From Isoetes taiwanensis (lineage: Eukaryota; Streptophyta; Lycopodiopsida; Isoetales; Isoetaceae): 64,000 nt of DNA. A model generated the notes under the pieces. It was not told the origin of the DNA. It saw only the letters and a program-made list of their open reading frames with translations, and ran no database searches. Made by a program: the position numbers and the translations under genes. The stretch covers positions 1,734,728 to 1,798,727 of the forward strand of contig JAJEKV010000022.1 in assembly GCA_021234155.1 (NCBI GenBank). The letters run 5' to 3'. This document shows positions 1 to 64,000 of the stretch, in pieces. Numbering within the stretch: the stretch's first letter is position 1; each line of letters begins with the position of its first letter.

Positions 1-11
1 TAGTCACGGAG

Positions 12-794
12 ATGGGGCACCGCTTGGATAAGGTCCACCAGCAGTGGATGGAAGACATGGCGCAAGCACGGGCTGACATGAAGGGGTTGCTGCAGCAGAT
101 TGTACAAGTCACAAGCATGGCTGGTCGGATAGATGCCAAGGAAAAGGATGTGGAAGTGGTGTGGGGCAGGCTCCAATTCCTTGATGAAGCAAAGGCAGAC
201 AGGCAGGAGATGTCAGGAAGATGCTCACATATAGAGAACCATATGGCCCACTTATAGCAAGAGATGCAGGACCTCCAAATGGAGGTGCAACGAGTCCGAA
301 GTGCACCACAGTCGTCTGCACCAGCACCCCCCATACCAGAGGCCGAGGTGGCTCAGGGAATCAGCGCAGTACCGTGGAGGAGCAAGACATCCGTGCACGC
401 CGCTCAACCTTATTGTGGGGGATTGCCAGGAGGAGCAAGGTGAGGATTTGCGTGTAAGCTTACCACCGGGTACTTGCAAAGCTCCAATTACGATTTGGTT
501 ATCAAGAGTCCAATCAGGGTCGGAGGACCGAGCATGAGACCTCGGCTAGTTAAGTTTGTAGTCTTGGATTGGGAGGCAAAATCTTTGTTGTTGCACCGCA
601 CCAGTCGCTTGAAAGGTACGTCCATATACCTGGATCTGGATCTCACGCCACTGCAACAACGGGAAAGAAGCCAAGAGTTGGTCAAGATAAGAGAGATTCG
701 ACAAGCTGGAGGGGCTGCTGGTTTGGTTAATGGTAAGATGAAGGTATATGTGCCTCCTCGTCGACAGCGATTCGGAGGCAAAGACTTTACCTAA
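12..794 (+). pseudogene. LINE family A ORF1 remnant
   Basis: The first 80 codons (12-257) are rich in Gln, Glu, Lys and Leu and look like the coiled coil that lets LINE ORF1 proteins trimerise. A second stretch (474-794, 106 codons) carries a pattern typical of the RRM-like part of L1 ORF1: basic residues, LLxxTSRLKGTSIYLDLDLTPLQ, then the polar run QRERSQELVKIRE. ORF1 proteins of this kind bind the element RNA in the ribonucleoprotein. The two pieces are in different frames with stops between (about 257-474), so the gene is broken. The assignment rests on motif resemblance only. Confidence 0.5.
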
Positions 795-1149
795 CAACAA
801 GGCGTCAGGGCAGAGCGGTCCAAGGGCATCAGGCTAGGCAGACCAGGGAGAGGGTGGATTGAGGCCTTCCACAACTGCAGCACATCCATCAGGGTCCCGT
901 GAGCAGGCTGCCCGAGTTATTCCAACTGATGGCGCCCTCGTGCACTCGGATGGGTCCACCCGCAATGACGATAGGGAAAGTGTCTTCGCATTGTTTCGGA
1001 ATTGTAGGGGCTTCCGTGGCGCGAAGGGGCGTGGGCTTGAATGGGATCGCGATTGACATGGACATCGTCTTCCCGCAAGAGACATGGGAGTATGAAGGGC
1101 ATTGATTGCCGGACATTCGAGGATATCGCATTTCTCACTTGCTAATGGC

Positions 1150-1900
1150 GCCATGGCAAGCGCGCAGATGCGGTGGAGTGGCTTGCTACTTTAGGGATGC
1201 CTTTAGCATGCAAGATCACACTTGAAGTCCGATGCATTTAACCGCTACATGTGGGTAATGGTATTAGAGCCCGGTCATGTCCCATTGTTTCTTGCTAGCT
1301 GCTACATTCCCCATGCGGGCTCTAAGTTCTACCGGTACATGATGCGGAATACGGATGTCCGTGATCGATAGAGAAGCGTATGATGACATAGACCGCTATA
1401 GACAACGAGGACAAAGCGTTTTTGCTAGGAGATTTCAATGCTCGCGATTTATGATTCGGTCGGTGACCTTCCAAGGTGGCGCTCATGCTGATCCGCTTTG
1501 GCTTGAGGCGGTACCGCTATTCAAGCATACTCGGCACTCTTAGGACATGGTGGCTAGACCATTTTGTACCTGGTCCAGCTCTGCCGGTGTTTTTGACATG
1601 GTAATTTGTAATGGTATGCAGCCGATGGCCACACTCGGGGTGTTACTTGCGGGAGTGATAGGCAAGATGGGGAGCTAGTGTGTTGGATTACCTTCGCCCG
1701 GGTAGCAGCGCTTTGACATGGTTACACTTCTCCATTGGCACAAGCACGGGGGATGAGGAGGTTTTGTCGGATCACTACCCGCTTTATGTCATTAATCAAT
1801 TGGGAGCACTCAATAGTGGAGACACCGCAAAGGGCGTGGAGGGTTACCATACATCCCACGCCATCTATCGGCGGGGACAAGATGAATCTGTGTTGATGCG
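1150..1900 (+). pseudogene. LINE family A APE-type endonuclease remnant
   Basis: No long frame survives, but short frames give the landmarks of an apurinic-endonuclease-like nuclease. A Gly-Asp-Phe-Asn-Ala-Arg motif lies near 1421-1445, and Ser-Asp-His-Tyr-Pro-Leu, the usual C-terminal catalytic SDH motif, near 1767-1785. The distance between them and the position ahead of the RT match LINE ORF2. In an active element this enzyme nicks target DNA for target-primed reverse transcription. Here it is fragmented by many stops and cannot be functional. Confidence 0.55.
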
Positions 1901-2184
1901 GGAGTTAGGGGTTTGATAGCTTCTACACACCGCAAAGGCAGTGTGCATGGCTGGTGAGGGTCTTTGCTGTACTTTGGGGGCTTCCTTTGCAGGTGAAGGG
2001 CCCTCCAAGGAGGGACACCGCGATTTTCCCGAGAACCCGTGGTTTGATGCTTGATTGCAAGGCTCTAAAGAGCCACCCTGGCGCTTGGTCATAGATCCAC
2101 GATTGACCCACAGGCCCCGCAAGACTATAAGCTCTTCCTAAAAGCCAAGAAGGGGAGATACATGGCGAAACCCGAGGGCTTTGT

Positions 2185-3412
2185 TTGACATGCTCATGGC
2201 GAGAGCCAAAAGCTTTTTGGCGTAAGGTGCGCCAGGTGGCTGGTAATGTAAGTGTGGGACAATGGATGCACCACTTGCAGGAGTTATATGACCCCCCAGG
2301 AGCTAATGCAAGGGTCCCGGATCAGGTAGGAGAGGTGCTGCAGCTCACGCGGGAGGATGTCCAGCAGGGTCTCAGGCATCTGGCGAATGGCAAGGCAAAG
2401 GATTTCTGTGGGCCGCAGTCGAATTTGTTGAAATGGGGTGGCCCATCGTGGTAGGGCCCCCGACGGTGATCATTAACTAGGCTCGGCGAGGGGCTCCCCG
2501 TGAGTGGATGGTTAGTAAGGTTGTTCCTGTGCATAAAGCTGGTAATACGGATGAGCCGGCGAATTACCGGATAATTATGGTAAGCTCGCTGTTTGCAAAG
2601 CTCCTGGCAGGGGTGGTGGAGAAGAAACTCACTAAGTGGGTCGAGGAGGCAGGGGTGCGGGCAATTGGCCAGGCAGGCTTTCGCCCCACTCCACGACTGA
2701 CCATATCTTCACTTTGAGAGTGTTGATGGAGGCAAGCCGGAATGCGCGACAGGACTTGTATTGCTGCTTTGTAGATTTTAAGACTGCATATGATACCGTC
2801 CCCAGAGACATGTTGTGGCAGAGGTTGCAAGAATTGCGTGTTCCACAGGAGTTGCAGAATGGGGTGCACCAGTTTTATGATGGGATTTATGCTGCACTGC
2901 CTTATGAAGATCGGCGGGTAGCTAGCACTATGGGAGTTAAGCAGGGCTGCCCGTTGTCTCCAATGCTTTTTGGGTTGTACATTGATGGCTTGGAGACGTG
3001 GATGCAGCACCATGGGGGAGCCGGGGTGCAATTATCTGAGGCGACCTCTGTGAGCCAGTTACTATATGCGGATGATGTAGCTTTGCTAGCCCACACGGCC
3101 AGCAGTATGCAGCAGCATTTGGATGCCCTCAGTGGGTTCTATGGGGCAACGGGAATGACAGTGAACTTGCACAAAACTAAGCTTCTCGCGATCCTGTCCT
3201 CGCAACACCCTATCCCGAAAGTTATATTGGGGGGGAGGAAGTGGAGATGGTGCGGAGCTTCAAGTGTCCGGGAATTGATTTCACTACTAACATGCCGTGG
3301 GATGAGTGTGTGGAGAGGAGAGCCGCGTGATTTGGAAGGCTTTATATGCGTGCAAAATGCGTGTTGCCGGATAGATCTCGTGGATCGGGCGAGGAGAGCA
3401 CACACCGTTTAG
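2185..3412 (+). pseudogene. LINE family A reverse transcriptase remnant
   Basis: This is the clearest domain of the element. In order: KVVPVHKAG followed by an NYRIIMV motif (2515-2580), AGFRP near 2676, VDFKTAYDTVPRDMLWQRL (about 2770-2828), GVKQGCPLSPMLFGLYIDGL (about 2935-2992), and the catalytic LLYADDVALLAH (about 3060-3093). The main frame is 2636-3412, with a frameshift near 2690. The Y-A-D-D box and the preceding QGCPLSP loop are standard for non-LTR RTs. It is truncated by frameshifts on both sides and is a pseudogene. Confidence 0.85.
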
Positions 3413-3429
3413 GGCTTTGGTCGAGTCGG

Positions 3430-4196
3430 TGCTGCTATATGGGGTGGAGGTTTGGGGCCCAAAGCAGTTAGCAAAAATACGTGGGATAGGTTGGAAAGGG
3501 TGCGTAAAGCTTTCTTGACATATAGCTTGGGAGTGAAGGACACCGGCATCAGATCGATTTTGTTGTATGAGATGGGGTTTCGCCTTTACAAAGATTCGCT
3601 ATCGCGCAGCATCTTACTTGCTTCCATAAGGTGGATGGGATGGATGAGCATCGCTTGCCCCCACAAGCCGCGGTTGTTCATGCAGGGCCCCAGCCGGGTG
3701 AAGAGGGTATGGCACGAGCAATCGTATGGGATGGTTTAGGAGGTGGTCTATGGATTACCAACGGATGGTGGCACCGGCGCATTTCGGCGCGCGTGAGAAT
3801 GGACAATTGGATGCGGGCTATGCCGCCACCCCGTGGGATGCCTCTACTCTTGCAAAGCCCAAGACAGAGCACTATCACGCCGATTAATCCCGCCTTGAGC
3901 ATGGACCCCATCAAGATTTGAAAGCACATATCTCGCGGAAGAAACGGAGAGCTATTGCTGCCATAAGGACAGTTCCCATTACCTCGTAATTGAAACAGTC
4001 GTTGGGGGTGAATGGCGGCACGGGATCCCTGTGGGAGGAGAGGATATGTCGGTGTTGTGAGATGCACATGATAGAGGATGAGCACCATGCCCTCGGTGGC
4101 GGTGCAAAGATATGCCCATGTCCGAAAGCAAAGGCACACATCGATCTTAGATGCTCGACACACCGCTACATCAGTTACTCGCATCACCTATGGTAG
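3430..4196 (+). pseudogene. LINE family A C-terminal region with Cys/His motif
   Basis: This region follows the RT and continues ORF2 in several frames (3452-3739, 3631-3921, 3990-4196). Near 4050-4090 it encodes a cysteine/histidine cluster of the form RICRCCEMHMIEDEHHAL. The better-preserved inverted copy at 6647-7276 has RICQCCEMHVIEDEHHALQR followed by a downstream Cys. Such CxxC...H...C clusters are common after LINE RT domains (zf-RVT-like) and probably bind nucleic acid. It is decayed. Confidence 0.55.
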
Positions 4197-4436
4197 CACG
4201 ACTGGGAGCTTACATCCTGCAGATTTCGGCCGTCAGACTTGCTCTTCGGGGGCATGGTATTTGAGAGCCTACTGTTAGGGTTTTTCCTCCCAAGTGGGGG
4301 TTTTTTCATCCCGATAGTAGGGTTTTACTGTACAGTTACATTGTTTGTTTTTGGTGTTGGGGTTTTTGGCTTTTTTGCCTGTTCTCTGCATGTACCGTCT
4401 CATAGGCCTCTGGCCTTCGTGGACGTTAAAATAAAC

Positions 4437-4462
4437 TTCCTTCCTTCCTTCCTTCCTTCCTT
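4437..4462 (+). repeat. (TTCC)n microsatellite tail of LINE family A
   Basis: About six TTCC units close the element immediately after the terminal GTGGACGTTAAAATAAAC block. The inverted copy carries the same tail as GGAA units at about 6448-6474. A simple-repeat tail instead of poly(A) is known in some LINE clades and marks the 3' end used for target-primed integration. Confidence 0.85.
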
Positions 4463-4605
4463 AAAACCTTAGGGAAAATCGTATTTCATATTTCAAAATC
4501 ATAGGTGCCTCCAATCATAAATGACTATAAGCGAAATGAGAGGTGCCCAGAGGCCCCCAACATACGATCTGGGTCGTAGGATCAACGAATCTGATGACTG
4601 GTTGT
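4463..4605 (-). repeat. Fragment of SINE-like repeat
   Basis: On the minus strand this matches the body of the SINE-like unit found in tandem at 41420-42492 and 53609-54075. The shared parts include a TCGTATGTTGGGGGCCTCTGGG-like block, the CACCTCTCATTTCGCTTATAG block and the GAAATACGATTTTCCCTAAGG block. It lacks the tRNA-like head seen in the fuller copies. It abuts the LINE A tail directly. Confidence 0.75.
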
Positions 4606-5727
<1,122 letters not shown>

Positions 5728-5900
5728 GTAGATAAAAGGCTTTGCCTTTTATTAACCTCCGCTTTTAACTCCTAAGGATCCACACCTTGTATTAACTAAA
5801 TAATATATGTCTGGTTGCAAGGTTAGGCCTAGATATTTATGTCCTACTTTCTCTTTCTCTTCCTCCACACAGCCACTCCCCCAAGCACCACCATATCAAT
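5728..5900 (-). repeat. Partial LTR copy (family of the 8889-9628 LTR)
   Basis: This shares about 170 bases with 9440-9632 in the same orientation. The match runs from GATAAAAGGCTTTGCCTTTT through CTCCTAAGGATCCACAC and the CTTTCTCTTTCTCTT pyrimidine run to CACCACCATATCAAT. The longer copy is interpreted as an LTR read on the minus strand, so this is probably a fragment of the LTR start. Similarity stops on both sides. Confidence 0.6.
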
Positions 5901-6447
5901 TTCTCCATGATCGTCTTCGATCAAGAAATTATATGGCAAATTTAACACAACAAAATTCATTGCAATCCTAATTGAGTCCACAATTAGAAATATTCAAGTC
6001 CCACCCATTAGGCTAAAAATTCGGCCAGCCCTTAAGGCTAAAAATTTACAAGACAAACTATGATGTTGGAGTCATAATAGTTGTCTCAAGATATACGTTA
6101 AACATGCTTTATGGATATAGAGGATCAGAATCAAACAAATATATTACAATTTCTTAAGAATCAAGATTTTTGGCTATATGAAAAAGTATTTTGAAAGGAG
6201 CTCCTTAGGATTCCCTAAAGCAATCTTAACTCAAATATTCAAAAGTTGACTTTTAGGTTTGGAAAAAGTATCGGCTTAAGAAAATTTCATTGTAACCACT
6301 GAAGAACACTCTCCAGCAACAAACCAAATTTAAGGATTTAGGATTCACGAATAGGCTTAGAAAGTGGTCTGGATTCTGGAAACCTGCAAACAAGGCATAT
6401 GGCTTATAACATAATAGAATAGAATAAATATCTAAAAGTTGTCTACT
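5901..6447. other. No recognisable feature
   Basis: AT-rich sequence without a meaningful open frame or repeat match to the rest of the window. It separates an LTR fragment from an inverted LINE copy. Confidence 0.4.
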
Positions 6448-7286
6448 GAAGGAAGGAAGGAAGGAAGGAAGGAAGTTTATTTTAACGTCCACGGAGGCCA
6501 GAGGCCTATGAGACGGTACATGCAGAGAACAGGCAAAAAAGCCAAAAACCCCAACACCAAAAACAAACAATGTAACTGTACAGTAGAACCCTACTACAGG
6601 GATGAAAAAACCCCCACTTGGGACGAAAAACCCTAACAGTAGGCTCTCAAATACCATGCCCCCGAAGAGCAAGTCTGACGGCCGAAATCTGCAGGATGTA
6701 AGCTCCCAGTCGCGCTACCATAGGTGATGCGAGTAACTGATGTAGCGGTGTGTCAGAGCATCTAAGATCAATTGTGCACCGCCGGACATGGGCATATGCT
6801 GGGCACCGTTGGAGGGCATGGTGCTCATCCTCTATCACGTGCATCTCACAACACTGACATATCCTCTCCTCCCTGGGGATCCCGTGCCCGCCATTCACCC
6901 CCCAACGACCTGTTTCAATTCTGAGGTAATGGGAACCTGTCCTTATGGCAGCAATAGCTCTCCGTTTCTTCACAGAGATGTGTGCTTTTAAGTACCGATG
7001 GGGTCCATGCTCAAGGCCGAGATTAATCTGAGCGTGATAGTGCTCTGTCCTGAGCTTTGCAAGAGTAGAGGCATCCCACCGGGTGGCAGCATAGCCCGCA
7101 TCCAATTGCCCATTCTGCGCATCAGAACCTGCCAGTGCCACCATCTGTTGGTAATCCATAGACCACCTCCTAAACCATCCCTTACAGTGCTCGTGCCATA
7201 CCCTCTTCAGCCGCTGGGGGCCCTGCATTAACAACACCGCCTGTGGGGGCAAGCGATGCTCATCCATCCCATCCACCTTATTGAAG
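6448..7286 (-). mobile_element. 5'-truncated LINE family A copy, inverted
   Basis: The reverse complement matches 3620-4462 along its full length: the same post-RT coding region, Cys/His cluster, 3' untranslated region and (TTCC)n tail. The 5' end lies near 7286, a typical truncation product of target-primed reverse transcription. Its coding frame (6647-7276, 209 codons) is more intact than that of the longer copy, so the two did not decay together. With 3620-4462 it forms a large inverted repeat with a spacer of about 2 kb. Confidence 0.85.
6647..7276 (-). pseudogene. LINE family A ORF2 C-terminus
   Basis: A single 209-codon frame covers the end of ORF2. It starts in the MDGMDEHRLPPQA region, includes WRRWSMDYQQMVALAG-like sequence, KKRRAIAAIRTGSHYL, and the cysteine/histidine cluster ICQCCEMHVIEDEHHALQRC. 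It has no RT and no start of its own, so it is a truncated fragment, not a gene. It gives the best reading of a protein segment that is frame-broken at 3630-4190. Confidence 0.7.
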
Positions 7287-7551
7287 GAGCATGGCTCATT
7301 CTAGTATTCGATTCATTGAAGCTAAAAACAATGTCGGACGTGTCTCGAAACTATTTGTTGATGATCATTGCAAATTGTTGCTAAAGTGCCCTCTCAGATT
7401 CTAGGTTGAATACATTGTAGAAGGGTTTCCTTAAGTGAATCACACTGTAACAAAGTAGATCTGTCTCTGACATGCAGCCACGAAAAATAATTTTTTGCAT
7501 CTTTGTATTTTTTGCAAATATTTCTTCATTTATTCTATATTCCATGCTCTT

Positions 7552-7815
7552 CTACAGGTTCGTACCATCAAAGTTCTGATGGTCAGGATGCCGAAGAAGC
7601 ATGACTTCATCAGAGAAACTTACTTCATCAAACTTTTTTCTTTTGATACAGACCCCAGGAGTATTACGCAAACATCTCATTGAAGCTATACAAGCTAACC
7701 TGGCTTTCGTAAATATAGGGTAATGTCTAATATTGAAGGGATGATCCTTAATTCCAGTATCAGCAACTCTGATTTTCTGTGCACGTCGAATCATCACCCC
7801 AAATTTTCTAAGCAT
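7552..7815 (-). pseudogene. Conserved-looking exon fragment, unknown
   Basis: An 87-codon minus-strand frame rich in Arg, Lys and Ile: MLRKFGVMIRRAQKIRV, TGIKDHPFNIRHYPIF, ARLACIASMRCLRNTPGVC. The composition looks coding. With the 8103-8484 frame on the same strand it could belong to one split gene. The pair weakly recalls the N-terminal region of QRICH1/ZMYM/Crypton-type (DUF3504) proteins, but that is a tentative memory match. The joining intron could not be resolved in phase. No function is claimed. Confidence 0.35.
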
Positions 7816-8102
7816 ATCCTATAACTTGTACCCAAAAAAGTAATTGTAAGAAAAGAGAAATGTTACACAGAGATAAAGTAATAAATTATTTAAACAACTA
7901 CATTAGAATAGGAAAACCTATAAAAAACTATAGAGCTGCAAGTAGTCTAAGGAAATAAAATTAACCTATATAAACCTATAACTAGTCTAACCTATAAACT
8001 AGTCTAACCTGTAAACTAGTCTAACGTGTAAACTAGTGTAAATTAGAAAATAAAATAAAGGAAACTATAAATCTGTAACTACTCTAACCTGCAACTAGTC
8101 AA

Positions 8103-8484
8103 ACACTTACAATTTGGTTGGGAACATCTTGCCATGAAGTTTGATAACTTGCATGATAAATTCTTCAAGCATTCCATCAAATTCTCGCTTATCCAACTCT
8201 TCAATCCATTTTGAAGGATCCAAACCATGATGTTTACGCCACCCATCGAACCTCTTCCTTGCCCAATCAAACTTACTCTTGCACTTGTTGATGCCACCCT
8301 TATTAACTTCTTTCACAAGATTTTGGTCCAATTCAAGAAATGGCACACTCTTCCCTTTCCTTTTTTTAGATTCTTTACTGCCATTTTGCACACCAGCAGG
8401 ATCTAGAATTACTCTCATCCCGCAAGCCACTCTGGATGCCATCCTGCAACCCATTTTGCAAGCAGAGTCTATCATTATCATCAT
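8103..8484 (-). pseudogene. Exon-like frame, possible Crypton/DUF3504-related N-terminus
   Basis: A 125-codon frame. The first third contains Met/Cys/Arg-rich sequence and a basic stretch (KESKKRKGKSV). The second half is highly polar and predicted helical: NKCKSKFDWARKRFDGWRKH, WIEELDKREFDGMLEEF, IKLHGKMFP. This spacing of a Trp-rich basic helix, an acidic helix and GxxFP recalls the N-terminal helical domain preceding Crypton-type tyrosine recombinases. No recombinase core (R...HxxR...Y) is visible nearby. A good 5' splice site, GTAAGT, follows at 8110-8105 (minus strand), supporting an exon end there. Confidence 0.35.
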
Positions 8485-8621
8485 CTCCTAAAAGATATCA
8501 CGGTAGAAGATGTAGGTCAAAAATTAATTGGCTGCATCGGATTGTGTTGCAAGAAACTCAGAACTTCTGATCTAGCTACTTAGATTTTTTAATTCTAAAC
8601 TCTATTTATGAAAAATAGAAT

Positions 8622-8790
8622 AGAATAGAATAGATTTTTTTAACGTCCACGGAGACCAATAGGTCATGGGACCCATACAATGGGCTAGTACAATCATTAC
8701 TACTAGGATTAAAAAACCCCTGCCTCGAAAGGTTTTCAAGGGAAAAACCTTTGCAGTAATGATGATACTAGACAAGGGGAGATAATGACT
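8622..8790 (-). mobile_element. LINE 3' tail with (TATTC)n
   Basis: Read on the minus strand, this ends with a block of the form GGGTCCCATGACCTATTGG, then GTCTCCGTGGACGTTAAAA, then TATTC repeats. The same terminal block occurs at 14213-14350 and 27885-28035 and, with a TTCC tail, at 4400-4462. Upstream lies an AAACC/GGTTT-rich hairpin-like stretch around 8705-8755. Only the 3' end is present, so this is a strongly 5'-truncated LINE or a non-autonomous relative. Confidence 0.65.
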
Positions 8791-8869
8791 ACTGAGGGCT
8801 CAGTAATTGCAGACGTTTAAAAAATGATAGCAAGTATTCAAACTTTATCCACGGGTTCCTGAAGAGACC

Positions 8870-8886
8870 AAAAAGCACTGATACCA
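8870..8886 (-). other. Probable primer-binding site (tRNA-iMet type)
   Basis: On the minus strand, directly after the inferred LTR end at 8889, the sequence reads TTGGTATCAGTGC. The usual plant PBS complementary to initiator tRNA-Met is TGGTATCAGAGC. A two-base spacer separates it from the terminal CA, as expected. Internal sequence is lost within about 100 bases, where the LINE tail at 8622-8790 begins. Confidence 0.5.
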
Positions 8887-8888
8887 AT

Positions 8889-9628
8889 TGGATACGAATT
8901 TGTATTCTCCAGAGCAATTCTGCAAAACAATCATCAATAAATAAGACAAATAAGTCCAAATCCACCCCTTAAGGGCAAAGCTCACCACCCAATCAGGCTG
9001 TCTTGAGGAAGAGAATTCCAGAGAAAGATTGAGTTTTGGAAAAGTATGGCTTAATGTAAAATTAATTAAGCACTAGAGCACCATCTAGCACTGCACAGAG
9101 AATTCCACAAAAGATTATCTCAGAAAGTATTTCACGAGGTAAGGATAACAGATTAGCTGAGGTCCAAGAAATTGGTGATAGATAGCCTTCTGATCTTTGG
9201 ATCGGGTTCGTCTATTGTTGCCAACCTCCGAAATTAGCTATTGAAGCCGAGATGTTGAAGTGCCGGTCCAAGAGCTACTGCAACAGCCAGAAGTCGTCGC
9301 CAAGTTGTCGTAGATGATCGCCAGATACTTCCCCTGTCCCGACCATCTATTCGCAGCCTCCTTTTATAGTGGTCGAGGCCTTTAAAAAGGTCCGTTGTTT
9401 TAAGATAATCTTCTTCTTTTCCTAAGGGTTTAAAACATTATAATAGATAAAAGGCTTTGCCTTTTGTTAACCTCCACTTTTAACTCCTAAGGATCCACAC
9501 TAGATTGAACCTTGTCTTGTATTAACTTATTAATAGATGTTTGGCTGCAAGGTTAGGCTTAGATATTTCTGTCCTTCTTTCTCTTTCTCTTGCTCCACAC
9601 AGCCACTTCCCCGAGCACCACCATATCA
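8889..9628 (-). mobile_element. LTR of a retrotransposon (minus strand)
   Basis: About 740 bp, reading TG...CA on the minus strand and followed by a tRNA-iMet-like PBS. It contains a TATA-like CACTATAAAAGGAGG (about 9360-9375). A second copy on the plus strand covers about 56280-56935 with the same TATA block, the GCGAATAGATGGTCGGGACAGG block and the ATAATCTTTTGTGGAATTCTC block. A partial copy is at 5728-5900. The exact start is uncertain because similarity with the 5.7-kb copy runs slightly beyond it. Superfamily unknown, as no coding region is attached. Confidence 0.55.
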
Positions 9629-9649
9629 ATATATCTCTCCTGGATCCAT

Positions 9650-9815
9650 AGTTACCGGGAACGCCGTTCCAAACGCGTTCCCTTTCCGGAACGCGTTCCC
9701 TAGGGTTCTACGTTCCCGGAACGCGAAGTTCCAGTTCCGGACGGTTTGTTACCGGGAACGCCGTTCCGAACGCCGTTCCCATCTTTGGAAACGACGTTCC
9801 TGATAAGTTCCCAAA
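9650..9815. repeat. Cluster of GAACG/CGTTC palindromic repeats
   Basis: A CpG-rich island of short inverted motifs in AT-rich DNA. GTTACCGGGAACGCCGTTCC occurs twice (about 9650 and 9748). Between the copies lie GGAACGCGTTCC-type palindromes and variants such as TTCCCGGAACGCGAAG. It ends beside an A12 run at about 9815. The motif density is far above chance. It may be the terminal part of a mobile element, a recombination hot spot or a protein-binding array. Confidence 0.7.
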
Positions 9816-11299
9816 AAAAAAAAAAATCAATGGTTTATAGTTCATTTTTCTCCTTCTTTGCTTCTTTTTTTGGCTGGATCAGGTGGCATCTAACGGATGT
9901 TAAGAATACTCCTCTTTTCATTGTAAAAACACTTCCCCGAGGTATATGTCCCAAGCAAAGGAAGTCCTATGATATAAGCCTACAAGGAAAGCTCAGGCCT
10001 CTATAAAGAAAGCTCACCCTTTATAGAATTCTAACTAGATCAAAGAATGTAGGCAAGCCAAGTCAAGGTGTAATGCAAGTTGGTTAAACCCATAGTAAAC
10101 AAAAGAAGGGGACAAATGCTATGGTTGCCCATATGATTTGTCATGAGGGAATATATCTTTTGGAACTAACTAAAGTTCATACTGTGGACGACATTCTTAG
10201 CAGTTACTCAACCTTCAATATAATTAAAACATAATGAGTCTTCACTCTTCTTCGAAATCATGACCTATCTCCTCTACCTACAATTCCAAAGGGAGTCAAC
10301 TCAACCATGCCTTCCGTGTTTCTACATTGGCAAGGATTTTTTTCATACCATTTAAATTCTTGTTCAAGGTCATATTTTTATCATAGATTCATGTTCATTG
10401 ATTACCCCCAATGTTGTTTTCCATATCATAAGGAAGTGTTGATATAATAAAGTGTTGAGTTTGGATGGTATGTTTAAATTGTGCACTATCAACAATGGTA
10501 ATGGATGTAAAAAAGAAACTACTTTTTCCCAATTTTCTTATTCCTAGCTTTGTGATCCTTGCTAAATGCGCCTTGGAAAGGTCTATGGAATAGATGTAGA
10601 AATTTCATGATGTTTCATCATGGGCATCAAAGTTGTAATTTGAATGTCGAAGCTTATGTTGTAGAGTTCGTACATAATGTTCAGTAAGAGTTGTGCCAAG
10701 TATTGTTATTGTTCACTTCATAAGTGGATTTCCTTATTCTAATCCCATTGAGCTATTCAATGCACCGATTATTCAAGCATCATGATAATGTTTCAATGTA
10801 GGGGCATCAACTCTATAAGCTGCATTTGGTATTTTGATCCCTTATCAGGATATGGGGTCCCAGTCGAATGAGATTAAAAGTTCATTCTCTTTCTCTATGT
10901 TTTCTTTCTTAGAAGAAGGAGAAAGAGCATATTCTGGAATTCGAATAGGGCCCAATAATGACGTGGCGACAGACAGCTTCAAGGAAAACTAGATGACGTA
11001 CAAGGGAATGCCGATTTACCCTATGGGCAGGGTAAATTGACATATTTGTTACGTGAGAGCAGTTTGTATGAATGTAATGTGACTTGTAGAAAAGAATGTA
11101 ATGTAAGATGTGATGAAAAACAGAAAGCAAACTAGGGAAATATTTGCTAGGGGTCCTAATATGACTGGAGTTTGCTAAATTCGTTTTTACTAAGAAGACG
11201 ACTTTGAACAAGTCATAAGTCATAAACGAAAGAGCAGGGAAGGGACTTCGTCTTAACCCCCTTTTAAGACATTCTGCAAAAGAATCGCTGCAGTGCGAA
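9816..11299. other. No recognisable gene; upstream region of the 11300 gene
   Basis: AT-rich sequence with only short frames. No repeat from elsewhere in the window matches it. The last few hundred bases should hold the promoter of the 11300-13530 gene, but I find no convincing TATA box or element pair to mark a transcription start. Confidence 0.4.
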
Positions 11300-13530
11300 A
11301 TGGAAAATGAAGACCTTGAGCTCCAGCTTGCACTGCTGCAGATTCAACAAATGGTATGCCCAATTGGCTGATTCTGTCAGTAGATTTTTGGCGCTAATAA
11401 AGGAAGCTGTTTTTGGGTGCAGGAAGAAACCGTTGTCCATTATGGAATCACCTGCGAACACTGCGAATTGAACCCAATTATCGGTCCTCGATTTCAGTCC
11501 ATAGCGTAAGCCTCTGTTTTTCTGATCTGTAATGGCATCGAGCTGATCTGATTCTGGCCTGGAATTCTCTCAGGACGGACGGCTATGATCTTTGCCATAC
11601 TTGCTTTGAAGATCTTGGTGAAGCAGGCTCCAATTTCAAGCGCCATGATCAGGCTTCCCTGTTGCACCTTGTTGGCGAAACTCCACTCTTTTCTCCGTAT
11701 GACCATGTAAGTAAAATTTTTCATATCTTTAAAATCTAAAGCACGTTTAAAATCTAACCCACGTACTCATAGTGGGTTATTCTACGGGATGGAATCACCC
11801 ACCGTTGGGATTGCGCCATATCAGCATGACCAGGGTAACTTTATTGCGTTCCTTCGCTCTTCTGTCCTATTCAATTCTATTCTATTCTACACAACCTAGT
11901 TGCCTCTACATATTATATTTATGCCACGCAAGGGGCCAGGTGGGGGGCAACTCGCGAAGGCGGGGAGTTCACTCCCGAGCCTTGCATCTTGCCATGGGGC
12001 TTTTCTCAGACGTAAAATGGACTTCTGTTCAAATTCATCCTCATGTACAGTGATACTAATTTTACATGATTTAAAAATAATATAATTTTATATTAATCTC
12101 AATGAAAGTCCTTTTAATTTAATTAGTGAAAATGATTAATACGAAAGAATCTTGCCCTCGCTCATCTTACAATGCTTGTGCAACTTGAAGATCAAATGGT
12201 GAATGTAAAAGAAAGTTGCAAGGATTTTATTGGGTGACATATAGATTGTTCTCATTGTAATCATCACTTTCGTCTATTACTTTTATTTTGAAATTGCTCA
12301 TGGTCTGTTACTACTATTAGGTTCCTGCAAATTCTAGCTTATTTTCAAGAGAATTTATCGGCATGGCTGCTATTGCTTCAAGGTTTCCATCAGAATCATT
12401 CTTTAATATCCAAGCAAGGTGTGTTTCTGCTCGCTTACTAGCATCATATATTATACACAAGCGCTTATAACTTTGACCTAAAAGTTATCAATAGCAGGTA
12501 TATTATTGAATGCATGGATCCTAATCAATGGGCAATAGTGCTTTCCCCACATAATGCATATCAATCATGCATACTAGAAGAGATGATCGATTTATTGCCA
12601 GGTAACACGAACTTTCAACAAGTGAGTATGGCCATCAAAGCATTCATGACACTAAATCTACACGTGGAGTTAATAAGACTTCTAGAAAGAATGTTGCCTC
12701 TACAGTCTTCTATTGTTGGAAGACTTAATCTTGAAGATGTGCTTATTCTTGCCGCAATCACTGTGAATAGGAGCAAAGTGAAGGAGTTGATCAATATGTT
12801 AGACAACTTTTCACCGTTTATTGGGGATGTTGCTATGAAAGCCGAACTTTATGAGGAAGCATTTCTTATATTTTGCAAATTTCAACTTCACAAAGAGGCA
12901 CTCAATGTTCTTCTTGATGGTCTTAAAGACATAGAACGTGCAGTGGCATTTGCAGCTGACCTTAATGAACCAGATGTTTGGGATCAAGTGACTCAAGCTC
13001 AAACAAGGGGAATATGCATGTCACTCAACTCATTTACTCGTGCAAAAGATATATCAAAATTCAAAGATATTGTCTCAACTGCAAAAGATCATGGTTGCTT
13101 TGAGGATCTTATTAAATATTTACACATGGCACGTGAGAAAAGTGTTAGCGCAGAAGTTGATGAAGAGTTGATTTATGCGTATGCTAAACTTGATAAGTTT
13201 GGTGAGATTGAAGAGCTCATATCAAAAGCTAATATAGCAGCAGATTTTCAACGAATATCAGATAGGCTATTTGATGAGCAGTTGCATAAAGCCGGCCGAA
13301 TTGTCTTAACTTATAGTAATAGGACAATGCAAGCCCATGCAAGAATATCTAGGCCCCAAGAAGAAGAAGACTGTTGTTGCATATGTTTTGAACACTCCAA
13401 AGACGCGGCTTTGGTTCCGTGTGGGCATCGCATGTGTCAAGGTTGTGGCAATACGATCCTCCACAGTGAACGTAAAAAATGTCCTATTTGTGCACAAACA
13501 ATTGAGAAAGTAGTCATTTTGTATGGTTAA
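11300..13530 (+). CDS. ZZ finger - clathrin heavy chain repeat - RING finger protein (putative E3 ubiquitin ligase)
   Basis: Five exons: 11300-11353, 11423-11505, 11574-11706, 12321-12418 and 12498-13530. All four introns (69, 68, 614 and 79 bp) have GT-AG ends and phases agree, giving 466 residues. Residues 24-77 form an NBR1-like ZZ finger: C29-x2-C32, GPRFQS, YDLC53-x2-C56, H70, with the middle CxxC replaced by Ser44/Thr47. Residues about 113-395 match the clathrin heavy chain leg: IQARYIIECMD, VSMAIKAFM, ELIRLLERML, EELIYAYAK, EIEELI. Residues 416-454 are a C3HC4 RING: C416, C419, C431, H433, C436, C439, C451, C454, followed by EKVVILYG, as in XBAT/KEG-type RINGs. RINGs of this type recruit E2 enzymes and NBR1-type ZZ fingers belong to selective autophagy receptors, so a ubiquitin role on endomembranes or clathrin partners is inferred. 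The short first exon is the least certain part. No canonical AATAAA follows closely. Confidence 0.82.
11707..12320 (+). other. Intron 3 of the ZZ-clathrin-RING gene
   Basis: A 614-bp intron from GTAAGT to ...ACTACTATTAG, much longer than the other introns (68-79 bp). It holds a short TATTC-type run near 11872-11890 and a GC-rich block at 11925-12015 unlike the surrounding AT-rich DNA, so it may contain a small inserted element. It falls between the ZZ-coding exons and the clathrin-coding exons, exactly at the domain junction. Confidence 0.6.
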
Positions 13531-14212
13531 CATTGCTTCTACGAAGATGACACTCATTTGGTTATTGCCTGACTAGTCTACAAATGCAATTACATTCACG
13601 GATATTTGCCATGTTTAGAAACATATTCTTTGTTCTAGGTGAATATGAGTTTGTGAGTTCCAATCATACCAAGATTGCAACAACAAGAGAAAAATGTTGT
13701 CATGTATATATTAGATGGATAAATAGAACGAAAAACTACCATTAATGTTTTGTGAATTACCAAAAAATCACTCGAACAAAATAGCATTTTGTTAAATATA
13801 GTGATATAGTTTTTTTTTGTGGCACACCAAATCCAAAAGTTGTCTTCACAAAGATTATAGATTAGGATAAGATCTTTCCAACAAAATGGTATTTATGTAA
13901 ATTGGACTTTAAATTCACAAGTTATGCTCTTCAAAGTTATTTTTAATGCATTTATTTGAAACACCATAACTTGCAGTTTTCAACTCCATTTTGGATGATT
14001 TTTACTATTATCGAAAAGTTTCACCCTCTCATATTTAAGTTTTGTGAAGGCTACTTGATTATTGTTCATTCATTAAAAAGTTATTGTTGTTTTAGACAGA
14101 CACGTGGCTTTTGGTAATTTTTCCTAACATTAATAGTATTTTGGGAATCTTTTCTAAATAGAAATGATAAATCCACAAAAACCACCAAGTTCTATAGGAT
14201 GGTACAAGGAAT
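13531..14212. other. 3' flank of the fusion gene, no further gene
   Basis: Presumed 3' untranslated region followed by AT-rich sequence without open frames of note. I find no clear polyadenylation signal of the AATAAA type within the first 200 bases. Confidence 0.4.
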
Positions 14213-14350
14213 AAGAATAGAATAGAATAGAATATGATTTTATCGTCCATCGGAGACCAACTGGCCTATGGGACCCAAGTACAAAGAGAGAGAGCAGCAG
14301 GCGTATTACTACCAGGATTAAAAAACCCCCGGCATGAATCCTAAGAGAAT
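14213..14350 (-). mobile_element. LINE 3' tail with (TATTC)n
   Basis: On the minus strand it ends with GGGTCCCATAGGCCAGTTGG, then GTCTCCGATGGACGATAAAA, then TATTC units (GAATA on the plus strand at 14217-14235). It shares the AGGATTAAAAAACCCC block with 8622-8790. It is a very short 5'-truncated copy, about 7 kb from the other. Confidence 0.65.
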
Positions 14351-14454
14351 GGACAAGAAGTCTAAAAGAAAATCAATACTAGGCATGAAGATCCAAATAA
14401 AACAAGTACATGGCACATGCCCAGATTGCCTGATGGGGTTCGACATATTTGGGG

Positions 14455-14765
14455 CCAGCTACGGTTAGGAAGTTATCGATCTTCAAAGTTGCTGTTGTGT
14501 AAATTTGTGACAGCAGAAGTTCAATGCATGTTTTACGTGATTTAAGCTTCGATTTTGCAAAACATGCCTCTAACACACTTTGTAGGGCAACTTGTGCCGG
14601 TTCTAAAATGTATTTACACTTGAAAAACAGAGCTATGGTTGGGAAGTTATAGCTCTTCAAATTTGCTGCTGTAAATCTTTGACAGTAGAAGCTCAATGCA
14701 AATTTTGAGGGATCTAAGCTTCGATTTTGCAAAATATGCCTCTAACACACTTTGTGGAGCATTTT
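14455..14765. repeat. Dimeric repeat, copy 1 (units A and B)
   Basis: Two related units, about 170 and 130 bp, each containing GTTGGGAAGTTATAG-like sequence, a CTGCTGT(G)TAAAT block and CTTCGATTTTGCAAAA(C/T)ATGCCTCTAACACAC. The pair recurs at 15195-15485 in the same order with units matched A to A and B to B. The dimer therefore existed before it was duplicated. Confidence 0.75.
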
Positions 14766-15194
14766 ATTAGCTTTTCAATGCATATTTAATCATTTGATTT
14801 GAGTATTCGCTGCTTTAGTTATCATAAAAAGTATAAGCATATCTATAAGTAGGTAGTTGCCCTTAAGTTTTTTATATGAGATCATAGCTTTACGTTAGCT
14901 TTATTTTATTTTCTAGCATGATGTACTCAGATTTGGCTCAAGGAAATATATACTTGAAAATTTCATGAGGCAGACATCTTCAATCAGTAAACAGAGATTC
15001 TCATTAGGAAATTATTAGCGTGATGTGGGAATGGTGTGATGCACTACAACTGAAAGGCGGCAACTCAATCTTGTTCAAATTTACAGGTTCTCTGGATTTT
15101 ACTCTTTTGCTACTTATTCTTAATGATATAACGTGATACAAAATGAGCTCGGCCCAATTAATCTGTAACCTTGTAGGCTGAAACTATATCCTTA

Positions 15195-15485
15195 TAGTGC
15201 TACTTGTGCCATTTCCAAAATGTATTTACACATCAAAAACAGAGCTACTGTTAGGAAGTTATAGATCTTCAAAATTGCTGCCGTAAATTTGTGACAGCAG
15301 AAGTTCAATGCATGTTTTAAGTGATTTAAGCTTTGATTTTGCAAAACATGCCTCTAACACACTTTGTAGAGCTATGGTTGGGAAGTTATAGCTCTTCAAA
15401 TTTGCTGCTGTAAATCTGTGACAGTAGAAGCTCAATGCAAATTTTGAGGGATCTAAGCTTCGATTTTGCAAAATATGCCTCAGCT
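15195..15485. repeat. Dimeric repeat, copy 2
   Basis: Second copy of the dimer at 14455-14765, with high similarity per unit. It is separated from copy 1 by about 430 bases without similarity. The minus-strand frames across it (for example 15259-15489) are repeat artefacts, not genes. Confidence 0.75.
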
Positions 15486-18400
15486 TCAATTTATTGTTGT
15501 TTCATTTCTTTTAATGCATAAAGTCTGAGTATGACTTATTCTATTCTTAAGTGGCAACCATGCAGGATTGGCTGATGTTCATGCCATTTATAATAAATGT
15601 CCATTCTGTTACACTCCAAATGTGCATGCATGATAGTGCACAGTTAGAAATAATTCATCACTACGGTGGAAGAAATATACATTAGATATTCCCTGAGTGT
15701 AGAAAGCCTATTGCAGCTTTTGAAGCTGGTATATTTTTGCTCTTTACACGTGGCACTATTTCTCTAAGTTATTACTTGAGTATCAGGTTGCAGCAAAGCA
15801 AGGCCTTTAGTCCTTGCGTGTTCTTCCTATTGAGCTCCAGGATGCATTTCATGTTCATATTTGTCATTATCTAGCTCCAGGGCTAAGAGTCGTAGATGAT
15901 GTGAAAAATATCATAGTGTTTCAGTTTATACTAGAGCTACAAGGATTAAAGATGAGGATCCACCACACATTCTACACGTCAATCCAAGGTTGAAAGGGGA
16001 CTGAAGTGGAAGAGGTAATGGGTCATTGCACAACACTGTTTAGGCTGGGTATCTCCAGATGGCGAGGATCCAGGTTATCTAATTTTTGGCCTTTAAAAAT
16101 ATGTGGGTTTTTTGTTTATTCACCAAAATGCATAGCCTGCATACTGTTGGATAGTCCGTTTCTATGGTGTAGTTATATTCTTTTCCTTGTGTTTTGTAGT
16201 TGGACTAGCAAAATGCCAAAGGTGGATCCAAAATGAAAATGAGACATCATCGGATTCTAAGTCAACATGGTGGAACAAGTTAATTGGACAGTCTACACAG
16301 AAAAAACAGTGGATCTCGGAACTCTGACAGCTTGGATTTTATAAGGTTAGGTGCCAGACACCAAATCGGATTGTTCTACATTCATTTTTTCTGTAACATA
16401 TTAGTTTTTTTGTAAGGATTGCTCGAAAAAAGCAATGACAAATTGGGCATGCACATGCATTAATTTACTCAATGTTTTTGTTGTAGATATTTTTGGTTCA
16501 GGAGTCTTGGTAAATCAGGAGCACCAGTGTCAAGGCAAGCCGAAATCGATATGACCTATTTCATTATTCGACAAAGATGGCAACCCTAGAATTCCTTAAG
16601 TAAACACTGCTATCTGAATTATGCATATAATTGCATGGTAGGTAGCAAGATTTGATGTGCTGCACTTTGAACTTTCAGGGAACAAATTAGAAGAAGGGCG
16701 GAAAGAAGCAGAAAATTTAAGAATTTCCTTTTATGTGGGATACCTCATTGAAAGCCATCAAGTTTAATAATTGGTATATTTTTTGTTCAGATTAAGGAAG
16801 AAGCAAAGTTTTTGGCAAGACGGATTCAGAACATTGGTGGCTTTTGCTCATAACTGGCCGTAACATTAAGTGCAGACTTTGGATCTGTCTCTGTGTGGAT
16901 ATTCTTCCTAAGAATGTATATTTTAATTTTAGGATGCTTTTCCATCTATATTGTCATTTGTGTTTTTTTTCTGTTACAAACAGAGTAGCGTCAAGGCCAG
17001 GCAAATGCGTAGGCATTGGAGCATCTGCCCTTTGACATTGCATTCCTTTTTACATAACAACAATAGTATGCTAGTCATTCCTTTAAGGCAGTCATTTAAG
17101 GAACGTCCAAGACAAAAATTTAAAGAAGGCGGTGAGATCATGCATTTAATGTTTTGACACCTTCAATGGTTTATTACGTGAATCACTTTTATGCTAATGC
17201 ATCAAGCTTTGCTACAAAAAAATACAAAAACAAAATATGAATCATTTTGAAAGTGTAAGTTGTGCCCCAACCTGGTCAATCATGTTATCAAGGTCTAGAG
17301 TTCGAAATCTCAAGGTTAGCTTATCAACACAATGACTTCAACATGTCAACATTGTGATCTATTGCCATCATGTTTCTTGCACATCATTTTCTGTTTGCTT
17401 AGAACATATTCAACATTCTTAGTTTTTCGTACTACTTCAGATGTTTGGCCTTGAGAACATATCTTGTGGAGTGAGCCTTTTGATTCGGTCTAGGCGCTAG
17501 CAAAAAGCAATTTTAGATATACCTTATGGCATTTGACTTATGGCTTTAAATCTAATATCAACTTTGGAAGTGCTACAGATTTATATGAAAAAAATATGAT
17601 GCTCGTTCAGCTTTATTTCATTACCAATATCTGGTGCTTTTGGAATTTGAAATGGAAATCCTTTTAATTTTGAGAAAGAGGCGAGTTGCTGATGAGCATC
17701 ATGAAGTCGTACTCATGCATGGTAATCCTTCAACATTGTAAATTACTACAGGCTACATTAAGGGACGATATTTAAAGTGTGATTTAAATCTTTGCTAATG
17801 GCTTATCAAACCCTTGAGCGTCTTCAAAATGAAGCATTTCAAAGGAAACATCATCTCAATGATGGATAGTTCTTTTTGAAGAGGAGCATTTGAGGAGCTT
17901 TTGCAGGCATTTGAGGAGCTTTGCAGGCAAGCTACACTATCCATAACATGTTTTGTGTTCTGCATTACCGTCATCAATTTTACGAAGCGCTGTTACATTT
18001 TAAATCTCTTCATTTGGATGGCACGTGTATGATCTTTTAGACAAGCTTAGAATTTGTTGGTATCAATATTTTCACTTTCAGAGACATTTGCATTTGATGC
18101 CTTCCTGATGCCTTTCTAAGTAAAATGAATGTCTTACTATCTTATGAACTCACAAAATGCAAAAAAAATGATGTCCAGCCATTGAAATTCAACACTTCCA
18201 ATATCTTTGGACTTTCATTTCAAGCAGACACTAAGTTGACGGAATAGGCAAGGTCACAATGAGGATGATCTTGGTACTAATATAAAAAAGTTGCAAAGAC
18301 AATCTATGGCTAAACGCAAATGCATTTTGAGGTGCATCACATATTAAGGACAAAATGCAAAAACAATAATGTTCAACTATGGAAATTAGGGAAGATACAG

Positions 18401-20094
18401 GACATGAAAGTACATTCACACAATCCAAAAAGTCCGAAAACTTACTCCTTGACAGTGGACGGTGCTGTGAGAAACTTTTACGAACATTGTTAGTGAATGC
18501 AATTTTGCAACATCACATTTGCCCCAAAAGTCAATTGCCTTCATCTAAATTTATATCGACTAAGCTACTCTATAAGAAACAAAGTACTCTGCTCCCACCC
18601 TCACAATTGCAACAAACAACTCAACATTGCAACAACCACCATATTCATCAACACGAATCTACAACAACTATCTTTAAAAGAATCCATAAATATATTTAGA
18701 GTAACCAATCTATTGAATATGCCATTTACGTTGCAATTGTGGATGCACCATAAAAATTTATCATTTTACACTGCCTTTGTCAATTAGAAACCAATAACAA
18801 TATGTTGTCCTTTAGGGACACGAAATACGTGCCTTAAAGAACATTCTAAAATCTCTAAATAGCCCAGTTACCTTACAATTACATAGCCACCGCAAATTCT
18901 TATCCTTTCGGAGGCTAGCTAGGTATATTAAAAAAACATTCTGGAATGTCCCATTAACAGCCAGTTGCTAGGCACTGCAAATTCTACATTCTGAAGCCTC
19001 CCATTAAAGGTCAATTAAAAGTACCAAATTCAGAAAATACCCCGTATAGCTTAGACTTGCACATGTACCAAAATTCATACCATATCAAATTGCGCTCATC
19101 ACATCTAACCTACACTAGTACAAAGAGAAACATACAAACCTTCAACTTATGCCACTACAACCAGTATAAACTTGTAAAAACCTCGCCATTTTCTTGCCTT
19201 CCTTTGCTCCAACTTCAACTTTAGCCACTACAACTAATGAAAACTCCAATCTGTAAAAGCCTCCAAACTGTAAAAACCTCGCCACTCTCCTGCCTTCCTT
19301 TGCGCCTGTCCAACGGTATGTAACTTGTATATATATACAGGAAATTTATCGCAGCGGCCTTGATTTCTCTTCCTATGAAACGAGTATTGGGAAGACGAGT
19401 AACTGAGTAACTGATTATGAACATTCGTTTGAACAACAGGAGAAGCATGTTGATGGGTATCCAATCGCAATTTCATATACAACCCAATATATTAGCCTAG
19501 GGCACACATAATTTTACTATATATTAAAGAGGTAGATACTTAGTTTCAAATTGAGCAAATATGAAATATCCATTCATGTGTACATGAATGTCCTTTTAGG
19601 GAACATTCCTGAGATGGGAAATAATAACGGATTTGGACGATTTCTTTGGCCGCAAGTAACATATTGTGAAACTTGACAATTGACCATTCCCACAACTTAT
19701 TTCAATCATAAGCCTTTATGCAGAAGGAATAATGCATATTTGACTTTGAAATATGCTAATATTTTAGGTTTTCCATGTTCATCTTCTATATGCCCCAATG
19801 CTTATCCACAAACGGAATTTTCCCACGGTGCACTGTAAGACATTCCCTGGTATATTCATACCCTCAGAGCTTGAAACTTTCCTTCATATATTCTTTCATG
19901 TCGGGGCGTTGTGTAGCAATGGCCTTCCTGGGTAGAAGAATTTCGTTTGTCTTTGCCATCACATGATATGCTTGTTGCAGCTACAGAGCTAAGTTCCTTT
20001 CATTATTACATTCTTATAATTACATGGTTGTTGTTCCGATGCCCAAAGAAAACGTGAAACAATAGCAGATATTGCTTTCAGCAATCCGGCTTGT
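15486..20094. other. Long stretch without a recognisable gene
   Basis: AT-rich, with many short frames (longest 106 codons at 18379-18699) whose composition does not look coding. Small local duplications are visible, for example a CATTTGAGGAGCTTTTGCAGG-type motif at 17886-17935 and a related pair at 19140-19205 and 19215-19310 (TGTAAAAACCTCGCCA, then CTTGCCTTCCTTTGC or CTGCCTTCCTTTGC). No transposon terminus, RNA gene or splice chain is supported. It may be old, unrecognisable transposon sequence. Confidence 0.4.
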
Positions 20095-21370
20095 GTAGTT
20101 CCAAATGAGGAGATGAGCATTTTAAACTTGGAAGATATAATAGATGTCGATCATATTGCTGTCCTTCTGCAAAAATTTGTCAATGCTAAGGCTCTCCTGG
20201 ATGGCAAGCGCATCCATGACCATATTGTGAGAATTATCACAAGCTAGATTTTTAGGGAATCTACTTATACACATGTATGGAAAGTGTGGAGTTCTGGAAG
20301 AGGGAATGAAGATGTTCCAAGGAATGCAAAGAAAAAATTCTTTTTTCTCGGAACATCGTGATTGCAGCATATGCACAATGGGCTTTTGGAAGAGGCTAGA
20401 CATTTATACCATCAAATGCCCCAGCAAAATGTTGTGGCATGGAACACCATGATTACAACTTATGCCCAACAGGGACAGATCAAAGACCCTCCAAATTTTG
20501 CATGGGTTGCCATGTCCTAATGTAATTTCATGGATCACTATGATGGCATGTTATGCATCTCAAAGGCAGCTCGAACAGGCTCTTGCTTTTTTTGAACATA
20601 TGCCTTCTCCAGTTAGTTGTCTCCTTCCTCTCCGGCTACCTTCTCTCCGATGCCATCGTTGGTACATCTCCAGTTGCATCGCCTAGCTCCATATCTGTTG
20701 CAAATGCCAAGGCGCCTTCGCAAATCCTCCTAGCTCCATATCTGTTGCAAATGCCAAGGCGCCTTCGCAAATCCTCCAAAATCAAGGCACCATGATAGGG
20801 TTCCCTTTCTGTGCATATCTCAACATTTCTGATGATTTGCAACTAAACGCAGGGCTAGCACTTTTACAGCCTTGAACTTTCCAGAATGAGTTGTTTTGAT
20901 GCCAGAGTTGTTTTGATGTCACCAGAAAAGGTGGTCATAGCCTGAGTTCTTTAGCAGAAAATACCATCATAGTCGTATTTCTTTAACATTGAGGATCAAC
21001 TATGTCCCTTTTTGATTTGGGGATGCAGGACAGCAGGGGAAATATTTTCCTTTTCGATTTGCATAAGCCCGTTTTTATTCTGAGTCCTGCAGTGATGTTA
21101 TTATGAAACCTATATGAAACCGCCAAGTTTTCAGGACCCACGACAACGTTTTTTCCATGAGTTAATCCACCTGCAGACTACTCTATTAAAGTGATTTTCG
21201 ACTGCAGACAATCTCGCAGACAATTTCAAGGCAATGTGATATCTTGGAACACAGCATTTGCAGCATGTCTACAATGGGGAAACTGATAAAGTAATTGATC
21301 TATTTTGGAGAATGCCAGAACGTAATGTCGTTTCCTGGAATGCTATAAGCAAAGTAATGATAGCTCAAGG
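20095..21370 (+). pseudogene. PLS-type pentatricopeptide repeat (PPR) gene remnant
   Basis: Short frames in series read as PPR motifs: LDGKRIHDHIV (about 20196-20228), GLLEEARHLYHQMPQQNVVAW then NTMITTYAQQGQI (about 20380-20480), PNVISWITMMACYASQRQLE then ALAFFEHMP (about 20515-20610), and after a gap NVISWNTAFAACLQWGN and FWRMPERNVVSWNAI (about 21230-21350). MPxxNVVxWNxMI is a hallmark of plant PLS-class PPR proteins, which bind organellar RNA and often guide C-to-U editing. Stops, frameshifts and an insertion of unrelated sequence make it a dead copy. No E or DYW domain is visible. Confidence 0.75.
20682..20777. repeat. Perfect 47-bp tandem duplication
   Basis: CCTAGCTCCATATCTGTTGC and the rest of a 47-base unit occur twice with no difference (20682-20728 and 20729-20775) plus two more matching bases. 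It lies inside the decayed PPR region. 47 is not a multiple of three. Perfect identity means a recent event. Confidence 0.9.
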
Positions 21371-23190
21371 CTCCATATAAACTAAAGTGATAAGAAAGGA
21401 TATCCTGCCTATTATTATTAGACTATCCGATGCAAGTGAATACAAAACTATGTAGCAATCAACACAGCAGGAGAAAAGCTATGGCGGGTTGTCTAAATAA
21501 CATAAAAAAGGCAACAATGGATTTATATGGAGTTAGAGAGGGCAGGGAATGTTAAGAAACAACCATAGTTGGGAGTTAGCAGTTATTTGTTAGCTAACGG
21601 CTAATGCGAAAATAACGTATAACGAGTTACCTTGAGAGGTGATAACGTGTTATTTTTTTGCCAGAAAAATAGTTTCAGGTTTTAACAATTTGGAACTTGT
21701 TTTGCACTAATTCGAACATGTTGAATTCAAATATGCACTCAAAATTCACATCCACCTATTCTAACATATTAAAACTTGATGTTTGTATCCAAACCTGTCA
21801 TCTTACATAGGTATTTGTCTTAAAAGAGACAATCTGTAAATTTCAGTGGTGAGATATACAATTATTTTAGATGAAGATCATTCAAGAATATGAAATCAAC
21901 AATAGAATATTGCAGATGCTTTGCAAATCCCTAAAACAACGCTCAATACCCTTAAATCTATTGAATTCTGAAGTATCCTAAAATCTATTGAATTCTGAAG
22001 TAGAATATTAAATAATAAACAACAAATAAGGAATCAAGTTGAAAATTTGATTAACTACCTAATCAGAAGCATACATCTTCAAAACAACAGAATTGTTAGA
22101 CAAAGAGTTAGAAGTCCGTACAGCACCCAAAACATCCCAATAATTTTGATACACACTTTGTGCAAAACCCTAAATGCAGCGAGTTGGGTTAGAAGATTTA
22201 AGCAGCGATTTTTTACATCCTAAATGCTTATCTCCAAAGATTTGTAAACCTGGGTTGTGCTGGAAACAGTGGTGGGATTGGTGGAGAAGATCCGAAGGCC
22301 TCATGATGGTGGATGGACCAGAGGAATCTATACCCAAGAAAAAGAGGAAGGAAACAGAGGCAGCGGCTCCAATTGCGAAAATAGAGCTCCTCCTGGTCGG
22401 AACTTTTTGTAAAATCTTTGGACGATTTTTTAGCACTGTAATTTTCTAGCAAAACTAATAACCGTTATTTCTCATTATTTTTTTTAATCACAAATCTCGC
22501 GTTAGGGATTTGGGGCTAACGCGTGATCTGCCAACCATGAAAACAACACGACAAACTAAAATAAAGAAGCCTTCCCACCTTCATTGCTATAAAAGATAAC
22601 CTATCAACAACAGAAACTGAGCTTAAATCCCAGCCCTGAGCCTCAGGTTGTAGGTTTACAGCTAGGGCCTTCAGTGGAGATACACCATATCTCAACTTCA
22701 AATGGGTCTTTACATAAGGAATGAAATCATCTTTTCCTATCTGCCATGAGTAGATCGATGGACTTGGTTATGGCTATTGCTTAAATTTTTTTGCCGGCCC
22801 TCTTTTGTGGAAGGCTCCGAGAAGTGGCACAGAGATCTGACGGCTGGCTGAGCCATCAGGAATTGCTTGAAGAGCAAGAAAGGGGAAGGTCGTGCAAGAA
22901 TTATGGGATTTTTTATTTATATTTATTTTTGTTAATTTCTTAATACACGTGTTGTGCTCAAGTTTTTTGTTGAGACGAAAATACTAGCCTCAAACAAAAA
23001 ATACTACTGCTTTATATATGTTGTGATATATATATATTGTAGAAATAAAGCAAGGGCATATAGCCCAGTCACAATACCATACTACGAAACCTGATCTAGT
23101 AACCAAACTATGGATAAATAGGTGGATGATCAAGAATGACTACTCGACTCTCTCTGTACAATGTCCACTTATGTGCTAAGCCAGCATCAT
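21371..23190. other. No recognisable gene
   Basis: AT-rich with short frames. Overlapping frames around 22170-22450 on both strands (up to 91 codons) match nothing I know. A small direct repeat of AAATCTATTGAATTCTGAAGTA type is at 21955-22005. Confidence 0.4.
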
Positions 23191-23195
23191 ATACT

Positions 23196-24841
23196 TGTGA
23201 CGTTCCAGGGGAATATACGCCTTAGATACGTATATTCTTGGACCCGTCACTATACAAGTCGACCTTTGGTAGCCTTGTATACCTTAGGAAGTGGCAAGGG
23301 GCACATATCTAAGTTAATTGTTTAACTTAGATAACCTTAGGATAAGGCCCATTTCCACATGGCCTTACCCTATTGGGCATACCGCCACACGGCCCCATCC
23401 TAGAGGTGCCACGTGGCATCCCATGTGGACCCTCACCTATATTGGCACTAACCCTAACCCTAGACCTCTTTTCCTGACTCTAGCACCTGAACACTCATCT
23501 ACGCACTCGAAACCCCGTTTCGAGCATCGTTCATCGTAGCATAGCCTGGCGCAGCAGCCCCCGAAGTGTGTGTATGATTATAGAGGGAGCACGACCTCGA
23601 CCCCGTCAAGGAGCAATGGAGACACCAGGGATGGGAGGAAGCGCTTCTGGAGCAGGTAGGTGGAGTAGAGTCATGGTAGTTCATCTGGAAGTTAGCACTC
23701 CAGATGGGTCTGTATGTTGTATCATGAGTAGAGCCATCCTAGAACCCTTGTTGAACATCTTGAACCCTAATCAAGGAACCCTAACTGTTAGTTAGATATG
23801 TATGATTAGGTTAAGATGTTCTTATTATTATTATCATGATATGATGTTATGAGATGTTGGTTGACCATGTTTGCTCCTCTTGTATTGGGAATAGGGGTAG
23901 AGACCTAGGGCCATATGTAGTATGCTCCTAGTGTAGATCCCTTAGTTCCTATTATATGCGGCCTGTGCATAGGAACCCACCGGGCTATGGAGGCTATGAT
24001 GTGACTCAGCACTACACAACGGGACTAGAGGCGATGCGGAGGGAGGATCCCTGCCGAGTGGGGGCTACGGGGGATCCCATAGTGGGCTAGGCTTATGGTC
24101 GGTCACTTCGTGTGGGCCGAGCATGGGTCCGACACCTCCTGGGCAATGGTGCCGCCCTGGCTCTCAAGAGTTGCAAGTGTCAGCTTGGCTCTTGTTTTGG
24201 GGGGTTCAGTCGGGTACGAATCGTGTGTCGCCACGATTCTCTAGCCGCCCGAGGAGTCTCTAGATCCTGGGAAGGGGAGATGCAACCCTTCCTGCCTCGA
24301 CGGACCAGGAAGATGCAACCTGGAGTAGTCCCGATGGGTGATGCCATGGGATTGCGTATCCGGAAGGCTAGAGTCATGCCAGAGCCTGATTGAGAACATC
24401 TGCAAAGTATGCACAGGAGGGGCGGATGGAGTGGTCAACCCTAGCCATTGTCTTATGCCAGCCCCGCCATTGTCATGATTTGGTCTGCTCTATCTTGAGG
24501 CCTATCCAGTCAGTCGACTTCCTTATGTGTCGGAGCCACGGGTAGGAGCTCTCATGTTTTATGGTATATGTTTATGTTCTTTGCACCTATGGATATGTGG
24601 ATGAGCTACCCTTTGAGGTAGTGTGATGTATAGCTATTGCTAGTTCTGACGATGTTTATGCTTCCGCTGTGATAGGAGCCCATAGGGGTAGGGCGCGCAA
24701 GACACCTTCATGTCCCCTTCCCGCGCTACGGTGATCCCAGAGTGCGGGATAGATGGAGGGCCCGTGCGGTCGGAGGACCGGATGGGGGATTTCCTACAGG
24801 GTGTACGGCTGGGAGCCGTATATTTAGTAGGGAGCGTCACA
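23196..24841 (+). mobile_element. Solo LTR of a Ty3/gypsy-type element
   Basis: 1646 bp beginning TGTGACGTTCC and ending GGAGCGTCACA, so the ends form an imperfect 11-bp inverted repeat of the TG...CA type. It is flanked by the perfect 5-bp duplication ATACT (23191-23195 and 24842-24846), as integrase makes. No coding sequence lies inside. A relative at 26330-27640 in opposite orientation has a polypurine tract on its inner side and chromodomain coding sequence beyond, which identifies the family. Both share, for example, the ATCTGCAAAGT-type and CACAGGAGGGGCGGATGG blocks (about 24398-24428). The solo form indicates LTR-LTR recombination. Confidence 0.8.
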
Positions 24842-24846
24842 ATACT

Positions 24847-25959
24847 TCAGCTAGCTCATAACTCTATATGGCTAATTGTTGTACCTCGAAACTTTTCGCA
24901 CTATATGGTTAGTTATTGTATGTCAGTTTTTGCACTTAGTAAGATAATCCATATATATTACAACCAAGTGGAAAAAATGTAGACCCTAGCAATTTTGCAA
25001 AATTCCAACTCTTTTCCCAACACCTTTCCTACAATTTTCCCAACCGCATCATAGGCCATACTACCATTGGAGGGCTTGTACTTTTTCTGGTACATTTCTC
25101 CAAAAACTTTCTTGCTTTCAAGAGCCCAGTAATTATTATTTGATACCCAAATTTGCAATCAGTTGCTATCAAATCGATCTCTTTTATTAGTGGATGTACT
25201 ATGAGGGGTCGTACAAAGTCGATTGTGGTAGTTTGTGATCAAAATTTTTGTATGAAGATTTTAGCAAGAAAGGAGGATGATTTTGTTATTAACTGGTTGC
25301 TTGCTATAGAATTCAAGAAGTGAAAGCTTGAAAGCCAAAGTTGCATTACAAGTCAAAGTCCACCCTAGTGGAGAAGGTCAAATAAAAAGTCAAGCTAAAT
25401 TTCATTTAAATCAAAAGAGTCAAGTTAAAGCTGTAGAAGTCAAGGTTGTGGAGGCGATGTCAAAGTTGCAGATGCGAAGTCATGTCATACACTAGAAGTC
25501 AAATTCAAAGTCATGCAATGAAGATTCTCATTAGGTTCTATAAAGGTTCCCTTAGATTCCCTTAAGTCTTCCCTATATTTTTTAGAATTCTCTTAAGATT
25601 GTCCTAGATTCATTAAGATCCTATAAAACTTCACCCTAGATGCCATAGGATTCCTTTAGATTGCTCTAGATTCCTAATATTCCCTCGAGATTTTATGAAG
25701 ATTCTACTGGATTGTCGATAAAAGGGCTAGGGAAAAGGGGCGAGGCTATGATTTACCATTATAAGAATGATATAAGTTCTTGGGTCCTTAAGATAAAATT
25801 TACATTTTAATCATTAGAAGATAAATAGATGGTATTTTAACGTCCGCGGGAAAGGCAAAAAGTAAGTTATTATAAGGACATACACTTTACCTTTTTAAAG
25901 GGCATTGAAGCCTTATTTGAAAGAAGGGTGACAGCAAGCAAGGGAAGCGGCCAGCATAG
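24847..25959. other. No gene; GTCAA-rich and AGATTCC-rich stretches
   Basis: At 25340-25510 the motif (A)AGTCAA(A/G) recurs about nine times at irregular spacing; its complement contains TTGAC, the core of plant W-boxes. At 25510-25710 variants of TAGATTCC(T/C) recur. A block like the start of the LINE terminal motif (TTTTAACGTCCGCGG) lies at 25841-25857. I see no coding region. Confidence 0.4.
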
Positions 25960-26220
25960 GTGGCAAAAAAGGGAAACATCGTGATAACCAATAAAAGCAG
26001 CAGAAGGGGCGACAATCAACAAGGCCAACCAATCTCGGCATGCATAAACCATGTTTCTCGACTTCTGAAGAATCCAGCCACCAATGACAACACTAGGATT
26101 CTTGTCACAACTGAATTTTCTTTCCAGGTCTTGAGAGAACTGGTGGCAATTCTTGAGATTGAAGGCTGTGTAGATGCAGCATTCGTGATTTTAGACAAAT
26201 ACCTTATCCAAAAGCCTTAA
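25960..26220 (+). CDS. Hypothetical 86-codon frame, possibly an exon remnant
   Basis: The frame starts MAKKGNIVITNKSSRRGDN and continues through ACINHVSRLLKN, TRILVTTEFSFQVLRELVAI and CVDAAFVILDKYLIQKP before its stop. Alternating hydrophobic residues in the second half give a folded-looking pattern. I do not recognise the family. It lies about 110 bases from the end of an LTR, in transposon-rich sequence, and has no visible partner exons. It may be an unexpressed fragment. Confidence 0.25.
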   Translation: MAKKGNIVITNKSSRRGDNQQGQPISACINHVSRLLKNPATNDNTRILVTTEFSFQVLRELVAILEIEGCVDAAFVILDKYLIQKP

Positions 26221-26329
26221 CCAGATGTCCTAACCAGTTGGTCGGAGGCTAGATTTGTGAAAGTCAACGGTGATCGGAAGCCATGAAGATAGCTTTGCCC
26301 TTCTACCTTTTCGGAGGTGAATCTGGTTG

Positions 26330-27640
26330 TGTGACACTCCCAGAATCTATACGATGCTCCCATCGTATAAACATGGAAAATTCCCCTCTCCTGTGGCAAC
26401 TACATCACCATGGGAAGGCCCTCCGTCTAACTCGAACCACTTGGGATGGCCAAGTGTCCGGGTGAGGAGCACGGAGGTGTCATTCGTCCCACTTCCTCTA
26501 TGGGAGTCCTATATAGCGGGAGCATACATACATATTAGCAATCATGCTCAAAATAATATACCACCACAAAGGGTGTCCCATCCATCGTCATCTGAATAGC
26601 AATACAAGCACAATATAACATAAACAATATTTTAAAATAAGGGCCCTACCCTGGGCTCAGACTCCATGGGGTTGACTGATGGTTAGGGCCTCAAGGTAAC
26701 AACAGATAGACATATAACATGGCATTGGCTGGCATAGAACAATGGCTAGGATAGTCCACTCCATCCGCCCCTCCTGTGCACACTTTGCAGATAGGCTGAA
26801 ACATGCAATGGCATGATTGTTGCCTTCCGGATATGCAATCCCATGGAATCACCCTATGAGACTACTCTGAGTTACATCTGCCCGGTCCAACGAGGCAGGT
26901 GAGGGAGGCATCCCCTCCCCGGGCATGAAGGATCCTTGGGTGTGCTAGACAACAAGTGCCACCTCAGTGACCCTCGCATCCGCACCGACTTACTCCTCTA
27001 ACCCTAAAGGCCGGCTCACTGCGCCTGTTTGGTGATCCAGGGAGTATCAGACCCATACCTGACCCACCCTCAGTGACCGACTATAGGCCTAGCACACTAT
27101 AGGAGTCCTGTAGCCAAGCTAGGCAAGACCCCACCCCCGTTTCACCATCATACCCGTTGTCTGATACTGAATCACAACATAACATCCACAGCCAGGTGGG
27201 CTCCAGACACACAGGAGAAACAGAAAGAGAGAACACAATCATAATCAAAGTATCCATCATCATCTTAATAACACATAAAAGAGAAACTAACCATTCCATT
27301 TAAGCAGAGAAGGGTTAGCTGAAGCACAAACTATCTAGGGACTAACTGCTCTCTTGGCTAGAGCCATTGTCACAGAAGGCTTCCATTCTTCAACTCTAGT
27401 GACAGTAGCTGGTAGCTCCTCCTTCCTCCAGGTGGCACTGCCTAATTGGTTGACTTTTTTCCAATAAGTAACCTAATTAGCTTAATTAGATTATTTACTC
27501 ACTAATATTTTAGCATAGCTAATAAAAACCCTTTTAGGTTAGCCCAAGTTATCCAATATCGACCCATAAGGGTCTAATTATGCTCTGGTGACATGTCATA
27601 GTATGTATACGTATACCATATAAATACATGGAACGCCACA
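26330..27640 (-). mobile_element. 3' LTR of a chromodomain Ty3/gypsy element
   Basis: Read on the minus strand it starts TGTGGCGTTCC at 27640 and ends GGGAGTGTCACA at 26330. It is related to the solo LTR at 23196-24841 and lies opposite to it. It follows a polypurine tract and Ty3 coding remnants, so it is the 3' LTR of the element whose internal part covers 27641-29030. The 5' LTR is absent. The two LTRs differ by several insertions (1311 against 1646 bp). Confidence 0.75.
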
Positions 27641-27656
27641 TTCTCCCCCTCTTGAA
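27641..27656 (-). other. Polypurine tract
   Basis: On the minus strand TTCAAGAGGGGGAGAA directly precedes the LTR start TGTGGCG. This is the expected primer site for plus-strand DNA synthesis in an LTR retrotransposon, and it fixes the LTR boundary and element orientation. Confidence 0.8.
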
Positions 27657-27884
27657 ATAATGTTGTCCTCAGCATTGGGGTTAGACTACTTAGAAAAAAA
27701 CAATTAAGTCATAAAAGATAACTTTATTTGCTAAAATAATAGGATTACATGAAGTTGTTCTAGGACCGAAGTCCCTTAACAGAAGACAAGAAATACCATA
27801 TTAACACTTTTATCTTCTCTTTGACACACACTTGACATGTATATATACATTGATGTATACTTGTACAGTTTGACAGCATTCTTA

Positions 27885-28035
27885 TTACTGCCACGGTTTT
27901 TCCCTCGAAAACCCTTCGGGGCGGGGGTTTTTTAACCCGGACAGTAATAAGTTTGCTGCGCTCCTTGTGGGTCCCATAGGCCGATTGGCCTCAGTGGACG
28001 ATAAAAAATCATTCTCATTCTCATTCTCATTCTCT
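27885..28035 (+). mobile_element. LINE 3' tail with (TTCTCA)n, inserted in the Ty3 remnant
   Basis: Contains ACGGTTTTTCCCTCGAAAAC, CGGGGTTTTTTAACCCGG-like sequence, GGGTCCCATAGGCCGATTGG and CCTCAGTGGACGATAAAAAA, ending in ATTCTC units. It is the same terminal family as 8622-8790 and 14213-14350 but with a different simple-repeat tail and the opposite orientation. It lies between the chromodomain and the 3' LTR of the minus-strand Ty3 element, so it arrived later. Confidence 0.65.
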
Positions 28036-28299
28036 TTCTTATATTTTAATGAAACTAGGTACAAATTTTATCATATCACATTCCAATCCCATAAACTTCG
28101 ACGTTCGTCGAATACAAATTTTATCACATTAATTTAGTGCATCAACTTCATGTATTATTTATACGTAACAAATTTGCTACATCTTTTAGATAGTATCACA
28201 ATGTAATTCACATCACATCTGCATTATTGCAAGTACTAGTCCTTCAAAACCTCATGTATTGTTTATACTTAAAAAGTTTGATACACCTTTTAGATAATT

Positions 28300-28482
28300 T
28301 TATCTCATGGCAGGATATAGATTGAAAAAGGTTTGGAAAATCCTTAGCATATTTTGCTTCAGCTCATATAATTCCATCCAGGTTGCATCTTCTATAGGAT
28401 AGTCCGCCCATTGTATAACAATTTCTTTGATTGTTCTATTACGCAGCTTTCGTTCCCGATACTGCAATATTTGGGATGGCAT
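28300..28482 (-). pseudogene. Chromodomain at the pol C-terminus (Ty3 chromovirus)
   Basis: The 60-codon frame reads MPSQILQYRERKLRNRTIKE, then VIQWADYPIEDATWMELYEL. The IxxRxRKLRN...W..YP.EDATW pattern is the chromodomain attached to integrase in plant chromoviruses, where it steers integration toward marked chromatin. It is in the same frame as the integrase fragment upstream (28510-29012), separated from it by one nonsense codon at 28510-28512 (minus strand). Confidence 0.8.
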
Positions 28483-28509
28483 TACTTCAAAGGTATTGTT
28501 CTCTTGGAT

Positions 28510-29012
28510 TTATTGCAATTCAAGAAGCAATTGATCTCCATCATGTAAAGAGGGTTTTAACAAGCTAACATGGAAAACATCATGAATCTTTACATGTGGT
28601 GGCAACTCTAATTGATATGCTAGGTTCCCCATTTTTTTAAGGATTTTGAAGGGACCAGCGTATCTTGGAGCAAGTTTACTACATTTTCCAATTCTGAGCT
28701 GACTTTTCTTTGGTTTCACACGGAGATATACAAAGTCTCCAACCTTGAATTCTCGATGTATTCTATGCTTGTCTGCAAATTGCTTTTGTCTATGTTGCAC
28801 TTCTGCTAGTCTGCTTCTTATAAGCTGCACCTTATCTGCATATTCTTCCAACATCTGTCTAGAAATTTCAGATTTAACCATGGGATCATACCAATTTATT
28901 GGAGCATAACAATCATGTCCATAAAGTGCTTCAAAAGGTGTCATCCCTATAGATTCCTGTTTAGAATTATTATAAGCAAACTCTGCTAAAGGTAATAAAC
29001 CTTCCCATTTCT
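28510..29012 (-). pseudogene. Integrase C-terminal part, Ty3 chromovirus
   Basis: Minus-strand coding sequence matching the end of the Ty3 integrase: WEGLLPLAEFAYNNSKQESI, GMTPFEALYGHDC, then a coiled region QKQFADKHR, and the GPY/F-like module FKVGDFVYLRVKPKK, LAPRYAGPFKILKKMG, IHDVFHVSLLKP. The catalytic DDE core lies upstream and is missing: the match stops at about 29015, where the 19-bp minisatellite begins. The frame stays open into the minisatellite, but that part is not integrase. Confidence 0.85.
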
Positions 29013-29030
29013 TTGGATTGTTGAAGGCAT

Positions 29031-29340
29031 TTTGGAGCCTAGGTGGCATGTTTGAGCCACCTTGGCATGTTGGAGCCCACGTGGCATGTTTGAGCCACCT
29101 TGGCATGTTTGAGCCGCCTTGGCTTGTTTGAGACTAGGTCGCATGTTGGAGCCTAGGTGGCATGTTGGAGCCCACGTGGCATGTCTGAGCCACCTTGGCA
29201 TGTTGGAGCCTAGGTGGCATGGTGGAGACCACGTGTCGTGTTTGCACCACCTTGGCATATTGGAGCCTAGGTGGCATGTTGGAGCCTGCATGGCATTTTG
29301 GAGCCTAGGTGGCATGTTTGAGCCTAGGTAGCATGTTGGA
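29031..29340. repeat. 19-bp minisatellite, about 16 units
   Basis: Unit consensus GTTGGAGCCTAGGTGGCAT, repeated head to tail with variants such as GTTTGAGCCACCTTGGCAT and GTTGGAGCCCACGTGGCAT. The variants alternate rather than drift evenly, so higher-order duplication occurred. Three units contain CACGTG, the plant G-box core. It lies exactly between the broken integrase and the CACTA terminus. As 19 is not a multiple of three, frames across it are artefacts. Confidence 0.9.
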
Positions 29341-29506
29341 CACTACAAGAGGATGGGGGATATAGTGTCAACCCTTGTGACAAGCCATAGGTGTAGTGAC
29401 AGTTTTGTGTCGACTGCTACTATCTTGACGCAAAGTGCTTGTGTTGTGTCAAATTTGTGTCTAGTGTCGTCCAAGGCAATGACATCCTTTTATCAACTTT
29501 TTATCG

Positions 29507-29780
29507 CAATTTAAGTGGGTTATTACAACCACTTTCAAACAATATTATAACTAAGATGTACCAACCTCTTCTTAAGACTTGTAACAAAATGGTATCCGAA
29601 ATTTTGTCTAATATTTCAATTGAATTGTGAGGAGCACGCGTCCAATTTAAGTGGGTTGTTGCAACAATTTTTAAACAATAGTATAACCAGATCGCAACAA
29701 CATTTTCTTAAGACTTATAACAGAATGCCATCAAACTTTGTATCTAGTATTTCAACAAAATTGTGTTGTTGTATATTCAT
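29507..29780. repeat. Tandem duplication of about 136 bp inside the CACTA end
   Basis: CAATTTAAGTGGGTT starts two diverged units at 29507 and 29643. Both continue with an AAACAATA(T/G)TATAAC block, TTCTTAAGACTT(G/A)TAACA and GTATTTCAA-like sequence. Subterminal repeats of this kind are typical of CACTA elements, where they bind the accessory protein. Confidence 0.65.
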
Positions 29781-30293
29781 ACATAAAATATAGTACTACA
29801 CCAAGGGATATTACTTGGTATCAAGAATGATTTGATACCTAAGAACTAGTTGAACAAAGGGCTATACTAAATGGTGAAGAGTAGTTAGGAGAAAAGACAG
29901 AGGAGCAAATGTATCACAAAGATAAGACTCATCAAATACGAGATATTTGTAATGTACATAATAGATAATCGAACTCCAAGAACTAGGGCTAATTGAATAA
30001 ATGAGTTCATGGAATTCAAAATGATGAAAAAAATGCCACTACAATCTAGATCGCTCTTGTAGGTTGCATCTCGACTAATGCTTGTCCCTATTCTCAACAG
30101 ATGGAATGAGAAAGTGATGCTTCCCTTGAAGGATGATCTCGAAGGATGAGCGTAGCAAGAAGAGGGGCCTCTAGCTTCTCAAAATCTACAAGGCATTTAG
30201 AGACAGTTCCAGAGATGACAAACTTGGAAAGAAAACACTCAATATCAAATAATCTAAACTATAATAATAATAGCAATAAGATTACAATGTTGA

Positions 30294-30614
30294 TTATTCA
30301 TATGTGAACACGTCAAGTTGTTCATTTAGATCATGCTCAATGTCATCTATCTCATCATCATCTAGATATAAACGAAGAGCCAAACCTCTAATTGCCTCAA
30401 AATGATCATGTGCATGTCCGACAATTTCTTCATCCTCAGTATAATCCTCATCATGATCACGAACATGGATTGGCGAATTAAATGGAGATCGGGGCACATA
30501 ATTCACTTCTTTATCAGCTTCCTCCCTCTGTGAAATTGACAATGGCAATTCTGAAGGACCATGCTCATCTGTATCATCCTTAGGCAAATCACCTTCGAGA
30601 TAATCTTCTCCCAA
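30294..30614 (-). pseudogene. Acidic C-terminal frame of CACTA coding region
   Basis: A 106-codon frame very rich in Asp and Glu: YLEGDLPKDDTDEHG, DHDEDYTEDEEIVGH, YLDDDEIDDIEHDLNEQ. Low-complexity acidic tails of this sort often close TNP2-type proteins after DUF4216. It lies just downstream (minus strand) of the DUF4216-like region with a stop and a GAG/CTC triplet run (about 30627-30645) between. Probably part of the same decayed gene. Confidence 0.4.
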
Positions 30615-30749
30615 ATATGCATCCTCCTCCTCCTCCTCCTCCTCCTATTATTATAATGTGTCATCAACACTACTGGCGATGTCTAGAACACCACCACCAT
30701 CAGCATCGTCATCAGCATCAGCTACAGATAAAGCAATTATACGTCGAGC

Positions 30750-31380
30750 TCTTGGTTGACAACGTATGACAATCCACCAATTTGTGTCATTAGGATTCTC
30801 ATGGATAAATATCTGCTCTCAGCGACTTGGAAACACGAAAGGTTCTTTCATTTCAGCCAATACCTTTGAAGAATCCTTACGGAAATCCGGATGGATGAGT
30901 CCTAACTGTTTTGCCACGACCTCTATATACAACTTTGAACCATCGTGCCTTCAAGACATTTACATGAAAGCTACGATAATCTAACTCAATAATGTCTGTC
31001 AGGATTCCCACATAATCCAGGTTACTCTCCAGAAGGTTATGATCCCTGTTACTAGATTGACTTTTTTGTTCAAATTCTGCGCTGATCCCTGAATCAAATG
31101 TAACCCTACACTTATCAACACTGTTGATGCGAAAATGCTGCCCATATGCCCACATTGAGGAATAATATCGTGCCTAGACCAAAATAACAATAATTATGAG
31201 TAACATAGCATAAAGAGAATGGAACTTATGATCAAAGATTTATAATTTTATACCTTCCTGCTACAACCAAGGGCAAGCTCGTAATCATCATCTGGAATAA
31301 CTTGGCCATGGTCTCTAGCTTCGTCCATACGCGCCAACAACCATGCATTATCCATAACATCTGGAATAGAGTGGCCTAGG
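30750..31380 (-). pseudogene. TNP2-type transposase C-terminus (DUF4216-like)
   Basis: Two minus-strand exons can be read: about 31380-31254 (VMDNAWLLARMDEARDHG) and from 31173 downward, joined by an 80-bp intron with GT at 31253-31252 and AG at 31175-31174. The second exon gives YYSSMWAYGQHFRIN, DYVGILTDIIELDYRSF, VLKARWFKV, and after a frame change EMKEPFVFPSR and NDTNWWIVIRCQPRAR. The order 'G.LTDIIEL.Y... lfk..Wf... pFvf.sq..qvfyv.... W.vv...kPR' is the DUF4216 signature found with CACTA transposases. It is frameshifted and lacks the catalytic part. Confidence 0.7.
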
Positions 31381-31382
31381 TT

Positions 31383-31860
31383 CTTTTATCGTCCGCGGAG
31401 GGGAATATACCAAAGGACGAGGCCCCTCAACCCCCAAAAAAAAAAAAAAGGAAATAGACCACAAAAGTGAGACAAGTCAACGGTTTGATATAATATTCCT
31501 GTTGGTAAACCTTTTGAAAAAAATACCGGGGAAGTACACACTCTTTTTGAAACCACCCATCGCAACTAGGATTACTCGAAGCCAAGGGACCTTTGTCAGC
31601 CAAGGCCCCCATTTTTTCACCACTCTATTAGGGTCAAAGGAGGGGCCCCTCCTCCCCCCCAAAAAAAAAAAAAAAAAGAAATAGACCACAAAAGTCAACA
31701 AGCTCAAAGGTTTGACATAATATTCTTATTGGCATATCCTTAAGATACAAGCTCCTTTTTAGCATCCTATCACCAAACCTGCTATTCCATTCCCAAAACG
31801 AGCCCACATATTGCTTCCTATTCAAGCCTCTGATAGCATCTAAATAGTCATAGAAATAAT
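31383..31860. repeat. Direct repeat of about 220 bp with A-runs, plus LINE-tail-like block
   Basis: At 31385-31400 TTTTATCGTCCGCGGAGG resembles the inverted LINE terminal motif. Two copies of a block follow: GAGG-CCCCTC, C-run, A15-A18, then GAAATAGACCACAAAAGT and a GGTTTGA(C/T)ATAATATTC(C/T)T segment, at about 31414 and 31636. The second copy runs into the minus-strand LINE remnant. The minus-strand frames in the two copies are related (Gly-Leu/Val-Phe-Phe-rich ends). Confidence 0.55.
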
Positions 31861-32399
31861 TATGGAATAATGAATCGAACCAGATGATACAAAGCGCCCA
31901 TGCCCAATAGATCCATTCATGGCTGTACCAATTGGTTATAGACTGTTTTTGAAAGATGAAAATGATATTTTTCCTTTTAGATTCCCATCTTAAAGTAGTG
32001 CTAGATAATCTGTTATATATGACTTGAACAGTTGACAAGATCATAAAGAGAACTTCCATTAATAGTAGTCTGATGTCACCAAAACTGTTTACAAGCACTT
32101 TTCAAAACCAGCCCTTGCTGGAAAGTGACCAACTTAGATAGCAAAATGAAAATGAGCTTCAACCCGATAATCAAAAGAGAAATTGCTTCACCACAAATCC
32201 GAGCCTTTGATTCTGATTCTGGCCTTAAAAATTCCAGCCATGGAAAGGGGAGCTTTCGAGACCACAAAACTAAAAGCCTTAAAGTAAAAGACTGTTGATT
32301 AAAGGAGATACTAACCTGAGCACTAAATAACTTAACTGATCTAATATCCAGCTTCAGATCTGCATGCCAACACCTCCTATCCATATCACTTCTTTCTAG

Positions 32400-34250
32400 C
32401 CATGTCATCCTTAGAGTGATCTAAGAAAAGCTTAGCAATTGCTGACTCAAGCTCATGGTTATATGTTTTCTTTCCAAAAGCCTTTTTTTTTTTTTTTTAA
32501 TAGCTTCATCTGCAAGCCTTGCTTCATCAACAGGAATATCAGAGCTTGGAAGGGGTAGCCTCTCTAGAGCCACTTCAGAGGGCGCAGCTGCTACAACAGA
32601 TGAAGAAGGGTATGAAGAAGGCTATTGAGCATCCTCAACCTCTGGATCACCTTCAGCTTGAATGACTGTAGATATGGCCTCAAATCGATCTTGTAAAAAC
32701 AGAGCCATTTGGGGCTGGTGTTGCTCAGGGGAGAGTGGCATAATATATTCCTGAGTCTGATGAAGCCTTCGTCGGGGTCTCAACAGGAAGACTTTCCAAC
32801 TGAGCACTGCCCAAAACCTCTCTGTTAGATAGGAAAGGGACGGTTGGCTTGCTTTGTCTAGCTTGTTGTTCAGGACCAGTAGGGGGGATGTCAGTCCTAA
32901 CCAATTCACAGAGAAGAGCATAGGAAGAAGACAAAGGCCCACTTTCTAGCAAGGCCTTTTGCTGCTTATCTCTAGCAGAGGGAGGTATCTTGGGATCCCC
33001 AAAACTGTTATAACCAGAATATCCAGCATTAAGATTTAGAACCCCATCCCTATGTTTATGGCACCTTGTAACTGAAATAAATCCTTCATTATCAGAGAGG
33101 TTATTTAGGTCCATGCTCTTGCCAACCTCAACCGTAACTGTAGGGTCACAGATTTCTCCAACATGCAAAGCAGCACACTTTTCACAAGGCAGTGGAAGAC
33201 CAGATACTTGAAGCACAAACTCGATGGTCTCACTGTTAAATCCTTTAAACAGAATGGCAAATTGAAGAGATACAGATTTTAGGGGACTCATTGGGACTGC
33301 CGCCCATGCAAACAAATTCAGCAAGACCAGAAGCTATAATTTTAAGGGCCTTTTCCGTCCAAAACTCTGAACTGAGGTTAGCTAGAGATAGCCACACTAG
33401 AAAGAAGAGAGCATCAGGATTTTTGGCGCTAAACTTAGGCCTCCATCGCTGAAACAAGATCTGGCCATGAAGGCAAGTAATAACACCCTTCCTGAAGATT
33501 AGATCAACATCCCTTTCGCTTGGAAAGGTAATCAAGAAGTACTGATTGCCTAAAGGCTGCAACCTAGGCAAACTTCGGCCCCTGGACATCCGTTCCAGGG
33601 CCTTCTTAAGTTCTGCCACAGAGGGGTTCCCCCTTATAACCTTTGCAATAAGGCCAAGTTTATCAAGGTGGTGAATCCTATTTGCCACCTCAGGGATATG
33701 AAGGGAAAGTGAAATGTGGTCCTCCATATCCAGTGAAATCGGCAGAGTTTTATTCATAAAGCTCAAGCCAATGAAGGCTATCTTGCCAAGTGCAGGTCAC
33801 TAAAAGGGACTGAGTGGGCTCAGCACCCTGATTACCGAAGACAAGCTGCCGAACTTGCCTCCTGACCAGGAATGGGTCCCCTATAATGGCTAAACCGCCT
33901 GTGCAATTGAACTGATCCTGATAGATATGCCTGCTATCAATAATAGTCGCCCATAGTTGATCCAGCGGACCTTGAACAAATCTCCACCAGATAAAGCCGG
34001 TATTCACAAGAAAGGCAGATCTGACGATAGTAAGCGCACCTCGAGGAGGTGATGTTCCTAGAGAAGATGAAGAAGATGAGGAAAAAGCTTGGGGAGATGG
34101 TAGGGAAGATGGAGGGAACAAAGTCTCAGATATTTGGGGGCTAGAATCAGAAGAAAAGAGCAGGAACTCCATTTAGAGCCAACATTAAACCGTTCTGTAG
34201 AGCTCCAGAGACAAAATCAGCAAGCTGATCTGAGAAGATTGAAAACTTGG
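32400..34250 (-). pseudogene. ORF1 of the older LINE (DUF4283-like, zinc knuckle)
   Basis: Several frames in series on the minus strand: 34172-33750, 33766-33245 and 33324-32725, with further sequence down to about 32400. Features include a Ser/Pro-rich start, an RRM-like DUF4283 region (QYFLITFPSERDVDLIFRKG, ILFQRWRP, WLSLANLSSEFWTEKALKII), a cysteine cluster LPCEKCAALHVGEIC, and a Lys-rich tail. Plant L1 ORF1 proteins with DUF4283 and a CCHC-like knuckle bind RNA. The start of this ORF lies across the insertion at 40930-40802. Confidence 0.65.
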
Positions 34251-34266
34251 CCTTAGGAGGAAGATC
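34251..34266. repeat. Target-site duplication, left copy
   Basis: CCTTAGGAGGAAGATC, identical over 16 bases to 40786-40801. It brackets the 6519-bp LINE at 34267-40785 and lies next to that element's poly(A) (T11 on the plus strand at 34268-34278). Confidence 0.9.
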
Positions 34267-34563
34267 CTTTTTTTTTTTGAAGAAACGACAGATTTATATT
34301 ACTGTATGAGAGAAAGTTACATAGTCATACATACAAAAAACCATTGCAGACAACCAGGCCCACAATGGAAAAAGATGGCTAAAGGAAGCCATCATAGTCC
34401 TTTAAGGGAAGGATACCCATTCAAAAAGAGACCACTTTTAACAATAGTTCAAAGAAAGGCAAATTACTCAGTCTTATGTTCTGGTCAACATACAGATTTC
34501 ATAGTATGTCCGGCACACCATCAAGAGTGATTATGGCGAATGCCTCCTCTGTGTGGATGAACA

Positions 34564-37500
34564 TCAGATCATCCAATTCATTGGGCCCATAGTCTGTTGA
34601 ATCCAGTAAATACATGATCCAGGAATCCCGAACATCTTCATGAATTTTGAGTTTGGGGCTTGGAGGTAAGGCTTTATCTCCGGATTGAACCTCCAAAGAT
34701 CTTCGACCTCCAGCACTCGAGTAAAAGTAATGCAACTGATGACCTCTGTTTTAAGCCAGAAAAGGGCATCTATGGTCTCCATAGCTGATAAACGGCAAGT
34801 GGCAGGGTCTACCTCATGGGCATGTCCTCCCGCATGATGCCTCCTCAGCAGAAGCTCTGTCAAACAAAGAATCCACATCGTTAAAAAGGAGAGAGAAAAT
34901 TTGAAAGAAACCATTAAAGGTTCCCAAGGAGTCCTATTGTCTGTCATAATTCAAGCCCTTTTTTGCCTTGTGTGCCATGGCAGCCTCAGCTAGTAGGACC
35001 TGAAAAGAAGCTTTAAGTTTATTCAAACTTGGGGCCGATCCTGTGATGGCTACCTCATTCCTATGTTTCCATATAGCCCAGCAAGTTAAAGTCCGAATGG
35101 TCCCCTTGAAAGGGGAGCTCTGATTTAGGTAATGTAGCAAAGAAGCCTCATCAGAGGGAGTTTGTTGCACCATGGGCTGGATCCACTGCCAGAAAGGGGA
35201 TAACCAGGGACAGATAAAGACATGTGAACTATTTTCCCTTGAACCACAGCCCATGGGGCATAAATCTAAGATTTGATTGTTAAACTGAGCCCTGAAGCCG
35301 TTTGTTTTAAGGTTTTTGTTCAACAAAAGCCACCTGAAAAGCCCAATTTTATTAGCACATTGAAGCTTCCATCCCCATCTTATAAGTGTGATAGCTAAAT
35401 CCTGCTGGCAATCCCAGGCTCTGCTTATCCAAAAGCAGGCTATAAATTTTGGAGACTTTGTATGCATGTTCACCACATATCCAATTTTGAACACCATTAG
35501 CATGCCCCACTGGGTTCCTAGTTAGAGCAGCATAAATACTTCTATTTGTATCAGTGTCTGCCAGTATTGAAGCTAGATCACACCAATCTTTCCAATTGTC
35601 ATTGTTTTTCATATCACCAATGGTGTGAAGATCTGCATGGCACCATTCTTTATATTTTAGAGGTGTTTCAGAGCCAAACAACCATCCTCTTCTTCGACTG
35701 TCCTGATGCCAAAAGAATCCAAAGTCATCACTAATTGAACTTAGAGGCCGAGCTCTAAAACAAGGGGATGCCTGATTCCATGCAGAGAAAATTCTTTTCA
35801 GAATTTTGGATGTACCAGGAGCAGATTTGAGTTGGAAGAAAGCAGAGTCAGGGAGTTGATGAGGGAGAGAAGGTGGATGTTTCCCCCAGCCAATATTTTA
35901 CTAATTTTAGAGCTGGTGAGGGGGCATTGGACATCAAAGATCTCCAGACTAATTTTGCAGCTAAGGCTTGATCTTGGACAAATAGGTCTTTGCAACCTAA
36001 GCCCCCTTCTCTTTTGGGCAGAGTCAGATTATCCCAAGATACCATTCTGGCACCTTGCCAAATATAGTCCCTCATGGCTGACTCTAATTTTCTATAAGAA
36101 GCTTTATCAGCAATGATGGCAGAGGAGAAGAAAATATGAGTGCTTGCAATCACACTATTAACAATCTCAACCCTTCCTGCAAGAGAGAGGGATTTTGGAT
36201 ACATTTGTATTTTTTTCTTCATCCTGTTGACAATGGGATCTCATAAACCTGTTAAGTTCATATTGATTGCCAAAGGAAGGCAGCAATTTAATAGCAGTTC
36301 TATGACCTGTGACCTTTATGCCATGAATCTCCTCTTCTTCTGATTGGAGGACAATAGTGCTCTTATTTTTGTTCAATACAACTCCAGAAGCCCCCCCAAA
36401 CAGATTTAACATCTGCAGGAAATTTGGAAGGCTGGTTCCATCATTTTGAAGGAAAGCAAATGTATCATCTGCATACTGCATAATTGAGAATTCTCCCAAG
36501 TTTTGAGGCAATTAGAGACATTTGATTTCATTTGCAGCCAGAAGAGACAATGTAGCCCTCGTGACCATTTCAGCAACTATCAGGAATAGATAGGGGGCTA
36601 GGGGGCAGCCCTGCCTAACCCCTTTTTTACATTCAAAAAACTTAGATGGGGTGCCATTCACTAATACTGCTGAACAACCAGTGACATTCAAATGTAAACC
36701 CTGCTAATAACTTTGTCAGAAAATCTCAGTTGTGCCATTGCTTTGTATAAAAATCTCCAATGAATGGTGTCATAAGCACGTCTGAAATCCAATTTGACCA
36801 TCATACAATTTTGTTTGGATTCTTCCAGGAAGAAAAGCAGACTGAACTGAGCTGATGATCTTCTGCAAGGTCTCTTTGATTCTGTTTTCTAGTATCTTTG
36901 CCAAGATCTTATAGGTAGCATTAGTGAGAGAAATTGGTCTCCAGTCAGAGAATGAAGCAGGAGCATCTACCTTGGGAATAAGGGCAATTAATCCAGCATT
37001 TATAGCAGGGTGAAGCTTAGGAGCAGACCATGCTCCCTGAATGAAGGTGGTAACATCCTGCTTTAGAATATCCCAAAAGGCAACCAAAAACTCAAGGGGG
37101 ATACCATCAGGGCCAGGGCTTTTCCCACTTGCCATGCCTTTGATTACCTTCTCAATCTCTGTTTCAGAAGGACATTCTAGGAGGTGTGTGTCATCTAGAG
37201 CATTGTCAGCTGGTCCAAGCTTATCAAAGAAAGTCTGGAAGCTGTTTTCGTCCACCTCTTCATGAGCAAACAGATTACTGTATTTCTCATGAAAAACTTC
37301 AATAGGTTTTCCTGGCCTGCTATGACTTGATTTCCATCTGAAATGGAGATGATTCCATTGTTCATAATCCTCCCTTTGGCAGTTTTGAAAAACAACTTGG
37401 AGCTGCATCTGCACATTTGCTTTTGACTATTAATCCTCGAGCCTCTGACTCCTCAATGTTCTTAACTTTCCTTTCAAGAACTTCCTCCTCCTGATGTAAC

Positions 37501-38478
37501 AAGATATTGTGTGGATCCTCAAAAATCTTCTGTCTAACTTCCTTAACTTGAAGATATATTTCCTTTTTTTTCTTTTTTTAGTTGCTCATTCCAATTTTTG
37601 CCCCAGACTTTTAGCCAATCCTGGATTTGTCTCATTCTGGTGACAAACCCTTTCATGGAACCACTTTGCTGCAAAGGCTGCAGGGTTTTATAATATTCCT
37701 GAAAATCATGACAAAATTTTTCATTGTTGAGGAGACCAGTGTTCAATTTGAATGGAGAATTTGTCCCTCCTTTGAATGAATGTCCATACTCTAAGCATTG
37801 GGGAAAGTGATCTGATATGGAGTTACTGTGATCTCCTTTAATGATCATCTGAGGCAGGGTACAATCTTTTGTATAGAACTTGTCAAGAAGGCAGAATACC
37901 CTGTCATTACCTGCCCTCTTGTTACTCCATGAGTAAACATTTGAGGAGGATGGTGCTTGATAGACAAATAGAGATATTAGCCTATCCCACTGGACCCTTT
38001 CATTCCTCGACATGTTCATCTTTTTTCCTAATTTCTGATCCCACTGGGGAGTATTATTAAAATCTCCACTCAAAATCCAGCTATCAGCCCTTTGAGGGTT
38101 TATCCAGTCTGCCATCTCCTTCCATTGTTTCTCTCTCTCCCCTGGATCAGTAGAGGCATACACGTTTATGACTCCAACTATTTCCTCATTGATCTTCAAG
38201 AAGACCACCTGCCACCTACCATTTTGGTTCTGATAAGAACCAACAGAAGGAAATGAGTTCCACATGATACAAATCCCTCCCTTTGTCCCGTCTGCAGGTG
38301 ACCAAATGGAGCTACCATTTGGCATTATCCATCTCCCAAGGTTGAAAGCTTCAAAACTAGGCAGCCTGTATTCCTGCACTAGGATGATATCAGCCCTAAT
38401 CTCCTTCATGGCAATGATTGCACGTTTACGTTTTAAGGGGCCCTTAATTCCCCTAACATTCTAAGTTACTATCTTCAT
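34564..38478 (-). pseudogene. LINE ORF2: endonuclease, reverse transcriptase, C-terminal domain
   Basis: ORF2 starts at ATG 38478-38476, overlapping the ORF1 stop as ATGA. Codon 6 is TAG where Trp is usual (T-[W]-N-V-R-G). The APE endonuclease covers 38409-about 37750: ILVQEYRLP, GGICIMWNSF, LSGDFNNTPQ, SDHFPQ. The RT follows: GKSPGPDGIPLEF, GLIALIPK, DWRPISLTNATYKILAKI, QSAFLPGR, LDFRRAYDTIHWRFL, GVRQGCPLAPYLF, and MQYADDTFAF near 36480. The C-terminal part has SLAGRVEIVNSVI and a zf-RVT-like region (RWLLLNKNLKTNGF, CPMGCGSRENSSHVFICPW). Several frameshifts break it. Confidence 0.85.
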
Positions 38479-40737
38479 GATCTTTTAGATCTGGTGATAG
38501 GCCCATACGGATTGGGGGTATAGACCTTTCTTTGTCTGGTTTTCTTAGTTGTCTGTGGTGTAAAGAAAGTCTCGACCCCTTCAGCAGCCTCAGACTCATC
38601 CTCACTACTTCTCCCATCATCCCAGAACTTACCCTGAAGGGGATCCAGTTCCAGCTCTAACCCCAAAGAAGAAGGAACTTTCTCTTCTTCACCTTTTTCC
38701 AAAAGCCCCAGTCGATGGGGAGGAAGGGACAGCTTTCCCTCTTGCTCCAGAGGAGCAGGGGAATCTTCAACCATGAGACCAGTAGGAAGAATATCTTGTG
38801 ATCTAGAGTCCATCCCTTGATTTAGAAGATCTGCATCTTGCAACTGCTCAATGTTTTCCTGAATCTCCTGATCACTCCCCTGTATGGAATGTTGATCAGC
38901 CACCTGCAAAGGGGGCTGATCCTTGAACAAATTGATGACAGGAGGAGGTGAGGCTTTGAAAGAGGGTTCTCCCTGTTCAAGGAATTTTCCTCCAGAGTCA
39001 TCTGACTCTGAGAAATCATTTATTGGGGGAGCTAAGGGCTCTTCAATGGTAAGAACCTTAGCCCTGTGTTCATGGGCTGGGGTTACCACCAGAGCATCCG
39101 AGTCAAGGATTCCTTTCCCTTTAGCATTGTATAGGACCTTGACAGCATTTGTATCATTAACTCTCACCTTTTTCCTCTATTCAGTTTTTTGCATCTTCTG
39201 ATTTTCTTCTTGCAGCTGTCTCTCCCTCAATTTTTTTGCCTTCCTTTTAGCACTACCATTTGTGTTCTTCTTGAGTTTCTGAGCAGGTGTGTTTGGATTT
39301 TTCCCCTTTCTGGGAGTGATCCATTCATCTTTTTTTTTTTTATCCATCTGATGGGTTACCTTAACTGCCTGAGCTCCCATACAGATTCCTCCACTATGGA
39401 GCCGAATGCCACATATGCCACATGGCTGTGGAAGGCCATTCCATGCCAGTTTCAAAGTTCTGGGATTCCCAAAGTAATCAATCTATTGAATACTGCTGGG
39501 AATTGGTTTGAGGATGTCGATTTGAGCCCAGACTCTGGGTGCTCTATCAGGGGAAACATCCAATGCAATATAGTTTTCAGTATCTTTAAAAAGGGACAAA
39601 AGGGACTGCTCGTTCCAGTACATAGGATTTAACCCCTGCAGGAAAGTCCAGGCTGGATGGAAAAGCTCATTTAGATTTTGTGGGTCAAAACTAGGGTACC
39701 ACTTCTGGAAGAACATCTGAGTGTTAGCCTTTGTGATCGTTCCCTTTTTTAATAGTAAGGTAGGCATGAGGGATTTTTAAGCATTCAACTATAAAAAAGG
39801 GAAATTTAGTCGGTAGATATTTCGAATAGAAATATCCTTATCCTTTTCAAGCTCTATTTTAAGTGACTGTAACCGCACTCCTTCATGACGCACACAGCCA
39901 ATAAGGCCCAAACTAGAAAGATATTTTAATTTTTCTCAACAGCAGGGTTTTTGAGCTTACCCACATAGGCCGGGGCTTGCTAATTCTTCAACTCACACCG
40001 GACCACCTCCTGGATTTCATTGCCATAGTCCAGAATAGGTTGAATAACTCCTGTTGTCTGTGCAGAGGTCCCACTCCCATATCTGATCGCGTGTTCACCA
40101 TATTCGGCAGCCAAGTGAGAAAATCTCCGAAAGTGACGCAGCTAGCGACTCCTTGTCCGCTCTCGAGCTTGATCAACACCTCAGCAATCTGTTTCAGTTG
40201 GTCCCTTCCCTTCCGGCTTAACTTGCATAACATCCCGAAAAAGGTCTTTTCAATTTTTGTCCCCAAGTCTGTACCCCCTTGTACTGTCCCAGTTGCCTTG
40301 TCATTCTTTCCCACATTTCTCAAGATCTGTCCTTCTGCCAACTTCACAAACCCCGAGATGGGATATTTCATCCCTTCCAAACTGGCCCCACACGCCATAT
40401 TATATTATTATCAAACCAAATCCTACCACCTCACAAAATACCACGCAATTTCACAAACAAAAACCCTTACTATGATCCTACCTTCTGACCAAGAGCAAAA
40501 GGGATTGAACACCCCGGCTGCAGGGCTGTTCCTATCTCCTCCAAATTCACCTAACCATGCCTCTACTACTTGAACCTCAAGATCTGCTTCCACTACACTG
40601 AAAGGAACAATAGGATGGAAAAGGTCCTCTGGAAAGAATTGGTGAAATACCAAACTCTTCCATAAGATTGCATCTTCCCCATCTAACCAACCACATGAGA
40701 TCTTCCTCCCCGCTTCAAGAATGGTGAAGTATCGCAT
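38475..40737 (-). pseudogene. LINE ORF1 (nested element)
   Basis: Frames at 40737-40423, 40398-39988, 39767-39483, 39455-39177 and 39167-38475 follow one another on the minus strand. The N-terminal part is probably the DUF4283-like RNA-binding domain (WLDGEDAILWKSLVF); then comes a region resembling NTQMFFQKWYPSFDPQNLNE, a cysteine/histidine knuckle GICGIRLHSGGIC, a strongly basic stretch KGKNPNTPAQKLKKNTNG, and a long acidic, low-complexity tail ending ITRSKRS. The stop TGA overlaps the ORF2 ATG. It is frame-broken in several places. Confidence 0.7.
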
Positions 40738-40785
40738 GCCTATGGTTTAGGGTTCGAGCGCCTACCTCCTGCCATCGTCGTCCCT

Positions 40786-40801
40786 CCTTAGGAGGAAGAT
40801 C
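40786..40801. repeat. Target-site duplication, right copy
   Basis: Exact match to 34251-34266. It lies at the 5' end of the nested LINE. Confidence 0.9.
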
Positions 40802-41400
40802 AGAGCCAAGATAAGCTATTTTGAGCCTGATGGAGGATGCTAGGCGGTTGTTGGTTGGGCCAGATTGCTCACCAATGAAGATGATGTCTGGAAAAATAGA
40901 TTCATCAACCAAAAAAACCCAAAGATCCACAGTGGAGCCTTCCGACCAGCCACAGCAGATTTGATCAGAGGTATAAAAGATAGCAAAATATTTAGAGTTT
41001 TCAGCTACAGGAAGATTGGGGATGGTATTGGGGAGCTGGGCTCAGAGCAGATGATATGTAATGGAAGAGGGATGCCCATCGAGATCCGACATTATGAAAA
41101 CTAAAAGAACTTGATGGGATGATTAAGCAGGGAATAGAGACTGACTAGAAAGCAGCAGTAAGGATCCGCAGGAAAGATGCAAGCTTAGATTAGACTGTAG
41201 AAAGGCAAAGAATTATGGGGTGATTATAAAGGCAACTACTGGCATAGCTGCAGATGGGCAGAGTCTCAATCCTTCCAAATCCTTCAAGCAATCATACAAA
41301 GTCCTGGTCAAAATGTCGCTTTTTCAGCAGCAAAAAAGCAGAGCAGACCCCCCGACCAAATCTAGTGTCCCCTTCTACAAGGGGACCGGCTGCACTTGTT
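40802..41400 (-). mobile_element. 5' part of the older LINE (UTR and start of ORF1)
   Basis: On the minus strand the ORF1 start can be placed near 40930 (MDLWVFLVDESIFPDIIF). The frame runs to the insertion point at 40802 and continues in frame at 34266 on the far side of the nested LINE. The sequence from about 40931 to 41400 is the presumed 5' untranslated region. The exact 5' end is not defined; it meets the SINE-like array near 41420. Confidence 0.6.
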
Positions 41401-41419
41401 GGAGACCATGTTCTGTTCT

Positions 41420-41920
41420 TTCACTTAGTTCAATTGTTTTAGGAATATATGGTCTATGATTTTAGGAATTGTTACTTTTACATCCATATCAAATCCCCCT
41501 GGAACCCCATGTTATTTTGCTACATATTCTAAAGGAGGTGCACTTTGAACAACCACAATCGTCGGATTCGTCGATCCTACGAGCCAGATCGTATGTTGGG
41601 GCCTCTGGGCACCTCTCATTTCGCTTACAGTCATTTATGTTTGGAGGCACCTATGACTTTGAAATATGAAATACGATTTTCCCGAAGGTTTTGAGGGAAT
41701 ATCAAACCTCTATACGACTTTGCCTAAGATTTTAGAATATGAAATACGGGGGCTCGAACCTCTACCAAAATAACTCAATATCCTAATAAGACTACTTTAA
41801 CCAATGTACCCAGCGAGCTAATGTAATTATTTTTATCTTGAATCTATGTTTTTTTTTTACAACAACCCATTCAATTGTACCTAGTGAGTTAATGTGATTA
41901 TTTTTTATCTTGAATCTATG

Positions 41921-41951
<31 letters not shown>

Positions 41952-42492
41952 CAACCCATTCCATTGTTTTAGGAATATATGATCTATAGTTTCAGGAATT
42001 GTTACTTTTATATCCATATCAAATCTCCCTGGAACCCCCTGTTATTTTGCTATATATTCTAAACGAGGTGCACCATAAACAACCACAGTCGTCGGATTTG
42101 TCGATCCTACGACCTGGATCGTATGTTGGGGCCTCTGGGCACCTCTCATTTCGCTTATAGCCATTTATGATTGGAGGCGCCTATGATTTTGAAATATGAA
42201 TTACAATTTCTCCTAAGGTTTTGAGGGAATATCGAACCTCTATATGACTTTGTCTAAGATTTTAGAATATGAAATACGGGGGCTCGAATCTCTATCAAAA
42301 TAAGTCAATGTCCTAATAAGTCTACTGTAACCAATGTACCCAGTGAGGTAATGTGATTATTATTTTTCTTGAATCTATATATATATATATATATATTTTT
42401 TTTTATATATATATAACAACCCATTCAATTGTTTTAGGAATATATAGTCTATAGTTTCAGGAACTGTTATTTTGACATCCATATCAAATCCC
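41420..42492 (-). repeat. Tandem SINE-like units with tRNA-type promoter boxes
   Basis: Two units and the start of a third, each about 450-500 bp, head to tail. Read on the minus strand each unit has an A-box-like TAGCTCGCTGGG, a B-box GGTTCGAGCCCC about 55-60 bases later, a conserved body, and an end CAATTGAATGGGTTGTTGT followed by an A-run (T-runs at 41851-41859 and 41922-41947 on the plus strand). A- and B-boxes with an A-tail are the marks of a tRNA-derived SINE transcribed by RNA polymerase III. The array is cut at 42492 by the Ty3 element and resumes at 53609. Confidence 0.65.
42364..42415. repeat. (TA)n-rich microsatellite
   Basis: A TATATA run with a T9 stretch in the middle, in the position where the other SINE-like units carry an A/T homopolymer tail. 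It is probably a mutated tail. Confidence 0.7.
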
Positions 42493-43076
42493 TGTTAGTC
42501 CCGTGCCTCCTGGTACAGGACTATTCATGCATACGACGGACCAGGTCAAGGCCAAGGATCCACAATCAGGCGCAGGTCAGTCGTCAAAGGCTCAGCAGAA
42601 GACCAGGCAGACCACGCAGACAAAGACCACGCCTGGCGTCAACAAGAGGCGGCGCTCAGACAAGTGACGGCCCGTCACCGCCCGCGTCAGCGTGATTTCA
42701 GGCTTTTCAAGAGGCACCGCCAGCATTCCTGCAAATCAGGCCTCCTTCCAGGAGTCGGCACCGAAATCAGTCAGAGTGTCTATATTGGGCCAAAGGCCAC
42801 TGTACTATATATATGAGTAGAGCTAGCACATGAGTTTTTAGATGAGTTTTGAGTCTTGTCTCATTTCAGTTTTCTCTCGATTGCGAGAGCTCAGGTATCT
42901 TCATTGACATCAAGGAAGCTTATTATTGTGATCTCATTGTTTTCTTTTGTTTTCTTTTCCATTTCCCTTGTTTTTCTTGCAAATCCCGCGTGACATAGCT
43001 CCCGGATTCTCCTGTTAGATCCAAGGGTCCTCACAGAGGGCTGTCTTGCAGAGTTCCCGAACCCAGACCCCAAACA
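42493..43076 (+). repeat. 5' LTR
   Basis: 584 bp, TGTTAG...CCCAAACA. A TATA-like TACTATATATATGAG lies at about 42814. The last 250 bases are almost identical to the 3' LTR, while the first 330 differ at many sites, mostly CG in the 3' LTR against CA here. Confidence 0.92.
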
Positions 43077-43077
43077 C

Positions 43078-43093
43078 TGGCGCCGCTGCCGGG
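43078..43093 (+). other. Primer-binding site, tRNA-Asp type
   Basis: TGGCGCCGCTGCCGGG, one base after the LTR end. Plant tRNA-Asp(GTC) ends in ...CCCGGCAACGGCGCCA, so the site matches with one mismatch. This sets the start of minus-strand DNA synthesis. Confidence 0.85.
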
Positions 43094-43117
43094 TCTGATC
43101 TTTCTTTTCTTTCCATC

Positions 43118-46100
43118 ATGTCTGCTCGAGGTTTCACTCCTGAAGAACTTCTTTGCCAAACGGCGGCTCGACTGGAGCGCCATCAACGACGCGAGGCTGT
43201 TCGGGATATGTATGACACTGCTTATGACATTGAGGGAGGTCGTATCCGCTCCCGTGCTCAGTCGGCACCTCCTACCCCTCGTGCTCATTCTCGACCAGGG
43301 TCTCCCCCTGTGTGTCGCCATTGCTCACAACCGCAGTCTCCGCAACATACCCCTGTTCAGCCCACGCCTCATTATTTTCAGACTCCTGACATCACCTACA
43401 TAAATATCCCTTCAGGTCACACCCCTCAGCCATCCCAACCATCTTCTCCTCCTGCTGGAATGGGCTACCATCATGTCACCTTTGGCCCTTCCTATGTTCA
43501 TGGCATTCCAACTTCTCCATCTTTTCAGCACGCTCTTCCTGTTTATCAAACCACAGATCTCAAGCCTCATGAGGACGGCTCTCAAGGCCCTTCCCCACCA
43601 GATGCTACTTTTTATGGCCCACCGGGTTTTTCAGGCCCACCCCCTTGCACTCAGTCTCAGGCAGTCCCACCTCTATATGCTTCTGCATATCCTCAATCAA
43701 ATCCACCTGTCTATGCTCAAGTTCCGCCTTCATCCCCCACTCAAAATTTGAAGCTGACTTATCCCACTTTTGGCAACACCAAAGGCAAACCTCTGGATCA
43801 GAGTGCTTCGGCACACATGGAGGAATTTGAAGCCTTGGCCATTCTGAATGGTCATGCTCAGCTCCAACTTAAATTTCATATCTTTTCGACCACGCTCAGA
43901 GGCGCCCCTCATCAGTGGTTAATGGCCAACAAAAGTCACTGGAAACAGAGTTGGCAAGAAATAAAAACTGCCTTTCTGTCTCATTATGGCACCACGAATG
44001 ATGATCAGTTACTCCTTAAGCAACTCAATGACCTTCAACAAGAGCCCACGGAGTCCGCCAGGGATTTTGCGGACCGTCTTCACATTCTCGTCAGCAAACT
44101 CCAGGAGTACCCTACGCAAAGCCAGATCCTCGTCTGGTTTCTGCAGGGCCTTCCTCCTGCCATTCGCCTTATGACAGAATACCTGCGTCCAAAGTCTTTG
44201 GAGCAGGCCATTGAATTGGTCAATCATTCGGTCAATGTTTCCTCTCGAGGTGTTGCTCTCCAGGAACTCCCTTTCATGCCCCCCGTCATGGTTCCTCAGA
44301 ACTCTGTTCAACCTCAGCAAGCAAATCCACAACGCGCTCACATCTGGTGTACTATTTGTAAATATCAAGGTGATCTGGCAAATGAATGCAATGCCTCCAA
44401 TGGACCTCCTCATTGTAAAAGATGCAATATGTGCAATCATGCCACGGAAGAATGCACGCGATCTCATCCTACACCTTTTCGTAATAAAATGGTCTTTCAA
44501 GTCCAGACCACCCCTCAACAACAACCCTCCTATCTGCCTCAGCAATATCAAAATCAACAACCGCAGCAGTATCAACAAACACAGCAATCTCAGCAGCCAC
44601 GGGGACAAGGCAATCGTCCTCCCTTTGATCCTTCAAAAGCTCAATGTTATCATTGCCATGAATGGGGTCACACCACCACGGCGTGTCCTCAGCTTCCTCA
44701 AGTTCAAGTTCAACTTCCGGGTTCCAATCAACTAGCTTCTGTCCGTCTTACGGCTTATCAACTCTGGGTGGCCAACGGTAAACAGGGCCCTCGTCCCGTT
44801 TTGAGAAAGCCTCCTCGACCGCCTCAACAACAGCGCCCTCAGCAAGCAGTGTCTACTTCCAATCCTATGGATCAACAAGCTCATGAGGAGATTTATCAGG
44901 CTCTCAACCCTCCTGTCCAACAGTCCAATTGGGTTGGTCTTGTCTCGCATCACACTCGGGCTTCACGCCCTTTGACCATCATTCCTTATGACATGCAACC
45001 TGCTTTTGCTGTGGAAACTGTCCCTCATGAAGATGATAAAAAAGTTCACTTCACACCTGATCTTGACAAACTGATGCCTCACGTCATGCCTAAAGTGAGA
45101 CAAAGTATTCTGAAACTCATGCAAGCTGCGGAAGGTCGAACCTTGGCAAATGTTCACGCCACCACCCGGGCTCAGCAGCGTGAGGCCGCACCGTCATCAT
45201 CCACCAGTGCACGCTCTCAGCCATATATAAATATTGCTGCTGAGGTTGAGCTTCTCAAAGAAGTCTCTGCTTCCTTACCACAGTCCCCAGCTCCATTGGA
45301 CCCTGCAGATCCCTTTTCACATGTTCCTTTGGAACTTCAGGAAGAACTTGCCAAGATCAAGTTTCCTTTGAGCCTAGCCACCATTTTGAAACGCTGTCCG
45401 GCTCTCAAAGATCAGTTACCTCTTCCCACGGTTCTGGTTGGAGCTGTTGCCACTTCAACACCCACGGTGCATGCCACGGTGGGCAATCAACATATCAATC
45501 ATGTCCAGATTGATGGTGGTAGTGCTGTCAATCTCATTACTGATAAATTCCGGAAGCACTTGGGCATCAAACAATTATACCGTGCCCCTTATGACATCAA
45601 GTTGGCCAATGGCCATATCACGCGTCCTCAAGGCGTCACTCCTCTTCTCCATATCAGCATTGGTGATCTCAAATTCCCCTTGGAATTTGGTGTTTGGAAA
45701 GCTGGAGAAGACCCTGGTGACTATGAAATGCTGGTTGGACGACCTTTTCTCCGACAGGCCAAGAGTATTCATTACTGGGCCACGGACCAACTTGTTATCA
45801 CTGATGGCCATCTCAATGCCACCATGGATCTGGAAACTGGCCAACTGATCTCTGTCGAGAATGCTGAATCTTCTATCTCTGACACCGACTCTGACGACGC
45901 CCAAAATATTTATCAGGTTCAAGCACCTCCAGCGGGGCTCCCTCTCTCATCTTATCCTGAGTATGCTGATCCTTGGGGTTACATGACGCTCGATCAGGAC
46001 CAGGCTGTGGCTGCTCTTTTGGACCCTTACCTGGCTTCCTGCAATCGCATTCAACGACTTGATCATTTTTTGGACCCACTTTCTTCTTCAGAGACAGTTG

Positions 46101-46123
46101 ATGTACATGCCGTCATGAAGTAA
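43118..46123 (+). CDS. Gag-protease polyprotein of the Ty3/gypsy element
   Basis: One open frame of 1001 codons, taken from the first ATG after the PBS (MSARGFTPEELLCQTAAR). The N-terminal 230 residues are rich in Pro, Ser and Gln. A retrotransposon gag domain follows (LTYPTFGNTKGKPLDQSASA, TTLRGAPHQWL, FLSHYGTT, ARDFADRLHILVSKL). Cysteine motifs come next: CKRCNMCNHATEEC, then a clean CCHC knuckle CYHCHEWGHTTTAC (about 44644-44690). The protease has VQIDGGSAVNLI (about 45500-45540), a DGGS variant of the D-S/T-G active site, then GRPFLRQA. The frame ends at TAA 46121-46123; in-frame coding continues beyond, so the stop either is a mutation or is suppressed. Confidence 0.88.
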   Translation: MSARGFTPEELLCQTAARLERHQRREAVRDMYDTAYDIEGGRIRSRAQSAPPTPRAHSRPGSPPVCRHCSQPQSPQHTPVQPTPHYFQTPDITYINIPSGHTPQPSQPSSPPAGMGYHHVTFGPSYVHGIPTSPSFQHALPVYQTTDLKPHEDGSQGPSPPDATFYGPPGFSGPPPCTQSQAVPPLYASAYPQSNPPVYAQVPPSSPTQNLKLTYPTFGNTKGKPLDQSASAHMEEFEALAILNGHAQLQLKFHIFSTTLRGAPHQWLMANKSHWKQSWQEIKTAFLSHYGTTNDDQLLLKQLNDLQQEPTESARDFADRLHILVSKLQEYPTQSQILVWFLQGLPPAIRLMTEYLRPKSLEQAIELVNHSVNVSSRGVALQELPFMPPVMVPQNSVQPQQANPQRAHIWCTICKYQGDLANECNASNGPPHCKRCNMCNHATEECTRSHPTPFRNKMVFQVQTTPQQQPSYLPQQYQNQQPQQYQQTQQSQQPRGQGNRPPFDPSKAQCYHCHEWGHTTTACPQLPQVQVQLPGSNQLASVRLTAYQLWVANGKQGPRPVLRKPPRPPQQQRPQQAVSTSNPMDQQAHEEIYQALNPPVQQSNWVGLVSHHTRASRPLTIIPYDMQPAFAVETVPHEDDKKVHFTPDLDKLMPHVMPKVRQSILKLMQAAEGRTLANVHATTRAQQREAAPSSSTSARSQPYINIAAEVELLKEVSASLPQSPAPLDPADPFSHVPLELQEELAKIKFPLSLATILKRCPALKDQLPLPTVLVGAVATSTPTVHATVGNQHINHVQIDGGSAVNLITDKFRKHLGIKQLYRAPYDIKLANGHITRPQGVTPLLHISIGDLKFPLEFGVWKAGEDPGDYEMLVGRPFLRQAKSIHYWATDQLVITDGHLNATMDLETGQLISVENAESSISDTDSDDAQNIYQVQAPPAGLPLSSYPEYADPWGYMTLDQDQAVAALLDPYLASCNRIQRLDHFLDPLSSSETVDVHAVMK

Positions 46124-48120
46124 CCCTTGCTTGATGACGCTCAGCAGCCTCTTTTCTTCACGACGCAAAATGCTGCTCCTCCCGTCATGCTTCAGCCTCA
46201 TGCTCATCACGTTCAGGACACGGAGGTTGTTCCTCACATTCAAACTCCCGAAGTGGAAATAGTGGACATTGGAAACAATCAACCAGTCCGCTTAGCTGCT
46301 AAACTTCCACCTACTTATAAAGCATGAAATTCAAACATATTTTTGCTTGGAGCTATAAAGACCTTCGAGGTATCAAAAAAGAATTGGGGGAACTCACCAT
46401 TCCTACCAAACCTGATGCACGCCCAATCTAGCAATGACAGTACAGGCTCAACCCAAATTACCGTGACCGCGTCAAGGCTGAAATTGACAAACTCTTGGCT
46501 GCTGGCCTGATTTATGAGGTCAAACATTCTGAATGGGTGAGCCCCATCGTCATTGCTCTCAAACACAATGGTAAGATCCGCGTTTGCGTGGATTACAGAA
46601 AACTCAATCAAGCCACGGAGCGTGATCACTTTCCGCTTCCCTTCACTGACCAGGTTCTTGAAGAGGTTGCTGGTCATGAGATGTACTCTTTCATGGATGG
46701 TTTTTCAGGGTACAATCAAATTTCTATCAAGCAAGAAGATCAACTCAAAACTACCTTCACCACCCCGTGGGGCACTTTTGCCTACAAGGTGGTCCACTCT
46801 CCTTCAACTTTTCAGCGCATCATGCTCTCCGTATTTCACGACTTTATGAAGGATAAACCTTTTCTTCAGATCTTTCAAGATGATTTTTCTGCCTACAGCT
46901 CCATGGATGATCATTTGGACAAATTGGAGCTTGTCTTTCAAAAATGTGATGAATCTGGCATTAGTCTCAATCCTGAGAAGTGCACCTTCTGCGTCACCTC
47001 AGGCGTTCTGTTGGGTCATGTGGTCAGTAAAGAAGGCATCACCACGGATCCCGCTAAAATCAGTTGCGTACTGAAAGCTCATGCACCGTCAAATATCAAA
47101 GAGACACGCTCTTTCCTGGGTAAGGTGAATTACTATTCCACCTTCATTCTTGGACTTGCAGCTATAGCTGACCCCATTCATAAACTCACGGGTGATGAAT
47201 CCACTTGGGCTTGGAATCCCCAAGCGGAAGCTGCTTTTCAGAGGTTGAAGCTGTTACTTACTCAGGCCCCGGTACTTGTTCCTCCTAAATGGGACAAGCC
47301 CTTTCATGTTCATGTTGATGTCTCTGCCTTTGCCATTGGTGCTGTTCTCTCTCAGGCCTATGATGACACCACGGATAAACCAATCCGCTATGCCAGCCGG
47401 AAACTCAATCTTGCTGAGCGCAACTATTCTGCCACGGAACGGGAAGCCTTAGGCTTAGTCTTTTGTGTCCAACGTTTCCGACATTATTTGATGGGAAGCC
47501 AGATCAAGTTCTTTGTTGATCATCAAGCTCTTCTTTATTTGATCAACAAAGCCACGCCCACGGGACGCATTGCTCGCTGGGTCCTTCTTCTGCAAGAGTT
47601 CGCTCCCTTCGAAATTGTTCATAGGGCAGGCAAATCTCATGTGGTGCCTGATTATCTTTCACGCATCCACACGGATGATCCCTCCACGGGTGTTTTTGAC
47701 ACCTTTCCAGACGCTCAATTGTTCCTGGTCACGGCCACGCCCCATTGGTTTCACAACTTTCAGCAATATCTTCTCACTAGTGCTCTTCCTCCCGCCGATC
47801 CGATGCTCTCTCCAGACAAGCCGGCTCCCATGCCGTCGGTTTCTCAGAAGTCCGTGACTATACCATGGTTGCAGGCCATTTGTATAAACGAGGCAAAGAC
47901 ATGGTCCTCCGTCGTTGTGTCCTTCCTCATGAGGTGCCCAATATCGTTCGACAAGCCCACGATGGGCTTGGTGGTGGTCATTTTAGTGGTGACGCCACGG
48001 CGCACAAAATTCTTTTGGCAGGATACTTCTGACCCACGCTCTTCAAAGATGCCCACACTTATGCTCGCGACGTGTGGCGTCGTCGGCGTGGGAAAGCCCA
48101 CGTGGCGGCTCTTCCATTGA
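46124..48120 (+). pseudogene. Reverse transcriptase-RNase H region of pol, frame-broken
   Basis: After the TAA at 46121 the gag-pro frame stays open to 46327, then coding shifts by one frame at about 46324. RT motifs: CVDYRKLNQA, YSFMDGFSGYNQISI (first catalytic Asp near 46696), and the FQDD box (46873-46884), a variant of the more usual YxDD/FxDD. Then SFLGKVNYYSTFI and, for RNase H, VHVDVSAFAIGAVLSQ (about 47310), YSATEREALGLVFCV and DHQALLYLI. Two TAG/TAA-type stops lie at 46429-46440. A further frameshift near 47840 leaves the C-terminal 90 codons of this frame as nonsense. Not functional as it stands. Confidence 0.85.
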
Positions 48121-49066
48121 CGTCGGTCGCCACGCCACATCCCTTCAGCAAATGGGGAATGGATTTTGTGGGACCCATGGACCCACCGGCACGGCACACC
48201 GTGCCCGCTATATTCTGGTCATCACGGATTATGCTACCAAATGGGCAGAAGCTTGTGCACTTCCAGACAACACTGCTGCCAGCACAGCCAAGGTCCTCTA
48301 CACGCACATCATCATGCGTTTTGGTTGTCCCACGGAACTTGTTAGTGATCGTGGCGTGCATTTTGTCAACCATACTATTAAGGAGCTGACGGATTATCTT
48401 CACATCCAACACCGGAAGAGTACACCCTATTATCCTCAAGGAAATGGCTTGGCTGAAAGTACCAACAAAACACTCATCACAGTTCTCAAGAAAATTTGTG
48501 ACGCTTCGCGAACAGATTGGCAGGACAAGTTGCCTACTGTTCTTTGGGCTTACAACACTAGTTTCAAAATAGCTACTGGTCACACTCCTTTCAAACTAGT
48601 TTATGGTCAAGAAGCTCTCATGCCATTTGAATATATTCTTCCAACTCTCCGTTTCCAACTCGCTACAGCACATAATCCATCTGCTGCACTCAAGGAAAGG
48701 GTTTATAAATTGGAACAGTTGGATGAACTTAGGCGTGATGCTTATATTCGTGTTCTTCATGGATAACAGTTGCAGAAATCACTGCATGACAAAAGACTTA
48801 GGACAAAAACATTCAAAGAAGGAGATTTGGTTCTTCTTTATGATTCTCGTTACAAAAATTTTCCGGGCAAGTTAAAGTTCAGATGGCTAGGTCCTTATCA
48901 AATTGTTCAAGTGGTACAACCCAGCGTTTTCAAGCTGGCTGAACTCGATGGCACTCCATTACCTACACTGGTTAATGGCTTTCGCCTCAAACAATTTCAT
49001 ACCAACAAAAGTGCAAATCATCCAACAGATGCAGTTCTCAACAAAGACACAACAGATAGTGATTAA
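47845..49066 (+). pseudogene. Integrase region of pol, frame-broken
   Basis: From about 47845 the coding moves to another frame, giving LPHEVPNIVRQAHDGLGGGH (His part of the HHCC finger; the usual CxxC is replaced by VWRRR). Another shift occurs near 48170. The DDE core is clear: ILVITDYATKW (Asp near 48227), ELVSDRGVHF (Asp 48346-48348) and GNGLAESTNKT (Glu 48455-48457), the last two 36 residues apart. The C-terminal part (EGDLVLLYDSRYKNFPGK, FRWLGPYQIV) is the GPY/F-like module. An in-frame TAA stands at 48764-48766. No chromodomain follows, unlike the 28300 element. Confidence 0.85.
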
Positions 49067-49997
49067 CAGGCGGCATATTTATATTATAGAGGTGACATTT
49101 TTACAAAATGTGAGTAGAGCCCATCTATTTCCGCTATGGGCAGAGCCCTATTTACAAAAACGGGCTGAGCGCCCTATCTACTAAGTCCTAAGGAGAAAAC
49201 CCTCTACTCGGGTTGGGCGAGAGGTGATACGCCAGATGTGGTAGTAATTACGCCCTCGGATCAGCCGGTGAATCACCACTCCATCCCGTTGGTAAGGGGG
49301 TCGGGATGCTCAGCCATCCCGGCACACCACCCATCCATGGCAATGCCACGGTTGTGGCACCGCCAGAGGTCCAAGCAGTCCATCTTGCAAGTAATCCACT
49401 CCGAGGCGGTTAGGCGGCATAGTGCACTTAAATGCGGTCGGCGGCAGGACATCTTGGCGCCATCGGGTGTCTCGGCTTTCACCATTGTTTCGTCTTATAT
49501 AGCCCGCAGGGACCTCCACATCGGCGTGGACCAATGAGAAATTTAAGCCAGCGTGTTTTGCAATGCAAATTTTGTTTCTAAATGGGAATCTTTTCTCCGC
49601 CCGCATATCTAGCCATGGTACCTTCCGACACTTTCGTTTTAATGATATCTCACTTCGAAGTTGCCGGCATTAAATGACATTCCTTCTTTTCACGCCCGTC
49701 GAACATTAATGTCGTCCTTTCGCCCATTTGTCACATCCGATCATTCTCTTATGTCTCGCCGCCACCGTTCTTTGCTTCTCCCTTTACTGGTTTGGGGACT
49801 TAGCCAAAATTTTGCCTCTCAATCGCCTACTTTGCATCTGTCGCCACCTGGCATCATCAACAGTTGCCGGCTCATCCTCATCATGCCCCTTCGCCAACAC
49901 TTATGCGCCCTAAAACCTTTTCGCCTATCTGTGTTTTCGTCTTCCGCTCTCCGCCTTCTCAAGATCATCCTTAGGTTCCTCTCAGGCATTCTTAGCC
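49067..49997 (+). other. Spacer between integrase and the extra ORF
   Basis: GC-richer than the flanks. It contains a triplet of related short phrases about 'GAGCCC' (GTAGAGCCCATCTATTT, CAGAGCCCTATTTACAAAA, CTGAGCGCCCTATCTAC) at 49110-49185. No convincing protein is seen, though frames of 99 and 161 codons exist. It could hold a promoter or splice acceptor for the downstream ORF, but no sequence evidence decides this. Confidence 0.4.
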
Positions 49998-52900
49998 ATG
50001 GTTCACGCACCCAAATTTTCGACCCTTCAAGCTTCTACTCCACGGGATCTGGCTCTTTTCGAGTCAGTGTCTTTCTTGACGCCCACCTTTCGGGACGCCC
50101 TCGTTGGCCCGAGTCGGGAAGTTGCGGAACACCACAAGCTTTATGAATTCTCACAAATGGACCTTCCGGCACCAAATCCAGACCAATTGAAGCAGTTTGT
50201 TGCTAATATCGTCCCCGCCCGGGAAGGATATGTTGCGTGGTCGATGGCACCCGCGATCTTGCTTACTCGACCCACGATTTACGAGGTATTCCATATTCCT
50301 TTGCAAACACCTTCTTTATCTTGGGCGCTTTACGGGACATAGATGTCCTTTGAGTTTGGTATTTGTTCCATATCAGCGAACATGCATCGCCTCACAAATA
50401 TCGCAAGGCCCCATGAAACTTTTGTCAAGTTTCTATGGCGCCAAATTCACAGGGTATTCTATCAAAAACACCCATATCAATAAACCATTTTACAATGTGG
50501 TTATCACGGCCGTCTGCTCCACTCACTTTCTAGATTGGCCACAAATGTTGTTCTACAGACTCCTACAAGAAGTCGATCGCCTTCGGGCTACCCCCTCCTC
50601 TGTCTCTGAAGTTTCGGTGGGTGGCCATCTTCAAGCTCTCATTCGTCATTATCTTCCTGTTCCTGTGTCCCCTTCCATTTCTCATGCCTCCACTCAGCCA
50701 TCTCTACGTTCACTTCCTCAAAACCAACAGGCTGCACCTTCACGCCAGACTTCTCCTGGTCATGTTCCACAAAACCACACGCATGTCACTGTTTCCTCTT
50801 CCTCCTCTGAAGCCACGCCCTCCAATTCTCGTCATGTCTCTCAGGCGTCCCAAACACGGCCACAACAGAGCCCTCCACCTCCACATCCTCGCCAGCTTCT
50901 GTATCAATATCAGCAGGATGTTCAAGCTGCTGCTCTCAAGTTGCAAGAATCACAGGAAGCTCTCATGAATGGAGTTCAAGCGTCCCTGGCGGCCTCCGAT
51001 GCGGTTCATCGCGACCTTCAAACTGCTACCACGCACGTTCACACTCTGGAGACACAACTTCAAGAAAAGCACGAGGCCTTTTTACGGGCCCGTGAGGATC
51101 TCAAGACTGCCCACGATGAGAACAGCCTGCTTGCTGATCAGCAGGCTCAGTTACAAACCACCATTCAGGAATTGTTGGAGCAGAACAAGACAAAGGACAC
51201 CCTCCTGGGTGACAAGGAGAAAGACATTGCTAAGCTTGACACCTTGTATGCAGAGCTTTCTCAGACTTACCGCACTCAAGTTCATGATCTGACCGAGCGT
51301 GATGCTCGCCTCACCTCCTTAGAAGCTCAGCTTTCCCGGCGACCATTCAATTGGCGTCTCTCGGGATCGACTTACGGAGGCTCGTAAAGCGAGAAAATTG
51401 TTGATGATGTCGAGATTGCCCGCTGCGCCTCAATACTCCGGGCAATCCTCTTCACATGCCATGCTTCCTCAAAGCGGGTCCGTGATCGATCCGTCTTACG
51501 TTAGAAAAGGACAACCGGATCGCGATCTTGAAAATCAGCTCGACAAAGGCGTCCAATCTGCTGAAGAGGCCCAAACCAAACAGGAAGGCTACTTTAATCT
51601 TGGTATCTACACGTCTGTGGATTTTGCTATTCCTTCCAGTTACCTGGATTATGTGGTTGCCCGACGCCACTACTTTCTTTTCAAGTGGTACGCCGCCGAT
51701 GGTCACCTTGATGTCCCCCTACGCAGTGAGGATTTTTTCCGGATCTGGCCGGACCTCTCAATAGCAGACAAAGGTTTGCTTTGTGCCTTTTTGGTCTTCG
51801 ACCTCCTTCACTGTGAGGACCCTGATTTAATCACTTTCCGAGTTGTCCAACCGATGGTGTACATCTTTCATGACTTCTATCTGGCTGATACCCAGGACAA
51901 ATTTTGTGACGGGCCACATCAAAACTTTCAGGGTGACTCACAGGTTCAATGGTTGCTCTTGGATAACAACCCCTATCTGGCAGTTCATGATCGGACTCAC
52001 GCCCTTCATCAGGAGTACATGCCAGAGCTTGCTCATCATTTACCTCGGGCAAGCTGAAAAATTTGGAGCAGTCGCGAAAAGAATCTTGGGCATCCTGAGG
52101 ATCTTCCGTTTGCCCAAGTTTATATGCAGCATTTGGCAGGCTACAATCAATTGCGTGTCATTTTGGATAGCAAGACAGTACCCACGGGATGGGATAGTCC
52201 TCCTGTCTATACTCAGCTCTCTACTTCTGAATGGGATAGATGGTGCAAAGCTCTTGATCCCGACCTTATGCTATTGAATTAGATGGAGCAAGCTCGCATT
52301 GTTCCCACGCCCACGGGCATGGCTCCTTCTCCATATGCTTCTTTGGGTGCCCCTCCGCCCCGGTTTCTTACCTCGGATTTGGCGTCTTCCCTTTTGGGCC
52401 GAAGGTCATGGATGGCCACATTTGGGTGGACTCCTCCCACAGATCTCGACGGATCTGCGGTGGGATCCCCGTTTTGTCCGACGCTCTGAGTGGGAAGCTG
52501 GTGCCACCTTGGAACAAAATACCAATTGGATCTATATTGCTAATGAGCGTGGTTGGCAGCGGCACCGATGCTTTGCATGGCCTTGATACTTTCTTACAGA
52601 ATGCAGCCACCTCACGGATCCTTGATCCCACCACCGTCAAAAGCTGGTTTTACGCCGCTTTCTCGGATGCATCCTCGTCAGCTCTTTAAATCAACAACGT
52701 CCAATTTTTTACTGCAACCCGAATGCCAGCGTCAGTGCCTTCGGTCTCCAGACCTGCCTTCTCATGGAGTGTCAGTTTGTTCCTTCGGACGCACATGCTG
52801 CCCTAGAAGACATGGTGCGCTCTCACTTCCTCATTGATGTCGATCCTGCCCTTGGGCTCAACACTCCTGACGCACTTCAAACACGCCAGGACCTCATTGC

Positions 52901-53010
52901 CCATTACCATAATGGCGCCCGTCCTCATTCCCGTGAAGATCACTTTCAGACTGCTGGTTTCCCGCCCTCGGAAGCACTTCCTCCTTTTCTTCAGACTGAG
53001 TGTCGTTTGG
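49998..53010 (+). pseudogene. Extra post-pol ORF of the Ty3 element, coiled coil, function unknown
   Basis: Plus-strand coding in several frames: 49998-50342, 50197-51387, 51398-52057 and 52764-53039. The first begins MVHAPKFSTLQASTPRDLAL and carries NPDQLKQFVANIVPAREG, similar in pattern to the 'putative plant transposon' domain (Transposase_32-like) of Athila-type ORFs. Residues roughly 180-380 of the 396-codon frame form a Gln/Glu/Ala-rich coiled coil (LKLQESQEALMNGVQ, TLETQLQEKHEAFLRA) after a Ser/Pro linker. The 219-codon frame has aromatic-rich sequence (YLDYVVARRHYFLFKWYAAD). No signal peptide or membrane segment is evident, arguing against a classical envelope. Broken by frameshifts. 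Confidence 0.6.
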
Positions 53011-53020
53011 TGGGGGGGAG
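53009..53020 (+). other. Polypurine tract
   Basis: GGTGGGGGGGAG lies immediately before TGTTAG of the 3' LTR, fixing the LTR start and the element's plus orientation. Confidence 0.9.
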
Positions 53021-53608
53021 TGTTAGTCTGTGCCTCTGATACGGGACTATTCATGCATCTGACGGACGAGGTCAAGGCCGGGATCCACAATCGGCGCGGG
53101 TTAGTCGTCAAAGGCTCGGAGAAGACCAAGCGGACCACTTGAGACAAAGACCCGCTGGCGTCAACAAAGGCGGCGCTCGGACAACAAGTGACGTCAAATC
53201 CTTGCCCGCGTCGGCGTCAAGCGTGATTTCAGGCTTTTCAAGAGGCACCGCCGGCATTCCTGCAATCGGGGCCTCCTTCGGGAGTCGGCACCGAAATCGG
53301 TCGAAGTGTCTATATTGGGCCCAAAGGCCTTTGTACTATATATATGAGTAGAGCTAGCACATGAGTTTTTAGATGAGTTTTGAGTCTTGTCTCATTTCAG
53401 TTTTCTCTCGATTGCGAGAGCTCAGGTATCTTCATTGACATCAAGGAAGCTTATTATTGTGATCTCATTGTTTTCTTTTGTTTTCTTTTCCATTTCCCTT
53501 GTTTTTCTTGCAAATCCCGCGTGATGTAGCTCCCGGATTCTCCTGTTAGATCCAAGGGTCCTCACAGAGGGCTGTCTTGCAGGAGTTCCCGAACCCAGAT
53601 CCCAAACA
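53021..53608 (+). repeat. 3' LTR
   Basis: 588 bp, TGTTAG...CCCAAACA. Compared with the 5' LTR, the first 330 bases carry CG where the other has CA at eight or more sites, plus several one- to seven-base indels. From ATGAGTAGAGCTAGCAC (about 53343) to the end the two are nearly identical. Confidence 0.92.
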
Positions 53609-54075
53609 ACCCCTTGGAACCCCCTATTATTTTGCTATATATTCTAAAAGAGGTGCACCTTGAACAACCATAGTCGTCGGATTTGTCGATCCTACGACCC
53701 AGATCGTATGTTAGGGCCTCTGGGCACCTCTCATTTCGCTTATAATCATTTATGATTGGAGGCGCCTATGATTTTGAAATATGAAATACGATTTCTCCTA
53801 AGGTTTTGAGGGAATATCGAACCTCTATATGACTTTGCTTAAGATTTTAGAAAGTGAAATACGAGGACTCAAACCTCTACCAAAATAACTCAATGTCCTA
53901 ATAAAACTACTTTAACCAATGTATTGAGTGAGCTAATGTGATTATTTTTTATCTTGAATCTATGTTTTTTTTTTCTTACAACAACCCATTTAATTGTTTT
54001 AGGAATATATGGTCTATGGTTTCAGGAATTATTACTTTTACATCCATATCAAATCCCCCTGGAACCCCTGCTACA
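53609..54075 (-). repeat. Continuation of the SINE-like array
   Basis: This resumes inside the unit interrupted at 42492, with the same body, and on the minus strand a B-box GGTTTGAGTCC and an A-box-like block. Another partial unit starts at about 53990 (TTAATTGTTTTAGGAATATA) and is cut at 54075. Without the Ty3 element the array would hold about three full units. Confidence 0.75.
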
Positions 54076-54399
54076 TATTTTAATAACTAACATTTCACTT
54101 AACAACCACGAAGCTTTTGATCTAAGTAAAAGATATCAATTTGCAAACTTAACAATAACTAATGTAAAACATCAAATCAGTTAATATTAGTTCAAATCTA
54201 AACAATCCCTCTGCAACATGACTGAATAGATATAAAACCAACTGATATTTGTAGGGTCCAGATCCAGTGCCTGCAAGAAAAAACCTTATGATATGAAGTC
54301 AAATTAAATTTACCCAATTCTGTTTTGTGGATCTATATTCAGATGACTTGATCAGTAGGCTAATGCCATAACAATTGCATTACCACATTCCTTTTCGCT

Positions 54400-55800
54400 T
54401 TTCTATGAAAGGTAATAAAAGAGCAAAAGCATTAAATATGCCATGTGTGAAAAAGCATCAAATAGAGACCTGTGTATAAGCATCAACAGCAAGCATGTAA
54501 TCTTTCTTCCGAAAAGCTTCATCTCCTCTGTTATTTGCCTCAACTGCCTTAGCTTTCTTTTTAGAGAGATCTGTGTAGCTTGCAATGGTTAGGAATATTG
54601 CCATTGTTAATGTCTAATGATAAATTCTCATGTATCATAGGAACAATCATGATGGATATAGGATTTATTCTCGCCATTACTATGGAAAAAAACAACTATC
54701 TATACACAAGTTAATTGCTAAAGTTCTGTGTCTTGCCCCAATGTCTGCTCCAGGATCTCCAGTATATATTTCCTTTGGATTAGACCACTTGAGAACTAAG
54801 TTCTAAACATGATTTGGATTTCTAGATAGAATATTACAGCCAACCGCTTTATTTCTTGTTCACATTTAAGAGATAGCCCGTGATAACAAACTTAGCCCCA
54901 TTAAAATTTAATTTCAAGTTCCTTATTTGAAAAGTCCATGGTTTTGGCTACAGTCAATTGAATCTGAAAGAAAAGTTGAAGTTGAAAAGGTTACTTCGAA
55001 CTGCTTCTTCTGCCCTGGTACTTCTCCAACAACAGTTTTCTCGGTAGTTTGCTTTTCCTGCACTACTTGCAACCCATTATACAAAATGTTTGAAATATGC
55101 CAACATCACAACACTGCATTCCTCAAAGGATTTAAAACCTGGCCCCACAACTTACGCGTACATGATTATATAACCACAATATTTTTTGTATATGCACGTT
55201 TGTTTATGTTCCTATAGCTCTGCCTTTGTTTTGTCTTCTTGTGCATCTATATCATAATCCTTACCAAGGAAAATGCTGTAATTATGGTCCTTCTCAGTCT
55301 GGAAAGATTGAAACGTAAGAGGACTAAGACTAAGGTAGCAGCTGGCACATGATAGACCAACCAGCAGTTGGATGGCCTGTACATTAAATAGCTTGTACAT
55401 TTGTGGATTGCTAGAAAAGTTGTTCTCTTTACAGGCACTTCATGATAACAACATAAAACAATAGAAATGAAACCTAATATGCAATATGTGATATCATAGG
55501 TAAATTACTACCAAAACATTCTCATGACATCCTTTAGATTGCCTCAACTAAATATCTGAACATAAGTACCAACTGCATGCCCAACTATCACATCGACTGT
55601 GCAATCTGTAAAAGCATTGTCGCGCATTATAATAGAAAGCAGATACTCGATAATAGACCGATGATTGCTTGTAGCAGCAGCAATAATAAATTTTGCTCCA
55701 TCCTATATACCATGCAGCTAATCCAGAGGAGCTATTTGCCATGAGCTTATAGTCTTGAACGAATAGAACAGGCCAGCACAACATCTGACTACTCACTTTT
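54400..55800 (-). pseudogene. Ankyrin/TPR-type gene traces
   Basis: Two minus-strand stretches look like exons. At about 54595-54490: LSKKKAKAVEANNRGDEAFR then KKDYMLAVDAYTQ, ending at a GT-like donor. GxEAFRxKDYxxAVxxYTQA is the first helix pair of many plant TPR proteins, including ankyrin-TPR types. At about 55710-55610: AKFIIAAATSNHRSIIEYLL, an ankyrin-like helix. Order on the minus strand (ankyrin then TPR) fits plant ankyrin-TPR proteins. Stops surround both pieces, and no full splice chain could be built. It may be a pseudogene or a real gene with missing exons. Confidence 0.4.
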
Positions 55801-56279
55801 TCTTCTTCATTCTCTGCTACAGACCGCTATAGCCAGTTCCGACAACAGTCCGTGCCAAATCTACTCAGTTATCGCCATTTTTGCACCAGAAGATGCCGAA
55901 GATTCAGGCCCTGCGCTTCTAAGGAAGTTTCTTTTTCATGCCTCCTATTTCTCTACATTTTTTCTATCCACTGCCATAGCCACTGGCCACCGCCATAGTT
56001 TACTATCACTGGACGGAGTGGATTCTTCCCAAGAAAAACGTGGCAGAACAACACGAAATGGATAGCGGCATAGAAATCGAAGCTTCTAGAGCAACAAAGA
56101 AGCTGGTTCCACCTTCCAGTCACCAGAAGTTTCGACATACTTGCTTCCAGAACAACCTAGAAAGCCCGCTTATTTTTGACCTGTCTAGATTCTTATGTTG
56201 CCATGTGTCTTTGAACAATTGAAATTTTAAAACATTCAAGCTAGCCCCTAACCTCCCTTATTACAATTATATATTAGAG
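55801..56279. other. No recognisable gene
   Basis: Short frames only, the longest 61 codons. It lies between ankyrin/TPR traces and an LTR copy. Confidence 0.35.
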
Positions 56280-56935
56280 ATAAGATTTTAAACCTTTAGA
56301 AAAAGGAGGAGAATATCTCTAATAAAACAAGGAACCTTTTTAAAGACCAGGATCACTATAAAAGGAGGCTGCGAATAGATGGTCGGGACAGGGAAAGTAT
56401 CTGGTGACCAGCTATGACAACTTGGCGATGACTTTTGGCTGCTACAGTAGCTCTTGGACCGGCATTTCAACATCTCGTCTTTAGCAGCTAATTTCGAAGG
56501 CTAGCGACAACAGATGAACCTGATCCAAAGATCTGAAAGCTATCTATCACCAAGTTCTTGGACCTCAACTAATCTATTCCTTATCCTTACCCTGTGAAAT
56601 ACTTTCTGAGATAATCTTTTGTGGAATTCTCTGTGCAGAATTGGATAGAGGATTCTATTGGTTCATTTCTGGTGAATAACCCAAATCTTGCTCAAACCAA
56701 TCTTCTAATTAGTTCTTCCCTTTGAATTCGTGATTTTTCTAGATGGTGCTCTAGTGCTTAATTGATTTTACCTTAAACAATACCTTTCCAAAATTCAGTC
56801 TTTCTCTGGAATTCTCTTGCTCAGGACAACCTGGTTGAGTGGTGAGTTTTGCTATTAAGGGGTGGATTTGGACTTATTTGTCTTATTTATTGACGATTGT
56901 TTTGCAGAATCACTCTGGAGATTACAGGTTCATAT
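56280..56935 (+). mobile_element. LTR copy (family of 8889-9628), plus strand
   Basis: Matches the reverse complement of 8889-9400: TAAACCTTTAGAAAAAGGAGG-like start, CACTATAAAAGGAGGCTGCG (TATA region, about 56351), the GGACAGGGAAAGTATCTGGTG block and the ending GATTGTTTTGCAGAATCACTC then TGGAGATTACAGGTTCATATC. No PBS or coding region follows, so it is a solo LTR or fragment. A duplication at its borders was not found. Confidence 0.6.
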
Positions 56936-56999
56936 CATATACACCATACCATCATCACTCCCATTGAATACCTCCCAGACCCACCCTAGACCAAGAGCT

Positions 57000-57770
57000 T
57001 AATTTTTTAAAGATTAACATGCAAGCCTGTGTTTTCATAAAAAATATGCAAAGCATATAAATTGCATACTAGCAGCTGTATGTACCATAAACGAAACATC
57101 ATCAGCATACAAAATTGCATGATGATATAGTATGCCAAATGCTGGCCTCCGCTATCATGATTATCAAGCCATTCTTCCAGTTGATCAATGTACAAACCAA
57201 AGAGTGTAGAAGATAGAGAGCAATCCTAACGTTCTCCAGTATTGCTATTGATTTAGGTACCTGATGCTGGAAACTTAGCAAAGACTCTGTTATAGAGCCG
57301 ATAAACTACATTTTAAAGATCTTGTAGAACCCCAAGTGCTTGCAAGTACTATTAAAGAAGCTCTGGAGTTACTACATCAAAAGTTGAAGGGAAATTTACA
57401 AAGCATATATAGAGGCCTTGTTCAATAGGCATGCGCAATGTAAAAAATATGATCTACCGTTAGAATGGCCCAGGATTTGTCCTACATCACGTACACCAAT
57501 ATGTTTGCCCATGTTGTCAACTACTTCTCGATAATACTGGCTAAGAGCTTAGAAAGAATGGGACTGACCATGATCATGCAATACTTAAAAGGGTCATTCT
57601 TATCATCTGCTTTATGAAAAGGTACAACCTTACTATTAGCCCAAGTTTTTAACAATCCTTCTTGCAAAGCTTGATTTAAAAGAGTATTGATGATTGAAAA
57701 CAATAGTAAACCAGACCACAATCCTCCCCCTCCCCCAAAGAAAAAAAACCCAAATTCTGCCTGCAACCCT
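57000..57770 (-). pseudogene. Reverse transcriptase fragment of a LINE A relative
   Basis: On the minus strand SKVVPFHKADDKNDPFKYCM then IMVSPILSKLLASIIEK (57680-57521) is clearly related to the 2508-2640 region. Further on, LYIDQLEEWLDNHDSGGQ (about 57195-57140) and the catalytic ILYADDVSFMVHTAASMQ (about 57112-57060) match 2980-3115. Frameshifts and lost segments lie between. It is more diverged from 1-4462 than the 6448-7286 copy is. Confidence 0.75.
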
Positions 57771-58300
57771 TGAAGATCGGAAAACTTTCCATTGGATAAA
57801 TGCCATTGTCCTTCCTTGTTCCTTGACTTCTCCCTATGTGAAGTGAAGCATATTACCTGCCAAAGGAGGCACGAAACTAAGAACCCCCAGGATGGTCATA
57901 TAATTGAACTAATCGCATCCCATCGCTACATAGGAATATGTCCAAGGGTAGGATTGAATATAATTTTTGCACTAGAAGGACTGAGACTCACGTAACAGCA
58001 ACCTCAAACATTCGCTTCTGATGCTCAACAACAAAGTGTGCCTTCTTGATTTTCGACATAGACTTATAATTCTTGATGGCATTTGGACGTCCATCTGGCT
58101 CAATTATCGTGTGCAAATGATTTTTAAGCCGTTAAAGGAAATAACCCTTGTAAATTAAAACTTTAGCAAAATTTGGTCAAATCCATGCTGACCACTCAGG
58201 ATGTCCTAACGACATTCTCGTAGGCCTCAAATGCATGGGTTTTCAATGTTTAACAGCATAAGTTAGTTGTTTTTAGTTAAAATAATTTAACGAGATGCAT
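57771..58300. other. No gene; partial unit of the downstream tandem repeat
   Basis: Around 58165-58235 phrases such as GGTCAAATCCATGCTGACC and CTCGTAGGCCTCAAATGCATG resemble the 110-bp units that follow, so an old degraded unit probably lies here. Nothing else is recognised. Confidence 0.4.
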
Positions 58301-58630
58301 CGACAGTTTCTAGTTTAGTGCAAGTTTAATCACTTAGATTGGCAACCGAGAACTCTAAATCGGGTCAAACCCATGCCGACCGCGCGAAATGCATCTATAA
58401 TGAGATTCTTCGATAGTTTCTAATTCAGTGCAAGTTTACTCACTTAAATTGGCAACCGAGAACTCCAAATCAGGTGAAACCCATGCCGGTCGCACAAAAT
58501 GCATCTATAATGAGTTTCATCGAGAGTTTTTAGTTCTGTGCAAGTTTAATCATTTAAATTGGCAACCGAGAACTTCAAATCGGATCAAACCCATGCCGAC
58601 CGCGCAAAATGCAACTATGATGTTCGCGTA
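58301..58630. repeat. 110-bp tandem repeat, three units
   Basis: Units start at 58301, 58411 and 58521 with CGA(C/T/G)AGTTT, then GTGCAAGTTTAATCACTTA, AATTGGCAACCGAGAACT, CAAACCCATGCCGACCGCGC and AAAATGCATCTATAATGAG. Units are about 85-90 percent alike by eye. The exact 110-base period and the CpG-containing CCGACCGCGC block stand out. Confidence 0.88.
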
Positions 58631-60507
58631 GGCTTTAAATGTATGTTGTGCATTGGTTTTACTCCATCTCGACCTCAAGTCCAAATTTAATGAAATAAAT
58701 TGCAAAACTGAGTTTCTTGATTTGTTTCCAGTTAGTTTTATATTTCAAAACACTAAAATAGGCACTATATTATTTTGAAAGCTAGAGTTTTCACTTCTGA
58801 AGGATCTGGCATGAAACTGTAGGAACCTCTTGTATATATAAATAGTCTTTTTTTGTCATTCTTTTCACATTAATAATCTGTCTCCAACATGCAAATGATG
58901 TTCCAAGTCACTTATTGTCTTTCATAACAATTTCTTACTCCAGTCTTCACTCAATGGCCCAACGAACTTTGTTAGATGATGCAGAGACCTTGACCATATC
59001 AGGAAGAGGTGCATGTTGGTCAGGCCTTCCAATGCTTCAATCTCACTTTTTATCTTCAAGACACACTTTCCAAAACTTCGTTCTATCACGATGTTCTCTC
59101 TCAATACAACGGGCATCCTTCCACCTAGAGGGGAACATGGGTCTCCCTGTCAGCCATCACTACCGCTCCCCATGAGGTACCACGCGCTCAGGATGCCTTT
59201 TGAATGAGTAGCGGCAGGATGCCAGAATATATGACCTGTAGGGGTTACAATCACATGTGCTTATCCGCACAACAGCCCTAGCAGTTTTCATACAATATAG
59301 ATTACTAAATAGGCCTGAAACCTCTAGATCTAGCGCCTTTAAATGTCCGTGCAAGCCATCCATAGATAGGACAATAGCTTCCGGAGGAAGACTATGAGAA
59401 GGAAGATTAACTTCGATAATCAACTCAGAATAGCAAGAAGAATGGAGAGGCAAGTGGAAAGGACTGGGGATTATTCTAGAAGAGCCACGGAACCACCATG
59501 GGCATTATGGCAATCATGCCTGCCATCGTTCAAGGTGAGGAATATCTTTTGGCTAATGAGATATTGCACTTCCCTATTGTTTAAAAGAGGAGCTCTGAAT
59601 TGATGAACTCCTATCAATGCTCATGGAGGGTCAGCAAGATGATTTAATTGATTGTTCACACCAAGAGTTTCCTCGAGAAATAATGCATGGCCATCATAAA
59701 CAGGGTAGACAATGACAGACATTGAAGCTTATAGTGCCATCAGGCCCCTCCTAACAGTGGAGGAATTTCAAGCAATTTAAGCAACACTATATATGAGCAA
59801 AAGTACAACAAGGCATGAACCTTCTTCTTTGGGGGCGTGGACTCTTAAAGAAAGCTACATCAATTTTGACAATGTTGCATCCATGCAAAGGGACCATGAT
59901 GATTTACTGCATTGGATCAGAGGCCAGGCTGCAGCAGGAAAAGCAAGTTCAAAATGGTTGCCGAAGAATATGTAGGTGGCTGAGAGCATCATAAAACTGA
60001 ACCAAAAGGTATCGAGGACGATTATATCTTGCCGCTCCCACCCTAGTAGCACAGACAGCTCCAACAACCTTCACATGCATGATGTCAGTGAATGAACTGC
60101 ACTAGTAGTTGCTTTTGCAACACATGTAGCACCTCCAATTACATCAAAGCAAATGGGAAAAAAAAGGGGGTCTTTTCTTGCTCGTGCACTACATATTATC
60201 AATAATGGTCCAACATTTAATAATGGTCTAACAACAAGGACCAGTTTGTGCAATCTATCAAATCTTTCTGTCAAATATGTGGGGAGGTTAAGATTTGGTT
60301 GTTTGGACCATTTGACCATACAAATATGACCTTATGTTCCATACCATAAGGAAAAATTTTTATTTATTGATTACTACTAGTTTTATGATTTCTATAGCAA
60401 ATCCTTAAGAACTATCTTCTGAAATAATTTGAGTTGATCCAAACTGCCTACTTAGTGTGAATTTTGATAAACAGATTTAGTCATGCAATTTGATGATGAT
60501 GCAGCTC
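58631..60507. other. No recognisable gene
   Basis: Several frames of 60-97 codons on both strands without known motifs. From about 60480 the host sequence has a short frame (MQFDDDAAQQHLK) that the LINE insertion interrupts. It resumes after 63650 and soon stops, so it is probably not a gene. Confidence 0.35.
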
Positions 60508-60523
60508 AACAACACTTAAAGGT
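60508..60523. repeat. Target-site duplication, left copy
   Basis: AACAACACTTAAAGGT, identical to 63635-63650. The first two A residues of the right copy merge with the poly(A), so the true length is 14-16 bases. Confidence 0.85.
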
Positions 60524-63500
60524 ATTTAAATTGAATACTAGATGGTTGCCTAATGAGGAGTTTGAAGCAGGATGTCAGGAGGCTTTGCAAAAGGCTTCAT
60601 CTCAACAACATGGTATGCGAAGAATTGTTGAGGCTTTGGCAAATGTCAAGATTTTTGCGAAAAGGTGGGGAGCGCAACGAGTTCGTGAAGAAAAAGAGAC
60701 ATTAAGTAAGTTATATGCTGAATTAGAGGAGCTTAAGAAAGTGGGTACGGACTCTTTTAGATTGCAACAGGTTATTGATGCTATTCGTGGTCTTGAAGTG
60801 GCCCAAATTCAATCAGCATGAGTTAAGTCTGGATTAACCTGGCTGAAAGATGGAGATCGTTGTAATAAGCTGTTTTTTAGAGCTTCAAAGCAGAAGAGGT
60901 ATGCAGCTACTATGCACTCTTTATCTCTGCCGGATGGGAGGGTAATGACAGAGCCAAATGAGATTAAGCAGTCCCTTACTCAATACTTTGAAACTTTTTT
61001 TAAGGTCAAACACTTGCCTCATGAAGATGTAATGCAGGATATTGTGCTTTCTAAGGTTCATGCAATTCTTTCACAAGAGGAATCTCAATTGTTAGAGGCC
61101 CCACTGTCCATGTCCGAATTTGCGGAAAGCAACATTTGAGTTGGCTTCAGATAAATGTCCAGGTATGGATGGTATCCCTGTAGAAGTTTTTAAAAGGTAT
61201 TGGGAATGGACGTCAGTGAGCATTATGGAGGCATACAAAGATTTGTGTACTTCACATCAATTTGATAGGATTTTGAATACGGGTTTGATTTCTCTTATTC
61301 CTAAAATGAAAGAACCTGTGAGCATTCATGATTGGCGCCCAATAACTCTTCTATCTACTATTTATAAAATTATTGCAAAAGCCTATGCAGAAAGACTTAA
61401 ACAGGTTTTGGGATTGAGAATAGATGCGGCTCAGTCAGGCTTTCTTCCAGGTCGGCAAATTTTCCATAATATAGTGGCAGCATATGAAGGAGTTCATTGG
61501 GCCCAATGTTCAGGCCAAAATCTTCTATATTTAAAATTGGATTTTGCTAAAGCTTATGATAGTGTGAAGTGGACTTTCTTGGATGCCATGTTTTTGAAAT
61601 TGGGATTTGGGTCTGGTTTCCGATCTATGATGCATAAAATGTTGATTTCTGCTAAGGGGGTAGTACTGTATCATGGAGAACCATTGGTGCTTTTTCCAAT
61701 TGAACGTGGAATAAGGCAAGGTTGCCCTTTAGCTCCTTTTTTGTTTACTATAGTGGCAGAAGGACTTTCGCAACTATTGCATGAGGCTGAAAAGGATGGT
61801 TTGGTAAAGGGATTATTATTGGTGGAAGGTGAATAGGTTTTGGTTAATCAGTTTGCAGACGATACCTTCTTGCTAGTGGATGGTGAAGAGAATAATGTGC
61901 AGATAATCAAAAAGATTTTGGATATATTTTCAATTGCATCTGGTTGTCTCCTTAATTGGGCTAAGTGTAGTGCTTTATGGGTGGGGAAGGAAGCAGTTCC
62001 GCATTTTTTATATGAGTATGCCTGGAAGGTTGTTGTACCATCTGCAAAGATAAAGCTTCTAGGAGTCCCCTTTGGTCTAGATATTGACATGAATGAAGCG
62101 TGGGATGAAATTATCTTAAATTTACAAAGGCAACTGGTTTGGTGGAGAGGTTCAAAGTTATCCTTAGCAGGTAGAATTCAAGTAGCTAAGTCAGTATTGA
62201 ATAATACGCATATTTATTTGGTTTCGGTTCTATTGGCTCCAGCTTCCAAGTTTGCAGAGATAAAAAAGATTGTAAGAGATTTTGTCTGGTGTACCGATCA
62301 AGGAGGCACTGTGAAGGTGGCGTGGAAGAAATGTATGTTGTTTAAACAACAAGAAGGACTTGGTATGTTGGATCTTTCTTTACAGGGTAAGGTCTTAGCT
62401 TCTAAGCTATTGTTCAGTTTGTTGAAAGATGATTGTGCATCACCAGGTATGAAGTTACTTAAACAATCAGTAAAGAAGTGTATGGTTTTTCATAAGCGAG
62501 GTGTGGGAATCATAAGCGAGGTGTGAGAATTGAGATTCCTTGGGCATTGTTATATCCATTGAAAGCTTATTCACATGCCTCTCCAGTACTGAAAGGCTTG
62601 CTTCGGGCCTGGAAGGTAGTCCAGCAGGTGATTACATTTGATTGGAAAGCTTGTCTCCAGGCATCTTCCCCCTTTTTGTGGTTGCCTTTGTATACTCATG
62701 GACAACTACACCCAGTTGTAGAATTTATGCATGCGCATTCCCAAGCGAGGTGGAGGAGAGCAGGTATTATTTCTATTGAACAGTGGTATTTTGGTATTGA
62801 CATTGCTCCTTGGCAATGGTTTTGTGGAGACATATGGGTTGTTGGATAAAGATATCAAGATATGGGCTTATGTAGCAAGTGCTCTTCCTCTAATTAAGAA
62901 GGTGGGTAACAAGAGATCTTTGGAACTTTGTTCAAGGTATTAAAGAAGGCAAGAAGCTAGTAAGTTCATGCTACAGATTGCTTACCTCCTCAAGTACTTT
63001 ATCACCTTCTCGAAAATGGCACTTACAGACTTTGCCTTCTCAATGGCAATCCATCTGGAACCTTGTTTGGTCTAAATATAATCCTCCAAAGGTAAATGTT
63101 TTACTTTGGCAGGTGATTCATCGCTCTTTGAGAGTTAATGAGATGGTTCATCGCTTTTAAGCGGGAGTAAGCCCACTTTGCCCAATGTGTGAGTGGTGCA
63201 TTGAAACATTGGAGCCTTTGTTTATATTTGTGTGCAGCGGTGAGTAGTCTTAGGTCCCGGGCCGCATTCTCTTTTGGAGTATCTTTGGATAGTCAGCACT
63301 TTCTTTTGGGTATTTATCCAAATCAGTGGACTGCTTCTAAAAGGATTGCATTTCACATGACAAAGTCTTGGCTAATATGGAGTGTATGGAAGCGAAGGCG
63401 AAGAAAGGTCTTTTATGATAAGCGTATTTCTTCTCAGGTGGTGCTTCAAGAAATTCGTAAGAAGTTGTATAATTGCTTTCAGATCTTCAATTGGCCTGAT

Positions 63501-63585
63501 CGTATTAAAATTCCAATATGGAGTGATCATCTTAAAGTGATTGATGCTTCAGGGACATTTCTTACTTCTGGAAGTACTTTGTAAT
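60524..63585 (+). pseudogene. LINE ORF2: reverse transcriptase and C-terminal region
   Basis: Begins with the linker helix (WLPNEEFEAGCQEALQKAS, LAELEELKK-like) and WLKDGDRCNKLFFRASKQKR after a TAG-type stop near 60820. The RT then reads SDKCPGMDGIPVEVFKRYW, GLISLIPKMKEP, HDWRPITLLSTIYKIIAKAY, AAQSGFLPGRQI, LKLDFAKAYDSVKWTFLDAM, IRQGCPLAPFLF and NQFADDTFLLVDG (61849-61887). SLAGRIQVAKSVLNNTHIYL and a zf-RVT-like region (YNPPKVNVLLWQVIHRSL, then PLCPMC) follow. Lesions include a TAG at 61834-61836, frameshifts near 61130, and a 20-bp duplication at 62491-62530. Dead. Confidence 0.85.
62491..62530. repeat. 20-bp tandem duplication inside LINE ORF2
   Basis: CATAAGCGAGGTGTGGGAAT is followed directly by the same 20 bases with one change (GTGTGAGAAT). 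It shifts the reading frame (20 is not a multiple of three) and explains the loss of frame at 62526. Confidence 0.9.
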
Positions 63586-63634
63586 ATTTTGAGTGTATAA
63601 TATGAAGTAAAACACGTTCTCAAAAAAAAAAAAA

Positions 63635-63650
63635 AACAACACTTAAAGGT
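63635..63650. repeat. Target-site duplication, right copy
   Basis: AACAACACTTAAAGGT after the LINE poly(A); matches 60508-60523. Confidence 0.85.
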
Positions 63651-64000
63651 GCTTTAACACTTTAAGTTTCATCAAAGACAAGCTGCATAATCATCTTGAA
63701 GGCAGCCTTGATGCTACCATCAGGTTGTACAAATGTGATTATAAGATGCAATAGTTTCCATATGATATTGCGTTCCAAATTGGAAAGATACTTGTAGGCA
63801 GAGAGATACTAGCAAATTGCTTAAAGCTGATATTGATGCAAGTAGTAAATTGCATAAAGCTTATATTGATGCGACTTGTCCTGCTATTGCGAATGAAGGT
63901 GATAAGCATGTGGACAAGAATGTGAGAACATGGCCTTTAGATGATATTGGCACATGTGATTAAAAGCTGCAACAAAATTTATGTGCGCATTAGATTATGC
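63651..64000. other. No recognisable gene
   Basis: AT-rich host sequence. A weak internal repetition is present: AAATTGCTTAAAGCTGATATTGATGC at about 63817 and AAATTGCATAAAGCTTATATTGATGC at about 63847. It may be part of an exon continuing beyond the window, but nothing is recognised. Confidence 0.35.

Follow-up and report, generated by a model that had tools for sequence, protein, structure and literature searches.

We describe a gene of the quillwort Isoetes taiwanensis that is probably a protein-coding chimera, made at the DNA level from an NBR1 ZZ finger, part of the leg of clathrin heavy chain (CHC) and a RING finger at the C-terminus, and whose product, as read from its sequence, would be a cytosolic RING-type ligase with a CHC scaffold. 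The gene lies in a 64,000-nucleotide stretch of contig JAJEKV010000022.1 (hereafter the window). CHC-RING is the constrained part of the gene and the part shared with its two relatives in the same genome, and the ZZ finger is one of three front ends.

Results

Gene structure and reading frame

Five joined exons (window 11300-13530; Table 1) yield 466 codons and a stop in a single frame, with introns that are all GT..AG and fall in phases 0, 2, 0 and 2; the original prediction of a five-exon gene with consistent phases and no internal stop is therefore upheld. The CHC homology starts in exon 4, about eight residues upstream of intron 4, which places that intron inside the CHC piece, and because the CHC alignment crosses it, the junction of exons 4 and 5 is backed by homology as well as by frame. 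In exon 5, G+C content is biased by codon position (0.51, 0.33 and 0.30). When neutral drift of this exon to 53% identity was simulated, stops accumulated to a mean of about eight, and none of 1,000 runs remained stop-free; because of this result, and because a CHC-RING relative has an intact frame, the open frame of the window gene is more than chance. Pfam has no match to residues 1-26, and a ubiquitin-interacting motif considered for residues 1-18 from its consensus was dropped on that ground.

Table 1. Features of the chimeric gene, in window coordinates (L008, L010 and L011 are CHC loci of the same genome; C192 carries a relative of the gene)
Feature	Position	Strand	Description
Exon 1	11300..11353	+	Start codon and 18 residues (MENEDLELQLALLQIQQM); open frame, GT donor
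Exon 2	11423..11505	+	ZZ finger, first half; Pfam ZZ 24-59; end equals the NBR1 exon end, phase 2
Intron 2	11506..11573	+	68 bp, interrupts the ZZ finger; counterpart is the 69-bp phase-2 intron of the NBR1 ZZ
Exon 3	11574..11706	+	ZZ finger, second half, and linker with GETPLFSPYDH end; linker common to the C192 pre-CHC exon
Intron 3	11707..12320	+	614 bp; in-frame TAG immediately 5' of exon 4
Exon 4	12321..12418	+	Linker, then start of CHC homology (..SFFNIQAR); CHC alignment from residue 115; counterpart exon in C192
Intron 4	12419..12497	+	79 bp, phase 2, splits an Arg codon; shared with CHC genes L008 and L010; absent from copy L011
Exon 5	12498..13530	+	CHC leg (residues 123 to ~396), linker, RING (416-454), stop
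RING and C-terminal tail VVILYG	13366..13527	+	Residues 413-466; Pfam zf-C3HC4_3 413-461

A clathrin leg segment with a clathrin intron

Residues 115-396 align to residues 937-1219 of solved CHC chains (E 1.1e-55), and the Pfam Clathrin profile scores 119.6 bits (cut-off 29.6; best stretch 160-295), bearing out the roughly 280 residues of CHC leg that had been read from the sequence. The match comprises homologous leg repeats and an intron shared with the genome's own CHC: in the two CHC genes read, at loci L008 and L010, an intron splits the same Arg codon (QAR|Y) in phase 2. Unlike CHC itself, the window protein covers only about 280 of 1,675 residues, has neither propeller nor hub and is not a full triskelion leg; CHC 937-1219 ends before the light-chain region and the trimer hub.

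The genome holds its own CHC loci (L008/L023, L009/L024 and L010/L025). The window segment is 47% identical to the CHC of L008; for comparison, a pair of diverged CHC genes in the genome shares 72%. Among protein hits, the nearest to the segment by identity is a plant CHC, P0008 (named as Smallanthus), at 50% over 193 residues; in a tree of 15 rows the segment forms a very long branch (1.35-1.39) whose placement is unsure. It keeps 32 of 47 CHC-invariant residues and has lost 15, compared with 92-100% kept by each of the 14 CHC rows in a leave-one-out test, and those kept show no hydrophobic or polar bias (24 of 34 hydrophobic, 8 of 13 polar or Gly, counted by hand). Measured against seven CHC rows, 0.56-0.65 of its substitutions have a BLOSUM score of at least 0, where neutral runs average 0.45-0.49 (s.d. 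0.04), with some CHC rows falling within the simulated maximum. The CHC fold seems constrained and CHC identity relaxed.

An origin of the CHC piece as a retrocopy is ruled out by the CHC intron, which both the window gene and its relative on C192 have kept and which the processed-looking copy L011 lacks. Nor does the long single exon 5 point to retroposition, because CHC loci L023 and L024 each match as one unbroken tblastn piece over the equivalent stretch. L011 (L026, on C1046), which also carries a stop codon, is probably a processed pseudogene. CHC fragments at L013/L031 (C913), L014 (C266) and L015 (C985), each with one TGA and 51-52% identical to the window protein, are perhaps a single dispersed fragment.

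The ZZ finger and its NBR1 counterpart

A ZZ finger had been predicted at residues 24-77; the domain is present (28.9 bits, cut-off 21.4), with a shorter extent, its profile match stopping at residue 59. Its proposed NBR1 type also holds. The NBR1 gene of the same genome (C1027:7226774; L038), in which Pfam finds PB1, ZZ and NBR1 Ig-like domains, has a ZZ 45% identical to that of the window protein over 53 residues, and its ZZ intron, at FKSIK|K, is equivalent in place and phase to intron 2 at FQSIA|T. ZZ fingers have two zinc sites, including a Cys pair after RF; this middle pair is absent from the window ZZ, where Ser and Thr take both places in an alignment with HERC2, and it is also missing from the genome's NBR1. 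What sets the two proteins apart is that NBR1 carries PB1 and NBR1 Ig-like domains, neither of which Pfam matches in the window protein. Because the donor introns of both the NBR1 ZZ and the CHC match in position and phase, the two pieces were most likely copied as genomic DNA, introns included.

The ZZ fingers of PRT1 and MIB1 are among the PDB matches of the window ZZ, ranking after HERC2. The N-degron ligase PRT1 and Mind bomb likewise combine ZZ and RING within one ligase, but they differ in domain order and in their middle part, and they have no CHC. Searching the genome with the ZZ part gave 15 matches: exons of the window gene itself accounted for three, the remaining 12 were 33-48% alike, and no ZZ was located in the relatives on C192 and C1035. 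Because it was found in only one of the three family members, the ZZ may have a dispensable or a new role in the window protein.

The RING finger

The zf-C3HC4_3 profile scores 42.2 bits (cut-off 27), and eight ligands assigned by hand from the Cys/His list (C416, C419, C431, H433, C436, C439, C451 and C454) have standard C3HC4 spacing, so that the RING predicted at 416-454 is complete. The last ligand is followed by Ala455, and the basic linchpin is absent; a basic residue at this place occurs in many active RINGs and is not universal. Y465 lies at +11 from the last ligand, and the chain terminates at +12; in the dimeric C-terminal RINGs of IAP and MDM2 such an aromatic residue contacts ubiquitin across the dimer. 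Close RINGs occur on C930 (58%) and in P0015, a C2H2 protein. The C930 locus (L027:3346-5883, minus strand) is an 845-residue open frame that closes with a RING, making it a possible donor or sister; its ankyrin match falls short of the cut-off.

Two relatives with other front ends

The genome searched here has 1,110 contigs and a total of 1,658,258,908 bases; the assembly published for Isoetes taiwanensis measures 1658.30 Mb, with 204 scaffolds, 909 contigs left unplaced and a scaffold N50 of 17.40 Mb (PMC8566536). The exon 5 product has 15 matches in the genome searched (41 of 41 candidates scored). CHC and RING occur together in three (the window gene, C192 and C1035:2657296). L008-L011 are longer CHC matches that lack the RING, L013, L014, L015 and L018 are short CHC fragments bearing stops, and L012, L016, L017 and L019 match the RING only. 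Among the 40 candidates scored out of 231, the only DNA match to 11300-12420 elsewhere in the genome was a short dispersed repeat of intron 3.

The C192 relative (C192:88376-90511) matches the exon 5 product over its whole length at 61% amino-acid identity, with its CHC-RING half intact. Its three exons encode 593 residues, and exons 2 and 3 match window exons 4 and 5. By hydropathy alone, exon 1 begins with a signal-peptide-like leader (peak 2.0 for 19 residues from 16); an ectodomain follows with sequons at 48, 74 and 89 (another, at residue 5, lies ahead of the leader), then a predicted membrane helix (peak 2.52 from 173-174) and a linker with a GETPLFSP end. The ectodomain (L020:5843-6511, minus strand) has no match in Pfam, PDB or NCBIfam. 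At 180,576 bases, C192 probably belongs among the unplaced contigs.

What ties the ZZ exon to the CHC-RING exons most strongly is the linker, which shares its exon with the second half of the ZZ and makes separate transcripts for the two unlikely. The window and C192 linkers match with a score of 54, which none of 5,000 shuffles reached (maximum 43), and in both genes the linker exon ends with a phase-0 donor and is followed by the exon-4 homologue. In six-frame translation GETPLFSP occurs once in the window and once in L020 (C192); it is absent from L021 (the C1035 copy), from L023 and L025 (CHC) and from L038 (NBR1).

The C1035 copy is 93.8% identical in nucleotides to window 12889 to 14025 over 1,140 aligned bp, about 495 bp of which lie past the stop codon. 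At the protein level it corresponds to the last 213 codons, the second half of CHC-RING, with 87% identity to residues 130-342 of the exon 5 product. The join falls inside a short shared stretch, CACAAAGAG, in frame with a kinase/GH18-like protein, giving a 909-residue ORF with Pfam Pkinase, Clathrin and RING matches and a match to GH18 chain 6igy (E 1.1e-4). About 6 kb away on the opposite strand, C1035:2647390-2649495 matches the front part of this chimera at 55%; because the match fills 702 of the 751 residues of that neighbour's ORF, the ORF has no room for a CHC-RING tail in frame. We infer that the C1035 protein gained its CHC-RING tail through copying at the DNA level. The front part itself (L021:5211-7940) belongs to a large family, with at least 111 matched pieces including itself (65 of 466 candidates scored) and open frames of up to 1,030 residues.

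Selection

Between the window gene and C192, dN/dS is 0.429 for the CHC part (bootstrap 0.295-0.618; dS 0.571, dN 0.245), 0.386 for the RING (0.152-0.877) and 0.437 for the whole (0.315-0.606). Against a CHC gene the ratio is 0.286 (0.166-0.414), at a dS of 1.42 that is near saturation (1,976 of 2,000 bootstrap runs usable). Against the young C1035 copy it is 0.995 (0.488-2.914), with no sign of constraint. A ratio near 1, which the original prediction had named as evidence against the gene, is therefore seen with the young copy, and the older C192 comparison shows constraint.

With C192 used to polarise 35 differences between the window gene and C1035 (sites gapped in C192 were dropped), five fall on the window branch (three nonsynonymous, two synonymous), 19 on the C1035 branch (15 and four) and 11 could not be assigned (nine and two). 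Relaxation on the C1035 branch relative to the long-term ratio is not significant (Fisher p 0.32, or 0.14 when all 37 differences are counted). At 100 differing sites of the CHC part, the window protein keeps the CHC state at 31, C192 at 15 and neither at 54. The window/C192 pair was under long-run purifying selection on both CHC and RING; the recent interval is too brief for a verdict.

Searches beyond the genome

Queried against one collection of 5.8 billion protein sequences, the full window protein matched 16 proteins at E <= 0.001 among 7,999 scored: 15 with a Clathrin domain and one C2H2-RING protein, with ZZ listed for none. In the same collection the ZZ region drew 59 candidates with no match at E 10, and the RING region three candidates with no match at 0.01. 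That one collection yielded neither another ZZ-CHC-RING protein nor an orthologue from another species, in a search that needs exact shared words and may miss orthologues that are distant or unlisted. Scans of viral contigs and of genome contigs returned no relative, and tblastn on plasmids returned none; NCBIfam gave weak matches only, and Rfam had no match in the window. Judging by titles and the beginnings of abstracts, we found no paper that deals with a chimera of the CHC-RING or ZZ-CHC kind. The order ZZ-CHC-RING, unfamiliar when the gene was first read, was not met elsewhere and so appears new within the searches made.

Genomic surroundings

Retroelements surround the gene: reverse transcriptases lie at 2636-3409 and 61096-61833, a weaker match at 36773-37426 falls just short of its cut-off, and Ty3-type gag and RT-RNase H lie within 43019-48117. 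Within intron 3, an 81-bp repeat (11772-11852) that occurs once in the window recurs at 96-100% identity in at least 39 other places in the genome, with at least five more shorter or weaker matches, each beside one of these and in opposite orientation (40 of 231 candidates scored); the intron has no Rfam match and no unusual fold. Downstream of the gene, 14457-15499 is repetitive, with units of 38, 90 and 181 nt that each occur three to four times. An ORF encoding Tf2-1-like and integrase C-terminal domains is overlapped at its upstream end by a tandem array (29026-29340) with 19- and 57-bp periods.

Discussion

The architecture suggests how the product may work. The window protein would act as a cytosolic RING-type ubiquitin ligase in which the CHC segment could serve as an alpha-solenoid arm holding a substrate or adaptor, the RING, probably dimeric, would recruit E2-ubiquitin, and the N-terminal module, the ZZ here and the membrane anchor in C192, may set its place or target. 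Vps11 and Vps18, components of HOPS/CORVET, are built in the same way, as a solenoid followed by a C-terminal RING, and offer what may be the best analogy for its action. The solenoid of the window protein differs in being CHC by sequence (Clathrin 119.6 bits, versus 24.5 for Vps41, cut-off 27, and 13.1 for Vps11). Both Vps proteins are reported as E3 ligases (PMC6478910). A HOPS-type Vps protein is itself ruled out as the identity of the window protein, whose best matches are CHC and whose Vps profile scores are below cut-off; in C192, Vps41 reaches 27.9 bits, just above the cut-off of 27 and far under the 116.3 bits of Clathrin.

Whether the CHC piece still deals with clathrin is the point on which readings of the product diverge. 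It could pack on coat legs or bind CHC partners while the RING ubiquitinates coat components or blocks assembly, making the protein a clathrin-directed ligase or decoy, and the segment is indeed unmistakably CHC, with two-thirds of the CHC-invariant residues in place (32 of 47). We consider this unlikely, given 47% identity to the genome's own CHC where two diverged CHC genes still share 72%, the loss of the other 15 invariant residues, and a segment that stops short of the light-chain region and the hub. Because of the missing light-chain region and hub and the lost residues, the piece is more likely a scaffold with partners of its own than a working clathrin leg. A bolder proposal, that CHC-RING is an exchangeable quillwort ligase cassette, shuffled as DNA onto an NBR1 ZZ, a membrane-anchored ectodomain and a kinase/GH18-like protein, and that it acts on clathrin-coated membranes or, as an integrated decoy, protects clathrin, we regard as more doubtful still.

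Other readings question the gene itself. It might be a decaying chimera, a functionless open frame left by gene shuffling, as the near-neutral ratio against C1035 and the retroelements nearby would allow; that seems improbable beside a window/C192 ratio whose upper bound is 0.606 and 466 codons with no stop, and only five of the 35 differences from C1035 lie on the window branch, against 19 on that of C1035 and 11 unclear. Least probable of all, to the point where we give it little weight, is a division into two genes, with exons 1-3 encoding a small ZZ protein and an ATG in exon 4 or 5 starting a CHC-RING protein. No ZZ was found in any other member, and an unspliced reading beyond exon 3 does close with a stop at 11739, but GETPLFSP ends the ZZ exon just as it ends the pre-CHC exon of C192, there ahead of the exon-4 homologue, and the phases agree. 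A single coding chimera, with a ligase as its probable product, remains the reading that we favour.

Such a gene would represent a new ligase architecture with two donors, NBR1 and CHC, still recognisable by their introns in the same genome, with one relative that has a different N-terminus and one later copy in which the last 213 codons are fused in frame with a different protein. Provided that its product is active, the gene would offer a natural case of a clathrin leg segment working outside the coat, a housekeeping solenoid turned ligase scaffold.
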